Position numbers and translations under genes: made by a program | Assembly: GCA_026388665.1 (NCBI GenBank) | Contig: JAPLJJ010000234.1 | Coordinates: forward strand, 1 to 55,465 | Direction: 5' to 3' | Length of the DNA stretch: 55,465 nt | DNA from: Deltaproteobacteria bacterium | Lineage (GTDB): Bacteria; Desulfobacterota; Desulfomonilia; Desulfomonilales; Desulfomonilaceae | Notes under the pieces: model-generated | What the model saw: the letters and a program-made list of their open reading frames with translations, nothing else | Databases searched by the model: none | Told to the model about the DNA's origin: nothing | In this document: positions 1 to 55,465 of the stretch, one piece after another | How the letters are laid out: each line of letters starts with the position of its first letter | How positions within the stretch are numbered: the stretch's first letter is position 1

Positions 1-1
1 T

Positions 2-358
2 GTTGCTTTTGCCGATGGCGAGAGTTGGGTCGTAATTAAGGATAAGGACAATGTCTGTAAAGTCATTAAGGCTCCAGACAAGACACCCGAAACTATAGCC
101 GGACCTTTTGCCCGGAAAGAGCAGGCAGAGGAAGCCCTGGCAAAAGCTTGTCCCAAAACCACTATGGAAAAGATAAAAGACAAGGCCTCTGAAGGTATCG
201 AGAAGGCTAAATCTGAAGCGGAAAAGCTCAAAGAAAAAGCTGGCCCGGGCATCGAGAAAGTCAAAGATGTGGCTGAAAAATTGAAGGAAAAGGCTGGGGA
301 AGGTATCGACAAGGCGAAAGAGAAGATAAAAGAACACCTTCCGGAAAAAAAGAATTGA
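2..358 (+). CDS. 5'-truncated protein with amphipathic helical repeats
   Basis: The reading frame is open from the first complete codon of the window, so the start lies upstream; 118 residues are visible. An ATG at 164 is internal. Residues 1-54 form a small domain (AFADGESWVVIKDKDNVCKV, then GPFARKEQAEEALAKACP) with two Cys, which I do not recognise by name. The rest is Lys/Glu/Ala-rich with an 18-residue repeat (GIEKAKSEAEKLKEKAG and two relatives), expected to form a long amphipathic helix like LEA or apolipoprotein-type proteins. A hairpin terminator follows the stop. Function unknown; an envelope or stress role is a guess. Confidence 0.7.
   Translation, partial: VAFADGESWVVIKDKDNVCKVIKAPDKTPETIAGPFARKEQAEEALAKACPKTTMEKIKDKASEGIEKAKSEAEKLKEKAGPGIEKVKDVAEKLKEKAGEGIDKAKEKIKEHLPEKKN
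194..340. repeat. 54-bp in-frame tandem repeat, about 2.7 copies
   Basis: Copies start at 194, 248 and 302. Each encodes 18 residues beginning Gly-Ile-(Glu/Asp)-Lys. Third-codon positions differ between copies while the amino acids are kept, so the repeat has been maintained at protein level. Eighteen residues make five helical turns. Confidence 0.8.
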
Positions 359-371
359 TCGTACGGCGGAT

Positions 372-417
372 AAAGTGGGCCGATGGCGCTACAAATTAAA
401 AGCCAAGCCCACTTTTT
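372..417 (+). terminator. Rho-independent terminator-like hairpin
   Basis: A 9-bp stem (AAAGTGGGC at 372-380 with GCCCACTTT at 407-415) runs into a T tract to 417. The 26-nt loop holds a second small stem (TGGC/GCCA). It lies 14 bp after the stop of the first gene. Confidence 0.7.
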
Positions 418-478
418 ACGGAATTGAATTAGCAAGAAATACAATTAATAGGGCTGCCCAAGATTACATCATCACATC

Positions 479-1243
479 ATGTCAGCAAATATTCCTTGGA
501 CACAAATTTCTTTTAATCCACTGACGGGTTGTACTCCCTATTCAGATGGGTGTCTCAATTGCTACGCCAAACCCATGGCAACCAGAATGTCTTTCAATCC
601 TGATCCCAAAATTGCGTATAAATATAGAAACGGTTTTAAGCTCACAGAGCATCCGGCTGAATTAGAGAAGAAAATTGGCGGCAAGAACAAGATTGTATTC
701 ATGAATAGTATGTCAGATACGTTTCATAAAAATGTTTCTGAGTCATTTCTTTTCGGGATTTTTGATTTTATCCGTAAACATCCCAAACATATTTTTCAGA
801 TTCTAACGAAACGTGCCAATAGATTATCGATTATTAGAGATTATCCTTCGAATGTATGGTTGGGTGTAACCGTTGAGAAGTCTGATTATCTGGACAGAAT
901 AGAATGTCTTATGAATACCAACGCTACTGTAAAATGGATTAACTGTGAACCATTATTAGGTCCTGTTGAATCAGATAAAATCCAATCTTTAGATTGGGTA
1001 GTAGTTGGTGGAGAATCCGGTCCAAACTGTCGTTCTATGAATATGGACTGGGCCAGACAGATTCGAGATATCTGCGAAGAGCACGACATCCCGTTTTTCT
1101 TCAAACAAGCTGGTGGACCGGGTAGAGATAAAGGCGGAAAAAATTTAGATGGGAAAACCTATAAACAGTGGCCCAAGTCAATTTCATTGGATATGTCCCG
1201 GAGTGTAATTCAACTTTCTCTTTTCAATGTTGATGCAGCTTAA
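479..1243 (+). CDS. DUF5131 / phage Gp37-Gp68 family protein (three-Cys motif)
   Basis: The 254 residues match the Gp37/Gp68 (DUF5131) family end to end: IPWTQISFNPLTGC at the N-terminus, the three-Cys motif C18-x6-C25-x2-C28 followed by YA, VFMNSMSDTFH, FQILTKRA, WLGVTVE and a C-terminal FFFKQAGG. The Cys motif resembles a metal or radical-SAM-like site, but the reaction is unknown. Family members often sit on phages or mobile islands, frequently beside a three-Cys-motif partner protein (TcmP); no partner is visible here. The gene looks AT-richer than its neighbours and has no strong Shine-Dalgarno sequence, which fits horizontal acquisition. Confidence 0.85.
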   Translation: MSANIPWTQISFNPLTGCTPYSDGCLNCYAKPMATRMSFNPDPKIAYKYRNGFKLTEHPAELEKKIGGKNKIVFMNSMSDTFHKNVSESFLFGIFDFIRKHPKHIFQILTKRANRLSIIRDYPSNVWLGVTVEKSDYLDRIECLMNTNATVKWINCEPLLGPVESDKIQSLDWVVVGGESGPNCRSMNMDWARQIRDICEEHDIPFFFKQAGGPGRDKGGKNLDGKTYKQWPKSISLDMSRSVIQLSLFNVDAA

Positions 1244-1312
1244 CAAGGACTATACCGAAACTAATCTTAGATTTTGTAAACTATAGTCAATACAAACAAT
1301 CAAGAAACCCAT

Positions 1313-1324
1313 AATAACGTTATT
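1313..1324. promoter_or_regulatory. 12-bp perfect palindrome upstream of esterase gene
   Basis: AATAACGTTATT is self-complementary and lies 24 bp before the start at 1348 in an AT-rich intergenic stretch. It could be an operator, but a 12-bp palindrome can also arise by chance. Confidence 0.3.
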
Positions 1325-1347
1325 GATGAACGAAAATAGAGGAAACC

Positions 1348-2430
1348 ATGAAAAGAAACATACTCATTATAGCGCTTGCTTTAGTCATGGCGACGACCTC
1401 AATTTTATTCGCTCAAGGTGAACAGGAAGGCGCAGTTCAGCCGGCCAGCGACAATACTTCCCGCAACGTGCCTGCTCGATTAATGCCTGTGCCCATTACC
1501 GTCAGTCCTGAATTGCAGGCAGTGATCGCTCGCCCTTTAAGTCCGGCATTGCGTTCTGTTCCTAAGACGAACGAGGAATGGCGTCTCCTTGTCGCAATAA
1601 AATCAGAACAGGACATGCCTGTATTGGCCCAGTTACGCAAGCTATTTCCTGTCGATATCGAAACCGATATCAAAGGCGGTGTCAAAACCTACATCGTCAC
1701 GCCGGAATCTATTCTAGAAGAAAACAGGGATCGGATTTTGATCCATCTACATGGGGGAGGTTATGTTTTCAATGGCGGAGAAACCTCTTTGGGTGAAGCG
1801 ATTCTTATGGCGTACCACGGAAAAATTAAAGTGATTTCAGTGGACTACCGGATGGCCCCGGATTTTCCTTTTCCCGCAGCTTTGGACGACTCAGTAACGG
1901 TCTACAATGAAGTTCTCAAGACCTATAAACCAAACCATATCGGCATGTTCGGCACGTCGGCCGGAGGCGGCTTGACCGCAGCTACTGTACTCAAGCTTCG
2001 GCAACTCGATGTCCCACTTCCTGGGGCGGTCGGGCTTGGTACTCCATGGGCGGACCTTACCAGGACTGGGGACACCCTGTACACGAACGAGGACATTGAT
2101 GATGTCCTGGTGACTTACGACGGTCTCTTGCAGGCATGCGCCGGACTTTACGCGGGTACGCACGACATGAAAGACCCACTCATCTCACCGGTTTATGGGG
2201 ACTTTACGGAAGGATTTCCTCCCGCAATTCTCACCTCGGGCACACGTGATATGCTGCTTAGCGATACAGTTCGAATACACCGCAAGCTTCGCCAGGCTGG
2301 AGTGGACGCCTATTTGCAGATCTTTGAGGGCATGTCTCACGCACAGTATATCCTGGTATTCACTTCGCCTGAGTCCCGAGAAGCCTTTCAGGAGATAGCC
2401 CGTTTTTTCCGAAGTCATCTTGGCAAGTGA
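1348..2430 (+). CDS. Secreted alpha/beta hydrolase, hormone-sensitive lipase/acetyl esterase type
   Basis: Likely an exported carboxylesterase. Residues 1-22 form a Sec signal peptide (MKRNILIIALALVMATTS... with FAQ before the cleavage point). The mature part has the HSL-family oxyanion-hole motif HGGGYVFNGG near residue 135, the nucleophile elbow GTSAGG (Ser near 203), an acidic residue in GTRDMLLSDT near 300 and the catalytic His in GMSHAQY near 330. Length (360 aa) fits a secreted family member. It stands alone between AT-rich spacers. The substrate cannot be told from sequence; short-chain acyl esters are usual for the family. Confidence 0.85.
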   Translation: MKRNILIIALALVMATTSILFAQGEQEGAVQPASDNTSRNVPARLMPVPITVSPELQAVIARPLSPALRSVPKTNEEWRLLVAIKSEQDMPVLAQLRKLFPVDIETDIKGGVKTYIVTPESILEENRDRILIHLHGGGYVFNGGETSLGEAILMAYHGKIKVISVDYRMAPDFPFPAALDDSVTVYNEVLKTYKPNHIGMFGTSAGGGLTAATVLKLRQLDVPLPGAVGLGTPWADLTRTGDTLYTNEDIDDVLVTYDGLLQACAGLYAGTHDMKDPLISPVYGDFTEGFPPAILTSGTRDMLLSDTVRIHRKLRQAGVDAYLQIFEGMSHAQYILVFTSPESREAFQEIARFFRSHLGK

Positions 2431-2526
2431 TGATTTAAGAGTGGTATGAGCAAATCGTCGTCAGAGTGACAATTCACGCATTGAGCAAATCGCTCGTGCG
2501 GAAATCCAACTAAGAGAGCCTGACAA

Positions 2527-2757
2527 ATGCGTCGCAAGCACTGTGAAATAACCGACCCCCTAGATATTGAACGGATTCTCAGTTCAACGACGGTTGGCCG
2601 ATTGGCTACTAATGGAGGTGACGGTTATCCCTATATTACTCCGGTGAATTTTGTATATCACGAGGGGAAAGAAATCGTAATCAGCCTGGCGATTTGGAAG
2701 CCGTTAAAGCAATGGGCTTTGATCCGACAGATCTCTAAAGAGACAAGAAAAGTGTAA
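2527..2757 (+). pseudogene. Truncated pyridoxamine 5'-phosphate oxidase-like flavin protein
   Basis: The first ~54 residues match the N-terminal half of the FMN-binding split-barrel family (PNPOx/NimA-like): ITDPLDIERILSSTTVGRLA, then GYPYITPVNFVYHEGKEIV. Members are usually about 150 residues, but here the family sequence stops near 2685 and a foreign tail (WKPLKQWALIRQ...) runs to a stop at 2757. Just past the break, another frame reads GDLEAVKAMGFDPTDL-stop (2688-2738), like the C-terminus of an unrelated protein. A deletion has probably joined two genes. The fragment lacks much of the flavin site and is unlikely to work. Confidence 0.6.
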
Positions 2758-2815
2758 AACTGTTCAATTCCAGTCAAAGAACTTTACCCAACCCATTTCT
2801 TCCCATAATCTTCTC

Positions 2816-2845
2816 TTGACACTCTATGCGCCTCTGCCTTATATA
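2816..2845 (+). promoter_or_regulatory. Sigma70-type promoter of the HU-like gene
   Basis: TTGACA (2816-2821) and TATATA (2840-2845) are separated by 18 bp, 55 bp before the HU-like start at 2901. A GGAG ribosome-binding site precedes that ATG. Confidence 0.6.
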
Positions 2846-2900
2846 GCCGTAACTCACATTGTTGGCGTGACACGTTTACTATTTCGAGGGAGGCGGAGAC

Positions 2901-3174
2901 ATGACAAAAGCTGAATTTGTGGACAAACTTGCGGAGAAGGGCAAGATAACAAAAAAAACTCGCTTCAGAATCCATTGAATCGGTTTTTTCGGCCATTTCC
3001 GAAGTGTTGGCGGCGGGCCAGGAAATCTCTATCCCTGGCTTCGGCAAATTCTCTGTTATCGTTAGAAAGGCCCGATCCGGCTTAAACCCGCGCACCAAAG
3101 AAAAAATCAAGATCCCGGAATCCAAAGCTCCCAAGTTTACCGCCGCAAAGGCCCTCAAAGAATCGATAAAATAA
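2901..3174 (+). pseudogene. HU/IHF-family DNA-binding protein with a frameshift
   Basis: Two frames together give a complete 90-residue HU-type protein. The ATG frame reads MTKAEFVDKLAEKGKITKK and then stops at 2976. The next frame continues LASESIESVFSAISEVL, the GFGKF turn, and the DNA-binding arm NPRTKEKIKIPESKAPKF, ending with TAA at 3172. The switch falls in a run of eight A at 2951-2958; seven would restore the frame. Promoter, ribosome-binding site and terminator are all intact, which suggests either a very recent mutation, a homopolymer sequencing error, or slippage on the A tract that still yields some full-length protein. HU proteins bend and compact DNA. Confidence 0.85.
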
Positions 3175-3201
3175 TTCCCGTTATGATGATTCTCAAATTA
3201 T

Positions 3202-3230
3202 AGCCGCCATTTTATGGTCGGCTCTTTTTT
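3202..3230 (+). terminator. Terminator after the HU-like gene
   Basis: A stem AGCCG (3202-3206) with CGGCT (3219-3223), extended by imperfect inner pairs, is followed by a T run to 3230. It lies 28 bp after the HU-like stop. Confidence 0.65.
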
Positions 3231-3750
3231 GCTCTTGTTCGGCAACATGTTCCTAAGAGACGTGCGGGAATTTTTGGGTCCTCTGAAAATGAAAGAAATG
3301 ATCACCTTGACGAAGCAAGAGCCCTATCATAGACTTCTGACGGAGCATCGTCGTCCAGGGATTTGGACAGCTGCCAGGATTAACAAGATGCTCTGTGCCC
3401 TTTAGGGCGCTCTTCTCTGGCCCCTTTGAGGGGCTAACAGAAATATGCCCCCGGCTTTGCCGGTGGTCATTTTTAACTGGGCTGCCGCGATAATCCTAGT
3501 ATTCAAGGCATTTGATCGACCCACGGGCACGCAGATGAAGCAAAGGCGTCATGCCTACCAGGAATCTCCAGGCTTTGGGAGGGTTTTTTGGCATATTCTA
3601 ACCACATTAACATAATCTTAATCTGTCTTAGGGTCTGTTGTCGGCCGGGCAACCCAAACAGGCCCCGTCGGTAAACCACTAGGGAAAGTTGGCGGAGTTC
3701 TCAATCTCGTCTCGCCGACTGGAGTTCAATCAATACCCTAACCGTGAAGC
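3231..3750. other. Intergenic region with hairpins, no convincing gene
   Basis: A 63-codon frame overlaps the HU terminator (3214-3405) but resembles nothing I know and has no ribosome-binding site. Three short hairpins follow (separate entry). At 3566-3589 a weak hairpin (CTCC/GGAG) runs into six T. At about 3687-3720 AGTTGGCG can pair with CGCCGACT, just upstream of the solute-binding protein gene. The stretch could be a structured leader, but I cannot assign it to a known riboswitch class. Confidence 0.4.
3397..3468. repeat. Cluster of three short GC-rich hairpins
   Basis: Three hairpins with T-rich loops follow each other: GCCC-TTTA-GGGC (3397-3408), GCCCC-TTTGA-GGGGC (3420-3434) and CCGGC-TTT-GCCGG (3451-3463) with outer pairs and a mismatch, then a T run at 3470-3474. 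The arrangement resembles REP-like or IS200/IS605-end structures, or stacked terminators. Identity is not established. Confidence 0.4.
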
Positions 3751-3762
3751 ATGGAGGTGATC

Positions 3763-4992
3763 ATGGGACGCAAGAGCTTAAAAGTCGTGGCAATCGTTTT
3801 GGCGCTTCTTTTAACCGGAGCGCTCTTAACCACCGGTAGTTCTTTCGCCGGCGACACAATCAAAATTGGCCTCGTCGCCGACATAACAGGAATCGCCAAC
3901 GCAATTTATAAAGGCCAAAAAGCCGGCATGGAACTCTTCATAGAAGAGGTCAACGCCAAGGGTGGTGTGCTCGGTAAGAAGTTGGAACTGGTCACCCGCG
4001 ACGCCCAGCTCAAGCCTGATGTCGGCGCGAATGCTGCCAGGGAGCTGATCCTGAGCGAAAAATGCGACTTCCTGTTCGGTGGGACCAGCACCGGTGTGGG
4101 GCTGGCCTTGACCAGGATCGCACATGAATTTAAGAAAATTATCTGCTTTCATACTTGCAATGGGGAGGCATTGACGACTACCGATTTTCAACCTTACATG
4201 TTTCAGGTGGTTCCCAATACAGGGATAGAGGGGCGTGGAATTGCGCTGTTTCTCTCGCAGAAACCATACAAGCGGTACAGTTTTATCGGTCCTGATTACT
4301 CTTACGGTCACACCCAATGGAACGCTTTCAAAGAAGATCTTACCAAACTAAAACCGGACGTGGAAATCCTTGATGCTGTTTGGGTTAAGGTGGGTGAACC
4401 TAACTATGTGTCCTATATTCCATCCCTTATGGCGAACAACCCTGAAATTATTTACAGTAGCCTCTGGGGAGGCGGGCTCAGCAGCTTTATCAAGCAGGCT
4501 AAGCCGTATGGGCTTTTCAAGAAGTCCAGCGTCACATCACTCTATGACTTGACCATGCTCAAAGCATGCGGACTAGAGATGCCCGAAGGACTATTGGGAT
4601 ATACCCGATGCCCATTCTACGCGGTTGATACGCCGGAAATGAAAGCGTTCGCTAAGAAATTCTACGAAAAATACGAGGAATGGCCCGATGACTGGGCTAT
4701 TTTCTGTTACGACGGTCTCACCGTGCTCACTGATGCCATCAGGAAAGCCAATAGTACTGACTCGGATCAGCTAGTGAAGGTTATTGAGGGGCTGCATTAC
4801 AAATCTTTGACCGGAGATCGGTATATCCGACCGGAAGATCACCAGGCCAATGTAGGGATTTACGTAGGATATACAGGAAAGGATCCCAGGTTTAAGGAAT
4901 TTCTTATTCTAAAGGATGTAGAGGAAGTGCCTGCTGAAAAAGTCTGGCTACCTGTGGAAGAGGTGAAGAAGTTACAAGCCGGGAAAAAGTAA
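3763..4992 (+). CDS. Branched-chain amino acid-type ABC transporter substrate-binding protein
   Basis: Periplasmic binding protein of the LivK / Peripla_BP_6 type, 409 aa. A signal peptide (MGRKSLKVVAIVLALLLTGA... with SFA before the cleavage point) is followed by IKIGLVADITGIANAIYKGQ and GMELFIEEVNAKGGVLGKKL, the family's N-terminal lobe. The frame is also open to an ATG at 3751, but that codon overlaps the strong Shine-Dalgarno GGAGGTGAT at 3754-3762, so the ATG at 3763 is preferred. No permease or ATPase genes are near; it must work with transport parts encoded elsewhere. Relatives bind amino acids, amides or aromatic acids; the CoA ligase next door suggests an organic acid ligand, an inference. 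Confidence 0.9.
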   Translation: MGRKSLKVVAIVLALLLTGALLTTGSSFAGDTIKIGLVADITGIANAIYKGQKAGMELFIEEVNAKGGVLGKKLELVTRDAQLKPDVGANAARELILSEKCDFLFGGTSTGVGLALTRIAHEFKKIICFHTCNGEALTTTDFQPYMFQVVPNTGIEGRGIALFLSQKPYKRYSFIGPDYSYGHTQWNAFKEDLTKLKPDVEILDAVWVKVGEPNYVSYIPSLMANNPEIIYSSLWGGGLSSFIKQAKPYGLFKKSSVTSLYDLTMLKACGLEMPEGLLGYTRCPFYAVDTPEMKAFAKKFYEKYEEWPDDWAIFCYDGLTVLTDAIRKANSTDSDQLVKVIEGLHYKSLTGDRYIRPEDHQANVGIYVGYTGKDPRFKEFLILKDVEEVPAEKVWLPVEEVKKLQAGKK

Positions 4993-5075
4993 CCCAAGGG
5001 CATCGGTTGGTCACCGTCCACGGCTACTTTGACTGTCATTCACGCTTTGGATGACAAAGCGAAAAGGAGGAACCT

Positions 5076-6715
5076 ATGAACATCGGGACATTACCGACCC
5101 GGCAGGCTCGGTGGCGGCCCGACCACCTCGCAGTTGTTTTTGAACACCACCGTCTCACGAGTAGGGAGTTCAATCAGCGCGTCAATCGATTGGCGAACGC
5201 GTTCCTGAATCTAGGGATTACTAAAGGCGATAAGATTGCTACAATATTGCCGAATTCTTTGGAACTATTGGAAACCTATTGGGCGGTGGCCAAGATCGGT
5301 GCGGTGGTTGTTCCTCTGAGCCCGCTGACACGCGGGAAAGGACTGACCACAATGCTAAACGACTCAGATGCGGTTTGCGTGATTACCGATTCCGCGTTTG
5401 TGGAACATCTGAATCCCGTCCGCTCGGACCTGAGCATTCCTTCAGGTCGATACCTCATCATTAATGAAGCAAACACTCCTGGCTATGAGGATTATCATGC
5501 GCTGACCGACGCCGCAAGCGACCGCGAGCCAGAGGGGATCGACATTGACGCCGACGACCCCTACAACATTATGTACACTAGCGGCACCACTGGTCAGCCC
5601 AAGGGGATCGTTCATAGCCACTATGTCCGAGCGATGTACGGTATGCTTATGGCATCGGCTTTTCGCTTCACACCTGAAAGCATTGTCCTGCACGCAGGCG
5701 CCGTGGTTTTCAACGGCTCGTTTGTAACTCTGATGCCGGCCTTTTTTCTGGGAGCCACATATATTCTACAGGGGCAGTTTAACCCGGAAAAATTTATCGA
5801 GTGCATCGCACGCGAGCAAGTGACACATATGATCCTGGTACCGTCCCAGATAGTCGCAATCATGCATGCGCCCAACTTCTCGGCTGAAGCGCTGCAATCG
5901 GTGGAGGTGCTCTGCACAGTGGGCGCCCCATTGCATCAAGAGCACAAAGACGAACTGAACCGCCGCCTATCGGGAATATTCTATGAACTGTACGGTCTGA
6001 CGGAAGGCTTCCTAACGATCCTCGACAAGACTCATTATGCGGCTAAGCCCTCCTCAGTGGGTGTGCCACCATGCTTTTTCGAAATGCGGATAGTAAACGA
6101 TAAAGGACAAGACGTGCCTGTCGGCGAGGTGGGCGAAATCATCGGCCGTGGCCCGATGCTCATGTGTGGGTATTACAAGCGCCCGGACCTGACCGCAAAA
6201 GCTATTGTTGACGGATGGTTGCATACCGGTGACATGGGATATGTTGACGCTGACGGCTTTTTGTATCTGGTGGACCGTAAAAAGGATCTAATAATCTCCG
6301 GCGGGTTGAACATCTATCCGAGGGACATAGAGGAGGTGGTCGTCCAGCATCCGGCGGTGTTAGAGACCGCTGTTTTTGGAATTCCCCACGAAAAATGGGG
6401 TGAGACTCCGGTGGCAGCCGTTGTATTGAAGCAAAGGAGGTGGTCGTCCAGCATCCGGCGGTGTTAGAGACCGCTGTTTTTGGAATTCCCCACGAAAAAT
6501 GGGGTGAGACTCCGGTGGCAGCCGTTGTATTGAAGCAAGCAGGAGCCGTCACCGCTGAAGAACTGCGAGAGTGGATTAACCAGCGAGTGGAGGCCCGGTA
6601 TCAGCGTATACACTCGGTTGTGATCGTGGACGATTTTCCGCGAAGTACGGCTGGCAAAACTCTGAAGCGAATACTTCGTGAGCCGTATTGGGCAGGCCGT
6701 TCTACGCGAATTTAG
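5076..6715 (+). pseudogene. Acyl/aryl-CoA ligase (AMP-binding) broken by a 104-bp tandem duplication
   Basis: An ANL-superfamily ligase activating a carboxylic acid with ATP and CoA. Seen: the P-loop YTSGTTGQPKG near residue 165, YGLTEG near 305, GWLHTGDMGYVDADG near 378 and DRKKDLIISGGLNIYPRDIE near 400. A strong Shine-Dalgarno (GGAGG) precedes the ATG. An exact 104-bp duplication (6331-6538) shifts the frame, so translation stops at 6467 after 463 residues. The lost C-terminal subdomain, with the catalytic Lys in PRSTAGKTLKR, is still readable in another frame to 6715. Removing one copy restores a 511-aa protein of normal length. The lesion is recent or an assembly artefact. Substrate unknown. 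Confidence 0.9.
6331..6538. repeat. Exact 104-bp tandem duplication
   Basis: Bases 6331-6434 and 6435-6538 are identical. Each begins AGGAGGTGGTCGTCC and ends TTGTATTGAAGCAA. The flanking bases differ, so the unit is exactly 104 bp. Since 104 is not a multiple of three, it disrupts the CoA ligase frame. Confidence 0.95.
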
Positions 6716-6800
6716 AAGGAGGAAGATATCTGGGAGCCACCAACTGTGGTCATAGGACGGGGCAGGCTTTCGCGAGGCACGAGATCCAGCGGAGAATAAC

Positions 6801-7223
6801 ATGATAGGAAAGACAATCCATGAACTTCACGTGGGTGATTCCGCAGAGTTCGCCAAGACAATATCTGAGTCCGATATTTATCTTTATGCAGGAATAACCG
6901 GTGATTTCAACCCTGCCCACGTCAACGAAGCATATGCACAGAAGACCTTTTTCAAGACCAGGATTGCCCACGGCATGCTGGTGGCCGGCTTTGTCTCGAC
7001 AGTCATGGCCAATAAGTTGCCCGGACCCGGCGCCATCTATATCAGGCAGGAACTGGATTTTGTAGCACCGCTACATATCGGTGACACCGTCACCGCCCGG
7101 GCTGAAGTGATTGAGATTATGGCTGACAAGAATCGGGTCAAGATCAAAACCACGTGTGTCAACCAGGATGGGGCCCTGGTTCTGAGTGGTGTGGCCATTG
7201 TAAGCCCTCCCAAGCCTTTGTAG
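6801..7223 (+). CDS. MaoC-like (R)-specific enoyl-CoA hydratase
   Basis: A 140-aa single hot-dog-fold protein like PhaJ. The catalytic motif of R-hydratases is visible as GITGDFNPAHVNEAYA (Asp and His near residues 35-40), followed by RIAHGMLVAGFVSTVMANKLPG, typical of the family. It would hydrate a trans-2-enoyl-CoA. GGAG lies six bases before the ATG. It sits 85 bp after the CoA ligase, suggesting a small acyl-CoA operon (ligase then hydratase). A role in fatty-acid or aromatic-acid breakdown is likely but not proven. Confidence 0.88.
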   Translation: MIGKTIHELHVGDSAEFAKTISESDIYLYAGITGDFNPAHVNEAYAQKTFFKTRIAHGMLVAGFVSTVMANKLPGPGAIYIRQELDFVAPLHIGDTVTARAEVIEIMADKNRVKIKTTCVNQDGALVLSGVAIVSPPKPL

Positions 7224-7588
7224 CGACAGTATACGAACAGGGAGCAAACAGGCATTCGAAAGTTCGGTAGGTTTATGCGCCGTAGACGAGTATTTCAGAG
7301 CAAGAGTGGTAAGTATTTGACAAAATCGCCGGAATTTATAATGGGCCTTATGGGCTCAATGAATTATTCGCTAGTTGAGGGCGAATAGAGGCGCGGGAAG
7401 ATTTCCCCCTTGCCGCAAATAAAATGAGTTTTTTCGCACGATGTTTTTTTTTGTAAGATGAAGACAGCCGGAAAACTTATCTTTTGAAGGGACGATCGGG
7501 TGAGAGCGGCTCCTATATAAAATTCCTGGCAGGGCACGTCGGATCTCGGGTTCCCCATGATCCTCATCTGATCAAGACATAAGGAGTA
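7224..7588. other. Intergenic region between convergent genes
   Basis: No gene supported. TTGACA at 7317 and TATAAT at 7337 look promoter-like but are only 14 bp apart, too close for a normal sigma70 promoter, and nothing coding follows on that strand. A 67-codon minus-strand frame here resembles nothing I know. Confidence 0.5.
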
Positions 7589-8239
7589 TCATCCCTTATT
7601 AGCCGTTTGTAGGCGCTCACCGATTAGACGACCGATTCGTACTGCTTCTTCCCATACTTCTTTCTGATCCTCAACCCGTGAGTATCCGAAATCGGATGTC
7701 CTGGCATCTGGACCGTACACTACTTTCACTGCGCTCATCTGACACCCATCCCCCTCGCCACATGTCAAGCAGGGAAGATTACCTTTAACTGTTAATTGCC
7801 CAACAAGATCCATTCGTTCATATTCCCTTAACTCGGCGGCCAATGATTGATTGACGTGATCCAACGCATCGGGCATCAGGCCGGTAAGAACCGTTGCGCA
7901 CAATTTGCCCCTAAGTAGGTTGTTCACATGTCTCAGCGACCAAAATCTTTCTAAAAGTGCTTTTGTAAAGGCATCAACCTGTCCATAAGGGGTATAGGCG
8001 CCGATGACTATCGCTTTCGCCTTTTTGATCTTTTCAGCAAGTTCCTGGAAATCATCTTTCACTTTGCAGATGTTGTCCGGAACACATTTTTTACAGGCAA
8101 AGCAGGGTCTGACGTTAATTTTGCAGAGTTTCACAAATTCGGATTCAATCTCCGTTGCATTCAATACAGTTTTGACAAGTCGATCCGTGTTGCTGTTTTT
8201 TATTGGACTTCCGGAAATGCCCAATACCTGAATATTCAT
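7589..8239 (-). CDS. Iron-sulfur flavoprotein / NADPH-dependent FMN reductase family
   Basis: Flavodoxin-fold protein of 216 aa. The FMN phosphate loop is GISGSPIKNSNTDRLV at residues 8-23. A Cys cluster follows (RPCFACKKC, then DNIC), the compact motif that holds a 4Fe-4S cluster in iron-sulfur flavoproteins, then AKAIVIGAYTPYGQVDAFTK. A second Cys-rich stretch (LPCLTCGEGDGC) lies near residue 155 and is less usual. GGAG lies seven bases before the ATG. These proteins transfer electrons between ferredoxin and small acceptors. It stands alone, convergent with the MaoC gene. Confidence 0.8.
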   Translation of the reverse strand: MNIQVLGISGSPIKNSNTDRLVKTVLNATEIESEFVKLCKINVRPCFACKKCVPDNICKVKDDFQELAEKIKKAKAIVIGAYTPYGQVDAFTKALLERFWSLRHVNNLLRGKLCATVLTGLMPDALDHVNQSLAAELREYERMDLVGQLTVKGNLPCLTCGEGDGCQMSAVKVVYGPDARTSDFGYSRVEDQKEVWEEAVRIGRLIGERLQTANKG

Positions 8240-8295
8240 TAAGATTCTCCTTTCGATTTATTAAGCACATATAACTATGATTAAATGTTTTCTTC

Positions 8296-8530
8296 CTAAC
8301 TGAGTCCCAAAGCAACGAGTTTCTCCTTCATGTGTTTACTGATCCGCTTAATTCGGTACTCTTCCTTAAATGCTTCTGATTTGCTCAATTCCCGAGACGA
8401 CCAAATCAACCTGACAGGAAGCCTCGACCTCGTGTAATATGCTGCTGGACTCGCCGTTCCATGTCTGTAGTTGTCCGCAGTACAGGCTGTCGTCAGAGCA
8501 TCGGAGCAGATAAACCTTCCAGGACGTCAT
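8296..8530 (-). pseudogene. Degraded GIY-YIG nuclease-like gene
   Basis: Three frames on the minus strand rebuild a short UvrC-type GIY-YIG domain (YhbQ/UPF0213-like): MTSWKVYLLRCSDDSLYCG, then TTDMERRVQQHI after a frameshift, then RLPVRLIWSSRELSKSEAFK and EEYRIKRISKHMKEKL in a third frame, ending with TAG at 8296. At least two frameshifts and a small deletion (around the usual NSGRGA-Y segment) inactivate it. Intact members have about 80-100 residues. It lies just after the SRAP pseudogene on the same strand, so the pair probably was a small operon. Confidence 0.75.
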
Positions 8531-8537
8531 TGAATTC

Positions 8538-8998
8538 CTAGTCTATCGATGAACGATACTCAATATCCGATTCAGACCGAGGCGCCGGTTCAATGCAATC
8601 CGGGTTGTCGTAGGTCGCTCTATTCACCTTTGGACTCACTGTAAAGCAGATCATTTCACTTGAAGGGTCCATAGAAACCATTAGCCGGGATGAGGCATCG
8701 TCTGTTTTTAAATGCCGCTCGGAAAGCAGGTTTTTGGCTCAAAGTTTCGCATCTGGCGTTAATTAGCATAGACCCGATGGACGTGTCCTTAGCCCAGAAA
8801 GGTACTAATCCCCACTTCAAATAGGTCAGCTTTTTGCCATTACTGTCGGGGTCCCGTCTTATTGCCGCAATTTCCTCCGTTGGGGCAATGTTGTAGCGGG
8901 GGCTCAGTTCTGGCTCCTCCTGAACTTCCGGCAAAGCGACAACGAAATGTTAGGATTTCCGCAAGTGTTATAGCTTCTCAATCTGTCGGCGCACAAGC
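8538..8998 (-). pseudogene. Degraded SRAP (YedK/HMCES) DNA-repair protein
   Basis: SRAP proteins bind abasic sites in single-stranded DNA through an N-terminal Cys2. The middle is clear: PELSPRYNIAPTEEIAAIRR, LKWGLVPFWAKD, INARCET, and RRCLIPANGFY. After GFY the usual EW-K region is missing; a tail (VSPKVNRATYDNPDCIEPA) in another frame is the normal C-terminus, so roughly 80-90 codons are deleted. Upstream, a degenerate N-terminus (C-A-P-T-D, stop, EAITLAEILTF) is readable in another frame, with the start codon lost. The gene is dead. Confidence 0.8.
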
Positions 8999-9100
8999 GT
9001 TGATTCGCAATTGTAATGGACCTGTGTGTCAAATAAGGACAAATGAAAAACGAATTTATTCGATAACGCTAATCAGCAATGGAACACCACCAACTTTTGA

Positions 9101-9793
9101 TTGTGGAAATGCCTGAAATGGCGCACAATTTTTGTTGGGAATTGTTTGCCAAATTACGTCTTGCTGGCTGTTTCGGATACCGGCCAAGGGATGGACAGGA
9201 AAACACTGTCTCACATATTTGAGCCATTCTTTACTACCAAGGAAACGGGAAAAGGGACCGGACTGGGACTTGCTACCGTCTATGGTATCGTTAAACAGCA
9301 TGACGGTCACATCATATGTTACAGCGAACCAGTTTTCGGGACCACATTCAAGATCTATTTTCCAACTACAGGGAAAGGAAGCGATACAGAAACCTCAACG
9401 ATTGAGAGACCAATTCCACGGGGGACCGAGACAATTCTTCTGGTAGATGATGAAGAGGTTCTCAGGGATCTTGGCGCAACACTTCTTAACGAATTTGGCT
9501 ATAAGGTCATTACGGCCGTTAATGGAAAAGAGGCGCTGGAAATATACCACATGGAGAAGAATACGATTTCATTAATCCTGTTGGATCTGATCATGCCCGT
9601 TATTGATGGCAGGCAATGTCTAGGGGAGATTCTCCGGATCGACCCCAATGGCAAGGTTGTTATAACCAGCGGGTATTCTGAGTGCGGGCTGGCCGATGAA
9701 GTCATGGCGGGCGGAGCAAAAGGATTGGTGGAAAAACCGTACAACATGAGACAACTCTTGACTACAATTCGTGAGATCCTCGACAAGGATTGA
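9101..9793 (+). pseudogene. 3' fragment of a hybrid histidine kinase (partial ATPase + receiver)
   Basis: From about 9155 the sequence matches the end of a HATPase_c domain: VSDTGQGMD (G1), FEPFFTT (F box), GKGTGLGLATVYGIV (G2). A receiver domain follows (ETILLVDDEEVLRDL, phosphoacceptor Asp in LILLDLIMPVIDG, Lys in VEKPYN). The N box, dimerisation/phosphotransfer His domain and any sensor are absent, and upstream is unrelated sequence with a stop at 9098. It is a 5'-truncated remnant; a free receiver could still be made but no good start is visible. Confidence 0.8.
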
Positions 9794-9808
9794 TTCGGTG
9801 TCATTTAG

Positions 9809-10355
9809 ATGCAAGACCAAGACAAAACCAAGCAACAGCTTGTCGATGAATTGAGTGAAATGCGCCTCAAGGTCGCTGGACTACAGGCTTATCTTGCCAC
9901 CTTAGATAACGAGCGCAAGTAGGTCGAGGATAAACTCAGAGAACATGCGGAAGAGATGAAAGATCTTTATGACAGTTCAATCTGGGGGAACGGAAACGAT
10001 TCTGGTAGAAGATACGCTTCCCGTCGCTGAATTGGAGGAGAAGGTTCTGACAAACGCCGGTTACACTGTCATTGTGGCGGCCAATGGAAAGGAGGCGCTT
10101 GATATCTATCAGACGAGAAAAGAAGAGATATCGTTGGTAATTCTGGACCTCCTCATGCCGGAGATGTCCGGCAGAGACTGCTTGATGGAACTGGTAAAGA
10201 TTGACCCGTCAGTAAAAGTGCTCATAGCGAGCGGTTATTCGCCAGAAGATGAGTTACACTTGGAGATCAGTCCCCTTGTTAAGGGATTTTTGCATAAGCC
10301 GTTTGCGATAGCTGAACTCTTGACTTCAGTACGTTCTGTTATGGTTACCGACTAG
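9809..10355 (+). pseudogene. Collapsed hybrid kinase remnant: N-terminal coiled coil joined to a receiver
   Basis: An ATG at 9809 opens MQDQDKTKQQLVDELSEMRL and a coiled-coil start typical of PAS-sensor kinases, but a TAG at 9920 interrupts it (ERK-stop-VEDKLREHAEEMKDL). From about 9978 another frame carries a receiver domain (GGTETILVEDTLPVAELEEK, phosphoacceptor in VILDLLMPEMSG, LHKPF). All PAS, His and ATPase domains between are gone. The receiver could be translated from the ATG at 9969, so a stand-alone receiver cannot be excluded. Confidence 0.7.
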
Positions 10356-10411
10356 TACAGGTATTCCACATTAACACACGAACAATTGTCCTGATACTAG
10401 CGCTGATCTCG

Positions 10412-10960
10412 ATGATAACTGCGGCCTCAGGCGGGTATCTCTATTATGACTCCGCTCAGAAATCCACTTTCAAAGAAACTGAAAAGGAATTTGTCGAAAG
10501 AAGCAATGATTTAAGGAATGGCATTATTGGCCTCATCTCCGCGAATCAGAACATTGTTGCGGTTATGGCTCAGGTTGAACGGATTCAAAGGGCGTTACTG
10601 AACCAAGATCAGGCTACCTTTTCACGGGCCGACAAGATACTCGACGATTTAGCAAAAGCTTTTGCTGGCGATATATTCTATCTGATGGATAGATCAGGGA
10701 AAGTCATCGCTTCAAGCAACCGTAATGATCAGGACAGTTTTGTTGGTCATGACTATTCATTTCGCCCGTACTCTGTTGACGCCATCAAAGGAAGACCTGG
10801 GACCTATTTGGGTGTGGGAGCTACATCAGACTTGAGAGGGATTTATTTCAGCCATCCGGTGTATTCTACAGATGGTGGCAAACCGACAGGAACGGTGGTC
10901 ATCAAGAAGTCGACCAGGGACCTGCTCTTTTCTGTTGACAGCCTTGAGTCAGGGACTTAG
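10412..10960 (+). pseudogene. Sensor domain fragment of a membrane histidine kinase (Cache type)
   Basis: The 182 residues look like an extracytoplasmic Cache sensor of a DctB-like kinase: GDIFYLMDRSGKVIASSNRN, then GTYLGVGATSDLRGIYFSHP, VYSTDGGKPTGTVVIK. The N-terminal membrane helix begins upstream of the first ATG (TRTIVLILALISMITAAS from about 10376), and no normal start codon is seen there. The frame stops at 10960 right after the sensor domain, with no second membrane helix or kinase core. It is a fragment lacking both proper start and output domains. Confidence 0.7.
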
Positions 10961-10996
10961 ACTAGTTTTTTACTTTTCTCTACCGGAGTAAATAGC

Positions 10997-11257
10997 GTGA
11001 AAGGCCGTATTCTAATTGATCGAGAACGCTGTAAGGGATGCAGATTGTGCATCACTGTGTGCCCCAAGAAACAAATCGAAATTTCTCCAAAATTGAATAC
11101 CAAAGGCTACTATCCCGCGAATTTCCTCGAAGAAGACATCCCTGACACCGGAAAAATTGAATGCACCGGATGCGCCTTGTGCGCAATAACATGTCCGGAC
11201 GTGGCTATCGAGGTTTATCGTGAGGAAAAGAAGACATCGAAAGATGATACTGATTAA
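10997..11257 (+). CDS. korD: Ferredoxin-like delta subunit of 2-oxoacid:ferredoxin oxidoreductase
   Basis: An 86-aa protein with two 4Fe-4S motifs: CKGCRLCITVCP near residues 12-23 and CTGCALCAITCP near 54-65. It opens a four-gene set and would carry electrons from the catalytic subunits to free ferredoxin. The start is GTG at 10997, supported by GGAG ten bases upstream. The gap to the next gene is 12 bp, so the genes are surely cotranscribed. Confidence 0.88.
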   Translation: MKGRILIDRERCKGCRLCITVCPKKQIEISPKLNTKGYYPANFLEEDIPDTGKIECTGCALCAITCPDVAIEVYREEKKTSKDDTD

Positions 11258-11269
11258 GAGGATATAAGA

Positions 11270-12340
11270 ATGTCCGAAAAGACTCTCATGCGCGGCACTC
11301 ATGTGCTGGGGGAGGCGGCGATAAGGGCTGGTTGTAGAGCATATTTCGGTTATCCTATTACACCCCAAAACGAACTGCCGGAATATATGGCTTCGGCTTT
11401 CGCTCGAATGGATGACGCTGTTTTTATCCAGGCAGAGAGCGAAATAGCTTCAATAAATATGGTTATCGGCGCGGCCGCCGCAGGCGCTCGAGTAATGACA
11501 TCTTCGTCAAGCCCCGGGATCAGTCTGAAACAGGAAGGTATTTCGTACCTTGCGGCTATGGAACTTCCGGCCGTCATAGTGAACATGATGAGGGGCGGTC
11601 CAGGTTTAGGTAATATTGCCCCGGCTCAGGGCGACTACTTCCAGGCTACCCGCGGTGGCGGACACGGCGATTACCGTGTAATTGTTTTCGCCCCTGCGTA
11701 TGGTCAGGAAATCGCGGACATGACCCGACAAGCTTTTGATCTGGCCGACTATTATAGAATTCCGGTCATGATTCTCGGTGATGGGATGATGGGCCAGATG
11801 ATGGAGCCTGTTGTGTTTCCCGAACCTATAGATCCTGCGAAGTTACCGGAGAAAGAGTGGGTTGTGAATGGATCCAAGGGTCGATCCAGTCGCATAATAC
11901 TGTCGTTATGGCTTGACCCCCCGAAAGAGGAAGAACTTAACTGGCGATTGGCCCGTAAGTATTCGGCTATTACCGAGGTTATCCCTGACCAGGAGATGTA
12001 TCTTACCGACGACGCTGAACTGGTTCTTGTAGCTTATGGAACTGCTGCTAGAATAGCCAAAGGCGCTGTTCACAGGGCAAGGGAATCCGGCATGAAAGTA
12101 GGGCTATACAGGCCCAAGACTCTGTGGCCTTTCCCATCCAAAGCCCTGGCGAAACTATGTGATCATGTGCGCCACTTCATGGCCTTCGAGATGAGCACGG
12201 GGCAAATGGTTGAAGATGTTCGGCTAGCGGTTGAAGGGAGACGTGAGGTCTCTTTTTACGGTAGGCCAGGTGGAGTTGTTTCCACGCCCGAGGAAGTAGC
12301 CGCCATAGTGTCAAGCGCTTATCACGGTAAAGCCAATTAA
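11270..12340 (+). CDS. korA: 2-oxoacid:ferredoxin oxidoreductase alpha subunit (KorA/VorB type)
   Basis: Carries the pyrimidine-binding half of the thiamin diphosphate site of a CoA-dependent 2-oxoacid oxidoreductase. Family marks are YFGYPITPQNELPEYMA near residue 25, SEIASINMVIGAAAAG, TSSSSPGISLKQEGI, and RGGPGLGNIAPAQGDYFQAT. At 356 aa it is the length of VorB/KorA subunits without the fused gamma domain; that domain is the separate gene at 13148. The substrate (2-oxoglutarate or branched-chain 2-oxoacids) cannot be told from sequence alone. Confidence 0.88.
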   Translation: MSEKTLMRGTHVLGEAAIRAGCRAYFGYPITPQNELPEYMASAFARMDDAVFIQAESEIASINMVIGAAAAGARVMTSSSSPGISLKQEGISYLAAMELPAVIVNMMRGGPGLGNIAPAQGDYFQATRGGGHGDYRVIVFAPAYGQEIADMTRQAFDLADYYRIPVMILGDGMMGQMMEPVVFPEPIDPAKLPEKEWVVNGSKGRSSRIILSLWLDPPKEEELNWRLARKYSAITEVIPDQEMYLTDDAELVLVAYGTAARIAKGAVHRARESGMKVGLYRPKTLWPFPSKALAKLCDHVRHFMAFEMSTGQMVEDVRLAVEGRREVSFYGRPGGVVSTPEEVAAIVSSAYHGKAN

Positions 12341-12420
12341 CCAGCCGCAATCTCCTCCAATGTCATTTTGACGAAGGTTGATTGTTTTCCCGGCCAAAAG
12401 CCTGAAATGGAGCAGGCAAC

Positions 12421-13158
12421 GTGAAGAAAATATTCGGAAAACCAGACGCTTTAAAGGACAATCCATTCCACTACTGTCCAGGGTGTGGCCATAGCATCAT
12501 CCACAGGTTGGTGGCGGAAGTGATTGATGAGTTAGGAATAAAGGATAGGACAATCGGTGTTCCTCCTGCCGGCTGTGCGGTTCTTGCTTACAACTACTTT
12601 GATGTGGATATGTGTGAAGCGCCTCATGGGCGAGCTGCAGCCGTCGCAACCGGAATGAAACGTATACTGAAAGATCGCGTGGTATTCACCTACCAGGGTG
12701 ATGGTTACATTGCGGCTATCGGAACAGCCGAGACTATTCACGCTGCTAATCGCGGTGAAAGGATCACCGCAATCTTCGTGAACAATGCTGTTTACGGCAT
12801 GACAGGCGGTCAAATGGCGCCTACGACATTGCTTGGGCAGGAGACCACTACTTCACCGGGAGGGCGGCTTCCCTTACGCGATGGATTCCCCCTTGACCTA
12901 AGCGAGATGCTGGCTCTGGCCGCAGGTAGCGTGTATATAGAGCGGACAAGTGTTTCAAATCCCAAGGGAATTATCCGAACAAAGAAGGCGATCAGAAAAG
13001 CCTTTGAAGTCCAACTTGAAGATAAGGGGTTTTCACTGGTTGAAATTTTGTCCGCATGTCCGACAAACTGGAAAATGAGCCCCAAAGACGCTGTCCGGTG
13101 GGTGGACGAGACCATGACAAAAATATTCCCACTCAAGGTAATCAAAGATGTCGCTTAA
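12421..13158 (+). CDS. korB: 2-oxoacid:ferredoxin oxidoreductase beta subunit (thiamin diphosphate)
   Basis: Carries the cofactor-binding half of the enzyme. Visible are HYCPGCGHSIIHRL near residue 17, the thiamin diphosphate/Mg motif GDGYIAAIGTAE, and FVNNAVYGMTGGQMAPTT, all typical of the TPP_enzyme_C-like beta subunits. Translation starts at GTG 12421. The gene overlaps the gamma gene by 11 bp, implying translational coupling. The length of 245 aa is normal. Confidence 0.88.
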   Translation: MKKIFGKPDALKDNPFHYCPGCGHSIIHRLVAEVIDELGIKDRTIGVPPAGCAVLAYNYFDVDMCEAPHGRAAAVATGMKRILKDRVVFTYQGDGYIAAIGTAETIHAANRGERITAIFVNNAVYGMTGGQMAPTTLLGQETTTSPGGRLPLRDGFPLDLSEMLALAAGSVYIERTSVSNPKGIIRTKKAIRKAFEVQLEDKGFSLVEILSACPTNWKMSPKDAVRWVDETMTKIFPLKVIKDVA

Positions 13159-13693
13159 GATAGTTTTTTCAGGATTTGGTGGCCAGGGTGTCCTTATGAT
13201 GGGGTACGTGCTTGCTGTCGCAGGGATGAAAGAAGACAAGCACGTAACATTTCTGCCCGCCTATGGCGCGGAGGTCCGTGGCGGGACAGCCAACTGCACG
13301 GTGGTTGTCTCAGACGAAGAAATCGCGTCGCCAATCGCATCCTCTCCCGAGTTCGTAGTTGCGATGAATTATCCTTCGATGATCAAATATCAGAATATGG
13401 TGAAGTCGAGTGGGACAATGTTTCTCAACTCCGATCTGATAACCGAAGCGCCTGCACGCGAGGACATAAAACTTGTCAGAGTGCCTGTGAATACACTGGC
13501 GCACGACATGGGAGCGGATCGCTCATTGAATATGGTTATGCTGGGCGCGGTGAGAGAAGTTACTGACATTGTCTCCGGTAAATCCATTCTCACTGCAATT
13601 GAGACCGTGCTTGCCGGCAAGAAGCAAAAGCTTATCGATATGAATCAAAAGGCAGTAAGTGTTGGCGCTGATTTTATTCGGGGCTCCAAATAG
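13148..13693 (+). CDS. korC: 2-oxoacid:ferredoxin oxidoreductase gamma subunit
   Basis: The 181-aa gamma subunit starts SLKIVFSGFGGQGVLMMGY and has AYGAEVRGGTANCTVVVSDE, both hallmarks of the POR_C/gamma family, which helps bind CoA. It is the last gene of the korDABC-like operon; its order (delta, alpha, beta, gamma) is common in strict anaerobes. Confidence 0.88.
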   Translation: MSLKIVFSGFGGQGVLMMGYVLAVAGMKEDKHVTFLPAYGAEVRGGTANCTVVVSDEEIASPIASSPEFVVAMNYPSMIKYQNMVKSSGTMFLNSDLITEAPAREDIKLVRVPVNTLAHDMGADRSLNMVMLGAVREVTDIVSGKSILTAIETVLAGKKQKLIDMNQKAVSVGADFIRGSK

Positions 13694-13772
13694 GAATCAG
13701 GGCTAGTGTCTTATTGCTGGAAAAACAAGAAAACTACGAAATTATGATGGCTCATAAATGTTGGAGGTTTTT

Positions 13773-14210
13773 ATGAAAACGGTCAGAGAGGTCGCTATTC
13801 AGATTCCCAATAAGCCGGGCGCCTTATCGAACATTATAGAATTGCTGGGTTCGAACGGAATTTATGCGCTAGGGCTAAGTATAAGCGTGTCCGGTAATCA
13901 CGGGAACCTGTGCCTCGTCACGAGCGACCCTTCGCGAACTCAGAATATTCTGGAATCTTCAGGCTTTTCGGTTTCAATGAACGACAGAATCGTCGCTGAA
14001 ATACCTCAGCAGCCCGGTGGGTTGAATGCTGTGATCAAGCCGCTGAAACTGGCTGGTGTGAACCTTGAGAACATATATTACCTTCAGGGCTTGTTCGCGA
14101 CTCTTAATAGGCCTTTGCTGGTTTTGGCGGTGGATGACAACAGCAAGGCTTTCGAAGCGCTATCTCAGGATTGGATTAAATTGGAAGGTGAAGAGGTCCT
14201 TGGTTATTAG
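13773..14210 (+). CDS. Double ACT-domain protein
   Basis: About 145 aa made of two ACT domains: VREVAIQIPNKPGALSNIIE (residues ~3-70) and DRIVAEIPQQPGGLNAVIKP (~75-140). ACT domains bind amino acids and control enzymes. The frame also allows ATG 13758, but GGAGG at 13763-13767 sits five bases before ATG 13773, so this start is chosen. It lies 80 bp after korC and may sense an amino acid linked to the 2-oxoacid oxidoreductase; similar pairs occur beside 2-oxoacid oxidoreductases and aryl-CoA ligases. Its 3' end overlaps the convergent hydrolase gene by 4 bp. Confidence 0.8.
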   Translation: MKTVREVAIQIPNKPGALSNIIELLGSNGIYALGLSISVSGNHGNLCLVTSDPSRTQNILESSGFSVSMNDRIVAEIPQQPGGLNAVIKPLKLAGVNLENIYYLQGLFATLNRPLLVLAVDDNSKAFEALSQDWIKLEGEEVLGY

Positions 14211-15070
14211 GAACGGCCCCGACGAGAACTAGCCTCTACTCCCAATGTCCGTTTCAGGAAAGTCACCATTCTTTCAAACGCGTCGAGGAGAGCCGGCTTC
14301 ATAAACCTATTTTCCGTCTTCAAATCATAATATATGTTGAACATGTGCTTTTGATCCGGGTAGATGTTCAACTCAAATGGCCGCATGCTCGTCTTGAGAT
14401 TCATCGCCAACTCTTTCGCATACTTCACATTATAAACCTCATCATTCTCCCCGTGAAATATCTCTACCGGCGGTAATCTGAGCGGCTCGTACTGCATGAT
14501 CCAAGGCCAGCCGCCGTAGTTCCAGACAACGGCTTTGATACGAGGATCCCTACAAGCGCAGGTTAGCGCTGCGTTAGCCGCTTGTGAAAAACCGCTCAAG
14601 ACAATCTTTTCCCTATCCACGAGCGGCCAGGCGCACATGAAATCCGTCGCGGCACGAAAAGACTTGAAGTACCATTCCTTCCCGATTGCCAGTTTTGCAC
14701 CGACATATCCCTGATTGAAACTGCCGAGCAGATACCCAAGGTCGTGGTCCCACGAATAAGGGCCGGGGGTCATGGACTCGGGGTAATTTGATGGATCAAT
14801 CAGTATAACTGCAAAACCGCGATCAGCAAGATTTTGACAGTGATCGTGATATTGATAGATTTTGGTGGCTCCAACGCCCACCCCCACGATTACAGCAGGG
14901 AGCTGACGTCCAAGTTGTTGGTGAGGGAGAAAAACGTATCCCGGCAAGGGATTTTCTCTCCCCATAGGTATGAGGACGCGAGCGTAATAACCGATAGCCA
15001 TGTCGCTGAGACAGGAAAGAAACAACAAAAGCGTGACCATACAAAAAAGAGAATATCGAGGAAGCTTCAT
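14207..15070 (-). CDS. Secreted dienelactone hydrolase-like alpha/beta hydrolase
   Basis: A 287-aa protein with an N-terminal signal or anchor (SLFCMVTLLLFLSCLSDMA). The fold is of the dienelactone-hydrolase/prolyl-oligopeptidase type: VFLPHQQLGRQLPAVIVGVG, nucleophile elbow LSGFSQAANA (Ser), acid in FHGENDEVY and His in YPDQKHMFN. It likely cleaves an ester or peptide outside the cytoplasm. It is transcribed towards the ACT gene, divergent from the B12 mutase genes. Confidence 0.78.
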   Translation of the reverse strand: MKLPRYSLFCMVTLLLFLSCLSDMAIGYYARVLIPMGRENPLPGYVFLPHQQLGRQLPAVIVGVGVGATKIYQYHDHCQNLADRGFAVILIDPSNYPESMTPGPYSWDHDLGYLLGSFNQGYVGAKLAIGKEWYFKSFRAATDFMCAWPLVDREKIVLSGFSQAANAALTCACRDPRIKAVVWNYGGWPWIMQYEPLRLPPVEIFHGENDEVYNVKYAKELAMNLKTSMRPFELNIYPDQKHMFNIYYDLKTENRFMKPALLDAFERMVTFLKRTLGVEASSRRGRS

Positions 15071-15434
15071 ACAAACCTGCCGGACGATCTATAACAATCG
15101 CAAATCTGTCTATTTTGTCTTCTGAATAATATTATACGAATGGCTAAGGTTATCATTATGTTAAATACATGTCAACAAGTTAATATGTCTTAAAGTATCA
15201 ACTGATACTTGATAAAATAATAACAACAATTTGTGATAATGAATCTAATACAAAGTAGTCTTACTGTTTTCTCTCATAAGTTCGATCACGATGACTGTGC
15301 CCAGGTTTTCAACAATCGTACTTTGTCCGTATTCGTTCTATAATAGTTGAATTTGGCGTTTCCTTGGAATATCATGGAATCAGACCAAACGTGTCTTCCC
15401 TGTGCAAGCGATATAATGTCAAATGGAGGTTAGG
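15071..15434. other. AT-rich divergent intergenic region
   Basis: No gene seen. This region separates the minus-strand hydrolase from the plus-strand mutase genes, so it should carry promoters for both. On the minus strand TTGACA lies at about 15167-15172. The clearest structure is the 18-bp palindrome at 15193 (separate entry). Confidence 0.5.
15193..15210. promoter_or_regulatory. 18-bp palindrome, candidate operator
   Basis: AAGTATCA-AC-TGATACTT is a perfect 8-bp inverted repeat around a 2-bp centre, in a divergent intergenic region. The size fits a dimeric repressor site (TetR, GntR or MarR class). No regulator gene is adjacent. Confidence 0.5.
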
Positions 15435-15836
15435 GTGGCGCCCAAGATTACCTCAAGAGTTCTGATAGCCAAGCCGGGCCTTGACGGACACGACCGCGGC
15501 GCGAAGGTCATCGCTCATGCGCTTCGAGACGCCGGATTCGAAGTGATATACACCGGACTGCATCAGACGGTTGAAATGATAGTGCAAACAGCGATCCAGG
15601 AGGACGCTGATGTGATAGGACTTTCAATCATGTCCGGGGCTCATATGCCAATCTGTGAAAAGCTATTCACACTTCTTAAAGAACGGGGGGTTGACGATGT
15701 CATGGTCCTCGTAGGAGGGGTAATACCCAAGCGCGATATCCTACTGCTCAAACAAATGGGGGTGGCTGAGGTTTTTCCAGGTGGATCGGATATTGACGCT
15801 CCCGCAAAATTCATACGAGAACACAAACTCAAGTAA
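15435..15836 (+). CDS. Cobalamin-binding small subunit of acyl-CoA mutase
   Basis: A stand-alone B12-binding domain of 133 aa, like the C-terminal part of methylmalonyl-CoA mutase. It has RVLIAKPGLDGHDRGAKVIA, with the His of DGHDRG as lower axial ligand of cobalamin, then ADVIGLSIMSGAH and VLVGGVIPKRDI, which line the nucleotide tail. An upstream ATG at 15423 overlaps the Shine-Dalgarno GGAGG (15425-15429), so GTG 15435 is the likely start. It lies 45 bp before an IcmF-like gene that already has its own B12 domain, an unusual redundancy. Confidence 0.88.
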   Translation: MAPKITSRVLIAKPGLDGHDRGAKVIAHALRDAGFEVIYTGLHQTVEMIVQTAIQEDADVIGLSIMSGAHMPICEKLFTLLKERGVDDVMVLVGGVIPKRDILLLKQMGVAEVFPGGSDIDAPAKFIREHKLK

Positions 15837-15881
15837 GTCGGACGATGTTCCGATTAAAATATATTTTGGCCGGAGTTAAGC

Positions 15882-18800
15882 ATGAATCCTTCGTCTGCGC
15901 CTTACCAGCCCAGAAACCACATCAGAGTTGTCACAGCGGCTTCACTTTTTGATGGGCACGACGCCGCAATCAACATCATGCGCCGCATCCTCCAATCATC
16001 AGGGGCTGAGGTAATTCACCTCGGCCACAACAGGTCCGTCTCGGAAATCGTCAGCGCCGCTATCCAGGAAGATGCCCAAGCAATTGGAATCAGTTCCTAT
16101 CAGGGCGGGCACATGGAATTCTTCAAGTACATCGTCGACCTCCTTCGGGAGCATAACAGCTTACAGATCAAGGTATTTGGGGGCGGCGGCGGCGTAATCG
16201 TTCCGGAAGAGATTTCAGAACTGGAATCCTACGGGGTTACAAAGATCTTCAGCCCGGATGACGGACGAAAACTCGGGCTCCAGGGAATGATAGATGTATT
16301 TATCAAGCTTTCTGATTTCCCAGTGTCGGATGGTCGTCTAAGCATTGATCCGTCAAGTCTTGAACCCAAGAATTGGACGGCTATCGCGAAGCTGATATCC
16401 ACCGTGGAAGTGGCTAAGGAAAGTGGGAATGCTGAACTAGCCGAAATACGATCGCTCTTACGAGAAAGATTTTCAGATAGGATAGTTCCGGTACTCGGCA
16501 TTACCGGCACTGGCGGAGCGGGTAAGTCGTCTCTCACCGACGAAATAACCCTGCGATTCCTGAACGATCAGCCTGATAAGACCGTCGGAATTATATCGGT
16601 AGACCCGACTCGCCGAAAGACAGGCGGGGCGCTACTTGGGGACCGAATCAGAATGAACTCGATCCATACGGACAGGGTCTATTATCGGTCCATGGCAACC
16701 AGAAATCAGGGCTTGGAAGTCCCATCCCACATTGAAGAATCTATAGAGGTGCTGAAGGCCGCAGGTTTTGATCTTATAATTGTTGAAACAGCGGGTATAG
16801 GGCAGGGGGACGCTGCCATAGTGCCTCTTGTAGATGTTTCTCTTTATGTGATGACATCCGAGTTTGGTTCACAAAGTCAGCTAGAGAAGATCGATATGCT
16901 CGATTTCGCCGATCTTATGGCCATTAACAAGTTTGACAGGCAGGGATCAGAAGACGCGCTACATGATGTCAGAAAACAGGTTCAGCGTAATCGGCTCCGA
17001 TTTGACGTCCCTTTGGATGAATTGCCTGTTTACGGCACAATCGCCTCTCGATTCAATGACGATGGAGTCACATCTCTTTTTACGGGGATTATTGACGCCG
17101 TAAACCACAAGACAAGGTTGGGTTGGCAAACATCAATGACATCTACTCCCGACAAGAAACCATCATCCAGGACCATTATCATTCCGTCCGAAAGATCGGG
17201 GTATCTTTCCGAAATAGCCAATACCGTGCGGAAGTATCATGCGTGGGGGGCTGAACAGGAGCAATTGATTCGGCGGTTGTGGCGGTTGGACGCTGTAGAA
17301 AAAGAGTTCCGAACTGACAGTGTGAGCGAGGAATCAGAAGCCTTTTCCAGAATTAAAAAGCTGCAAGAGGAAATTGAAAAACAACTCGATTCACGGGCCC
17401 TGAGACTTGTTGGAGAATGGGACGACATCAAGGAAGCTTATTCCGGAGATGATTACGTTTTTTCCGTAAGAGGAAAAGACGTGCCGGTCAAACTTAAGAC
17501 CCGCACACTAAGTGGAACTCTATTACCTCGAATAGTTCTCCCCAAGTACGAAGATCCGGGGCAATTGCTTAGATGGCGCTTGAAGGAGAACCTGCCGGGC
17601 ATGTTCCCGTATACTGCCGGGGTGTTTCCATTTAAACGACAGGATGAAGACCCCACCCGCATGTTTGCCGGTGAAGGAGATCCTTTCAGGACAAACCGGA
17701 GATTTAAGTATCTATCGGCCAACAGTGTCGCAAAAAGGCTTTCCACAGCATTTGACTCAGTCACGCTTTATGGTCAGGATCCTGAAGAACGGCCCGACAT
17801 TTACGGTAAGATCGGCACTTCGGGTGTTTCGATATGCACCCTGGATGATGTTAAAGAGCTGTACTCAGGCTTTGACCTGAGCGCGCCCAACACTTCCGTT
17901 TCGATGACGATAAATGGTCCGGCCCCGATCATGCTTGCCATGTTTTTCAATGCGGCTATTGATCAGAAACTAGCTCAAATCAGGCAGGAAACTGGATCAG
18001 AGCCAACCCCCGAAGTTGTCTCCAGAACTAAAGCAGATGTGTTATGCAACGTCAGAGGCACAGTGCAGGCGGACATTCTCAAAGAGGACCAGGGCCAAAA
18101 CACATGCATCTTCTCAACCGACTTCTCATTAAGAATGATGGGTGACATTCAGGATTATTTCATTAGGAACAACGTCGGAAACTTTTATTCGGTTTCCATC
18201 TCGGGCTATCACATAGCGGAAGCCGGGGCTAATCCTATAACTCAGCTTGCGTTCACCCTGGCCAATGGGTTTACCTACGTCGAATACTATCTGTCCCGTG
18301 GTATGCATATCGACGATTTCGCTCCGAACCTGAGCTTCTTCTTCTCAAACGGACTTGAGCCTGAATATAGTGTCATCGGTAGAGTCGCCCGCAGGATCTG
18401 GGCGATCGCGATTCGAGATAAGTAGTCGGTCACTCCACGCTCAAGAGATTCAGTTTAACGATATCCGAACCACTCTTCAGGCGCTTATCGCTATCTACGA
18501 CAACTGTAACTCGCTTCATACAAACTCCTATGACGAGGCTATTACAACCCCGAGCGAGGAGTCTGTCCGCCGCGCTCTGGCAATTCAACTGATAATCAAC
18601 AAGGAGTGGGGCATTTCCAGAGTAGACAATATAAATCAGGGGTCTTTCTTAATGGAAGAACTCACTGATCTCGTGGAAAAAGCCGTGCTGCTGGAATTCG
18701 ATCGCCTGTCTCAGCGTGGTGGTGTCCTCGGCGCTATGGAGACAGGGTACCAAAGAACCAAGATTCAAGATGAATCGCTGTATTACGAAACACTTAAGTC

Positions 18801-19107
18801 AACTGGGGATTACCCCATAATAGGAGTGAATACATTCCTCAATCCGGATACAAGTTATGTCGAGCAGTGTGCCATAGAGTTGGCAAGAGGAACTGAAGAA
18901 GAAAAACAATCCCAGTTGACGCGTCTGGCTCAATTCAAAGAACGGAACAAAGACAAAGCTCCGCAGGCTAAAGAATGCCTCTATCGAGTCGCTCAGGCGG
19001 ACGCCAATATCTTTGAGGAACTAATGGAGACCGTCAAGTATTGTTCGTTAGGTGAGATCACTCAGACTCTTTACAGGACAGGGGGGCAATACCGCAGAAA
19101 CATGTAA
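15882..19107 (+). pseudogene. icmF: IcmF-type fused acyl-CoA mutase, interrupted by a deletion
   Basis: IcmF joins a B12 domain, a MeaB-like G-protein chaperone and the mutase barrel, and interconverts isobutyryl- and n-butyryl-CoA or related substrates. Seen in order: B12 domain (SLFDGHDAAINIMRR, residues ~20-150), GTPase with Walker A GTGGAGKSS (~207), then the barrel from ~560 (FPYTAGVFPF). The first frame ends after [11 protein letters not shown] at 18425. The rest ([13 protein letters not shown] to QYRRNM at 19107) is in another frame. About 50 nt around 18420 are missing, which removes the conserved YGANERSQ...HxQTSG stretch at the active site. Adding 50 nt gives ~1,091 aa, normal for IcmF. 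Inactive unless this is an assembly error. Confidence 0.88.
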
Positions 19108-19196
19108 CTACTGCCGGTTGCCAAGCCTGAATGCAGATACTACCGCTCTACGTCGTTCTTAGTAAGGGCGATGGCCGTCCTGGCGCTCCCTGCAAG

Positions 19197-20522
19197 CTAC
19201 TCGCCGGAACGCGAATTCGTCTCTGAAGGCTCGCCGGGTTCCGTAACCACTATTGTTCTCGGTTCTGTCACTCGACCCGATGGCTTGTGGACTAGACGAA
19301 CCTTACAGACCCCTGGTGGCAACGAAATGGCGCCATAATAGGTTCCCGTATCATCAGTGAGGACTTCGGAATAATCCTGCCAAGGGCTTTGCGAAATCTG
19401 AACGGTCAACGTGGAATAGGGTAGACGGGGGAATCCCCCTGTAAATGTGACCGTGTCCCCCATGACGGAGGCCATCAATGTGCTTCGTTGCTCAAGGCGA
19501 TCTTCAGGAAGGTCATGTTTTCGCTTGACCCTGGAAAACAAGCTGTTACGAAGCTTACGATTATATCGGGTTTCTGAAAAAGTGTAGGGCGCTGAAAAAG
19601 GATTTTTCGAGTTTATCAGAGCATTCCAGTCAAAAGCCAGTTGAATGCCTGCCGTCACGCTATAATTCTGACCCCAACGGCTATCTCGCCCCTGTTCAAA
19701 ATTCATATTGAACATGCCGTCGCGGGAATTAACCGACAAAGCTGTCCGGTAACCCGACGAGTTGGATGTTTGACCTATATATTGATGAGCGGACGCGTCT
19801 AACCTGAAGTCCAGCCAGGAAAAGACGGGCGGAAGAAGTAAGCTGATTTTCGCGTCCCCACCTCGTGGCAGGCTCTCCTTCATAAGAGAGATTCCGTTGT
19901 TTCTTATTTCTTCACGAGAATTGACTGGAAAATAGGCGTTAGCAGACAAAGTCAAGTCAGAGAAATAACCGGGTAAAGCTGAAAACTCGACGCCTACACC
20001 AGCCTCCCGTAAGAACTCTCCACCTGGACGTCTTGGGCGAGTCCAATCATAGAAAGCATGAAAACCTATCATGGTATCTGATGTGATCAGATGGCGAACC
20101 CCTGCTCCCACTGCATAGCTCTCTTTACGGCCGGTGAGGCAGACGCGAGGTGTGAAAAACACGCTCTTGTCATTCCATGCCTTGACAGGCATGAAGTAAT
20201 CCGCCTTCAAAGTTGGTAATCCTTCCCATTTATCAAAACCCGCGTCAAAATCGAGGGTGTTCCTGAGAGGTGAGGGCAAAGCCATACGCAGGCCGTAATT
20301 TATAGTATAAGGTAAATAGCGTTCGGTATGAGACTGATCCCTTGCATTTTCTTTTCTTTGTTCAAATTGCTGTGCGATAAGAGGCGTTTCTACTTCTGAA
20401 GGGAATTGACGGTTCTTGAATGGGGTAGCGGACGCTGTTGCTCCGTAAACCGAAACAGCGGTAAGTATCATGGAAACATAAGAAGTTATAAAAGCAATGT
20501 ATATTTTAAATGAGCTTTTCAT
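19197..20522 (-). CDS. Inverse autotransporter-like outer-membrane beta-barrel protein
   Basis: A 441-aa protein: signal peptide (FKIYIAFITSYVSMILTAVS), a ~45-residue linker, then a barrel of the intimin/invasin type. Family-like strands are NTLDFDAGFDKWEGLPTLKA, YAVGAGVRHLITSDTMIGFH and AFYDWTRPRRPGGEFLREAG. The barrel seems to end near residue 340. After a basic linker a single ~75-residue beta domain (VTFTGGFPRLPYSTLTVQIS ... DDTGTYYGAISLPPGVCKVR) resembles a carboxypeptidase-regulatory or Ig-like fold. Intimins carry far longer passengers. Assignment rests on these motifs; a plain porin-like protein is the alternative. It stands alone. Confidence 0.65.
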   Translation of the reverse strand: MKSSFKIYIAFITSYVSMILTAVSVYGATASATPFKNRQFPSEVETPLIAQQFEQRKENARDQSHTERYLPYTINYGLRMALPSPLRNTLDFDAGFDKWEGLPTLKADYFMPVKAWNDKSVFFTPRVCLTGRKESYAVGAGVRHLITSDTMIGFHAFYDWTRPRRPGGEFLREAGVGVEFSALPGYFSDLTLSANAYFPVNSREEIRNNGISLMKESLPRGGDAKISLLLPPVFSWLDFRLDASAHQYIGQTSNSSGYRTALSVNSRDGMFNMNFEQGRDSRWGQNYSVTAGIQLAFDWNALINSKNPFSAPYTFSETRYNRKLRNSLFSRVKRKHDLPEDRLEQRSTLMASVMGDTVTFTGGFPRLPYSTLTVQISQSPWQDYSEVLTDDTGTYYGAISLPPGVCKVRLVHKPSGRVTEPRTIVVTEPGEPSETNSRSGE

Positions 20523-20706
20523 TATAACAAACTGTTTTATTTGATATATAGACGCTAGTGATTTTAACCTGCATTGTCAAGGAAAATGATTTTGATATTG
20601 ATTTTATAGATGAATCCGGACTGGTGAAAATTGACGCAATTTTTGTTTTCTCATCTAGTGATTATTAGCTCTGTTTCTCTGGTCATTATAGGCACTCAAC
20701 ATATAG

Positions 20707-20736
20707 TTGACCTCTTGGGATGCTTGAAGCTATAAG
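20707..20736 (+). promoter_or_regulatory. Sigma70-type promoter upstream of hisC
   Basis: TTGACC (20707-20712) and TATAAG (20731-20736) are 18 bp apart, 80 bp before the hisC start. It probably drives hisC and perhaps cmk and rpsA. Confidence 0.5.
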
Positions 20737-20815
20737 AATCATTCCGAGTTTAATTCGTAAGCTTACGAAGAGGCCCGGCGTCGTTGTCCCGCCATTGTGA
20801 AAGGTGAAAATATTC

Positions 20816-21928
20816 ATGAGTTCAGAAATCCCTGACTGGGCGAAAAGGCGCATATCGCCTTACGTGCTGTCAATCCCTGAATACGTTCCAGGTAAGCCCA
20901 TAGCTGAAGTGGAGCGGGAGCTTGGGATTTCAGGCGCGATTAAACTCGCTTCTAACGAAAATCCTTTAGGGCCATCCTCAAGAGCTATGGAGGCAATAAT
21001 CAGGAATGTCGGAGCTGCACATATTTATCCGGAATCCTCAGGCCCTGAACTCCGCCAATCCCTCGCCGAAAGATACGGTGTGTCGCCTGATTGTGTTGTC
21101 CTGGGAAACGGCTCCGATGAAATCATGCAGATGCTTGCACATGTCTTTGTCGGCACGGACGACGAAGTGATATTTCCGGAAAACTCTTTTTCGATGTACA
21201 GGATTGTCACCAGGCTTTTCGGTGGCCGATGCGTAATGGTTCCATTGAAGAATTTCGGTCCTGATCTAAAGGTCATGGCCGCGGCCATAACCCCGCGAAC
21301 CCGGCTTTTGTTCGTGTCAAATCCACACAGCCCCACGGGCACGATTATTGACAGGTCAGAGTTCGAAGACCTTCTGGACGCAACTCAAAATAAAGGTGTT
21401 TTGCTTATACTCGATGAAGCTTATCGCGAATATGTTGAGATGTCCGACTGCCCATCAGGAATAGATTACCTTGAAAAAACGGATCATCTAATTTTTCTCC
21501 GGACTTTTTCAAAGATATATGGTCTGGCTGGACTACGCATCGGATACGGCGTAGCAAAGCCCTGGCTGATCCGCTTAGTTAACAAGGTGAGGCCTCCGTT
21601 CAATGTGAACTTGTTGGCTCAAGCGTCTGCGATTGCTGCTCTTAACGATCAAGATCACGTTAGGAAATCTCGTGAGGTTAATTCTCGGGGAAAGATATTT
21701 TTATACGAGAACCTCAATGCTATGGGCTTTGACGCTATTGCATCCGAGGCCAATTTTATTGCGTTCAGACCTACATGTGACGCTGGTGAACTCTACTCTG
21801 AGTTACTAAAGGAAGGAATCATTGTCAGACATCTAAAGAGCTTTGGGCTTCCTGACTATATAAGGGTAACGGTCGGCTTGGACGATCAAAACACAAAATT
21901 TATTGAGGCGCTCAAGAGGGTTTCCTAA
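20816..21928 (+). CDS. hisC: Histidinol-phosphate aminotransferase
   Basis: PLP enzyme of histidine synthesis that converts imidazole-acetol phosphate to histidinol phosphate. Length 370 aa. Marks: IKLASNENPLGPSSRAMEAI near residue 42, VVLGNGSDEIM, VSNPHSPTGT, LDEAYREY, and the PLP-binding Lys in LRTFSKIYGLAGLRIGYG. A GTG at 20804 is in frame, but AAGGTG at 20801-20806 is a better Shine-Dalgarno for ATG 20816. It is followed by cmk and rpsA, an order also common when aroA/tyrA-type genes precede cmk. HisC-like enzymes can also act on aromatic amino acids. Confidence 0.88.
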   Translation: MSSEIPDWAKRRISPYVLSIPEYVPGKPIAEVERELGISGAIKLASNENPLGPSSRAMEAIIRNVGAAHIYPESSGPELRQSLAERYGVSPDCVVLGNGSDEIMQMLAHVFVGTDDEVIFPENSFSMYRIVTRLFGGRCVMVPLKNFGPDLKVMAAAITPRTRLLFVSNPHSPTGTIIDRSEFEDLLDATQNKGVLLILDEAYREYVEMSDCPSGIDYLEKTDHLIFLRTFSKIYGLAGLRIGYGVAKPWLIRLVNKVRPPFNVNLLAQASAIAALNDQDHVRKSREVNSRGKIFLYENLNAMGFDAIASEANFIAFRPTCDAGELYSELLKEGIIVRHLKSFGLPDYIRVTVGLDDQNTKFIEALKRVS

Positions 21929-21993
21929 TTCAGATTGATGTCAGATCCGAATGAGGTCGGTCCTTATCGATTCACGGGGTATCTGGAATTCTA

Positions 21994-22710
21994 ATGAATG
22001 GTTCGACAAAAAGAAACAGAAAACAAAAAGAGTCTTTGATTGTTGTGACGATAGATGGCCCAGCCGGAGCCGGTAAGACCACTATCGCACGAAGACTGGC
22101 TGAAAGATTCGGCTTCTGTATGTTGGACAGCGGGGCCCTATATCGGGCTATCGCCCTCGCGTTATTAGGCGCTCAAGTTACTCCCGATGCGGAGGCCATA
22201 CCGGAGGACCTACTGAGCACGATAAAGATATCGGTCCAACCTGGCGTAGGACGGATGAAGCTCCTGTTGGGAAATGAGGATGTGAGCGCGGAGCTAAGAT
22301 CCGAAGAGGTCGGGCTCGCTGCATCTAAATTTTCAGCAAGGCCCGAGGTGAGAAAGGCATTACTTGGTGTACAGCGTTCAGTCGCGAAACAGCACAATAT
22401 TGTAGCGGAGGGCCGTGACATGGGGGCCGTTGTCTTTCCGTTTGCGCAGGTGAAGTTTTTTCTGACAGCGGATTCCGAGGAAAGAGCAAAACGACGATAC
22501 GCTGAACTACTGGAAAAAGGGGAACATCCATTTTATTCACAGGTATTTTCGGAAATGCGCGCACGGGATCACCGCGATGAGACCCGCGATCTGGCGCCTA
22601 TGGTCCCTGCAGCCGACGCGATAGTAATTGACACGACATCATTAACCCCAGATGGTGTATTATCTATTATGTCGGATCATATAGGGGCAAAATTAGGGAT
22701 TGTGACCTAA
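21994..22710 (+). CDS. cmk: Cytidylate kinase
   Basis: Phosphorylates CMP and dCMP. 238 aa with Walker A IDGPAGAGKTTIARRLAERF, LDSGALYRAIAL, AEGRDMGAVVFP and RAKRRYAELLEKG (lid). It lies 65 bp after hisC and ahead of rpsA; cmk-rpsA is a widely conserved pair in proteobacteria, which strengthens both assignments. Confidence 0.93.
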   Translation: MNGSTKRNRKQKESLIVVTIDGPAGAGKTTIARRLAERFGFCMLDSGALYRAIALALLGAQVTPDAEAIPEDLLSTIKISVQPGVGRMKLLLGNEDVSAELRSEEVGLAASKFSARPEVRKALLGVQRSVAKQHNIVAEGRDMGAVVFPFAQVKFFLTADSEERAKRRYAELLEKGEHPFYSQVFSEMRARDHRDETRDLAPMVPAADAIVIDTTSLTPDGVLSIMSDHIGAKLGIVT

Positions 22711-22843
22711 TAATCACGTCGAAAAAACAACAACCTGCCTAAGTTTTTCTTGTAATGATTTTGGAAACCATATATATGTACTGGATTACGCAGCATAGTT
22801 GAAATACGGATGGCGCACAAAAGAGTCTGGGGGTACTTACTGG

Positions 22844-24577
22844 ATGGAAAATTTGGAAACCCAAGCTATTGACAACTTAACTAACGAAGAAGAGGGGCAG
22901 GATACCACTAAAGAAGAAAATTTTGCTGAACTTGTCGAAAGTAGCTTTCACAAGGCCCAGGAAGGCCAGGTAGTTAAGGGCGTAGTCGTTCAAATCACGC
23001 CTGAACACGTGATGGTCGATGTTGGGTCAAAATCTGAAGGCCAGGTTCCTATTGATCAGTTCATGAACCCTGAAGGTCAACTGACGGTCGCTGTTGGCGA
23101 CGAAGTCGAAGTATTCGTTGAAAATATGGGTGACAGCGGCGGTGTCAGAATTTCAAAGACCAAAGCCGATAAGATCAAGATATGGGACGAGATTGCTCAG
23201 ATTTGTGAAACTGAACAGACGGTTAAAGGTAAGATAGTCGCGCGTGTTAAAGGCGGTATGCAAGTGGATATTGGTGTTCCAGCATTCCTGCCAGGCTCTC
23301 AGATTGATCTAAAGCCCGTTCGGAATTTCGATAAATTTATAGGCGAAACTTTTGAGTTTAACGTATTAAAATACAACCGTAAACGTGGGAATATAGTTTT
23401 GTCCAGACGACCGCTTTTGGACAAGACGCGTGATCAGCGCAAAGATTTCATTACTCATGCGCTTGAAAGTGGGGAGATATTCACAGGCGTCGTAAAGAAC
23501 ATTACCGACTATGGGGCCTTTGTTGACCTTGGCGGCATTGATGGTCTGCTTCACATAACCGATATGTCCTGGGGTCGCATAAATCATCCTGCCGACATGC
23601 TCAAGGTGGCAGACGAAATCCAGGTCAAAGTTCTCAAGTTCGATAACGATAAAGAAAGGGTATCGCTGGGTTTGAAACAGATCACCCCCGACCCCTGGGA
23701 AACCGTTGACCAAAAATATCCCATTAATTCAAAGTGGGCTGGCAGAGTTGTCAGCATCACGGACTACGGTGTTTTTATTGAGCTTGAAACAGGCGTTGAG
23801 GGACTTGTTCATGTTTCTGAAATGGCATGGACCAAGAAACCCCGGCATCCGTCCAAAATGGTTCATATTGGAGAAGAAGTTGATGTGATGGTCCTTAACG
23901 TGGATAAGGACCAGAAAAGAATCTCTCTAGGGATGAAGCAGTTGCGCTCCAACCCGTGGGATGTCATAGCCGAACGCTATCCGGAAGGCACCAAGATTGA
24001 AGGCAAGATCAGAAATGTGACTGATTTCGGAATATTCGTCGGAATTGACGAAGGAATAGACGGGCTTGTTCACATATCCGATATATCTTGGACCCAGAGA
24101 ATAAAACATCCCGGAGAGCTTTACAAGAAAGGCCAGACGATTCAGGCGGTTGTCTTGAATATAGACAAAGATAATGAACGATTCTCCCTTGGCATAAAAC
24201 AGATGAATGAAGACCCTTGGGAAACAGTGCCGGACAGGTATCCTCCTGGCGCCAAGGTAATAGGCAAGGTTTCGTCCATAACTGATTTCGGCGTTTTCCT
24301 TGAAATAGAGGAAGGCATTGAGGGAATGATTCATGTTTCTGAACTCTCCAAAGAGCGAGTCAGTTCCCCCCACGATTTCACGAAGGACGGAGCCGAGTTG
24401 ACGGCTGTTGTGCTGAAAGTCAACAAGAAGGACAAAAAGATTGCGCTTTCAATCAAGAGCCTGGAAAAGACCGGCGATTATGAGCAAAAAGGCTATGTTA
24501 GCAGCCAGGATGTGGTCGCTTCCAATTTGGGCGATCTTCTAAAAGAGAATCTTGGGGCTTCTTTAGGTAAAGAGTAA
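22844..24577 (+). CDS. rpsA: 30S ribosomal protein S1
   Basis: 577 aa with six S1 RNA-binding repeats. Repeats 3-6 are nearly regular and each begins with a pattern like ITDYGAFVDLGGIDGLLHI, ITDYGVFIELETGVEGLVHV, VTDFGIFVGIDEGIDGLVHI and ITDFGVFLEIEEGIEGMIHV, each ending KRISLG-KQ. Repeats 1-2 are more divergent, as in all bS1. S1 brings mRNA to the 30S subunit. An upstream TTG (22799) extends the frame, but the ATG at 22844, with a G-rich stretch before it, gives the usual N-terminus. Confidence 0.95.
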   Translation: MENLETQAIDNLTNEEEGQDTTKEENFAELVESSFHKAQEGQVVKGVVVQITPEHVMVDVGSKSEGQVPIDQFMNPEGQLTVAVGDEVEVFVENMGDSGGVRISKTKADKIKIWDEIAQICETEQTVKGKIVARVKGGMQVDIGVPAFLPGSQIDLKPVRNFDKFIGETFEFNVLKYNRKRGNIVLSRRPLLDKTRDQRKDFITHALESGEIFTGVVKNITDYGAFVDLGGIDGLLHITDMSWGRINHPADMLKVADEIQVKVLKFDNDKERVSLGLKQITPDPWETVDQKYPINSKWAGRVVSITDYGVFIELETGVEGLVHVSEMAWTKKPRHPSKMVHIGEEVDVMVLNVDKDQKRISLGMKQLRSNPWDVIAERYPEGTKIEGKIRNVTDFGIFVGIDEGIDGLVHISDISWTQRIKHPGELYKKGQTIQAVVLNIDKDNERFSLGIKQMNEDPWETVPDRYPPGAKVIGKVSSITDFGVFLEIEEGIEGMIHVSELSKERVSSPHDFTKDGAELTAVVLKVNKKDKKIALSIKSLEKTGDYEQKGYVSSQDVVASNLGDLLKENLGASLGKE

Positions 24578-24604
24578 TACTTGGTAATTTGGTAGCCATT
24601 TTCT

Positions 24605-24663
24605 GACCTGCCCGGCTTTTAGTGGTTGACGAAAAAAAGTCACTGCGAAAATGCCGGGAGGTC
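24605..24663. repeat. Long imperfect inverted repeat between rpsA and the convergent cca gene
   Basis: GACCTGCCCGGCTTTTAGTG (24605-24624) pairs imperfectly with its counterpart ending at 24663 (CACTGCGAAAATGCCGGGAGGTC in two parts, CACTGCGAAAAT and GCCGGGAGGTC), leaving a loop of about 16 nt with an A7 run. No T tract follows on either strand, so it is not a classic terminator; it may end both convergent transcripts or protect their 3' ends. Confidence 0.55.
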
Positions 24664-24730
24664 AAATAAAGATTATCCTCCAGCAGTCTTCACCAAGAAT
24701 GATATACAAGACGAGGGGTTTCCAAAGGAG

Positions 24731-26209
24731 TCACAAGGCCTTATGCTCGCTGTGGCCCGCGGTGTTGGTGATATATCGGCTTACGGCCTCTATAGCTTGC
24801 TGTCGAGTACAGACAACACCTAATTCCTGCTCGGTCATCAACCACTTAATGATCAAGCCAATCTGAGGACCTTCGTCAAGAGCAAAAAGAGACATAAGAT
24901 CGAACCCGTCCAGGAGGGGCCTGACTGGGGATTCTTCTCGTTTGAAGGTGAGTTCAATAGCGTGTCGGGCCCCTAGCCTCGCCCTAGTGTATTCCATATC
25001 ATTTCTGGCCGGGCCTCGGGCGGCAGTCAGGTCAGCAAGGTACAATAAAACTAGACCTACAAGGTTGACGCCAAAGCGCTGGCACAGCCTCATTACGGCC
25101 CTTTCAGACGGTTTTTCCGCAGTGAGTATTCCAGTCCGCATGTGCCCCTCTACCCACATGGAAACTTCCAACAGTTCTCTTGATGCCAATTTAATTCGCC
25201 CTGAAATCTGGGAAATTATCTGTTTTGAAAGACGTTCGTGCCCAATAAACCTCAGTTTCCCGCTACCATCGATGCTCGCCGACATCGGCTTGCCGGAATC
25301 GTGAAATAAAACCGCAAGCTTGAGCAGCCATATCCTTGGCCTATTAGTGACAGGTTCCTCATAGAGGTAGTCCTGAATGTTTCCTGATAGACCTTCGAAA
25401 AAGGAGGGCAGGCTTTCAACTATGTCTTCAAGCTTTCCAAGAGCTTCCAGCGTGTGTTCCCATACATCGAGGTGATGAAACGCATTTTGCCGAAACCCCT
25501 TCATAGCAAGAAGTTCCGGAAACAGCTCCCACAGCAAGGATGACTCCGCCATTTCGTGAACGGTTTCCGAGGATCGATTCGCTCCCAAGATCATGGCAAG
25601 TTCATCAGTGATGCGCTCTCCAGATACATTTTGAACCAGGTTTGCGGACTCCCGGATTCTGAAAAGTGTTTCATCATGGATCCTAAAACCAAGTTGAGCC
25701 TTGAACCTGAAGGCTCGAAGCATTCGAAGCGGATCGTCAGTCATCGAATTATCCGAGCACATTCGAATAATTCCATCTTCAAGATCATGCCGGGCAAGAA
25801 GTGGATCGATTATAGCTTCTGAAAAACGATCATTTATCGCATCGGCGATATTAACAGCCATAGCGTTGATAGTGAAATCTCGATTAAGAAGGTCCTCAGT
25901 TATAGTAGAACCCTTGAACGTAGAGATGTCGATAACAATTTGAGGAACTCGGAGGATAACGACCCGACCCGTGCGGCGCTCTCTATCAAGTGGCACGAAA
26001 GAGGCTCTAGCGCTAAGAGCGTCAGCCAATGCACGGGCTATTTCAAATCCATCAGCGTCTACAGCGATGTCCAAATCGTTAATTTGATGACTCCCCCTTA
26101 GAAAGTCGCGAATCGTCCCGCCAACCAAGTAACTCTCATCACAAAATTTAAGGGTTGTTCTGAAGATTTCTTGTAATAGGTCTTCATGGAAAATGGATTG
26201 CGAGCACAT
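24731..26209 (-). CDS. CCA-adding enzyme / poly(A) polymerase family nucleotidyltransferase with HD domain
   Basis: 492 aa. The class II nucleotidyltransferase head shows YLVGGTIRDFLRG and NDLDIAVDA (metal-binding Asp pair), then DRERRTGRVVI and LLNRDFTINAMAV. The tRNA-binding middle has DPLRMLRAFRFKAQLGF. A C-terminal HD domain follows (LAVLFHDSGKP). It adds or repairs the CCA end of tRNA, or acts as a tRNA polymerase for part of CCA; sequence alone does not separate these. It ends the long minus-strand run. Confidence 0.85.
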   Translation of the reverse strand: MCSQSIFHEDLLQEIFRTTLKFCDESYLVGGTIRDFLRGSHQINDLDIAVDADGFEIARALADALSARASFVPLDRERRTGRVVILRVPQIVIDISTFKGSTITEDLLNRDFTINAMAVNIADAINDRFSEAIIDPLLARHDLEDGIIRMCSDNSMTDDPLRMLRAFRFKAQLGFRIHDETLFRIRESANLVQNVSGERITDELAMILGANRSSETVHEMAESSLLWELFPELLAMKGFRQNAFHHLDVWEHTLEALGKLEDIVESLPSFFEGLSGNIQDYLYEEPVTNRPRIWLLKLAVLFHDSGKPMSASIDGSGKLRFIGHERLSKQIISQISGRIKLASRELLEVSMWVEGHMRTGILTAEKPSERAVMRLCQRFGVNLVGLVLLYLADLTAARGPARNDMEYTRARLGARHAIELTFKREESPVRPLLDGFDLMSLFALDEGPQIGLIIKWLMTEQELGVVCTRQQAIEAVSRYITNTAGHSEHKAL

Positions 26210-26262
26210 GTTGTAACTATTAAAATGGTGTGGGTGTAGTTACGGAGGCGAGAAAGAACGAG

Positions 26263-27015
26263 CTACATCTGTGACTGGACAAGCTCAAACCTGATGTTGC
26301 CTACAATTGGAGAAGATGTCAAAAGAAGGGGAATTTTGTTATCATCATTAGAAATCCAAAGTTTGCCTTTGGCAATTTCCTTTGATTCACGACCCAGTTT
26401 CTCGAGGCGCAAATCCATACGAAGCGCAGGAAGAGATCCGGCCTTTACATTAATCGTCTCGGCCCCATCAGGATAAACAAAAAGACGTGCTTTATCTTTT
26501 CCATCAAAAATGTCAACGAACATGGGTTTGGCGAAATCCTTCTGGTTCCTCAACAAGTAAACAGCGCTTATTGGATCACGAAGTCCCGATACCTTCTCCG
26601 AATGACTCTCTATCTCATCCCCTTTTTGTTTGTTGACCTGAACAGTCTGGGTCTTGTGATCAAAAGAAAGATCAACTACCTCCGAGCGGAGTAGGTTCGA
26701 TTTGAGATGAAAACGATAGGACTCGGGCATGAATGTCTTAGTTGAAAATGTCGATTGAATACGACTCCAGATCTCCAGTATAGCTTTCAAAGCGCCATCG
26801 GAAACCGCTTGGGCTGTAACGCTTATCTTTTTCTCATCGCATTTCATGGAGATGTCACCGTGACCGGCCTTGTTTCCGTTCCAAGAAACCTCATACCGCA
26901 GTATTTCCGAGCGTTCCTTGGCAAACACTACAGGGCATACGGAAGCCGCCAAGACCAAACATAGCAGTAGCCCAAGACACCGTGAGGAGAGCGCTTTCAA
27001 CGGATCCTCTTCCAA
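26263..27015 (-). CDS. DUF3108 periplasmic protein
   Basis: 250 aa with a hydrophobic signal peptide (LGLLLCLVLAASVCPVVFA). The mature part starts LRYEVSWNGNKAGHGDISMK, typical of DUF3108, followed by a lipocalin-like beta-rich body and PALRMDLRLEKLGR. Function unknown; relatives sit in the envelope of Gram-negative bacteria. The start overlaps the upstream gene by 19 bp, so the two are translationally linked. Confidence 0.75.
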   Translation of the reverse strand: MEEDPLKALSSRCLGLLLCLVLAASVCPVVFAKERSEILRYEVSWNGNKAGHGDISMKCDEKKISVTAQAVSDGALKAILEIWSRIQSTFSTKTFMPESYRFHLKSNLLRSEVVDLSFDHKTQTVQVNKQKGDEIESHSEKVSGLRDPISAVYLLRNQKDFAKPMFVDIFDGKDKARLFVYPDGAETINVKAGSLPALRMDLRLEKLGRESKEIAKGKLWISNDDNKIPLLLTSSPIVGNIRFELVQSQM

Positions 27016-27467
27016 TGAAATTTCTTGTTAACTTCCGGCATGGATACAATCAATGCGTCTGATGCGATTTGAAACGGCCACTTAACAGTGTTGCCGGCGT
27101 CGTCCGTAATGCTGATCTGATCTTTTTCGATAGAGTACTTGCCGGATCTGTTCTTTGCCGTGTCGGAACTCTCATTATCAAAGCGACTAAAAACGACCTG
27201 CCCGTTATCAGTAAACTCGATCTGCGTTTTTGTCTGATCCCTGGGGTTTTGTCTGTCGCCTTTGTCATTTACCTGATATAGGAGTTCCCATTTGCCGAGC
27301 AAGCTCTTTTCCGAGGCTATCAGTCCTGACGACGATTGACCTGAGTTGGTCTGCATGTCCCCATCAAGACGAGCGCTCTTCGGTAAGGACGCTGTCAGGC
27401 ATGAAGCGCAGAACGCTGCGACACACAACAAAAGAGAAAAACTAAAAATTCGTGTGAAAAAGGTCAT
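26997..27467 (-). CDS. Small putative lipoprotein of unknown function
   Basis: About 156 aa from ATG 27467; an upstream in-frame start at 27500 would place charged residues oddly before the signal. The signal SFSLLLCVAAFCASC ends in a Cys that could be lipidated, though the lipobox is imperfect. The mature part, LLGKWELLYQVNDKGDRQNP ... QIEFTDNGQVVFSRF ... GKYSIEKDQISITDDAG, looks like a small lipocalin-type beta barrel (DUF-type 'GKW' domain). It is coupled to the DUF3108 gene. Confidence 0.6.
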   Translation of the reverse strand: MTFFTRIFSFSLLLCVAAFCASCLTASLPKSARLDGDMQTNSGQSSSGLIASEKSLLGKWELLYQVNDKGDRQNPRDQTKTQIEFTDNGQVVFSRFDNESSDTAKNRSGKYSIEKDQISITDDAGNTVKWPFQIASDALIVSMPEVNKKFHWKRIR

Positions 27468-27538
27468 AGGTGAGTTACCTATTCCACCATCTAGAACCAT
27501 TGGGATTCATAGTGACTAACTTCTCAATCGACGAACAA

Positions 27539-28504
27539 CTACCAAAGATTAGGAAGCGGCCTGGGTTGCACGTTATTTACCGACTGTGACACACCAACTG
27601 CTTGTGGTGGAACCGGCTCAGCTCTGGCCGTTACAGTCGGTTGTTCTTCGGGCTTCTCGGGCTTTGCGGCAGGTTTCGGGACGGGAAATTCTCCTCGAGC
27701 CAACCTGGTTAAGAGTCCTGAGTCAGCAATTATGCAATATGACCCAACACTTAGCGTATGGAACACAGCCTCGGCATCCTGCCAGTCGAGTCCGAGACAC
27801 CCGTGAGTCAATCGACCACCAGTTGCTTCCGCGTAATGAATGTACCGAGCGCCTTCAAAAACCAACTTGTATCTGAAAAACCCAGGGACTCTGCGGTCCT
27901 CCCACCTTGCGGGGATAGGTTCGCGTTCCTCTATGAAATACCAATCAGGTCTTACCCAGTCATCTACAGGAATCTTGCTCTTGATCGGGAATATCCCAAC
28001 CGGAGTCTCAAAAGCTCCGATGTGAGTTTTTCCCTTGCCAATCGCAACCGGACCTATGCGGAGCAACCTGCCTTCCTTGTCATATAAATAAAACTGAAAG
28101 TTCCTTTTATCTATAATGATGAACGCTTTGCCGTTTTTGTTTCGTATCAGTCCGCCAATGTTTCGAGCATCCGCTATGACTCCCTGAATTTGACCTTCAT
28201 CCTGCATACGGTGACCATAGTAGTCATCATACATTTGCGGTTGCTGTTGTTGATAGGATGTCGATCCTTCCGATTCAGCGGTACGCGCCATTTGTTCGCG
28301 CAAAATCCGTTCGGCGTCCCTTGAGTCATATTGCAGATTTGGGGAAGGGTAAGTATTGGGTTGACCGGAATACGGCTGTTGAGACTCTCTGTAATTATTC
28401 GGATCGTTCTGATAGTAACTCTGATCATAATATTGGCCGTGAGCTGGATAAACGATGCCCACACAAAGAATCATCCATAATCCATATTTTATTAGATTCC
28501 GCAT
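27539..28504 (-). CDS. L,D-transpeptidase (YkuD domain)
   Basis: Cross-links peptidoglycan or attaches proteins to it. From ATG 28504 the protein has 321 aa: signal peptide (LIKYGLWMILCVGIVYPAHG), a Tyr/Gln-rich linker of ~90 residues, and a YkuD domain starting KAFIIIDKRNFQFYLYDKEG with the conserved GKTHIGAFETPVGIFPI and the catalytic site YIHYAEATGGRLTHGCLGLD (Cys nucleophile, His). A C-terminal Pro/Lys/Glu-rich tail follows. An upstream ATG at 28543 adds 13 residues; the shorter start gives a normal signal peptide. It lies 120 bp after the response-regulator gene and might be its target. Confidence 0.85.
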   Translation of the reverse strand: MRNLIKYGLWMILCVGIVYPAHGQYYDQSYYQNDPNNYRESQQPYSGQPNTYPSPNLQYDSRDAERILREQMARTAESEGSTSYQQQQPQMYDDYYGHRMQDEGQIQGVIADARNIGGLIRNKNGKAFIIIDKRNFQFYLYDKEGRLLRIGPVAIGKGKTHIGAFETPVGIFPIKSKIPVDDWVRPDWYFIEEREPIPARWEDRRVPGFFRYKLVFEGARYIHYAEATGGRLTHGCLGLDWQDAEAVFHTLSVGSYCIIADSGLLTRLARGEFPVPKPAAKPEKPEEQPTVTARAEPVPPQAVGVSQSVNNVQPRPLPNLW

Positions 28505-28623
28505 GGTTAAGACCCTCTTCTCCATGATTACAGAGAAAACCACCTCATCAATTTGAAATCACATTTTCTATAAAGTAATTCATATATGGTGTCAACCCAC
28601 CAGACGTTCCAATGTAAACTGTA

Positions 28624-29985
28624 TCAAGCAAGAAGCCCATATTTTTTCATCTTGTACTGCAGATTACTTCTGGATATCCCAAGAATCTTAGCTGCCTGTG
28701 CCTGGACATGTCCGGCTTTTCTCAGAGCGTCACGGATCATTTTTTCTTCTATGGCGTCCAGGGCGTCCATGAGGCCGGCGCTCCCTTCGAGACCAACATC
28801 AGGACTAGCGGTCGATGCTGAATGTGATCTTATCTGATTTGGAAGGTCCTCAACTGTAATCGAATGACCTTTTGACATAAGGATACCGTATTCTACCGCG
28901 TTTTCCAATTCCCTCACGTTTCCCGGCCAAGAATAAGAGCAAAGAATCCTCATCGTTTCGGGTTGAATTTCCATTATTGGCCGACCCAAACGTTCACAGG
29001 ATTTCTTCAGGAAATGCGATGTCAAAAGCGGTATGTCAGACATGCGCTCCCTTAACGGAGGCATGGGCACATGAACCACATCGAGGCGGAAAAAAAGATC
29101 AGACCTAAATAGACCTAACTCGACCTGTTGTCTAAGGTCCTTGTTAGTCGCGGCTATTAGGCGTACATCCACACGTATGTCACGGTTTCCCCCGACTCTC
29201 TGAAATTCTTGCTCTTGTAGAACACGTAGCAGTTTCACCTGCAAATTCAAGGACATCTCTCCAATCTCATCGAGGAATAGAACGCCACCATCAGCAAATT
29301 CAAATTTGCCCTGTTTGTTAGAGACTGCGCCGGTAAACGCGCCCTTTTCATAACCAAACAACTCTGATTCGAGCAGGGTTTCCGGTATGGCCGCGCAGTT
29401 GATCGAAACAAAGGGCGCCGCAGAGCGAGAAGAAGCTTTGTGCAAAACTTTGGCTATGACTTCTTTTCCTGTTCCCGACTCCCCGGAGATCAGGACCGTG
29501 GCGGGAGTGTCAGCTACCCTTTTAACGATCTGAAATACCTTATCCATAGCCTCGGATTCGCCGATGATGGATCCCCATACTGAGTCGGAACGAGAATGAA
29601 TACGCCGCAGATTTCGGTCCAGGGTCCTTTTTTCAACCGCCCTTGCTACGGCGCGTTTTATGTCGTCATTATCAAATGGTTTTTGAATGTGATCGATCGC
29701 TCCCTTTTTCATAGCGGAAACAGCCTGATCTACCTCCGCAAAAGCGGTCATCAGGATTACAGGAAGCCCCGGGTCATTGGCGAAAACACGTTCGAGGAGC
29801 TCAATACCATTCATTCCCGGCATTTTGATATCCGATAGTATGGTGTCAACTTGTTCAACTTTCAATATATCGAGGGCTTCGGACCCGGACGAAGCAGTCA
29901 GAACACGATAGCCTTCGTCCGTGAGGAGATCCTCGAGAACGAACAGGTAATTTTTTTCGTCGTCTACGACCAGTACACTAGCCAC
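28624..29985 (-). CDS. Sigma54-dependent response regulator (NtrC family)
   Basis: 453 aa with the standard three parts: receiver ([19 protein letters not shown], phosphoacceptor Asp in [13 protein letters not shown], Lys in IQKPF), AAA+ domain (Walker [14 protein letters not shown], sigma54 loop GAFTGA, Walker [13 protein letters not shown]), and a Fis-type helix-turn-helix ([20 protein letters not shown]) at the C-terminus. It activates sigma54 promoters on phosphorylation. Its kinase is the gene 23 bp upstream. Confidence 0.93.
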
Positions 29986-30008
29986 AATAGGACCTCACGC
30001 AAAAAGAG

Positions 30009-31463
30009 CTAATCCCGGTGAGGGATTTCTCTTGGAAGGATAATTGTGAAAGCAGCGCCATTTCCTTCCCGGCTCGAGGCGGTTATCTCACCGTTATGGG
30101 CTGTGACAATGTTATGCACCACCGCGAGCCCTAGTCCTGTGCCCATTTGATTAGTGGTGAAAAAAGGCGTGAAGATCTTGTTCAGATTATCTTCCTTGAT
30201 GCCGTGTCCATTATCGGTAAAAACGATTTTTACAATGGAGTCGTCGGGTTGAATAGAGATTTCGAAAGAACCGCCTTCCTCCATCGATTCGAAAGCGTTC
30301 ATAGTAATATTCAAAAACGCTTGATAAAGCAGGTCCGAATCTCCACGAATTATCGGGTCGTACTCCGATTCATCAAAGGATTCAGACCATGCGATGTTTC
30401 GGGAGAGTATCTCATGTTCAAGAATATTTCTCACGCGATTCACCACGTCTCTAATATCTACCGGGTTGGACGCCGGTGATTTTGGTCGGGCAAAATCGAG
30501 GAAGTCCGTTAGAATTAGGCTCAGCCTAGAAGATTCCTCCAGAATGATGTCGGAAAATCTTCTAATTTTAGAGATGTCCGGATTTGCCTTATTAGCAAGG
30601 ACCTCCGCCGACGATCTGATTATGCCCAATGGATTCCGGATTTCGTGAGCAATGGTAGCAACCATTTGTCCAATGGAAGCCAGCTTTTCAGACTGCTGAA
30701 GTTTTTCTTCAAGTCTTTTTTGTTCTTCAGCTCTCTCGATCAGAATCCGTTCGCCTCGGCGCACGATCAATGAGAGCGTAACAAAAAGAAACGCCATCAG
30801 ACCGCTGGCCACAACCAGTATAATTATCACATAGCGCTGCACATTGACGTACTGATCCGTAACGTCCTGAGTTATCTGAATAACCCCGTAGATAGCTCCC
30901 AACATCCAATAATTGCCGGTGCCTTCACGTAACGGGTAGTAGGTATCGGCCAGCCATACGCCGTACCAATTTGTGGCGGATCTCTCTCCTCTCCTGATTT
31001 TCGTCTGGTCTTTTCCATTGAGTAGGGCTTCATCAACAGCGGAGTTTTCCGATTCATACTTCCCGATCAAGTCATAATCGGTGCTGTAGACTATTTTTCG
31101 ACTCTTATCTATGATCTTGATCCGGTCTATGCGCAGTCCATACGTAAAGTCCTTTATCAATGAGTCCAGAGCCCCAAACTGATCCCATTTTCTTAAATCC
31201 ATGGCAAGTCCACGCGTTTTTAACGGCGCATAAAATCCTGCGAAGATGTTGTAGTTCAAGTTCTCAGCCAGGAGACGAGCGTAATTTTCCGCGCCCTTGA
31301 GTAATGTGTCCACGCTACGAGTATAGAGGAAAGCGCCCAGCAAAAGAGTAACGACGGCAATGACCGCAAATCCCGATATGATAAAGTATTTCAATAGCCT
31401 GAATGGACCACCAATCGGAGCGGTCGATCCCTTATTGGCGGGTTTCTTTTCAGTAACCGACAT
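30009..31463 (-). CDS. Membrane sensor histidine kinase (NtrB/ZraS-like)
   Basis: 484 aa. Two membrane helices (FIISGFAVIAVVTLLLGAFL near 30-50; VIIILVVASGLMAFLFVTLS near 205-225) bracket a periplasmic sensor of about 155 residues that looks Cache-like (DRIKIIDKSRKIVYSTD). The phosphoacceptor His is in ATIAHEIRNPLGIIRSS; ATPase boxes are DNGHGI, FTPFFTT and GTGLGLAVVHNIV. It pairs with the NtrC-type regulator downstream. The signal is unknown; a position beside cell-wall and envelope genes suggests envelope sensing, which is inference. Confidence 0.92.
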   Translation of the reverse strand: MSVTEKKPANKGSTAPIGGPFRLLKYFIISGFAVIAVVTLLLGAFLYTRSVDTLLKGAENYARLLAENLNYNIFAGFYAPLKTRGLAMDLRKWDQFGALDSLIKDFTYGLRIDRIKIIDKSRKIVYSTDYDLIGKYESENSAVDEALLNGKDQTKIRRGERSATNWYGVWLADTYYPLREGTGNYWMLGAIYGVIQITQDVTDQYVNVQRYVIIILVVASGLMAFLFVTLSLIVRRGERILIERAEEQKRLEEKLQQSEKLASIGQMVATIAHEIRNPLGIIRSSAEVLANKANPDISKIRRFSDIILEESSRLSLILTDFLDFARPKSPASNPVDIRDVVNRVRNILEHEILSRNIAWSESFDESEYDPIIRGDSDLLYQAFLNITMNAFESMEEGGSFEISIQPDDSIVKIVFTDNGHGIKEDNLNKIFTPFFTTNQMGTGLGLAVVHNIVTAHNGEITASSREGNGAAFTIILPREIPHRD

Positions 31464-31499
31464 GATATCTAGATTCTAAATAGATCAAATAGTTACCAT

Positions 31500-32033
31500 T
31501 CAAGCGTTGCCAAGATCGTCCGGGTTCATTCTTTCCAAAATTTTGGTTAACTCTTCATCGGTTTTTTCAACATCTTCCCGGGTTAGCACTAGCTTAGTCT
31601 TAGGCTCATCAAGTTGATTCGCATTGGTCATCCCTTCTATGACTTCCTCGTTGACAAAAATCGGAACACCCGCCCATGTCGCCAACACGAGAGAATCCGA
31701 AGGCCTGGCGTCTATGGTCACCAATTTGGAATCGGCTGTTTTCACATAAATAGTGGCGTAAAATGTATGGTCCTTCAAATCGTCTATTTCTATGTGCTCA
31801 ATGCGAGCGCCGGTTTTTTCAATGAAGTTCCGAAGCAATTCATGGGTGAGAGGACGTTGAAAAACTTCCTTGCCGATTGCTCGTTGCAAAGCCATAGCCT
31901 CAACTGGCCCTATCCAGATATACAGTTCTCGATCCCCACTTTTTTCTCTTAGGATGACGACTGGTTGCATGTTCCTGGAATCTGAAGCTATGCCCGTTAT
32001 CGTCATCTCTTTGAAGCTTTTCTCCGGTTTCAT
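31500..32033 (-). CDS. Bifunctional nuclease family protein (DUF151)
   Basis: 177 aa with a BFN/DUF151 domain: MQPVVILREKSGDRELYIWI, GPVEAMALQRAI, RPLTHELLRNFIEKTGARIE, and TIDARPSDSLVLATWAGVPI, all close to the family consensus. Plant and bacterial members have been reported to cleave DNA and RNA, but the role in bacteria is unclear. AAGGTGAG precedes the ATG. A Glu/Asp-rich tail follows the domain. Confidence 0.85.
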   Translation of the reverse strand: MKPEKSFKEMTITGIASDSRNMQPVVILREKSGDRELYIWIGPVEAMALQRAIGKEVFQRPLTHELLRNFIEKTGARIEHIEIDDLKDHTFYATIYVKTADSKLVTIDARPSDSLVLATWAGVPIFVNEEVIEGMTNANQLDEPKTKLVLTREDVEKTDEELTKILERMNPDDLGNA

Positions 32034-32077
32034 TTGCTCACCTTTCGGAGTTTATTGGGTCCACCCATAAGTCCAGT

Positions 32078-32839
32078 TCATAGCCCTAGGTCCACACGAA
32101 CGCGCTGAATGATGGTTTCGAGCCGCTGTCTGGATATTTCCAATTCGTGGCGTTTCAGTTCCAGGGTCATAGTGTTGTTATATCCTGAAGATAGGAGTGA
32201 CTTAAGGATAGCTTCGAAATCGATAATACCATCTCCGATCGGCAAATGCAGGTCATCTTTTACTCCTGTGCCCCCTGAATTATCATGAAGATGAACATGT
32301 CGGATTCTTCCAGCAAGCCGCTTGATGATTTCAAATGATGTGTTGGATTTGGACAACAACTGACCGTGCCCAATGTCCAGAGTAATCGAGGCTTCAGGAT
32401 TTTCAGACAGAGCATATTCCAGGTCGGAAGCTGATTCGGAGAGATTTTCCACACTCACGGTCACTCCTTTTTCTCGAGCATAGAGAAATAAATCCTTGAG
32501 AACCCTTCTCTTTATCAGGATCTGAGAACCTGTGACGTAACGAGAATCCATCCAGAGATGAACAGTCAGAAAATTGGCCCCAATCCGATTGGTTGTGTCA
32601 ATGGTCTCCTTTAGAGATGGGTAATAGTTCTCCAATAGATTGCTCGAGCTATTGGGATCCCCTTCATGCGGCCCATGAGCTATCAACCAAAAGTGAGGCC
32701 CTATAAATGAATCAAGGTTCAGGTCCTGCCAGTATGAACGAGCATCCTGATCCTTGAGGACGACCTCCCCAAAACCAAACCCGTGTTTTTTCAAAAACAC
32801 TATATCATCAGTATGGTGGACATGGCCTCCTATAAACAT
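32078..32839 (-). CDS. Sugar phosphate isomerase/epimerase-like TIM barrel (AP endonuclease family 2)
   Basis: 253 aa with the xylose-isomerase-like fold. Metal-site features are seen: NFLTVHLWM, VTVSVENLSESASDLEYAL (Glu), ASITLDIGHGQL (Asp, His), IRHVHLHDNSGG (His, Asp) and LPIGDGIIDF, then MTLEL (Glu). It could be a sugar epimerase/isomerase or endonuclease IV relative; sequence does not settle this. It lies between ahbC and the DUF151 gene with short gaps. Confidence 0.75.
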   Translation of the reverse strand: MFIGGHVHHTDDIVFLKKHGFGFGEVVLKDQDARSYWQDLNLDSFIGPHFWLIAHGPHEGDPNSSSNLLENYYPSLKETIDTTNRIGANFLTVHLWMDSRYVTGSQILIKRRVLKDLFLYAREKGVTVSVENLSESASDLEYALSENPEASITLDIGHGQLLSKSNTSFEIIKRLAGRIRHVHLHDNSGGTGVKDDLHLPIGDGIIDFEAILKSLLSSGYNNTMTLELKRHELEISRQRLETIIQRVRVDLGL

Positions 32840-32916
32840 ATTCTAGAATTCCTCATACAACCCAACACTATTGGTATAAAAACCTCGGCTCAGGAAGTGA
32901 ACGGCAGTACAATCGC

Positions 32917-34104
32917 CTATGTGCACATACCGATTTCATCATCGGTTAGGTAGCAAGCTGGATCAGGCGCCCACAAGTCACCGAGAGCCGCTTCCGCCCG
33001 AACGCGGAAATTGCCGCCACAAATATCCAGCCATTTGCATGATGTGCAACGACCGTGAACAAATTTCTTTTTTTCTTTCAGCTTTTGCAGTAACTCATCG
33101 TTAGGATCCGTCCAGATTTCACTAAACCGTCGGTTTCTAACGTTTCCAAAGCTGTGATGTCGCCAAAACTGGTCCGCGTGTACAGATCCGTCCCAGGAAA
33201 CGCACCCGATTCCGCGCCCTGAGTTGTTCCCTCCGTTCATCTTGAGAAGTTCGAGAACTTGCTCAGCCCGCTCGGGGTTCTCCTTCAGGAGTCTCAGGTA
33301 TATATAGGGCCCGTCAGCGTGATTATCCACCGTAAGAGTCTCTACTGCCATACCTTTGTCGTGTAGAGTCAGGGTCCTTTCCATTATCAGATCAACTACT
33401 TCTCGCGTCTGCTCGTGGTCCAGGTCCTCTTTAATAAGATCCGCGCCTCTACCGGAATAGACGAGATGATAAAAACAGATTCTCGGTATTTGTTGTTCTT
33501 CAACCAGATCAAAGATCCCATCTATTTCTTGAAAATTTCTTTTGTTGATCGTGAATCTGAGTCCCACCTTGAGACCGACTTCCTTACAATTTCGAATTGC
33601 CCTTATAACTTTATCAAAAGTCCCGTTCACACCCCTGAAAGCGTCGTGAACCAGGGCAAGGCCATCCAGACTGATCCCAACGTAGGACAATCCAATATCT
33701 TTCAGTTTCGCTGCTATACGGTCATTAATCAATGTGCCATTGGTGGATAGTACTGCCCTCATGCCCGAGTTGGTCGCGTATCTGATCAAAGCTAGAATAT
33801 CAGGTCGGATAAGAGGTTCCCCTCCCGAAAAGAGAACTACCGGTGATCCAAATTGCGCCAGATCATCAAGAAGTTGGATTCCTTCCTCCGTGCTTAGCTC
33901 GTTAGCGTGACTTTTGTCTTCTGAACGGGAATAACAGTGGACACATTTTAGGTTACATCGTTGCGTGACATTCCACACAACCACAGGCTTTTTGTCTCTG
34001 GAAAACTGAAGTAAATGAGATGGCAAGTCCTTGGACAGTCGTCCATACCGCAGAGGGTCTGAAGCCTCTACAGCGCCACAGTAAAGTTTCGATACACCAA
34101 TCAT
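32917..34104 (-). CDS. ahbC: Radical SAM enzyme, 12,18-didecarboxysiroheme deacetylase type (AhbC)
   Basis: AhbC removes acetate side chains from didecarboxysiroheme to give iron-coproporphyrin III in the alternative heme pathway of sulfate reducers and archaea. The N-terminus MIGVSKLYCGAVEASDPLRY and LPSHLLQFSRDKKPVVVWNV is characteristic. The radical SAM motif is CNLKCVHC, then SGGEPLIRPD. A C-terminal SPASM-like part carries CTSCKWLDICGGN and a final Cys. The frame extends to 34131, but MIGVSK at 34104 is the likely start. It is separated from the hemA cluster by 9 kb. NirJ of heme d1 synthesis is a close relative and cannot be fully excluded. Confidence 0.78.
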   Translation of the reverse strand: MIGVSKLYCGAVEASDPLRYGRLSKDLPSHLLQFSRDKKPVVVWNVTQRCNLKCVHCYSRSEDKSHANELSTEEGIQLLDDLAQFGSPVVLFSGGEPLIRPDILALIRYATNSGMRAVLSTNGTLINDRIAAKLKDIGLSYVGISLDGLALVHDAFRGVNGTFDKVIRAIRNCKEVGLKVGLRFTINKRNFQEIDGIFDLVEEQQIPRICFYHLVYSGRGADLIKEDLDHEQTREVVDLIMERTLTLHDKGMAVETLTVDNHADGPYIYLRLLKENPERAEQVLELLKMNGGNNSGRGIGCVSWDGSVHADQFWRHHSFGNVRNRRFSEIWTDPNDELLQKLKEKKKFVHGRCTSCKWLDICGGNFRVRAEAALGDLWAPDPACYLTDDEIGMCT

Positions 34105-34215
34105 CAGGTGACTCCTGCACATACAACACACAAGATATTAGACAGTGAAACCAAATCTTGCAACTTCCGAATTAAGACTTCCGAACTAAGATAGCAGGTT
34201 TCCGGTGGCCCCGGA

Positions 34216-34665
34216 TCAACCAATCAAGAAGATTTCATAACGGAAAAAATCTTCGAGGATCTTACCATGATCGAAAGCCAATTCGGAAGGCAGGTTGTCT
34301 CTGTGAAAAACCTGAACTTCTGACGCATCATCGCCTGACTTCGGCGTCCCCATACTATCGACTATAAGAACAGTCGAAATGGTATGATGCCTTGGATCAC
34401 GATCAGGGGCGGAATAAACCCCGAGTAATTTCAGATTGCACACATCTAAAGAGGTTTCTTCTCTAGCCTCTCTGACGGCCGCCTGCTCTACTGACTCTCC
34501 ATAGTCGACAAACCCACCTGGTAAGGCCCAGCCGAAAGGTGGATTCTTTCTCCGTATCAGGACAATGCCCCCCTGATTTCTTATGACTATATCGACTGTG
34601 GGCAGCGGGTTCTTGTAAGTGAGCATGACTGAGCCACATTTTGGGCATAGCAGTTCTTTCTTCAT
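34216..34665 (-). CDS. Nudix hydrolase with N-terminal zinc-ribbon-like motif
   Basis: 149 aa starting MKKELLCPKCGSVMLTY; the CPKC pair is only half a zinc ribbon. The Nudix box is complete: G-G-F-V-D-Y-G-E-S-V-E then AAVREAREETSLDV (residues ~50-72). Members hydrolyse nucleoside diphosphate derivatives such as ADP-ribose or NADH. The open frame runs on to 34860, but that would cover the CIRCE element of groESL, so the Met at 34665 is chosen; an AGG-rich stretch precedes it. Confidence 0.82.
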   Translation of the reverse strand: MKKELLCPKCGSVMLTYKNPLPTVDIVIRNQGGIVLIRRKNPPFGWALPGGFVDYGESVEQAAVREAREETSLDVCNLKLLGVYSAPDRDPRHHTISTVLIVDSMGTPKSGDDASEVQVFHRDNLPSELAFDHGKILEDFFRYEIFLIG

Positions 34666-34800
34666 GAAAACCTGCCTTAGTAATATTTCATGGTTCGAAG
34701 ATTCGACCCAGTAGCGGGCATAGTCAACCCAAAAACAAATGGAATTTTGCGGCACGAAAACTTTTTTTATTTTGGGGAGGGTTGACAAATGAATTATTGA

Positions 34801-34827
34801 TTGGCACTCATATGTATTGAGTGCTAA
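34801..34827 (+). promoter_or_regulatory. CIRCE operator (HrcA site) of groESL
   Basis: TTGGCACTC, nine bases, GAGTGCTAA: it matches the CIRCE consensus TTAGCACTC-N9-GAGTGCTAA at all but one position. HrcA binds it to repress groESL until heat stress. It lies 55 bp before groES. TTGACA at 34782 may be the -35 box, but no good -10 at normal spacing was found. Confidence 0.92.
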
Positions 34828-34881
34828 CACGCGTCTAGCGCTCTTGCTATTCTCAAACAAAAAGTATCTGGAGGTTATGTC

Positions 34882-35172
34882 ATGAAATTTCGTCCTCTTT
34901 ATGATCGAATCCTTGTTGAGAGGGTGGAATCAGAGGAAGTCACCAAAGGCGGTATAATCCTGCCTGACTCCGCCAAGGAAAAACCGCAGCAAGGGAAAAT
35001 CATCGCTGTTGGTAAAGGCAAGAAGACTGAAGAAGGCAAACTGATTCCGCTCGAACTCAAAGAAGGCGACACAATCCTGTTCGGCAAGTATTCCGGGTCT
35101 GAAATCAAAGTTGATGGCGTAGAATATCTCATTATGCGTGAAGATGACATACTTGGTCTGGTTGAGTCATAA
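34882..35172 (+). CDS. groES: Co-chaperonin GroES
   Basis: 96-aa heptameric lid of the GroEL chaperonin: [36 protein letters not shown] (mobile loop), [26 protein letters not shown] precedes the ATG. It is followed after 71 bp by groEL. Confidence 0.97.
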
Positions 35173-35243
35173 TCGGCGTTTCACAAAACCGTTGATTATT
35201 AGCTAATCTATTAACAAATAAACTATTTCTAAGGAGTGATTAT

Positions 35244-36875
35244 ATGGCCGCGAAGATAATTCTTTTTGAGCAGCAGGCTAGAGACAAGATCCTCAGGGGC
35301 GTTAACATCATGGCGGACGCCGTGAAATCAACTCTTGGCCCAAGGGGAAGAAACGCCATTCTGGAGAAATCCTGGGGTTCTCCCACTGTAACCAAAGACG
35401 GTGTCACCGTCGCTAAGGAAATCGAACTTGAAGACAGGTTCGAAAACCTGGGCGCTCAGATGCTTAAGGAAGTCGCTTCCAAGACTTCCGATGTCGCTGG
35501 CGATGGAACTACAACTGCAACAGTTTTGGCTCAGGCCATTTACCGCGAAGGCATCAAAATGGTCGCAGCGGGCGCTTCTCCGATGGACCTCAAGAGAGGT
35601 ATCGACTTTGCTGTTGAAGCCGTTGTAACGAATCTGAAGAAATTGTCCAAACCGACCAAGGACAAGAAAGAGATCGCACAGGTCGGGACAATCTCCGCAA
35701 ATAATGACGCAACAATCGGAAATATCATAGCCGAGGCTATGGAAAAAGTCGGCAAAGAGGGTGTTATAACGGTTGAAGAAGCCAAGGCGATGGAAACCTC
35801 TCTGGATATCGTCGAAGGTATGCAGTTTGATCGAGGTTACCTGTCCCCGTACTTCGTCAGCGATCCTGAGAGAATGGAAGTTGTCCTGGATGAGCCGTAC
35901 ATCCTGATTAACGAGAAAAAGATCTCCAACATGCGCGACATGCTCCCGTTATTGGAGCAGGTGGCCAAGATGGGCCGTCCCCTTCTGATAATCGCGGAAG
36001 ATGTTGAAGGAGAGGCTCTTGCCACCCTAGTCGTCAACAAACTGCGCGGCACATTGACAGCGTGCGCGGTGAAAGCCCCCGGCTTTGGTGACCGAAGAAA
36101 GGCTATGCTTGAAGACATAGCGATCCTCACCGGTGGTCAGGTAATCTCTGAAGACCTGGGCCTCAAACTAGAAAATGTTAGCTTGAATGACCTTGGTCGT
36201 TGCAAAAGAGTGACCATTGACAAGGACAACACGACTATAATCGACGGCGCGGGCCCAAAAGAGAAGATCGAAGGCCGAGTCCGACAGATTCGTACCCAGA
36301 TCGACGAAACCACTTCTGATTATGACCGTGAAAAACTGCAAGAGCGTTTAGCCAAGTTGGTCGGTGGCGTCGCCGTCATTAATGTGGGCGCTGCTACTGA
36401 AACTGAGATGAAAGAAAAGAAAGCCCGTGTTGAAGACGCTCTGAACGCGACCCGAGCAGCGGTGGAAGAGGGCATAGTCCCTGGTGGCGGTGTCGCTTAT
36501 CTGAGGTGTCTCCAGTCCATCACAGACCTGAAGCTGGAAGGTGATGAAAAAGTCGGCGCGAAGATAGTGCTGAGGTCCCTCGAAGAGCCGAGCAGGCAGA
36601 TAGCGGTTAACGCCGGTCATGACGGTTCCATAGTTGTGGACAAGATCAAGAACCAAAAAGGCGCATTCGGGTTCAACGCCTACAAAGAGGTTTACGAAGA
36701 CCTTCTTGAGAATGGCATTATTGATCCTACCAAGGTGACCAGACTTGCTCTCCAGAACGCAGCTTCTGTGGCCGGTCTGATGCTGACGACCGAGGTTATG
36801 ATCGCAGAGAAGCCGAAAGAAAAAGACGCGCCTGCAATGCCGGGTGGTGGTATGCCTCCGGGTGGAATGTATTAA
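35244..36875 (+). CDS. groEL: Chaperonin GroEL
   Basis: 543-aa chaperonin subunit. Marks: [19 protein letters not shown], the nucleotide loop [49 protein letters not shown] and the Gly-Gly-Met tail. AAGGAG precedes the ATG. Complete and conserved. One groESL copy is seen here; other copies cannot be judged. Confidence 0.98.
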
Positions 36876-36903
36876 TAAGCATACGGTATCAGCTTAGACA
36901 TGA

Positions 36904-36936
36904 AGAGGGCGTTCGGATATTCCGAACGCCCTCTTT
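36904..36936 (+). terminator. Terminator of groESL
   Basis: A perfect 13-bp stem (GAGGGCGTTCGGA with TCCGAACGCCCTC) around TAT is followed by TTTT. It is 28 bp after the groEL stop and, being symmetric, may also stop minus-strand pyrI transcripts, although that side has fewer T. Confidence 0.9.
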
Positions 36937-36963
36937 TCGTTTCTAGGGGCTTATAATAGCCGG

Positions 36964-37440
36964 TTAGTTTCTTTCTTTATATCGAATGAGTGGTCCAAAG
37001 AATTCAGTTTCGCAGTAGTGACATTTCAATGTTAAAGGAGCGTTTTCGACTATCACAAATTTGCACGGTACCTGTTCGTGGTTGGTTATGCAGAAACGAT
37101 CCGGACACACGACAACATCACCTACACGATCGGGGATCTCTACCTTATGTTTTTCAATTACCTTCCCATTTTCAATCCTGGTAATTGTCGCCATGGGGGC
37201 AATCAAGGCCACGACATTCAGCATGTTACGAGTCAAGCTCAAGTTTTCAACTTTGATAATGTCTTTTTTGTTCAAGGACTGGGATTCGAAATTTATTCCT
37301 ATTGCGATAATGTCACCAGTTTTTCTTGCCAGAGCGTTTAGTCCCAGAACTTGCGAAATTAAGAAAGCCTTACCGGCCGGTATATGGTCTATGACAATTC
37401 CGGAGTCAATTTTTGCGATCGTTATTGGTCTATCTTTCAT
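36964..37440 (-). CDS. pyrI: Aspartate carbamoyltransferase regulatory subunit
   Basis: 158 aa. The nucleotide-binding part starts ITIAKIDSGIVIDHIPAGKA; the zinc domain has four Cys (CPDRFC and CHYC) that hold the contact with PyrB. It makes the holoenzyme respond to CTP and ATP. Its start overlaps the pyrB stop by 4 bp (ATGA type), so the two subunits are made together. It is close to full family length. Confidence 0.93.
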   Translation of the reverse strand: MKDRPITIAKIDSGIVIDHIPAGKAFLISQVLGLNALARKTGDIIAIGINFESQSLNKKDIIKVENLSLTRNMLNVVALIAPMATITRIENGKVIEKHKVEIPDRVGDVVVCPDRFCITNHEQVPCKFVIVENAPLTLKCHYCETEFFGPLIRYKERN

Positions 37441-38384
37441 GTTATGGCTCCAAGTATAAGGGCAAGCAACGTTTCTCGAACCAATAGACCGTTTTTCGCC
37501 TGTTGGAAATAGTAGGCGTGGGGTGTTTGATCAACATCCTGAGCTATTTCCGTGACTCGCGGCAGAGGGTGCATTATCTTCATATTTAGTTTTGCATCGC
37601 CCAACATGGCGGCTTCCAACCTGTATATACTCCTGAACTTCTCTGCTAGCGCCCGTTCCTGAAGTCTTTCCATCTGGATCCTTGTCATGTAAAGAACATC
37701 AACTTGGCTTATGTGGTCTTCGATTCGACTCGCTTCAACGAATGATACCCCTCGTTCATTAGAGGCCCTGTTACATTTATCAATGATCGAGCGTGGCATG
37801 GCGAGGTCCCTCGGGGATATAAATATGAGATGACAGTTCTCGTATTTGAGTAGGGCCTCTGTGAGAGAATGCACAGTCCGTCCATTGATGAGATCTCCGA
37901 CCATAGCGATGGAAATCCCGTCGAGTCGCCCTTGAGTCTCCTTTATGGAGTAAAGATCGAGCAAAGTCTGTGTAGGATGTTGGTTCGGGCCATCACCAGC
38001 GTTAATGACCGGAATATCGGCCGCCTCGGCCGCAACCCTGGCCGCGCCTTTTAACGGGTGTCGGATGACTATGACGTCAAATCCGTATCCGTCATGCATT
38101 TTGACCGTGTCCCACAAGGATTCTTCCTTGACGGCTGATGTGATATTCGCGTCATAGAATCCCCCTATCTTGCCTCCAAGGTTTCTCATCGCGACTTCAA
38201 ACGATGTACGAGTCCTGGTGGAGGGTTCAAAAAATAACATCGCTGAAATCTTGTCCCGGCAGAGTATCCTTTTATTCGGATGATTCTTGATCTCAGGAAC
38301 TCGTGAAAGAATATAATCAATTTCCTCCCGGGTCAGGTCATTCATTGAAATGATGTCGCGACCTTCAAAATTCATGATACTCAC
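37437..38384 (-). CDS. pyrB: Aspartate carbamoyltransferase catalytic subunit
   Basis: 315 aa. Joins carbamoyl phosphate and aspartate in pyrimidine synthesis. The carbamoyl phosphate motif FFEPSTRTRTSFE is at residue ~52, with GDGPNQHPTQTLLDLYS, MVGDLINGRTVHSL and MHPLPRVTEI. It lies in a pyrC-pyrB-pyrI set. Confidence 0.96.
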   Translation of the reverse strand: MSIMNFEGRDIISMNDLTREEIDYILSRVPEIKNHPNKRILCRDKISAMLFFEPSTRTRTSFEVAMRNLGGKIGGFYDANITSAVKEESLWDTVKMHDGYGFDVIVIRHPLKGAARVAAEAADIPVINAGDGPNQHPTQTLLDLYSIKETQGRLDGISIAMVGDLINGRTVHSLTEALLKYENCHLIFISPRDLAMPRSIIDKCNRASNERGVSFVEASRIEDHISQVDVLYMTRIQMERLQERALAEKFRSIYRLEAAMLGDAKLNMKIMHPLPRVTEIAQDVDQTPHAYYFQQAKNGLLVRETLLALILGAIT

Positions 38385-38420
38385 CTAATTTACCATTCTA
38401 TGAGTCACTTGTGGTCAAGT

Positions 38421-39740
38421 TCACTGAGGATCGACCCCGTAATCGAGCGAAACACCGTTGATCACTGTCAACTTTACGTAGGCCGGTAACGAAATATTCT
38501 GAAATGGTGACCATCCGCAGCGAGTAAATAGCTTTCGGTTCGATGCGTGGCCATCAATAGTCACGACTTCGGTTGTTTTATCGAAATCCAACAGAGTCAA
38601 GGACGCTGAGTAACCCTTCTCGATGCGCCCGTGTTTCTTCTGAAGATTCGACGCCATGATGTTGGATGGTTCTTCTGATAGGATCTGAGCGATGCGCGTG
38701 GGTTCAAAACCGCAATTTTTGATAAGCCAGCCTACGAAAGGCCCTAAGGTGTCGAGGTGCGGTATTCCAGGCGCTCCTAGTCTCTTGTCTGCCAACAAAT
38801 GCGGCGCATGGTCAGAGGCCAATACTTGAATTGTACCTGAGCGGAGCGCTTCTATCATGCTGCTTCTGTCACCTTCGGATCTTATCGGAGGATTGCAATT
38901 AAGAAGAAAGCCGGGTAGGTCAGTCCTCAGACCGTCGGCTAGATATCCATTTTCATCGACACTGAAAAAAAGGTGATGCGGTGTTACTTCGCACGTGACC
39001 CTTGTCGAGGAGCTATTATTGTATTCACCAATAAGTTTCACTGCTGACTCGGTCGAGACGTGACAAATATGAGAAAGCAAGTCGTATTTGTGCGTCAAAT
39101 TCAGGATGTTTTCTACTGCGCGAACTTCAGCTTCTGGCGGGCGTTTTTTCCAGTGCTCGGAATATCCCGAATTATTTCTCAAAATTTCCGGATCTTCGGC
39201 GTGGAAAAACAATCTGCGTCTTCTATAACGTTTTATAACCTCCTCGAGGGTTTTCCAATCCGAAAATGAGACATGACTGGGTTCAGCATCCAAATAAACC
39301 TTGTATGGCAGATCAGCCCAAGGTTCCGAAGTTTCGGTGATCGCAGCGAACAATATCACAGGACACTGGGATTGCTCGGCCAGGGCAGCCTTTTGTCCAT
39401 AACGACGCTCATTATCCGGTGGCATCGGGTCATTGGGCATCGCAGCGAAACAGGTTACACCACCGTTTATCGCTGCGTGTCCCGCGGATAAGAAAACCTC
39501 TTTATTACAAAGCAATTCCCATTTCTTGATCTGGTCTGCTATCTGATCAGGAGGTTTCACAAATTCTCTCGCATGGACATGAATGTCGATGAATCCGGGG
39601 AAAAGAAGGCAGGATTCGTCAATTGGCAGTGAGGTAGGATCCAAAGATTCGATGATTCCTGTCCGCAAATCCACAACTACGCGTGTCGGGACCACACCCT
39701 CGGGGAGCACCGCCATATGTGAAAACGTAGTACGTAACAT
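38421..39740 (-). CDS. pyrC: Dihydroorotase
   Basis: 439 aa amidohydrolase that closes carbamoyl aspartate to dihydroorotate. Metal-site features: FPGFIDIHVHAREF (HxH), AAINGGVTCFAAMPNDPMPP, FFHAEDP (His), HICHVST (His) and VLASDHAPH (Asp). It is of the class I-like type and is followed by pyrB after 36 bp. The usual substrate motif NP appears as LLNCNPPIRSEGDR. A related hydantoinase is less likely given the context. Confidence 0.88.
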   Translation of the reverse strand: MLRTTFSHMAVLPEGVVPTRVVVDLRTGIIESLDPTSLPIDESCLLFPGFIDIHVHAREFVKPPDQIADQIKKWELLCNKEVFLSAGHAAINGGVTCFAAMPNDPMPPDNERRYGQKAALAEQSQCPVILFAAITETSEPWADLPYKVYLDAEPSHVSFSDWKTLEEVIKRYRRRRLFFHAEDPEILRNNSGYSEHWKKRPPEAEVRAVENILNLTHKYDLLSHICHVSTESAVKLIGEYNNSSSTRVTCEVTPHHLFFSVDENGYLADGLRTDLPGFLLNCNPPIRSEGDRSSMIEALRSGTIQVLASDHAPHLLADKRLGAPGIPHLDTLGPFVGWLIKNCGFEPTRIAQILSEEPSNIMASNLQKKHGRIEKGYSASLTLLDFDKTTEVVTIDGHASNRKLFTRCGWSPFQNISLPAYVKLTVINGVSLDYGVDPQ

Positions 39741-39861
39741 AGTTCGTTAAGATCAAGACCTCTTTCGGATCGACCCTAAAGCCGGAAACTATCACGCGGA
39801 CATAGCATGGACAAAGGCTTGACAATAATGTCGGCAAGTCTTTGGGAATTATTACATTCAG

Positions 39862-40206
39862 CTACTCGATTTCTATGGAAACAATGCGCATTTCGTCTTT
39901 GCCCTGAATGATGTTCAAGATCCCTGTCGAGCACTCGGGACAAAAAGGCGTGTAAGTTTCCATTACCGGTTCATGATGGCAATCCAGACACACTGCCTTA
40001 ATGGGCAGGATTTTAATATCAAGTTCGGCTCCTTCGACAGGACTATCCTTGGTGAGAACCTGAAACGCGAATTCTATCGCGTTCGGCATGACCGCAGTCA
40101 TTGCTCCAAATTCTAGGTCCACGCGGGAAACTTTCTTAGCTCCGTGAATTTCCATCTGTTGTTCTATTATTTCCAGTATGCTCTGGACTATTCCCAATTC
40201 ATGCAT
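39862..40206 (-). CDS. hypA: Hydrogenase nickel incorporation protein HypA
   Basis: 114 aa. Starts MHELGIVQSILEIIEQ, with the Ni-binding His2, and ends with the zinc site CLDC ... CPEC. It hands nickel to NiFe-hydrogenase maturation. No other hyp or hydrogenase genes are in the window, so it is an isolated copy ahead of pyrC with a gap of 121 bp. Confidence 0.9.
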   Translation of the reverse strand: MHELGIVQSILEIIEQQMEIHGAKKVSRVDLEFGAMTAVMPNAIEFAFQVLTKDSPVEGAELDIKILPIKAVCLDCHHEPVMETYTPFCPECSTGILNIIQGKDEMRIVSIEIE

Positions 40207-40277
40207 AGCACATTCAGCCTATAAAGACTTCCCGTCTGAAGAACCAATACAATAACAGCCCATGTCAACAGGTTCCG

Positions 40278-40634
40278 TCAACGCGCCCAGGCGGGTATTT
40301 GCCACTGAACTCCAGGGCTAACTTCTTGAAACATCCGTTCACCTGTTGGATCGATAAATATTCTGTACGTTTTCTGAACATCGCTGTTAGAATGTACACT
40401 GAACGCGATTCTTCTGCCTTTGTATGAGTAGATTGTAACTATTTGTCCCTCAGGTGTTGAGTAAAAATCCATTGTTGTCTCTTTGCCTGGAATATCCGGG
40501 GCATGGTCTGACATCTGAGTGGTCAGCGATTTCAATTTTGAAATATCCGGCAGCGGAAATTTCTGCTGGGCTTGTACTGTCCATTGTCCCAAGAACATCA
40601 CTAGGGCAATCGTCGAAAGAATTGTCCTTAACAT
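40278..40634 (-). CDS. Small secreted protein of unknown function
   Basis: 118 aa with a clear signal peptide (LSTIALVMFLGQWTVQAQ). The mature part is beta-rich (TMDFYSTPEGQIVTIYSYKG, RRIAFSVHSNSDVQKTYRIF) and has no Cys. I do not recognise the family. It lies between hypA and the divergent Cys-rich gene. Confidence 0.6.
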   Translation of the reverse strand: MLRTILSTIALVMFLGQWTVQAQQKFPLPDISKLKSLTTQMSDHAPDIPGKETTMDFYSTPEGQIVTIYSYKGRRIAFSVHSNSDVQKTYRIFIDPTGERMFQEVSPGVQWQIPAWAR

Positions 40635-40716
40635 TCGCGAACACCTCGGCTGTTTAACTCTTGCAATTCTATCACGCTGTTTCCGATTGTAAAGCGAAGG
40701 AATTTTTCACACGGCG

Positions 40717-40745
40717 TTGACTTATTGAAAACCATATTTCACAAT
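40717..40745 (+). promoter_or_regulatory. Possible sigma70 promoter upstream of the Cys-rich gene
   Basis: TTGACT (40717-40722) and CACAAT (40740-40745) are 17 bp apart, 40 bp before the start at 40785. The -10 box is only a fair match. If used, it could drive the run of plus-strand genes from here to the tetrapyrrole cluster. Confidence 0.4.
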
Positions 40746-40784
40746 CGCGTAGTTACCATGAATCCTTGAAAGGAGACCGTCTGA

Positions 40785-41288
40785 ATGACTCCGGATTCGC
40801 TCGAAGGAGATGATCTAAGAAAATACCTGGAGTTTCTATTTTGGCATTACCGTGTTGTAGATTCTTTTTGGTACATATTTGTGGAACAGGACCATGGAAC
40901 TGATGAAGCCAACCGCCTCAATGAGAAAGTGTGGAGGCGCGTGGCAGGCATGGCGGCCAAAGACATAATGAGTAGGTTTAAGATCACGGAAAGAGGACTG
41001 TCTGGTTTTGTCAGGGCCCTCGATTATTTCCCTTGGGCCATAATGGTAGGATACAAAATAGAAGCAAGTGACGGTGATGTAACTATATCCGTTCCCGATT
41101 GCCCGACACAAAAGGCTCGTCTAAAGAGAAACCTAGGGGAATACGACTGCAAGGAAATGCACCGGGGTGAGTTTGAGGGCTTTGCTCACGTGATTGATGC
41201 TAAAATTAGTGTGGAGTGTATCCATGCTCCCCTTGATCCTCACCCACCAGAAAGATTTTGTCAGTGGCGATTTACTATTCAATCATGA
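40785..41288 (+). CDS. Conserved protein with C-terminal Cys pattern (DUF6125-like)
   Basis: 167 aa. The N-terminal half is helical with many aromatic residues ([20 protein letters not shown]). The C-terminal half has five spaced Cys ([39 protein letters not shown]), a pattern that could bind a metal or Fe-S cluster. I recall similar proteins in anaerobes under a DUF6125 label, but I am not sure. GGAG precedes the ATG. It is followed by an ATPase gene after 45 bp. Confidence 0.55.
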
Positions 41289-41333
41289 GGCCGGCATTTA
41301 ACCAAGACTCGGGATTTTGAAGAAGGGGCCTAA

Positions 41334-42053
41334 ATGTACCTCACCGGCATAAGACTATTAAATGACAAGTTTCCCGTTAATGATGTGTTCCCTTTCAACA
41401 TAACCGCGTTTAAACTAACAGGTTATCTTGAAATCAACTCGCCGATTGTCTTATTTTGCGGGGAAAATGGAGCTGGGAAATCCGCTTTATTGGACGCGAT
41501 AGCAAGAAAATGCGGCTTCCTGCCGTGGGGAGGGAGTAAAACGCATAGAGCGCATTTAAACCCCTATGAAACCCAACTGGCGAACTTTATAAGATTGGAT
41601 TTTGCCGGAAGACCGAGATATGGTTTCCATTTCAGGGCCGAATCTTTTTTCAATTATGCTTCTTCACTTGATGACATTTTACTTGATGATCCTGCCAGGA
41701 GACAGTATTTCGGTGGAGGTTCGCTAAACGCACGGTCTCATGGTGAATCATTCCTCACCTTTTTTCGAAGTTATTCTTTTCAAATCGACGGGTTATATTT
41801 GATTGATGAGCCGGAATCAGCTCTATCTCCCCGGAGTCAAATTGAATTCGTAAGAGTTTTGCTCCGGAACACGGCGTCATCGAACAAGCAGTATCTCATA
41901 GCCACCTTGTCTCCCATAATATTAGGATGCCCCGGCGCTCAAATATTCAGTTTAGATGAATCGGAAATAAGGCCTATTAGTTTTCGTGAAACGAACGTAT
42001 ACAAACTATACAGTGATTTTATTGATGATCCCGAGGGATTTTACGGTCGATAA
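41334..42053 (+). CDS. ABC-type/RecF-like AAA ATPase with altered H-loop
   Basis: 239 aa of the COG3910-like predicted ATPase type. Walker A is FCGENGAGKSALLDAIARKC (from residue ~42), a signature-like segment is SHGESFLTFF and Walker B is LYLIDEPESALSP. The switch motif, normally ATHSPI in this family, reads ATLSPI: the histidine that contacts the gamma-phosphate is leucine. There is no membrane segment. It sits between the Cys-rich gene and a sensor kinase. Function unknown. Confidence 0.78.
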   Translation: MYLTGIRLLNDKFPVNDVFPFNITAFKLTGYLEINSPIVLFCGENGAGKSALLDAIARKCGFLPWGGSKTHRAHLNPYETQLANFIRLDFAGRPRYGFHFRAESFFNYASSLDDILLDDPARRQYFGGGSLNARSHGESFLTFFRSYSFQIDGLYLIDEPESALSPRSQIEFVRVLLRNTASSNKQYLIATLSPIILGCPGAQIFSLDESEIRPISFRETNVYKLYSDFIDDPEGFYGR

Positions 42054-42082
42054 GGCAAATCTGCAGGGAATGGAGCCATAAC

Positions 42083-43174
42083 ATGGATCCAATGATCATA
42101 GGAAACATTCTAGATAGCATGAGCGACTGCCTTGTCGTGATCGATGGTGATGGGGATGTTGCATACGCGAATAAAAACACAAAAGAAATCTTGGGATATT
42201 CTTTCGAGGAATTGCGAGACAAGGGACTGGGGCTGACATTCTTGGTTCGAGAGGAAAATTACGATTTTAATCAGGTCATCATAAATGCTGTGTGGAACAA
42301 GACGGTCAATGATTACAGCGAGGTCGACTATTATCACCCTGAGGGGGGAATGAAACGTCTCGCAGCTACTACTTCCTATCTCCTCGAATCGAATCAGGAA
42401 GAAACCCGCTTCATCGGCTTTGTCGCAATTTTTAAGGATATTACTGAAGTCCACACGTTACGCCAGAAAGAGAAAAAGTTGTTGGAGGATAGAGACCGAA
42501 TTTCGCGTGACAAAATGAGAAGTCTCAATCGACTCGCTATGGGAGTCGCTCACGAAATCAGGAATCCGGTAGTCATGATCGGGGGGTTTGCTTCTCGCAT
42601 CATGAAAGGTCCGCATGTTGACGCGGAAACTAGGTCCTATGCGCAAAACATTTTGGGAGGCGCAAAGAGACTCGAATCATTAGTTGAGGAAGTTCAAAGC
42701 TGCGTGAATATGCCGGATATTCAACTCATCACCGGATCTATGACAAGCGTATTTCGAGAAATCGTCAAGGAAATGGAACCAGGAGCCGCTAGGAAAGGCA
42801 TCAGGATAGTATTTCATAACCTCCAGTCACAATCCGAAAAATCAAGATTTGACCCCGATCTGATCAAAATTGCTCTTACCAACTTATTGAATAACGCTAT
42901 AGATTTTTCTCATGATGGATCGCTGGTTGATGTGTTCTTATACGAAGGTGAACACGAGACAATCCTCGGTGTTAAGGACTATGGTATTGGGATCAGCGAA
43001 GCTGACAGTGAATTTTTGTTCGATCCGTTTTTTTCGACCAAGCCCCAAGGCACTGGAATGGGGTTGATGATCACAGAGAGAATTGTTCATGAACATGGAG
43101 GGAAAATACAGTTCGACTCTGTTCCCGGTAAGGGGACTCTCTTCCGAATTACCATTCCTAATGATGCCGTGTAA
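42083..43174 (+). CDS. Cytoplasmic PAS sensor histidine kinase
   Basis: 363 aa without membrane helices. An N-terminal PAS domain (ILDSMSDCLVVIDGDGDVAY, residues ~9-125) leads via a coiled coil to HisKA (MGVAHEIRNPVVMIGGFASR) and HATPase (LTNLLNNAIDFS, DYGIGI, FDPFFSTKPQGTGMGLMITE). No response regulator is adjacent, so it is an orphan kinase. It lies 65 bp ahead of the tetrapyrrole genes, which might be its target; the PAS domain could bind heme, but no evidence is seen. Confidence 0.88.
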   Translation: MDPMIIGNILDSMSDCLVVIDGDGDVAYANKNTKEILGYSFEELRDKGLGLTFLVREENYDFNQVIINAVWNKTVNDYSEVDYYHPEGGMKRLAATTSYLLESNQEETRFIGFVAIFKDITEVHTLRQKEKKLLEDRDRISRDKMRSLNRLAMGVAHEIRNPVVMIGGFASRIMKGPHVDAETRSYAQNILGGAKRLESLVEEVQSCVNMPDIQLITGSMTSVFREIVKEMEPGAARKGIRIVFHNLQSQSEKSRFDPDLIKIALTNLLNNAIDFSHDGSLVDVFLYEGEHETILGVKDYGIGISEADSEFLFDPFFSTKPQGTGMGLMITERIVHEHGGKIQFDSVPGKGTLFRITIPNDAV

Positions 43175-43239
43175 GATTATGCGCGAAAATGATAGGATAG
43201 CTTTCAATATACGTGATGGTATTACAAGGTTGTTTATCC

Positions 43240-43938
43240 ATGAGACCGTATCCGGTTATGATGAATCTACAGGACAAGCGAGTGGTGGTTGTCGGGGGAG
43301 GGCGAGTCGCTTTACGGAAGATAGAGGGCCTTCTGGAATGCGAGGCCAGAGTCACGATGATCTCCCCGGATCTGATATCAGAGTTGGTTCAACTAAAAGA
43401 GCAAGGCAAGATTGACTGGATTGAAGCTTCTTTCGATGATGAAATTTTGGATCGTTTTCCTGACACTATTTTGATTTTCGGAACAACCAATGACCGTAAG
43501 GTGAATGTCGAGATTTTTGATTCTGCGAACAAGAGGAAATTGCCTTGCAACATAGCCGATGTCCCTGACCTATGCGCATTTATTGTTCCCGCTGTAATTT
43601 ACCAAGGCGATCTAATGATCGCAGTCAGCACCGGAGGCTCTTCACCGGCCCTGGCAAGACGGATTCGAGAAGAACTTGAGAAGCAGTTCGGCCCTGAATA
43701 CGGAACAATGACAAAACTCATGGGGGAACTCAGAAAACATGTCCTGAACGTAGGCGCTGATTCCGATGAGAACCGGAAACTTTTTTCAGAAATAGTAGAT
43801 TCAGAATTGCTCGAGGCGCTTCGCGAAAGCAACATGGAGAAGGCCTTGGGAATTCTAAGAAACATATTACCAGGGGAAATAGACATCGAGGACGCAATCG
43901 GAAATCGGCCTCAATCCAACCCCTTATCAGGATCCTGA
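43240..43938 (+). CDS. sirC: Precorrin-2 dehydrogenase / sirohydrochlorin ferrochelatase type
   Basis: Oxidises precorrin-2 to sirohydrochlorin. 232 aa from ATG 43240 with NLQDKRVVVVGGGRVALRKI (NAD site), ITPDL-like MISPDLI, FGTTNDRKVNVEIFD, NIADVPDLCAFIVPAVIYQG and AVSTGGSSPALARRIREELE. This matches CysG-N/Met8/SirC. An in-frame ATG at 43213 precedes but lacks a ribosome-binding site. Its position before hemX-hemA-hemC-cobA/hemD fits siroheme and alternative heme synthesis. Confidence 0.88.
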   Translation: MRPYPVMMNLQDKRVVVVGGGRVALRKIEGLLECEARVTMISPDLISELVQLKEQGKIDWIEASFDDEILDRFPDTILIFGTTNDRKVNVEIFDSANKRKLPCNIADVPDLCAFIVPAVIYQGDLMIAVSTGGSSPALARRIREELEKQFGPEYGTMTKLMGELRKHVLNVGADSDENRKLFSEIVDSELLEALRESNMEKALGILRNILPGEIDIEDAIGNRPQSNPLSGS

Positions 43939-43939
43939 A

Positions 43940-44785
43940 GTGCATCTGATTTTTTTTAAAGTAGCCGCAATTTTCTATCTGATCTCGTCCGTCATATACG
44001 TGACGTTTCTGTTGAGATCCAAAGGAACTCGTTGTTTATCGGGTTTTTGGTTTGTTATTGGCGGTTTTCTAGCCCATACAATTTCTATTGTCCATCTATT
44101 TATCGCTCAGGGATTTCTCCCGATGGCCACGGCCTTTGACGCCTTGTCTCTTTTTGCTTGGTTGGTCGTGGCAATATTTACGGTGCTCCAATTTCGAGAC
44201 CCCAATCCCGTGCTCGGGGCAATGGCCGCTCCAATTGCCGCAGTCCTGATGTTAACCGCTTCCACATTTTCTTATCAGATCACGCAGCCGATAGTTCCAG
44301 TTCTAAGAAGCTGGTGGCTGCCTATCCACGTCTCATTCGCCCTGGCCGGGAACGCTGTTTTTACAATTATGGCAATGGCTGGCGCCATGTATATTTTTCA
44401 GGAACGGCTGATAAAAAGGAAAAAGATCGGAAGATTTCATAGAATTCTCCCGTCATTGGAGACACTGGATACACTGAATCGGCGGGCACTCCCAATAGGC
44501 TTTTTTTTTCTTACACTCGGAATTATTTCGGGGGCCCTCTGGGCTAGTAGCGCATGGGGCTCTTACTGGAATTGGGACCCAAAAGAGACGTGGAGTCTCA
44601 TTACGTGGTTCGCGTACGCAGCCATGGTTCATCAGAGGTTGGCGCTTGGCTGGCGGGGCAAGAAAGCCGCAATGCTGGCGCTGGTAGGGTTTGTGCTTGT
44701 CATGTTCACATTCGTTGGAGTCAGTCTATTGTTTAGTGGCCACCATTCTTTCGTAGGCGGTTCTATGAGGACGCCTCTCATATGA
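43940..44785 (+). CDS. Cytochrome c assembly/HemX-type membrane protein (CcsA/CcmC family)
   Basis: 281 aa with about eight membrane helices and the heme-handling WWD motif WGSYWNWDPKETWSLITWF (residues ~203-221). In tetrapyrrole clusters this family is called HemX and may affect HemA level; elsewhere it acts in heme delivery to cytochrome c. GTG start directly after the sirC stop, and a 4-bp overlap with hemA, show tight coupling. Confidence 0.87.
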   Translation: MHLIFFKVAAIFYLISSVIYVTFLLRSKGTRCLSGFWFVIGGFLAHTISIVHLFIAQGFLPMATAFDALSLFAWLVVAIFTVLQFRDPNPVLGAMAAPIAAVLMLTASTFSYQITQPIVPVLRSWWLPIHVSFALAGNAVFTIMAMAGAMYIFQERLIKRKKIGRFHRILPSLETLDTLNRRALPIGFFFLTLGIISGALWASSAWGSYWNWDPKETWSLITWFAYAAMVHQRLALGWRGKKAAMLALVGFVLVMFTFVGVSLLFSGHHSFVGGSMRTPLI

Positions 44786-46125
44786 TCCCCATCGTACATG
44801 ATTTCTTGGTTCTGGGAATAAACCACAACACTGCGCCAGTGTTGATTAGAGAGAAAGTTACTTTCCCAGGAAATCAGGACGGAGCGGTCACCAGATTGGT
44901 GGCACAGGCCGAGGATATTCTCGAATGTATCATTGTCTCAACTTGTAACAGGGCCGAGATAATAGTTGTGACGAACGACCCGGATTTGTCGGCTGAAAAC
45001 CTGATCGAGCTGGTATCTAAGATTCACGAGTTGGACGTAGAGTCGATTAGGCCTTATTTTTATATCAAGAAAGGCAAGGAAGCCGTTCGTCACGTATTTA
45101 GAGTAACATCCAGCCTTGACTCTATGGTTCTAGGAGAACCTCAAATTGTGGGACAGGTCAAAGAGGCGTTCAAGCGAGACGCTGCCGCAAATGCAACCGG
45201 CCCACTACTTAACAGGCTTATGCATAGGGCATTCTTCACTGCTAAGAGAGTTCGCACGGAGACTGGCGTGGCCCTCGCTGCTGTATCCATTGCCTACGTC
45301 GCTGTAGAACTGGCAAAGAAAATTCTAGGAGAACTCGAACAACGACAGGCCTTGTTGATAGGCGCTGGGGAAATGGCTGAACTCACGGCCAGGCATCTGG
45401 CAAGTAATGTAAAAAGGCCGATCAAAATCATAAACCGTACCCTTGAAAATGCGTGTGTCCTGGCCGCAGAGTTCGATGGCTCGGCCGAATCAATGGAGCA
45501 GCTTTATGATGCCCTTGCGGATGCGGATGTTGTCATAAGCTCGACCGGCAGTTGCGATCCCATAATTCGTTTTCGTGAAATGAAAACGGTCATGCATCGC
45601 AGGCGTCACAAACCGATTTTCATGATCGACATTGCGATCCCGAGGGACATTGAGCCGGAAGTCAATGATCTGGACGGTGTGTATTTGTACAACATCGATG
45701 ATCTACGAGCTGTCGTCGAAGAAAATATCGGCGAAAGGCGTGCTGAGGCGGAAAAGGCGGATAAGATTGTAGACCAGGAAGTCGGCAAGTTTATAAACTG
45801 GACGAAATCTCTCGAGTGGGCCCCAACTATTGTGGCGCTAAAGGAAAGATTCGAAGAGATTCGAGCTAACGAAATCTCAAAAATGAACGGTAAATTCGGT
45901 AGCCTTGACGAGACTGAAAGAGAAGCGATTGACATATTGACCAAGGCAATAATCAACAAAATAGCTCATGGCCCCATATCGTTCATGAAGCAATCGATAA
46001 AGACCACCAGACGCGATCAGCATGTGGACTTTGTCCAAAGAGTTTTTGGTCTCGATACATTTGTTTCCGAGACGGAATCAGAGGAAGTAAAGACTTCAGA
46101 TTATGAAACTGATTATAGGAACTAG
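44782..46125 (+). CDS. hemA: Glutamyl-tRNA reductase
   Basis: 447 aa, first step of C5 tetrapyrrole synthesis. Catalytic Cys in STCNRAEI (residue ~54), GINHNTAPV at the start, SLDSMVLGEPQIVGQVKEAF, NADPH site LLIGAGEMAELTARHL and IDIAIPRDIEP. The hemC start lies 23 bp inside its end. Confidence 0.96.
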   Translation: MIPIVHDFLVLGINHNTAPVLIREKVTFPGNQDGAVTRLVAQAEDILECIIVSTCNRAEIIVVTNDPDLSAENLIELVSKIHELDVESIRPYFYIKKGKEAVRHVFRVTSSLDSMVLGEPQIVGQVKEAFKRDAAANATGPLLNRLMHRAFFTAKRVRTETGVALAAVSIAYVAVELAKKILGELEQRQALLIGAGEMAELTARHLASNVKRPIKIINRTLENACVLAAEFDGSAESMEQLYDALADADVVISSTGSCDPIIRFREMKTVMHRRRHKPIFMIDIAIPRDIEPEVNDLDGVYLYNIDDLRAVVEENIGERRAEAEKADKIVDQEVGKFINWTKSLEWAPTIVALKERFEEIRANEISKMNGKFGSLDETEREAIDILTKAIINKIAHGPISFMKQSIKTTRRDQHVDFVQRVFGLDTFVSETESEEVKTSDYETDYRN

Positions 46126-47068
46126 AGGAAGCGCTCTGGCAATGTGGCAGGCTAGCCACGTAGCAAACCTATTGAAAGGAATAGATCCCGGAATCGATGT
46201 TGAGCTGAAAATAATCAAGACGCAGGGAGATAAAATCCTGGACGCCCCGTTGGCAAAGATTGGCGGAAAGGGTCTTTTTACTAAAGAAATCGAAGATGCT
46301 TTACTCGAAGGGTCTATCGATCTCGCAGTACATTCGATGAAGGATGTTCCGACAGAAACTCCTGAGGGATTGAGCCTGCCGGCTATGTTAAAACGGGAAG
46401 ATCCTAGAGATGTCTTTATTTCGCGAGACGGTCGGGCCATCAATGAACTCAACGTCGGAGAAAAAATCGGCACCTCAAGTTTAAGGCGAAGAGCATTCCT
46501 GCTTCATAAATTCCCTGGTCTTGAAGTTGTTTCGATTCGTGGGAATGTCGACACTCGCGTTAAAAAAATAGAGACTGAAAACCTGGCAGGCGCACTGCTG
46601 GCGGCAGCCGGTATAATCAGAATGGGGTTCTCTAAGAGAATTAAACATTTCATGAGCGTCGATGACATGATACCGGCTATCGGACAAGGGGCTATAGGGA
46701 TTGAAACGCGAACCGAAGATAGTAAGGTTGTTGAAATTGTAAGTCGGTTAAATGACAGGGAGACCGAGAAATGTGTGCTAGTTGAGCGGGCCTTTCTTAT
46801 GCGTCTCGGAGGCGGTTGTCAGGTCCCTATGGCCGCATACTGTGAACCACTTGGGGACGACGTTAAACTTACCGGTGCGGTTACCCATCCTGACGGATCA
46901 CCTATTTTTGTGGACACATATATCGGTCCTGCCGGAGATCATATGATCGGGGTGATGATGGCTGATCGATTGATTGACAGAGGCGCCGACATTGTCCTTA
47001 AATCGGTTCTTTCGTCTGACTGGAAGCCTGTTCCAGTGGAAAAAATCGCCCAAGCTTATAGTGCATAA
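46103..47068 (+). CDS. hemC: Hydroxymethylbilane synthase (porphobilinogen deaminase)
   Basis: 321 aa. Joins four porphobilinogens into hydroxymethylbilane. IGTRGSALAMWQASHVANLL at the start, DLAVHSMKDVPTETPEGLSL, GTSSLRRRAFLL, and the dipyrromethane Cys in RLGGGCQVPMAAYCE (near residue 241). Overlaps hemA. Confidence 0.96.
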   Translation: MKLIIGTRGSALAMWQASHVANLLKGIDPGIDVELKIIKTQGDKILDAPLAKIGGKGLFTKEIEDALLEGSIDLAVHSMKDVPTETPEGLSLPAMLKREDPRDVFISRDGRAINELNVGEKIGTSSLRRRAFLLHKFPGLEVVSIRGNVDTRVKKIETENLAGALLAAAGIIRMGFSKRIKHFMSVDDMIPAIGQGAIGIETRTEDSKVVEIVSRLNDRETEKCVLVERAFLMRLGGGCQVPMAAYCEPLGDDVKLTGAVTHPDGSPIFVDTYIGPAGDHMIGVMMADRLIDRGADIVLKSVLSSDWKPVPVEKIAQAYSA

Positions 47069-47176
47069 AGAGTCTTTATTCGTAGAAAAAACCTGCATTC
47101 CGTTCATCGGTGGGTCATTCTGATGCGCACCGGCCCGAACGTTCGGCGTAGGAAATAGAGGTAATAGAAATAGAAA

Positions 47177-48736
47177 ATGTCGAAGACTGACGAACAAAAA
47201 ACACAAGGGGTCGTGTACCTAGTCGGATCCGGTCCAGGAGATCCCGGCCTCCTGACCTTGAAAGCCGCAGAAAAAATAGCCTCAGCTGATGTCATTGTCT
47301 ATGACTATTTAGCAGGACACAATTTTGTTGAAAGGGCAAAGCCCGACGCTGAACTGCTTTACGTCGGCAAGAGCGGAAAGCGCCACACGGTTGAGCAGTT
47401 TGATATTAACCAGCTATTGGTTTCCAAAGCACGTGAAGGAAAGAACGTTGTTCGGCTCAAGGGCGGTGATCCTTATGTTTTTGGGAGAGGTGGCGAAGAG
47501 GCGGAAGAACTCGCGGAAGCGGGTATAACATTTGAAGTTATCCCAGGTATAACCTCTGCAATAGCCGCCCCGGCGTACGCGGGAATTCCGGTTACTCACA
47601 GAGATCACGCATCGTCAGTTACTTTTGTAACGGGCCATGAGGATCCCAACAAAGAGGAATCAGCCATAGATTGGTCAGTCCTTGCAAGGACGGCGGGCAC
47701 TCTTGTTTTCTTGATGGGTGTCAAAAACATCGGGAAAATTTCCAGCGAATTGATTTCAAATGGAATGGCTGCCAGGACTCCCGCAGCGCTTGTCCGATGG
47801 GGAACCACTCCCAGCCAGGTCTGTGTTGCGTCTGATTTAGCCAATATTGCCTCTGAGTGTCGTCAACGCGGACTATCGGCCCCGGCTGTTCTGATTGTCG
47901 GCTCAGTGGTCAGTCTTAGAGACAGGCTCTCGTGGTATGAATCCAAACCTCTCTTTGGCAAGAGAATAGTCGTAACCAGATCCAAAGAGCAATCCAGAAA
48001 GATGGCCGACAAGATTGGGGATAATGGTGGGGAAGCGATTCTGTTTCCTACGATTGAGATTACGGCGCCGAGTGATTATGGCCCATTAGACCGGACAATT
48101 GCACGGATCACTGATTTCGATTGGGTCCTGTTCACGTCTGAGAACGGAGTTGATCATTTTTTTAAGCATTTCTTCGATCTGGGAAAAGATGTCAGACAAC
48201 TTGCGGGCCCGAAATTCGGGGCTATTGGACCGGTGACGGCCAAGGCCATAAGATCACGGGGTATCAAGGTCGATATGCTTGCGAAGGAATTTGTGGCTGA
48301 GGGTATCCTGGAATTCTTTGAGTCCGAAAATCTGCGAGGGCAGCGTTTCCTGATACCAAGAGCGGAAAAGGCTCGCGATATCCTCCCGGAAGGTCTCATA
48401 AGAAAGGGGGCCATAGTGGAAGTGGTTCCAGTCTACCGGACCGTGCGTCCTTCAGGGCCGAACATAGACGCCATCAAGAAATCGCTTGAGGATAAATCAA
48501 TTGACGCCGTGACCTTTACATCTTCATCTACGGTTACCCATTTTATGGAAATGTTTAGTGGGGCACGAATCAAGGACCTCCTGGACGGTGTGCTTCTTGC
48601 CTCAATAGGTCCGGTTACGTCGGACACGCTCGTGAGAAACGGTTATAGAGCTTCTGTTGAAGCTGAAGAATATACAGTCGATGGATTGATTAGAGCGTTA
48701 GTCGATCATTATCGTTCCGGTAAAAATACCGCCTGA
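47177..48736 (+). CDS. cobA-hemD: Uroporphyrinogen-III C-methyltransferase fused to uroporphyrinogen-III synthase
   Basis: 519 aa in two enzymes. Residues ~8-250 are the SUMT (CobA) domain: VYLVGSGPGDPGLLTLKAAE, RLKGGDPYVFGRGGEEAEEL, GITSAIAAPAYAGIPVTHRD. Residues ~262-515 are HemD: RIVVTRSKEQSRKMADKI, WVLFTSENGVDHFF, IGPVTAKAI, RAEKARDILPEGL, VTFTSSSTVTHF and IGPVTSDTL. Together they turn hydroxymethylbilane into precorrin-2. This fusion is common in deltaproteobacteria and clostridia. Confidence 0.95.
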   Translation: MSKTDEQKTQGVVYLVGSGPGDPGLLTLKAAEKIASADVIVYDYLAGHNFVERAKPDAELLYVGKSGKRHTVEQFDINQLLVSKAREGKNVVRLKGGDPYVFGRGGEEAEELAEAGITFEVIPGITSAIAAPAYAGIPVTHRDHASSVTFVTGHEDPNKEESAIDWSVLARTAGTLVFLMGVKNIGKISSELISNGMAARTPAALVRWGTTPSQVCVASDLANIASECRQRGLSAPAVLIVGSVVSLRDRLSWYESKPLFGKRIVVTRSKEQSRKMADKIGDNGGEAILFPTIEITAPSDYGPLDRTIARITDFDWVLFTSENGVDHFFKHFFDLGKDVRQLAGPKFGAIGPVTAKAIRSRGIKVDMLAKEFVAEGILEFFESENLRGQRFLIPRAEKARDILPEGLIRKGAIVEVVPVYRTVRPSGPNIDAIKKSLEDKSIDAVTFTSSSTVTHFMEMFSGARIKDLLDGVLLASIGPVTSDTLVRNGYRASVEAEEYTVDGLIRALVDHYRSGKNTA

Positions 48737-48834
48737 TTGAAAGGCCGCTCCAATATTGAATTCACCATCTTAGAACTCCAGTAGTTAAGGTCAAATCAAG
48801 AAACTGGGTCAATAATCTCGTCTTCATGCCGGAT

Positions 48835-48863
48835 TTGACACCGCGCGTCCCCTGTGATAGACC
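48835..48863 (+). promoter_or_regulatory. Possible sigma70 promoter of secA
   Basis: TTGACA (48835-48840) with TAGACC (48858-48863) at 17-bp spacing, 67 bp before secA. The -35 is perfect, the -10 weak. Confidence 0.4.
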
Positions 48864-48930
48864 AAGTTTTGCTTTTTGGGACACATGAATTGTTGGCCAA
48901 GGCGACTAATAATGCGGGTAGGATGACAAA

Positions 48931-51574
48931 ATGTTTTCTTCGCTAGCTCGAAAGCTTTTCGGCAGTAAAAATGACCGAGAATTGAAACAAATTGATCCGA
49001 TAGTCAAGGCAATCAATGAGCTTGAGCCCAGGATGAAGGACCTGAGAAACGAAGAGTTTCCAGTCAAGACCGTTGAACTGAAGGAACGACTCAAATCCGG
49101 CGAACAAACTCTGGATGACCTTGCCCCGGAAGCTTTCGCACTGGTTCGTGAAGCTTCGATCAGGACACTGGGAATGCGGCATTTTGATGTTCAGTTGATT
49201 GGTGGGCTCGTTCTACATCAGGGCAAAATAGCTGAAATGAAGACAGGAGAGGGCAAGACACTAGCCGCGACTCTGGCCGTTTATCTCAATTCGCTCACAG
49301 GAAAGGGTGTGCATGTCGTAACGGTAAACGATTATCTGGCCAAACGAGACTCTGAATGGATGGGCGCAATATACAAGTTTCTTGGTTTGTCCGTCGGGGT
49401 AATTGTGCATGATCTTAGCGATGACGAACGACGAATAGCTTACGGCTGTGATGTTACTTACGGCACCAACAATGAGTTTGGTTTTGATTACTTAAGAGAT
49501 AACATGAAATTCTTGCTGGAGGATTTTGCTCAGCGGGAACTCCATTACGCTATAGTCGATGAAGTCGATAGCATCCTGATCGATGAAGCCAGGACCCCAC
49601 TCATAATATCCGGCCCGACGCACGAGAATACGGACAGGTATTACAAAATAAACCGAGTCATACCCGGCATGCAGAAAGATACTCATTATACTCTTGACGA
49701 AAAGGCGAGAAGCGTTGTCTTGACCGAAGAGGGCGTAGCCCGCGTTGAACGTTCTCTTGGGGTTGGTAATTTATATGACCCTGCACAGATGGAGATACTC
49801 CATCATGTTAACCAGGGTATGAAAGCCCATACTCTCTTCAAGAAAGACGTAGACTACATAGTCAAGGATGGTCAGGTTATAATTGTTGATGAGTTCACGG
49901 GTAGATTAATGCCCGGTCGTCGTTACTCCGACGGTTTGCATCAAGCTCTGGAGGCTAAGGAGGGTGTCAAGATTGAAAACGAGAATCAGACCCTCGCAAC
50001 CATAACCTTCCAGAACTACTTCCGTATGTACGAGAAGCTTGCTGGAATGACCGGCACAGCCGACACCGAGGCCGCTGAATTCCACAAAATTTATAAGCTC
50101 GAAGTTGTGATTATACCTACGAATCTTCCGATGATACGAAATGATTTCTCAGACCTCATTTTCAAGACCGAGGCTGAAAAATTCGATGCTGCGATAGCAG
50201 AGATCAGAGAACTCTATGAGAAGGGTCAGCCAGTACTTGTCGGCACGATTTCAATTGAGAAGTCGGAGCACCTCGCCATGCGACTTAAGAAACTGGGTGT
50301 TGCTCATAACGTTCTAAACGCCAAGAATCATACGTTGGAAGCTGAAATAGTGGCGCAGGCCGGTCGTTTCAGGGGTGTCACCATATCAACCAACATGGCT
50401 GGTCGTGGAACAGATATAATACTTGGTGGCAACCCTGTTTTTCTTGCTCGCTCCAGGTCAAAGAAAGGTCAAAATTCCGAAGAATTTGATCTACTCCTGC
50501 ACGAACTTAGGGAAAAATGCGAACAAGAGAGATCCAATGTGCTGGAAGCGGGAGGATTGCATATTCTTGGCACTGAGCGCCACGAATCTCGGCGAATTGA
50601 CAATCAGTTGCGAGGCCGCTCGGGCCGCCAGGGAGACCCCGGGTCAAGCCGCTTCTATCTAAGCCTTGAAGATGACCTTATGCGTATTTTTGGCGGGGAT
50701 CGCGTGAAGATGATAATGGAGCGGGTTGGTATGCAGGATGGTGAGCCAATAGAGCATAAATACACATCCAAAGCCATTGAAAACGCTCAAAAGAAAGTGG
50801 AAGCCCACAACTTTGAAATTCGTAAACACCTTATCGAGTTCGACGATGTAATGAACAAGCAGCGAGAGGTAGTTTACTCACAGCGGAAGTTCATCCTGGC
50901 AAATTCTGATCTAAAATCGACGGCCCTTGAGATGATTGAGGACTTGGCGGATGAGATTGTCAGACGCTTCACCAACGAAAAGACACACTTTGAAGACTGG
51001 GAAATACCGGCGCTGGTCGAAGCCTTATACGGGCAGTTCGGTGTCAGGTTTGACTTCAGCCGACTTCCGGAATCCGAACAGACGGAAATCGGAATTGTTG
51101 ATAATGTCATAGAACGTATGAAAGCACAGTATGACCAAAAGGAACAGGAAATAACCCCACAGATTATGCGTGAACTGGAAAAGTTCATGATGTTACAAGC
51201 CGTAGATTCTCAATGGAAAGACCACCTCCTGAGTATGGACCATCTTAAGGAGGGAATTGGTCTACGAGGCTATGGTCAACGAGACCCTCTTAAGGAGTAT
51301 CAAAAAGAGGGCTACGAGCTTTTCCTGGATATGAGTTCAAGAATCAAGGAAGAAACTGTACGCAACTTATTGCTGGTAAAACTGGCGACAAAACGAGTTG
51401 GAAGAACTGAACGAGTCCCGCGAAAAAGAACTCGATGTTGTCCATTCCAATCTTAGAGGCTCGGGATCGAGTTCGACTTCGCGGCATGGAACCACTGAGA
51501 AGATTGGCCGGAATGCGCCGTGCCCCTGTGGTTCGGGCAAGAAATACAAGAAGTGTTGTGGAAAAGGCTCTTAA
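48931..51574 (+). CDS. secA: Preprotein translocase ATPase SecA, frameshifted near the C-terminus
   Basis: SecA drives secreted proteins through SecYEG. Walker [50 protein letters not shown] and [20 protein letters not shown] are intact. The frame runs to 51456 (841 aa), where the end [13 protein letters not shown] is foreign. Shifting frame at about 51394 recovers [19 protein letters not shown] and the SEC-C zinc motif [13 protein letters not shown], ending at 51574, for 880 aa. One extra base in ACAAAACGAG explains it. As SecA is essential and this tail only aids SecB and lipid binding, either the sequence is wrong or the cell tolerates the loss. Confidence 0.94.
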
Positions 51575-51603
51575 GAGAAAGTTAGAAACTCCGGAGAAGT
51601 AGA

Positions 51604-52470
51604 ATGATCTCTTTTCAACGTGACCATTTCGTTAATACAGCAGATCTGGTTTTTCCATATAGTGACGATATAAGCGGAACGTTGCGCGGGTATCGTGTTT
51701 TTACCGCCTGTAGAACCGTTAACGGCAAGATTTTCAGGCTGGACGACCATCTGGATCGACTCTACAAATCCGCGTCGATCATTTACATGCAGCCACCACG
51801 ATCGCGTCAGGAATTGAGAGAACTGCTGCTGGATGTTGTGGAGCGCAACCGGCTTGAAAACCCCGCAGATTTGCTGATTGACATTATTTTCAGCGGCGGC
51901 CTCCAAGCAGAGACCATGAAACAGTCAGGGAACGGAGCGCATCTGTATATTGCCGTCCAAAGGATGGTCGCTCCTCCGAAAGAGTGCTACGACAAAGGTG
52001 TGGGCCTGGCCACATTCACACATCAAAGGATGCTGCCGGATGTGAAGCTTCTTAACTATATAGGCGCAGTCATCGCGCATCAGACGGTTGTGCCTAAATA
52101 TGACGCCTACGATACTCTTTTTCTGTGTCCTAGGGACAACAACACCATTCTGGAAGGATCCACCTTCACGGTTTTCTTTGTCGCAAAAGGGGGCGAGATA
52201 GTTACGCCTCCATTGGACGGACGCATTCTGGACAGTGTCACAAGGCGCGCGATCTTCGAGATAATTAGGCCACGTACTGACATGAAGATCATCGAGAAAA
52301 CAGTAACTCTTGATAGGATAGATGATTTCGACGAGGCATTCCTTGCTTCGACGACCCGAAACATTTTGCCTGTGGTTCGCCTGGACGACAAGTTGATAGG
52401 CTCCGGTAAACCTGGACCAGTATCCCGGAAGGCTATGGCCCTACTTAATGAATTTGTCGGTTCCTATTGA
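51604..52470 (+). CDS. Class IV aminotransferase (IlvE / aminodeoxychorismate lyase type)
   Basis: 288-aa PLP enzyme. TARGYRVF-like GTLRGYRVFTACRTVNGKIF at the start, the PLP Lys in MLPDVKLLNYIGAVIA (residue ~144), and GSTFTVFFVAKGGEIVTPPL. Branched-chain aminotransferase, D-amino acid aminotransferase and PabC share this fold and cannot be separated here. GGAG precedes the ATG. It is 29 bp after the secA tail. Confidence 0.85.
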   Translation: MISFQRDHFVNTADLVFPYSDDISGTLRGYRVFTACRTVNGKIFRLDDHLDRLYKSASIIYMQPPRSRQELRELLLDVVERNRLENPADLLIDIIFSGGLQAETMKQSGNGAHLYIAVQRMVAPPKECYDKGVGLATFTHQRMLPDVKLLNYIGAVIAHQTVVPKYDAYDTLFLCPRDNNTILEGSTFTVFFVAKGGEIVTPPLDGRILDSVTRRAIFEIIRPRTDMKIIEKTVTLDRIDDFDEAFLASTTRNILPVVRLDDKLIGSGKPGPVSRKAMALLNEFVGSY

Positions 52471-52578
52471 ATCACAAATTCCAACACATGGTTGCTGTTC
52501 GTTATGGTGAACAAGAGATTAGCTCACCTGGTTTTCATAAGCACTAAATAGATAAGAATAAATCAATAGTTACAGATT

Positions 52579-52606
52579 ATCGGGACAAATTATGTCGTTT
52601 CCCGAT
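52579..52606. promoter_or_regulatory. Inverted repeat upstream of the had promoter
   Basis: ATCGGGA (52579-52585) and TCCCGAT (52600-52606) are perfect inverted arms 14 bp apart, with an inner GACA/TGTC pair. It ends six bp before the -35 box, a good place for an activator or repressor. Confidence 0.45.
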
Positions 52607-52612
52607 TTTCGC

Positions 52613-52642
52613 TTGACAGAAGTCACTGCCAGGAAATATCTT
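52613..52642 (+). promoter_or_regulatory. Sigma70-type promoter of had
   Basis: TTGACA (52613-52618) and TATCTT (52637-52642) are 18 bp apart, about 98 bp before the GTG start. Confidence 0.55.
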
Positions 52643-52739
52643 AATCCCGTAGTTTGAATATTTTTCCCTCAACAAACACTGGTTATTCCTCTCAGGACGA
52701 ATGACCAATATCCTACAGTAAGAATTAGGAGGTATTTAC

Positions 52740-53858
52740 GTGGGCGTGCCGGATAAAATACTAACTTGGCAAATGGTTAAGGGGCCGACTTACGATGTTG
52801 AGGCCCGCAAGGTTACAGCACCAGGAGAATTGCAGAAGACCGAGATTCCTGTTCCTGAACTCGCCTCGGGTGAAGTTCTGGTTCAGATCGCGGGGTGTGG
52901 AGTCTGCCACACAGACATGTCCTATTTCTACGATGGCGTGCCGACCATCACAAAACCGCCATTGACACTGGGCCACGAAATTTCCGGAACAGTGGTAGCA
53001 GCGGGATCCGGAGCCGAATCGTGGATTGGGAAGAATGTTATTGTCCCCGCGGTCATGCCTTGTAATTCGTGCGACATCTGCTCCAAGGAGAGAGGTAATC
53101 GTTGTTTGGCTCAGAAGATGCCGGGCAACTCGCTTGGTATTTATGGGGGATTCTCGAGTCATATACCCGTTCCCGCTGCTGATCTATGCGTAGTTGATGA
53201 CTTAAAGGGACGGCCACTGGAGAATTATGCCGTTATCGCGGATGCGGCTACTACCCCGTATCAGGCGGCCATACGTGCTGACCTTAAAGCTGGAGAACCG
53301 GTGTTGATCACTGGTGTAACAGGCGGTGTCGGCGTTTACATGGCTCAGGTGGCAAAGGCGTTAGGCGCTAGTCCTATAGTTGGGATGGCCCGCAATGAGG
53401 AAAAACTTAATAGAGCGCTCTCTCTTGGCGTGGACTATGTTATCAACATAAAGGACAAAGATTTCAAGGCTATTCAGGAAGAATTCAAGTCCATAGCCAA
53501 ACAGGCGAAGGTGCGGCACAACATTGGATGGAAGATCTTTGAATGCACAGGGGTCGGGGCGGCCCAAGATATAGCCCTCGGACTGCTGGGTTTTGTCGGG
53601 AAGCTTATTGTGGTCGGATTTGGGATGCAGAAAAATACTTACAGTATTGCTCGACTTATGGCCTTTGACGCGGACATTATTGGCACATGGGGATGTCTGC
53701 CTAAATATTATCCGAAGGTTCTGGAGATGGTCCAAACGGGTCTTATAAAAATTGACCAATTGTTGGAGACTCGCCCAATGTCAACGATTAAACAGGCATT
53801 CGAAGAAGCACACAGCGGCGGACTCATGAAGAGGCTTGTATTGACGCCGGATTTCTAA
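52740..53858 (+). CDS. had: 6-hydroxycyclohex-1-ene-1-carbonyl-CoA dehydrogenase
   Basis: Zinc alcohol dehydrogenase of the anaerobic benzoyl-CoA pathway that oxidises the 6-hydroxy group with NAD. 372 aa with KILTWQMVKGPTYDVEARKV, the catalytic-zinc motif CGVCHTDMSYFYDGVPTI, GHEISGTVVAAG, four structural Cys (CNSCDICSKERGNRC) and nucleotide site GVTGGVGVYMAQVA; IGWKIFECTGVGAAQ is also typical of Had. Start is GTG, fixed by AGGAGGT seven bases before. It has its own promoter and terminator and no other benzoyl-CoA genes nearby, unlike the usual had-oah-dch clusters. Confidence 0.87.
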   Translation: MGVPDKILTWQMVKGPTYDVEARKVTAPGELQKTEIPVPELASGEVLVQIAGCGVCHTDMSYFYDGVPTITKPPLTLGHEISGTVVAAGSGAESWIGKNVIVPAVMPCNSCDICSKERGNRCLAQKMPGNSLGIYGGFSSHIPVPAADLCVVDDLKGRPLENYAVIADAATTPYQAAIRADLKAGEPVLITGVTGGVGVYMAQVAKALGASPIVGMARNEEKLNRALSLGVDYVINIKDKDFKAIQEEFKSIAKQAKVRHNIGWKIFECTGVGAAQDIALGLLGFVGKLIVVGFGMQKNTYSIARLMAFDADIIGTWGCLPKYYPKVLEMVQTGLIKIDQLLETRPMSTIKQAFEEAHSGGLMKRLVLTPDF

Positions 53859-53910
53859 TCAGGATCTCTTGTTTGTAACAAGAGGCAAAATCTCGTTTAA
53901 TTCAAAAACT

Positions 53911-53933
53911 AGCCCTCTCACGAGGGCTTTTTT
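53911..53933 (+). terminator. Terminator of had
   Basis: AGCCCTC-TCAC-GAGGGCT with six or more T after it, 52 bp past the stop. Confidence 0.9.
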
Positions 53934-54105
53934 ATTACCTGCCCATATACATTCAGGTTCGTTCCCTGACCTTGATCACGCTACACTGACATGACTAAAC
54001 GTAGCGGCCTGTAGCCGCCGGACAGATTGGTTTGAAAATTACGACAAGTTTCGTCTGTCACAGTCTGACTCAAATTTAACACGATTCCTGTTTCTACCCG
54101 TAGAC

Positions 54106-54912
54106 TTACCCCGCGCAAGTTACAGGGTGGACTGTCCTGCCCATGATTCCGGGTAGTCCATCAAGGCGGCGCCGGCCGAAAAAATTCACAATGTGGGAAA
54201 CGTATTCCTCTGGTTGTTCATCGTAAGTGTTGTGCCCACAATTGGGAAGCACGGCCAGTTCCCCTTGAGGAACCCCCTGTTCGACTTCAAAAAGAAAACT
54301 CCTATCTGGATAGAGCACAAGGGTTGGGCAAGTGACCTGTCTTAGAGTTGGCCTGAGGTCAAAAATATCCTTTCCGTAAGCTCCTCCAAACTGGCGAAAT
54401 TGATCGTGAAACGGTCTGGTTTTTTCTCCGTGCCAGCTAATTAATTTGTTTCTTAGTTCGCGGTCTAATTCATCGAAACTTTTGGTAAATTTTGAAAGGT
54501 TGAATTCATGCATCCGACATTCGCTATAGCAAAGTGTGCTTGATATAACCATGTTCCTGACCCGATCAGGATGCTTAACGGCATAGTCTGCCGCAACTAC
54601 CCCACCTTCGCATTGTCCTACTATATAAAATGAGTCAACACCGAGCCAATTGCGGAACGATTCCAAATCAATCACACTTTCGGCTAGGAATTGATCACGG
54701 ACATAAAAATCCAAAAAATCTGGTCCTTCTTCAGATTGTCCAAAGCCTCTCCTGTCATAGCAGATAGGCTTGTAGCCGTTCTCAACCAAAGCCGGAATTA
54801 TTTTGTCCCACATTCCGGTACATCCAAAACCGTGGTGCAGCATTAGAAGCGGGATTCCCTGGCCGTGGATCTCGTAGTACAAATTTATTCCGTTTATCTT
54901 GGTAAAAGGCAT
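54106..54912 (-). CDS. Alpha/beta hydrolase with a cysteine in the nucleophile position
   Basis: 268 aa of the classical alpha/beta-hydrolase fold: INLYYEIHGQGIPLLMLHHG (oxyanion region), PICYDRRGFGQSE, nucleophile elbow FYIVGQCEGGVVAADYA, acid in VLYPDRSF and His in LPNCGHNTYDEQP. Most relatives have G-x-S-x-G; here it is G-Q-C-E-G, so Cys would act as nucleophile (as in dienelactone hydrolase) or the enzyme is inactive. No signal peptide. Substrate unknown; nearby had hints at ring-cleavage products, which is inference. Confidence 0.8.
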   Translation of the reverse strand: MPFTKINGINLYYEIHGQGIPLLMLHHGFGCTGMWDKIIPALVENGYKPICYDRRGFGQSEEGPDFLDFYVRDQFLAESVIDLESFRNWLGVDSFYIVGQCEGGVVAADYAVKHPDRVRNMVISSTLCYSECRMHEFNLSKFTKSFDELDRELRNKLISWHGEKTRPFHDQFRQFGGAYGKDIFDLRPTLRQVTCPTLVLYPDRSFLFEVEQGVPQGELAVLPNCGHNTYDEQPEEYVSHIVNFFGRRRLDGLPGIMGRTVHPVTCAG

Positions 54913-55035
54913 GATGCTGTTCCTGGCCTCCGTTTGTATAAGTGAAATTCTATCGTTCTAAAGGCAAAGTCTGATTTCCCTGGCATCTCTCAATGGTATC
55001 GACGTAAATTCCATTACCATCGCACCTCTTTGTGC

Positions 55036-55465
55036 CTACTTTCCCGTTGCCTCATTGAGGATGGTGTGCGTGTAACCAAGAGCTAGAGCTACTTCTTCGT
55101 GAGTCACCAAACCTTTGTAAAGATTCACGCCTTTGGCTAGGCGAGTATCCAGCCCCACGGCATTGTCAATCCCTTTGTCCGCAATGTCCAAGGCATAAGG
55201 AAGAGTAACATTGGTCAGAGCAAAAGTAGAAGTCCTGGCAACAGCGCCCGGCATGTTGGGAACGCAGTAATGAATAACGTCGTCCTGCACGAAGGTAGGA
55301 TGTTTGTGAGTAGTTGGTCTAGACGTCTCTATGCAGCCTCCCTGATCTATGGCGACATCAACGATGACAGACCCTGCTTTCATGTGGTGTATCATATCCT
55401 TTGTAACGACCCGAGGCGCACGGGCCCCTGGAATTAATACAGCTCCTATCACCAGGTGTGAGTCT
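55036..55465 (-). CDS. ald: Alanine dehydrogenase, C-terminal part (runs off the window)
   Basis: The last ~143 residues of an NAD-dependent alanine dehydrogenase, open to the right edge, so the N-terminus lies outside. Motifs: VIGAVLIPGARAPRVVTKDM, MKAGSVIVDVAIDQGGCIET, HYCVPNMPGAVARTSTFALT and NVTLPYAL. It interconverts alanine with pyruvate and ammonia. Confidence 0.93.
   Translation of the reverse strand, partial: DSHLVIGAVLIPGARAPRVVTKDMIHHMKAGSVIVDVAIDQGGCIETSRPTTHKHPTFVQDDVIHYCVPNMPGAVARTSTFALTNVTLPYALDIADKGIDNAVGLDTRLAKGVNLYKGLVTHEEVALALGYTHTILNEATGK

Follow-up and report, generated by a model that had tools for sequence, protein, structure and literature searches.

Does an exact tandem duplication that breaks the reading frame of an acyl-CoA ligase gene act as a genetic switch, is it a recent and functionless mutation, or was it introduced when the genome was assembled? 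The window, that is the whole stretch of 55,465 nucleotides analysed here, is the entire contig C159 of a metagenome-assembled genome from the Desulfomonile family (3.28 Mb in 303 contigs, 83% complete). All features located in it are listed in Table 1.

The duplication itself was examined with Tandem Repeats Finder, which reported at 6331-6538 an array of period 104 with 2.0 copies, 100% match and no indels. A preliminary description of this DNA had recorded identical copies placed head to tail, and had judged the event to be very recent unless it was an artefact of assembly. The first point is confirmed, and the choice between these alternatives was correctly drawn. An exact repeat of 104 bp cannot have arisen by chance. 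As the array comprises exactly 2.0 copies, zero bases are common beyond the copies at the junction. Replication slippage usually leaves short repeats at the junction; the motif AGGAG is present both at 6331 and near 6541, out of register with the junction. With no bases in common at the junction, slippage between flanking repeats was discarded as the probable source. Membership of a known tandem-repeat family, or a minisatellite, was likewise discarded, as the unit has no internal periodicity and there is no third copy.

Table 1. Positions in the window of the duplication, of the deletion and of the two genes concerned.
Feature	Coordinates	Strand	Basis and remarks
Duplication copy 1	6331..6434	+	Exact 104-bp tandem repeat; 0 bp junction homology
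Duplication copy 2	6435..6538	+	Exact 104-bp tandem repeat, head to tail with copy 1
Acyl-CoA ligase, upstream piece	5076..6467	+	ORF list, Pfam, 71-74% identity to intact family orthologues
Acyl-CoA ligase, downstream piece	6437..6712	+	Pfam PF13193, 68 bits; 75% identity to nearest orthologue
Fused methylmalonyl-CoA-mutase-type gene, upstream piece	15882..18425	+	Pfam: B12-binding, MeaB, first half of mutase domain
Deletion junction, ~50 bp missing, placed within a few bases	18424..18425		Alignment; net -50 in frame-break scan
Fused mutase, downstream piece, other frame	18409..19107	+	Pfam PF01642, positions 294-509; residues 19-250 match relatives

The upstream piece of the ligase carries an AMP-binding domain (PF00501, 277 bits in Pfam), followed by an AMP-binding_C domain that is cut at position 38 of the 76 of the profile, the stop codon falling within copy 2 as had been described. 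The remainder of AMP-binding_C is found in the downstream frame, together with the conserved lysine motif PRSTAGKTLKR. This motif had been reported as lost; it does lie outside the interrupted ORF, but it is intact in the other frame. Both domains and the C-terminal lysine motif are present in the ligase, divided between two frames. The orthologues in relatives, of which the nearest belong to Desulfomonile genomes, are uninterrupted single frames of 507-581 aa from stop to stop. When the two pieces were aligned with the nearest orthologue, the upstream one reached residue 469 and the downstream one started at residue 433, meaning that the overlap corresponds to the duplicated part. Each piece is ~74-75% identical to this orthologue, and the downstream part shows no decay. 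The NCBIfam matches listed for the ligase fall below the cut-offs. The gene is preceded by a periplasmic binding protein gene (3751-4992) and followed by one for a MaoC-type dehydratase (6801-7223).

The preliminary description had gone further and proposed a reversible on/off switch, the second copy turning the ligase off and its loss by slippage turning it on again. Phase variation of this kind does call for a frame-breaking, exact tandem duplication such as the one seen here, and by arithmetic the removal of one copy would restore the frame. Reversible duplications in capsule genes, moreover, cause phase variation in the pneumococcus, according to the account of Waite (2001, 2003) cited in PMC4243769. 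At the present locus, however, the junction has 0 bp of homology and offers no direct repeats to drive recurrent duplication, and no relative examined has a duplication at this site, the orthologues examined being uninterrupted. The gene also encodes a metabolic ligase, with neither a surface nor a defence function, and the same type of duplication was found in housekeeping genes of this genome. Given that duplications of the same kind are present in unrelated genes and a deletion in the same window, as detailed below, the switch is unsupported, and we hold it to be very improbable.

When 975 kb of this genome were scanned, 8 exact two-copy tandem duplications were detected, with periods of 21, 22, 35, 38, 58, 63, 104 and 107 bp, all of them below 141 bp; none of the 8 had internal periodicity or a third copy. 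Applied to 713 kb drawn from four relatives in the family, the same scan yielded zero comparable duplications, a CRISPR-like array aside; in 529 kb of mixed genomes it yielded two cases, both of 21 bp. The excess corresponds to a binomial p of 0.012 against the relatives and 0.023 against all controls, for counts that are small and for control genomes whose assembly methods may have differed. Homology at the 8 junctions was 0, 0, 2, 0, 0, 0, 3 and 0 bp; its mean, 0.63 compared to 0.67 expected for random end joining, matches the chance level of blind end-to-end joining. Periods were not divisible by 3 in 6 of the 8 cases, which gives no sign of selection on the reading frame.

These duplications are spread over genes of very different kinds. 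The 58-bp one (L113 7828-7943, contig C150) shifts the end of purM, and this purM is the only one in the genome above the family cut-off. The 63-bp one (L135 13190-13315, contig C225) is in frame and adds 21 residues to a penicillin-binding protein, directly before its GSTFK motif; further proteins with a transpeptidase domain are encoded in the genome. The 21-bp one is located outside every ORF of at least 60 aa, and those remaining disrupt a STAS protein, an IS66 transposase, a DASS-family symporter and a ChaN-type protein. A diverged 108-bp repeat array, with shifts of 108, 216, 324 and 648, was also observed on contig C230 (L142 11900-16200). Unlike the exact two-copy events, this array looks natural and possibly belongs to a repeat protein.

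The window holds an event of the opposite sign as well. Near 18424, ~50 bp that are present in 5 out of 5 aligned relatives are absent from the fused methylmalonyl-CoA-mutase-type gene. In relatives, same-genus genomes included, this gene is a single frame of ~1100 aa, with one exception where the frame is shorter; the order of its domains (B12-binding, MeaB, MM_CoA_mutase) is that of IcmF. A scan for frame breaks scored 3 distinct ones in 117 kb of the genome (+104, -50 and one +1) versus 0 in 118 kb of relatives, a comparison biased by the fact that relatives of the ligase and of the mutase had been fetched on purpose. The +1 break lies in a gene near a contig end, on C155 (L118 near 11620).

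Exact overlaps of 141 bp were found at 4 pairs of contig ends of the same assembly. Such overlaps are expected from a short-read de Bruijn assembler with a last k of 141, and point to assembly of this type; 141 is the default last k of MEGAHIT. A lone run of 18 N, which could mark a gap in a scaffold or sequence that was withheld, was seen inside contig C75 (L162 600-617). As this is the only internal N-run seen, scaffolding is not otherwise evident, which speaks against the mis-join proposed below.

Exact events without homology recur in unrelated genes of this assembly, and the sibling duplications, taken with the matching deletion, point to the assembly rather than to the ligase gene. We conclude that the 104-bp duplication is probably a zero-gap mis-join made during metagenome assembly, and absent from the organism. 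Two pieces sharing a true overlap of 104 bp, whether contig ends or a read pair, would have been abutted without a gap and their overlap left uncollapsed; such a join would reproduce the overlap as two identical adjacent copies in the same orientation, and would need no homology. If the same abutting error were applied to pieces separated by a true gap, a clean deletion would be produced. End-to-end placement that ignores the true distance would in this way account together for the duplications and the deletion, both devoid of junction homology. The joining step itself we infer; it could have been the joining of contig ends across a negative gap, or the concatenation of overlapping read pairs. 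No paper describing an assembler error of this abutting type was found in the literature searched. Low-coverage assemblies are known to inflate pseudogene counts (PMC11017572). Under a mis-join, the gene would most likely be an ordinary, intact acyl-CoA ligase gene beside that of a MaoC-type dehydratase.

The main rival to a mis-join is a real and very recent mutation, inactivating the ligase without any regulatory role and bound to be lost or to decay. The sequence is internally consistent, short tandem duplications do arise in bacteria, and a de Bruijn graph with k=141 is able to represent a real 104-bp duplication faithfully and could have passed it through, a counter-point that the mis-join has to face. 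The mutation would nevertheless have to belong to a burst of 8 exact, undiverged and homology-free events in less than 1 Mb, affecting purM and a penicillin-binding protein among others, with a 50-bp deletion added on the same contig. No Ku was found either in the genome itself (~83% complete) or in the six same-genus genomes searched, so that end-joining repair would have operated without visible machinery. For these reasons we regard a real mutation as unlikely. There is a slim chance that the events are all true and reflect a genome-wide burst, in this lineage, of homology-free short tandem duplications and deletions of 20-110 bp, without Ku, by which many genes would be reversibly silenced; an unusual mutational signature would then have been uncovered.

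Finally, what the assembler took up may have been an allele of the minority, or a chimera formed in the DNA library, rare or absent in the cells. Either one would be expected to give the same exact joins devoid of homology as a computational mis-join, also spread over the genome, but a rare molecule would be outvoted at k=141 unless coverage was very low, and we see hardly any chance that the duplication arose in this manner.

With a mis-join as the preferred reading, the locus would illustrate that what looks like a genetic switch can be produced by the assembly of a fragmented metagenome-derived genome. Exact duplications with chance-level junction homology, paired with clean deletions in conserved genes, form a signature that provides a simple check and could flag other such genomes before a biological meaning is given to their broken genes.

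Compared with known systems, the ligase resembles the class I adenylate-forming acyl-CoA ligases (PF00501 and PF13193) by both its domains and its C-terminal lysine motif, the sole difference being the frame break. The closest true example of a switch is provided by the duplications in the pneumococcal capsule genes cap3A, cap8E and tts, for which the account cited in PMC4243769 (Waite 2001, 2003) describes sequence duplicated within the reading frame, with loss of gene function that is reversible. Phase variation of the capsule is reported there from experiments, whereas here the sequence is what was analysed, and the same type of event is scattered over housekeeping genes. Spurious pseudogenes created by assembly (PMC11017572) share with our case that intact, conserved genes look frameshifted, and that a surplus of broken genes marks a poor assembly. 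Frameshifts and internal stops are tallied in general in that work, whereas the pair of duplication and deletion observed here constitutes a more specific signature.
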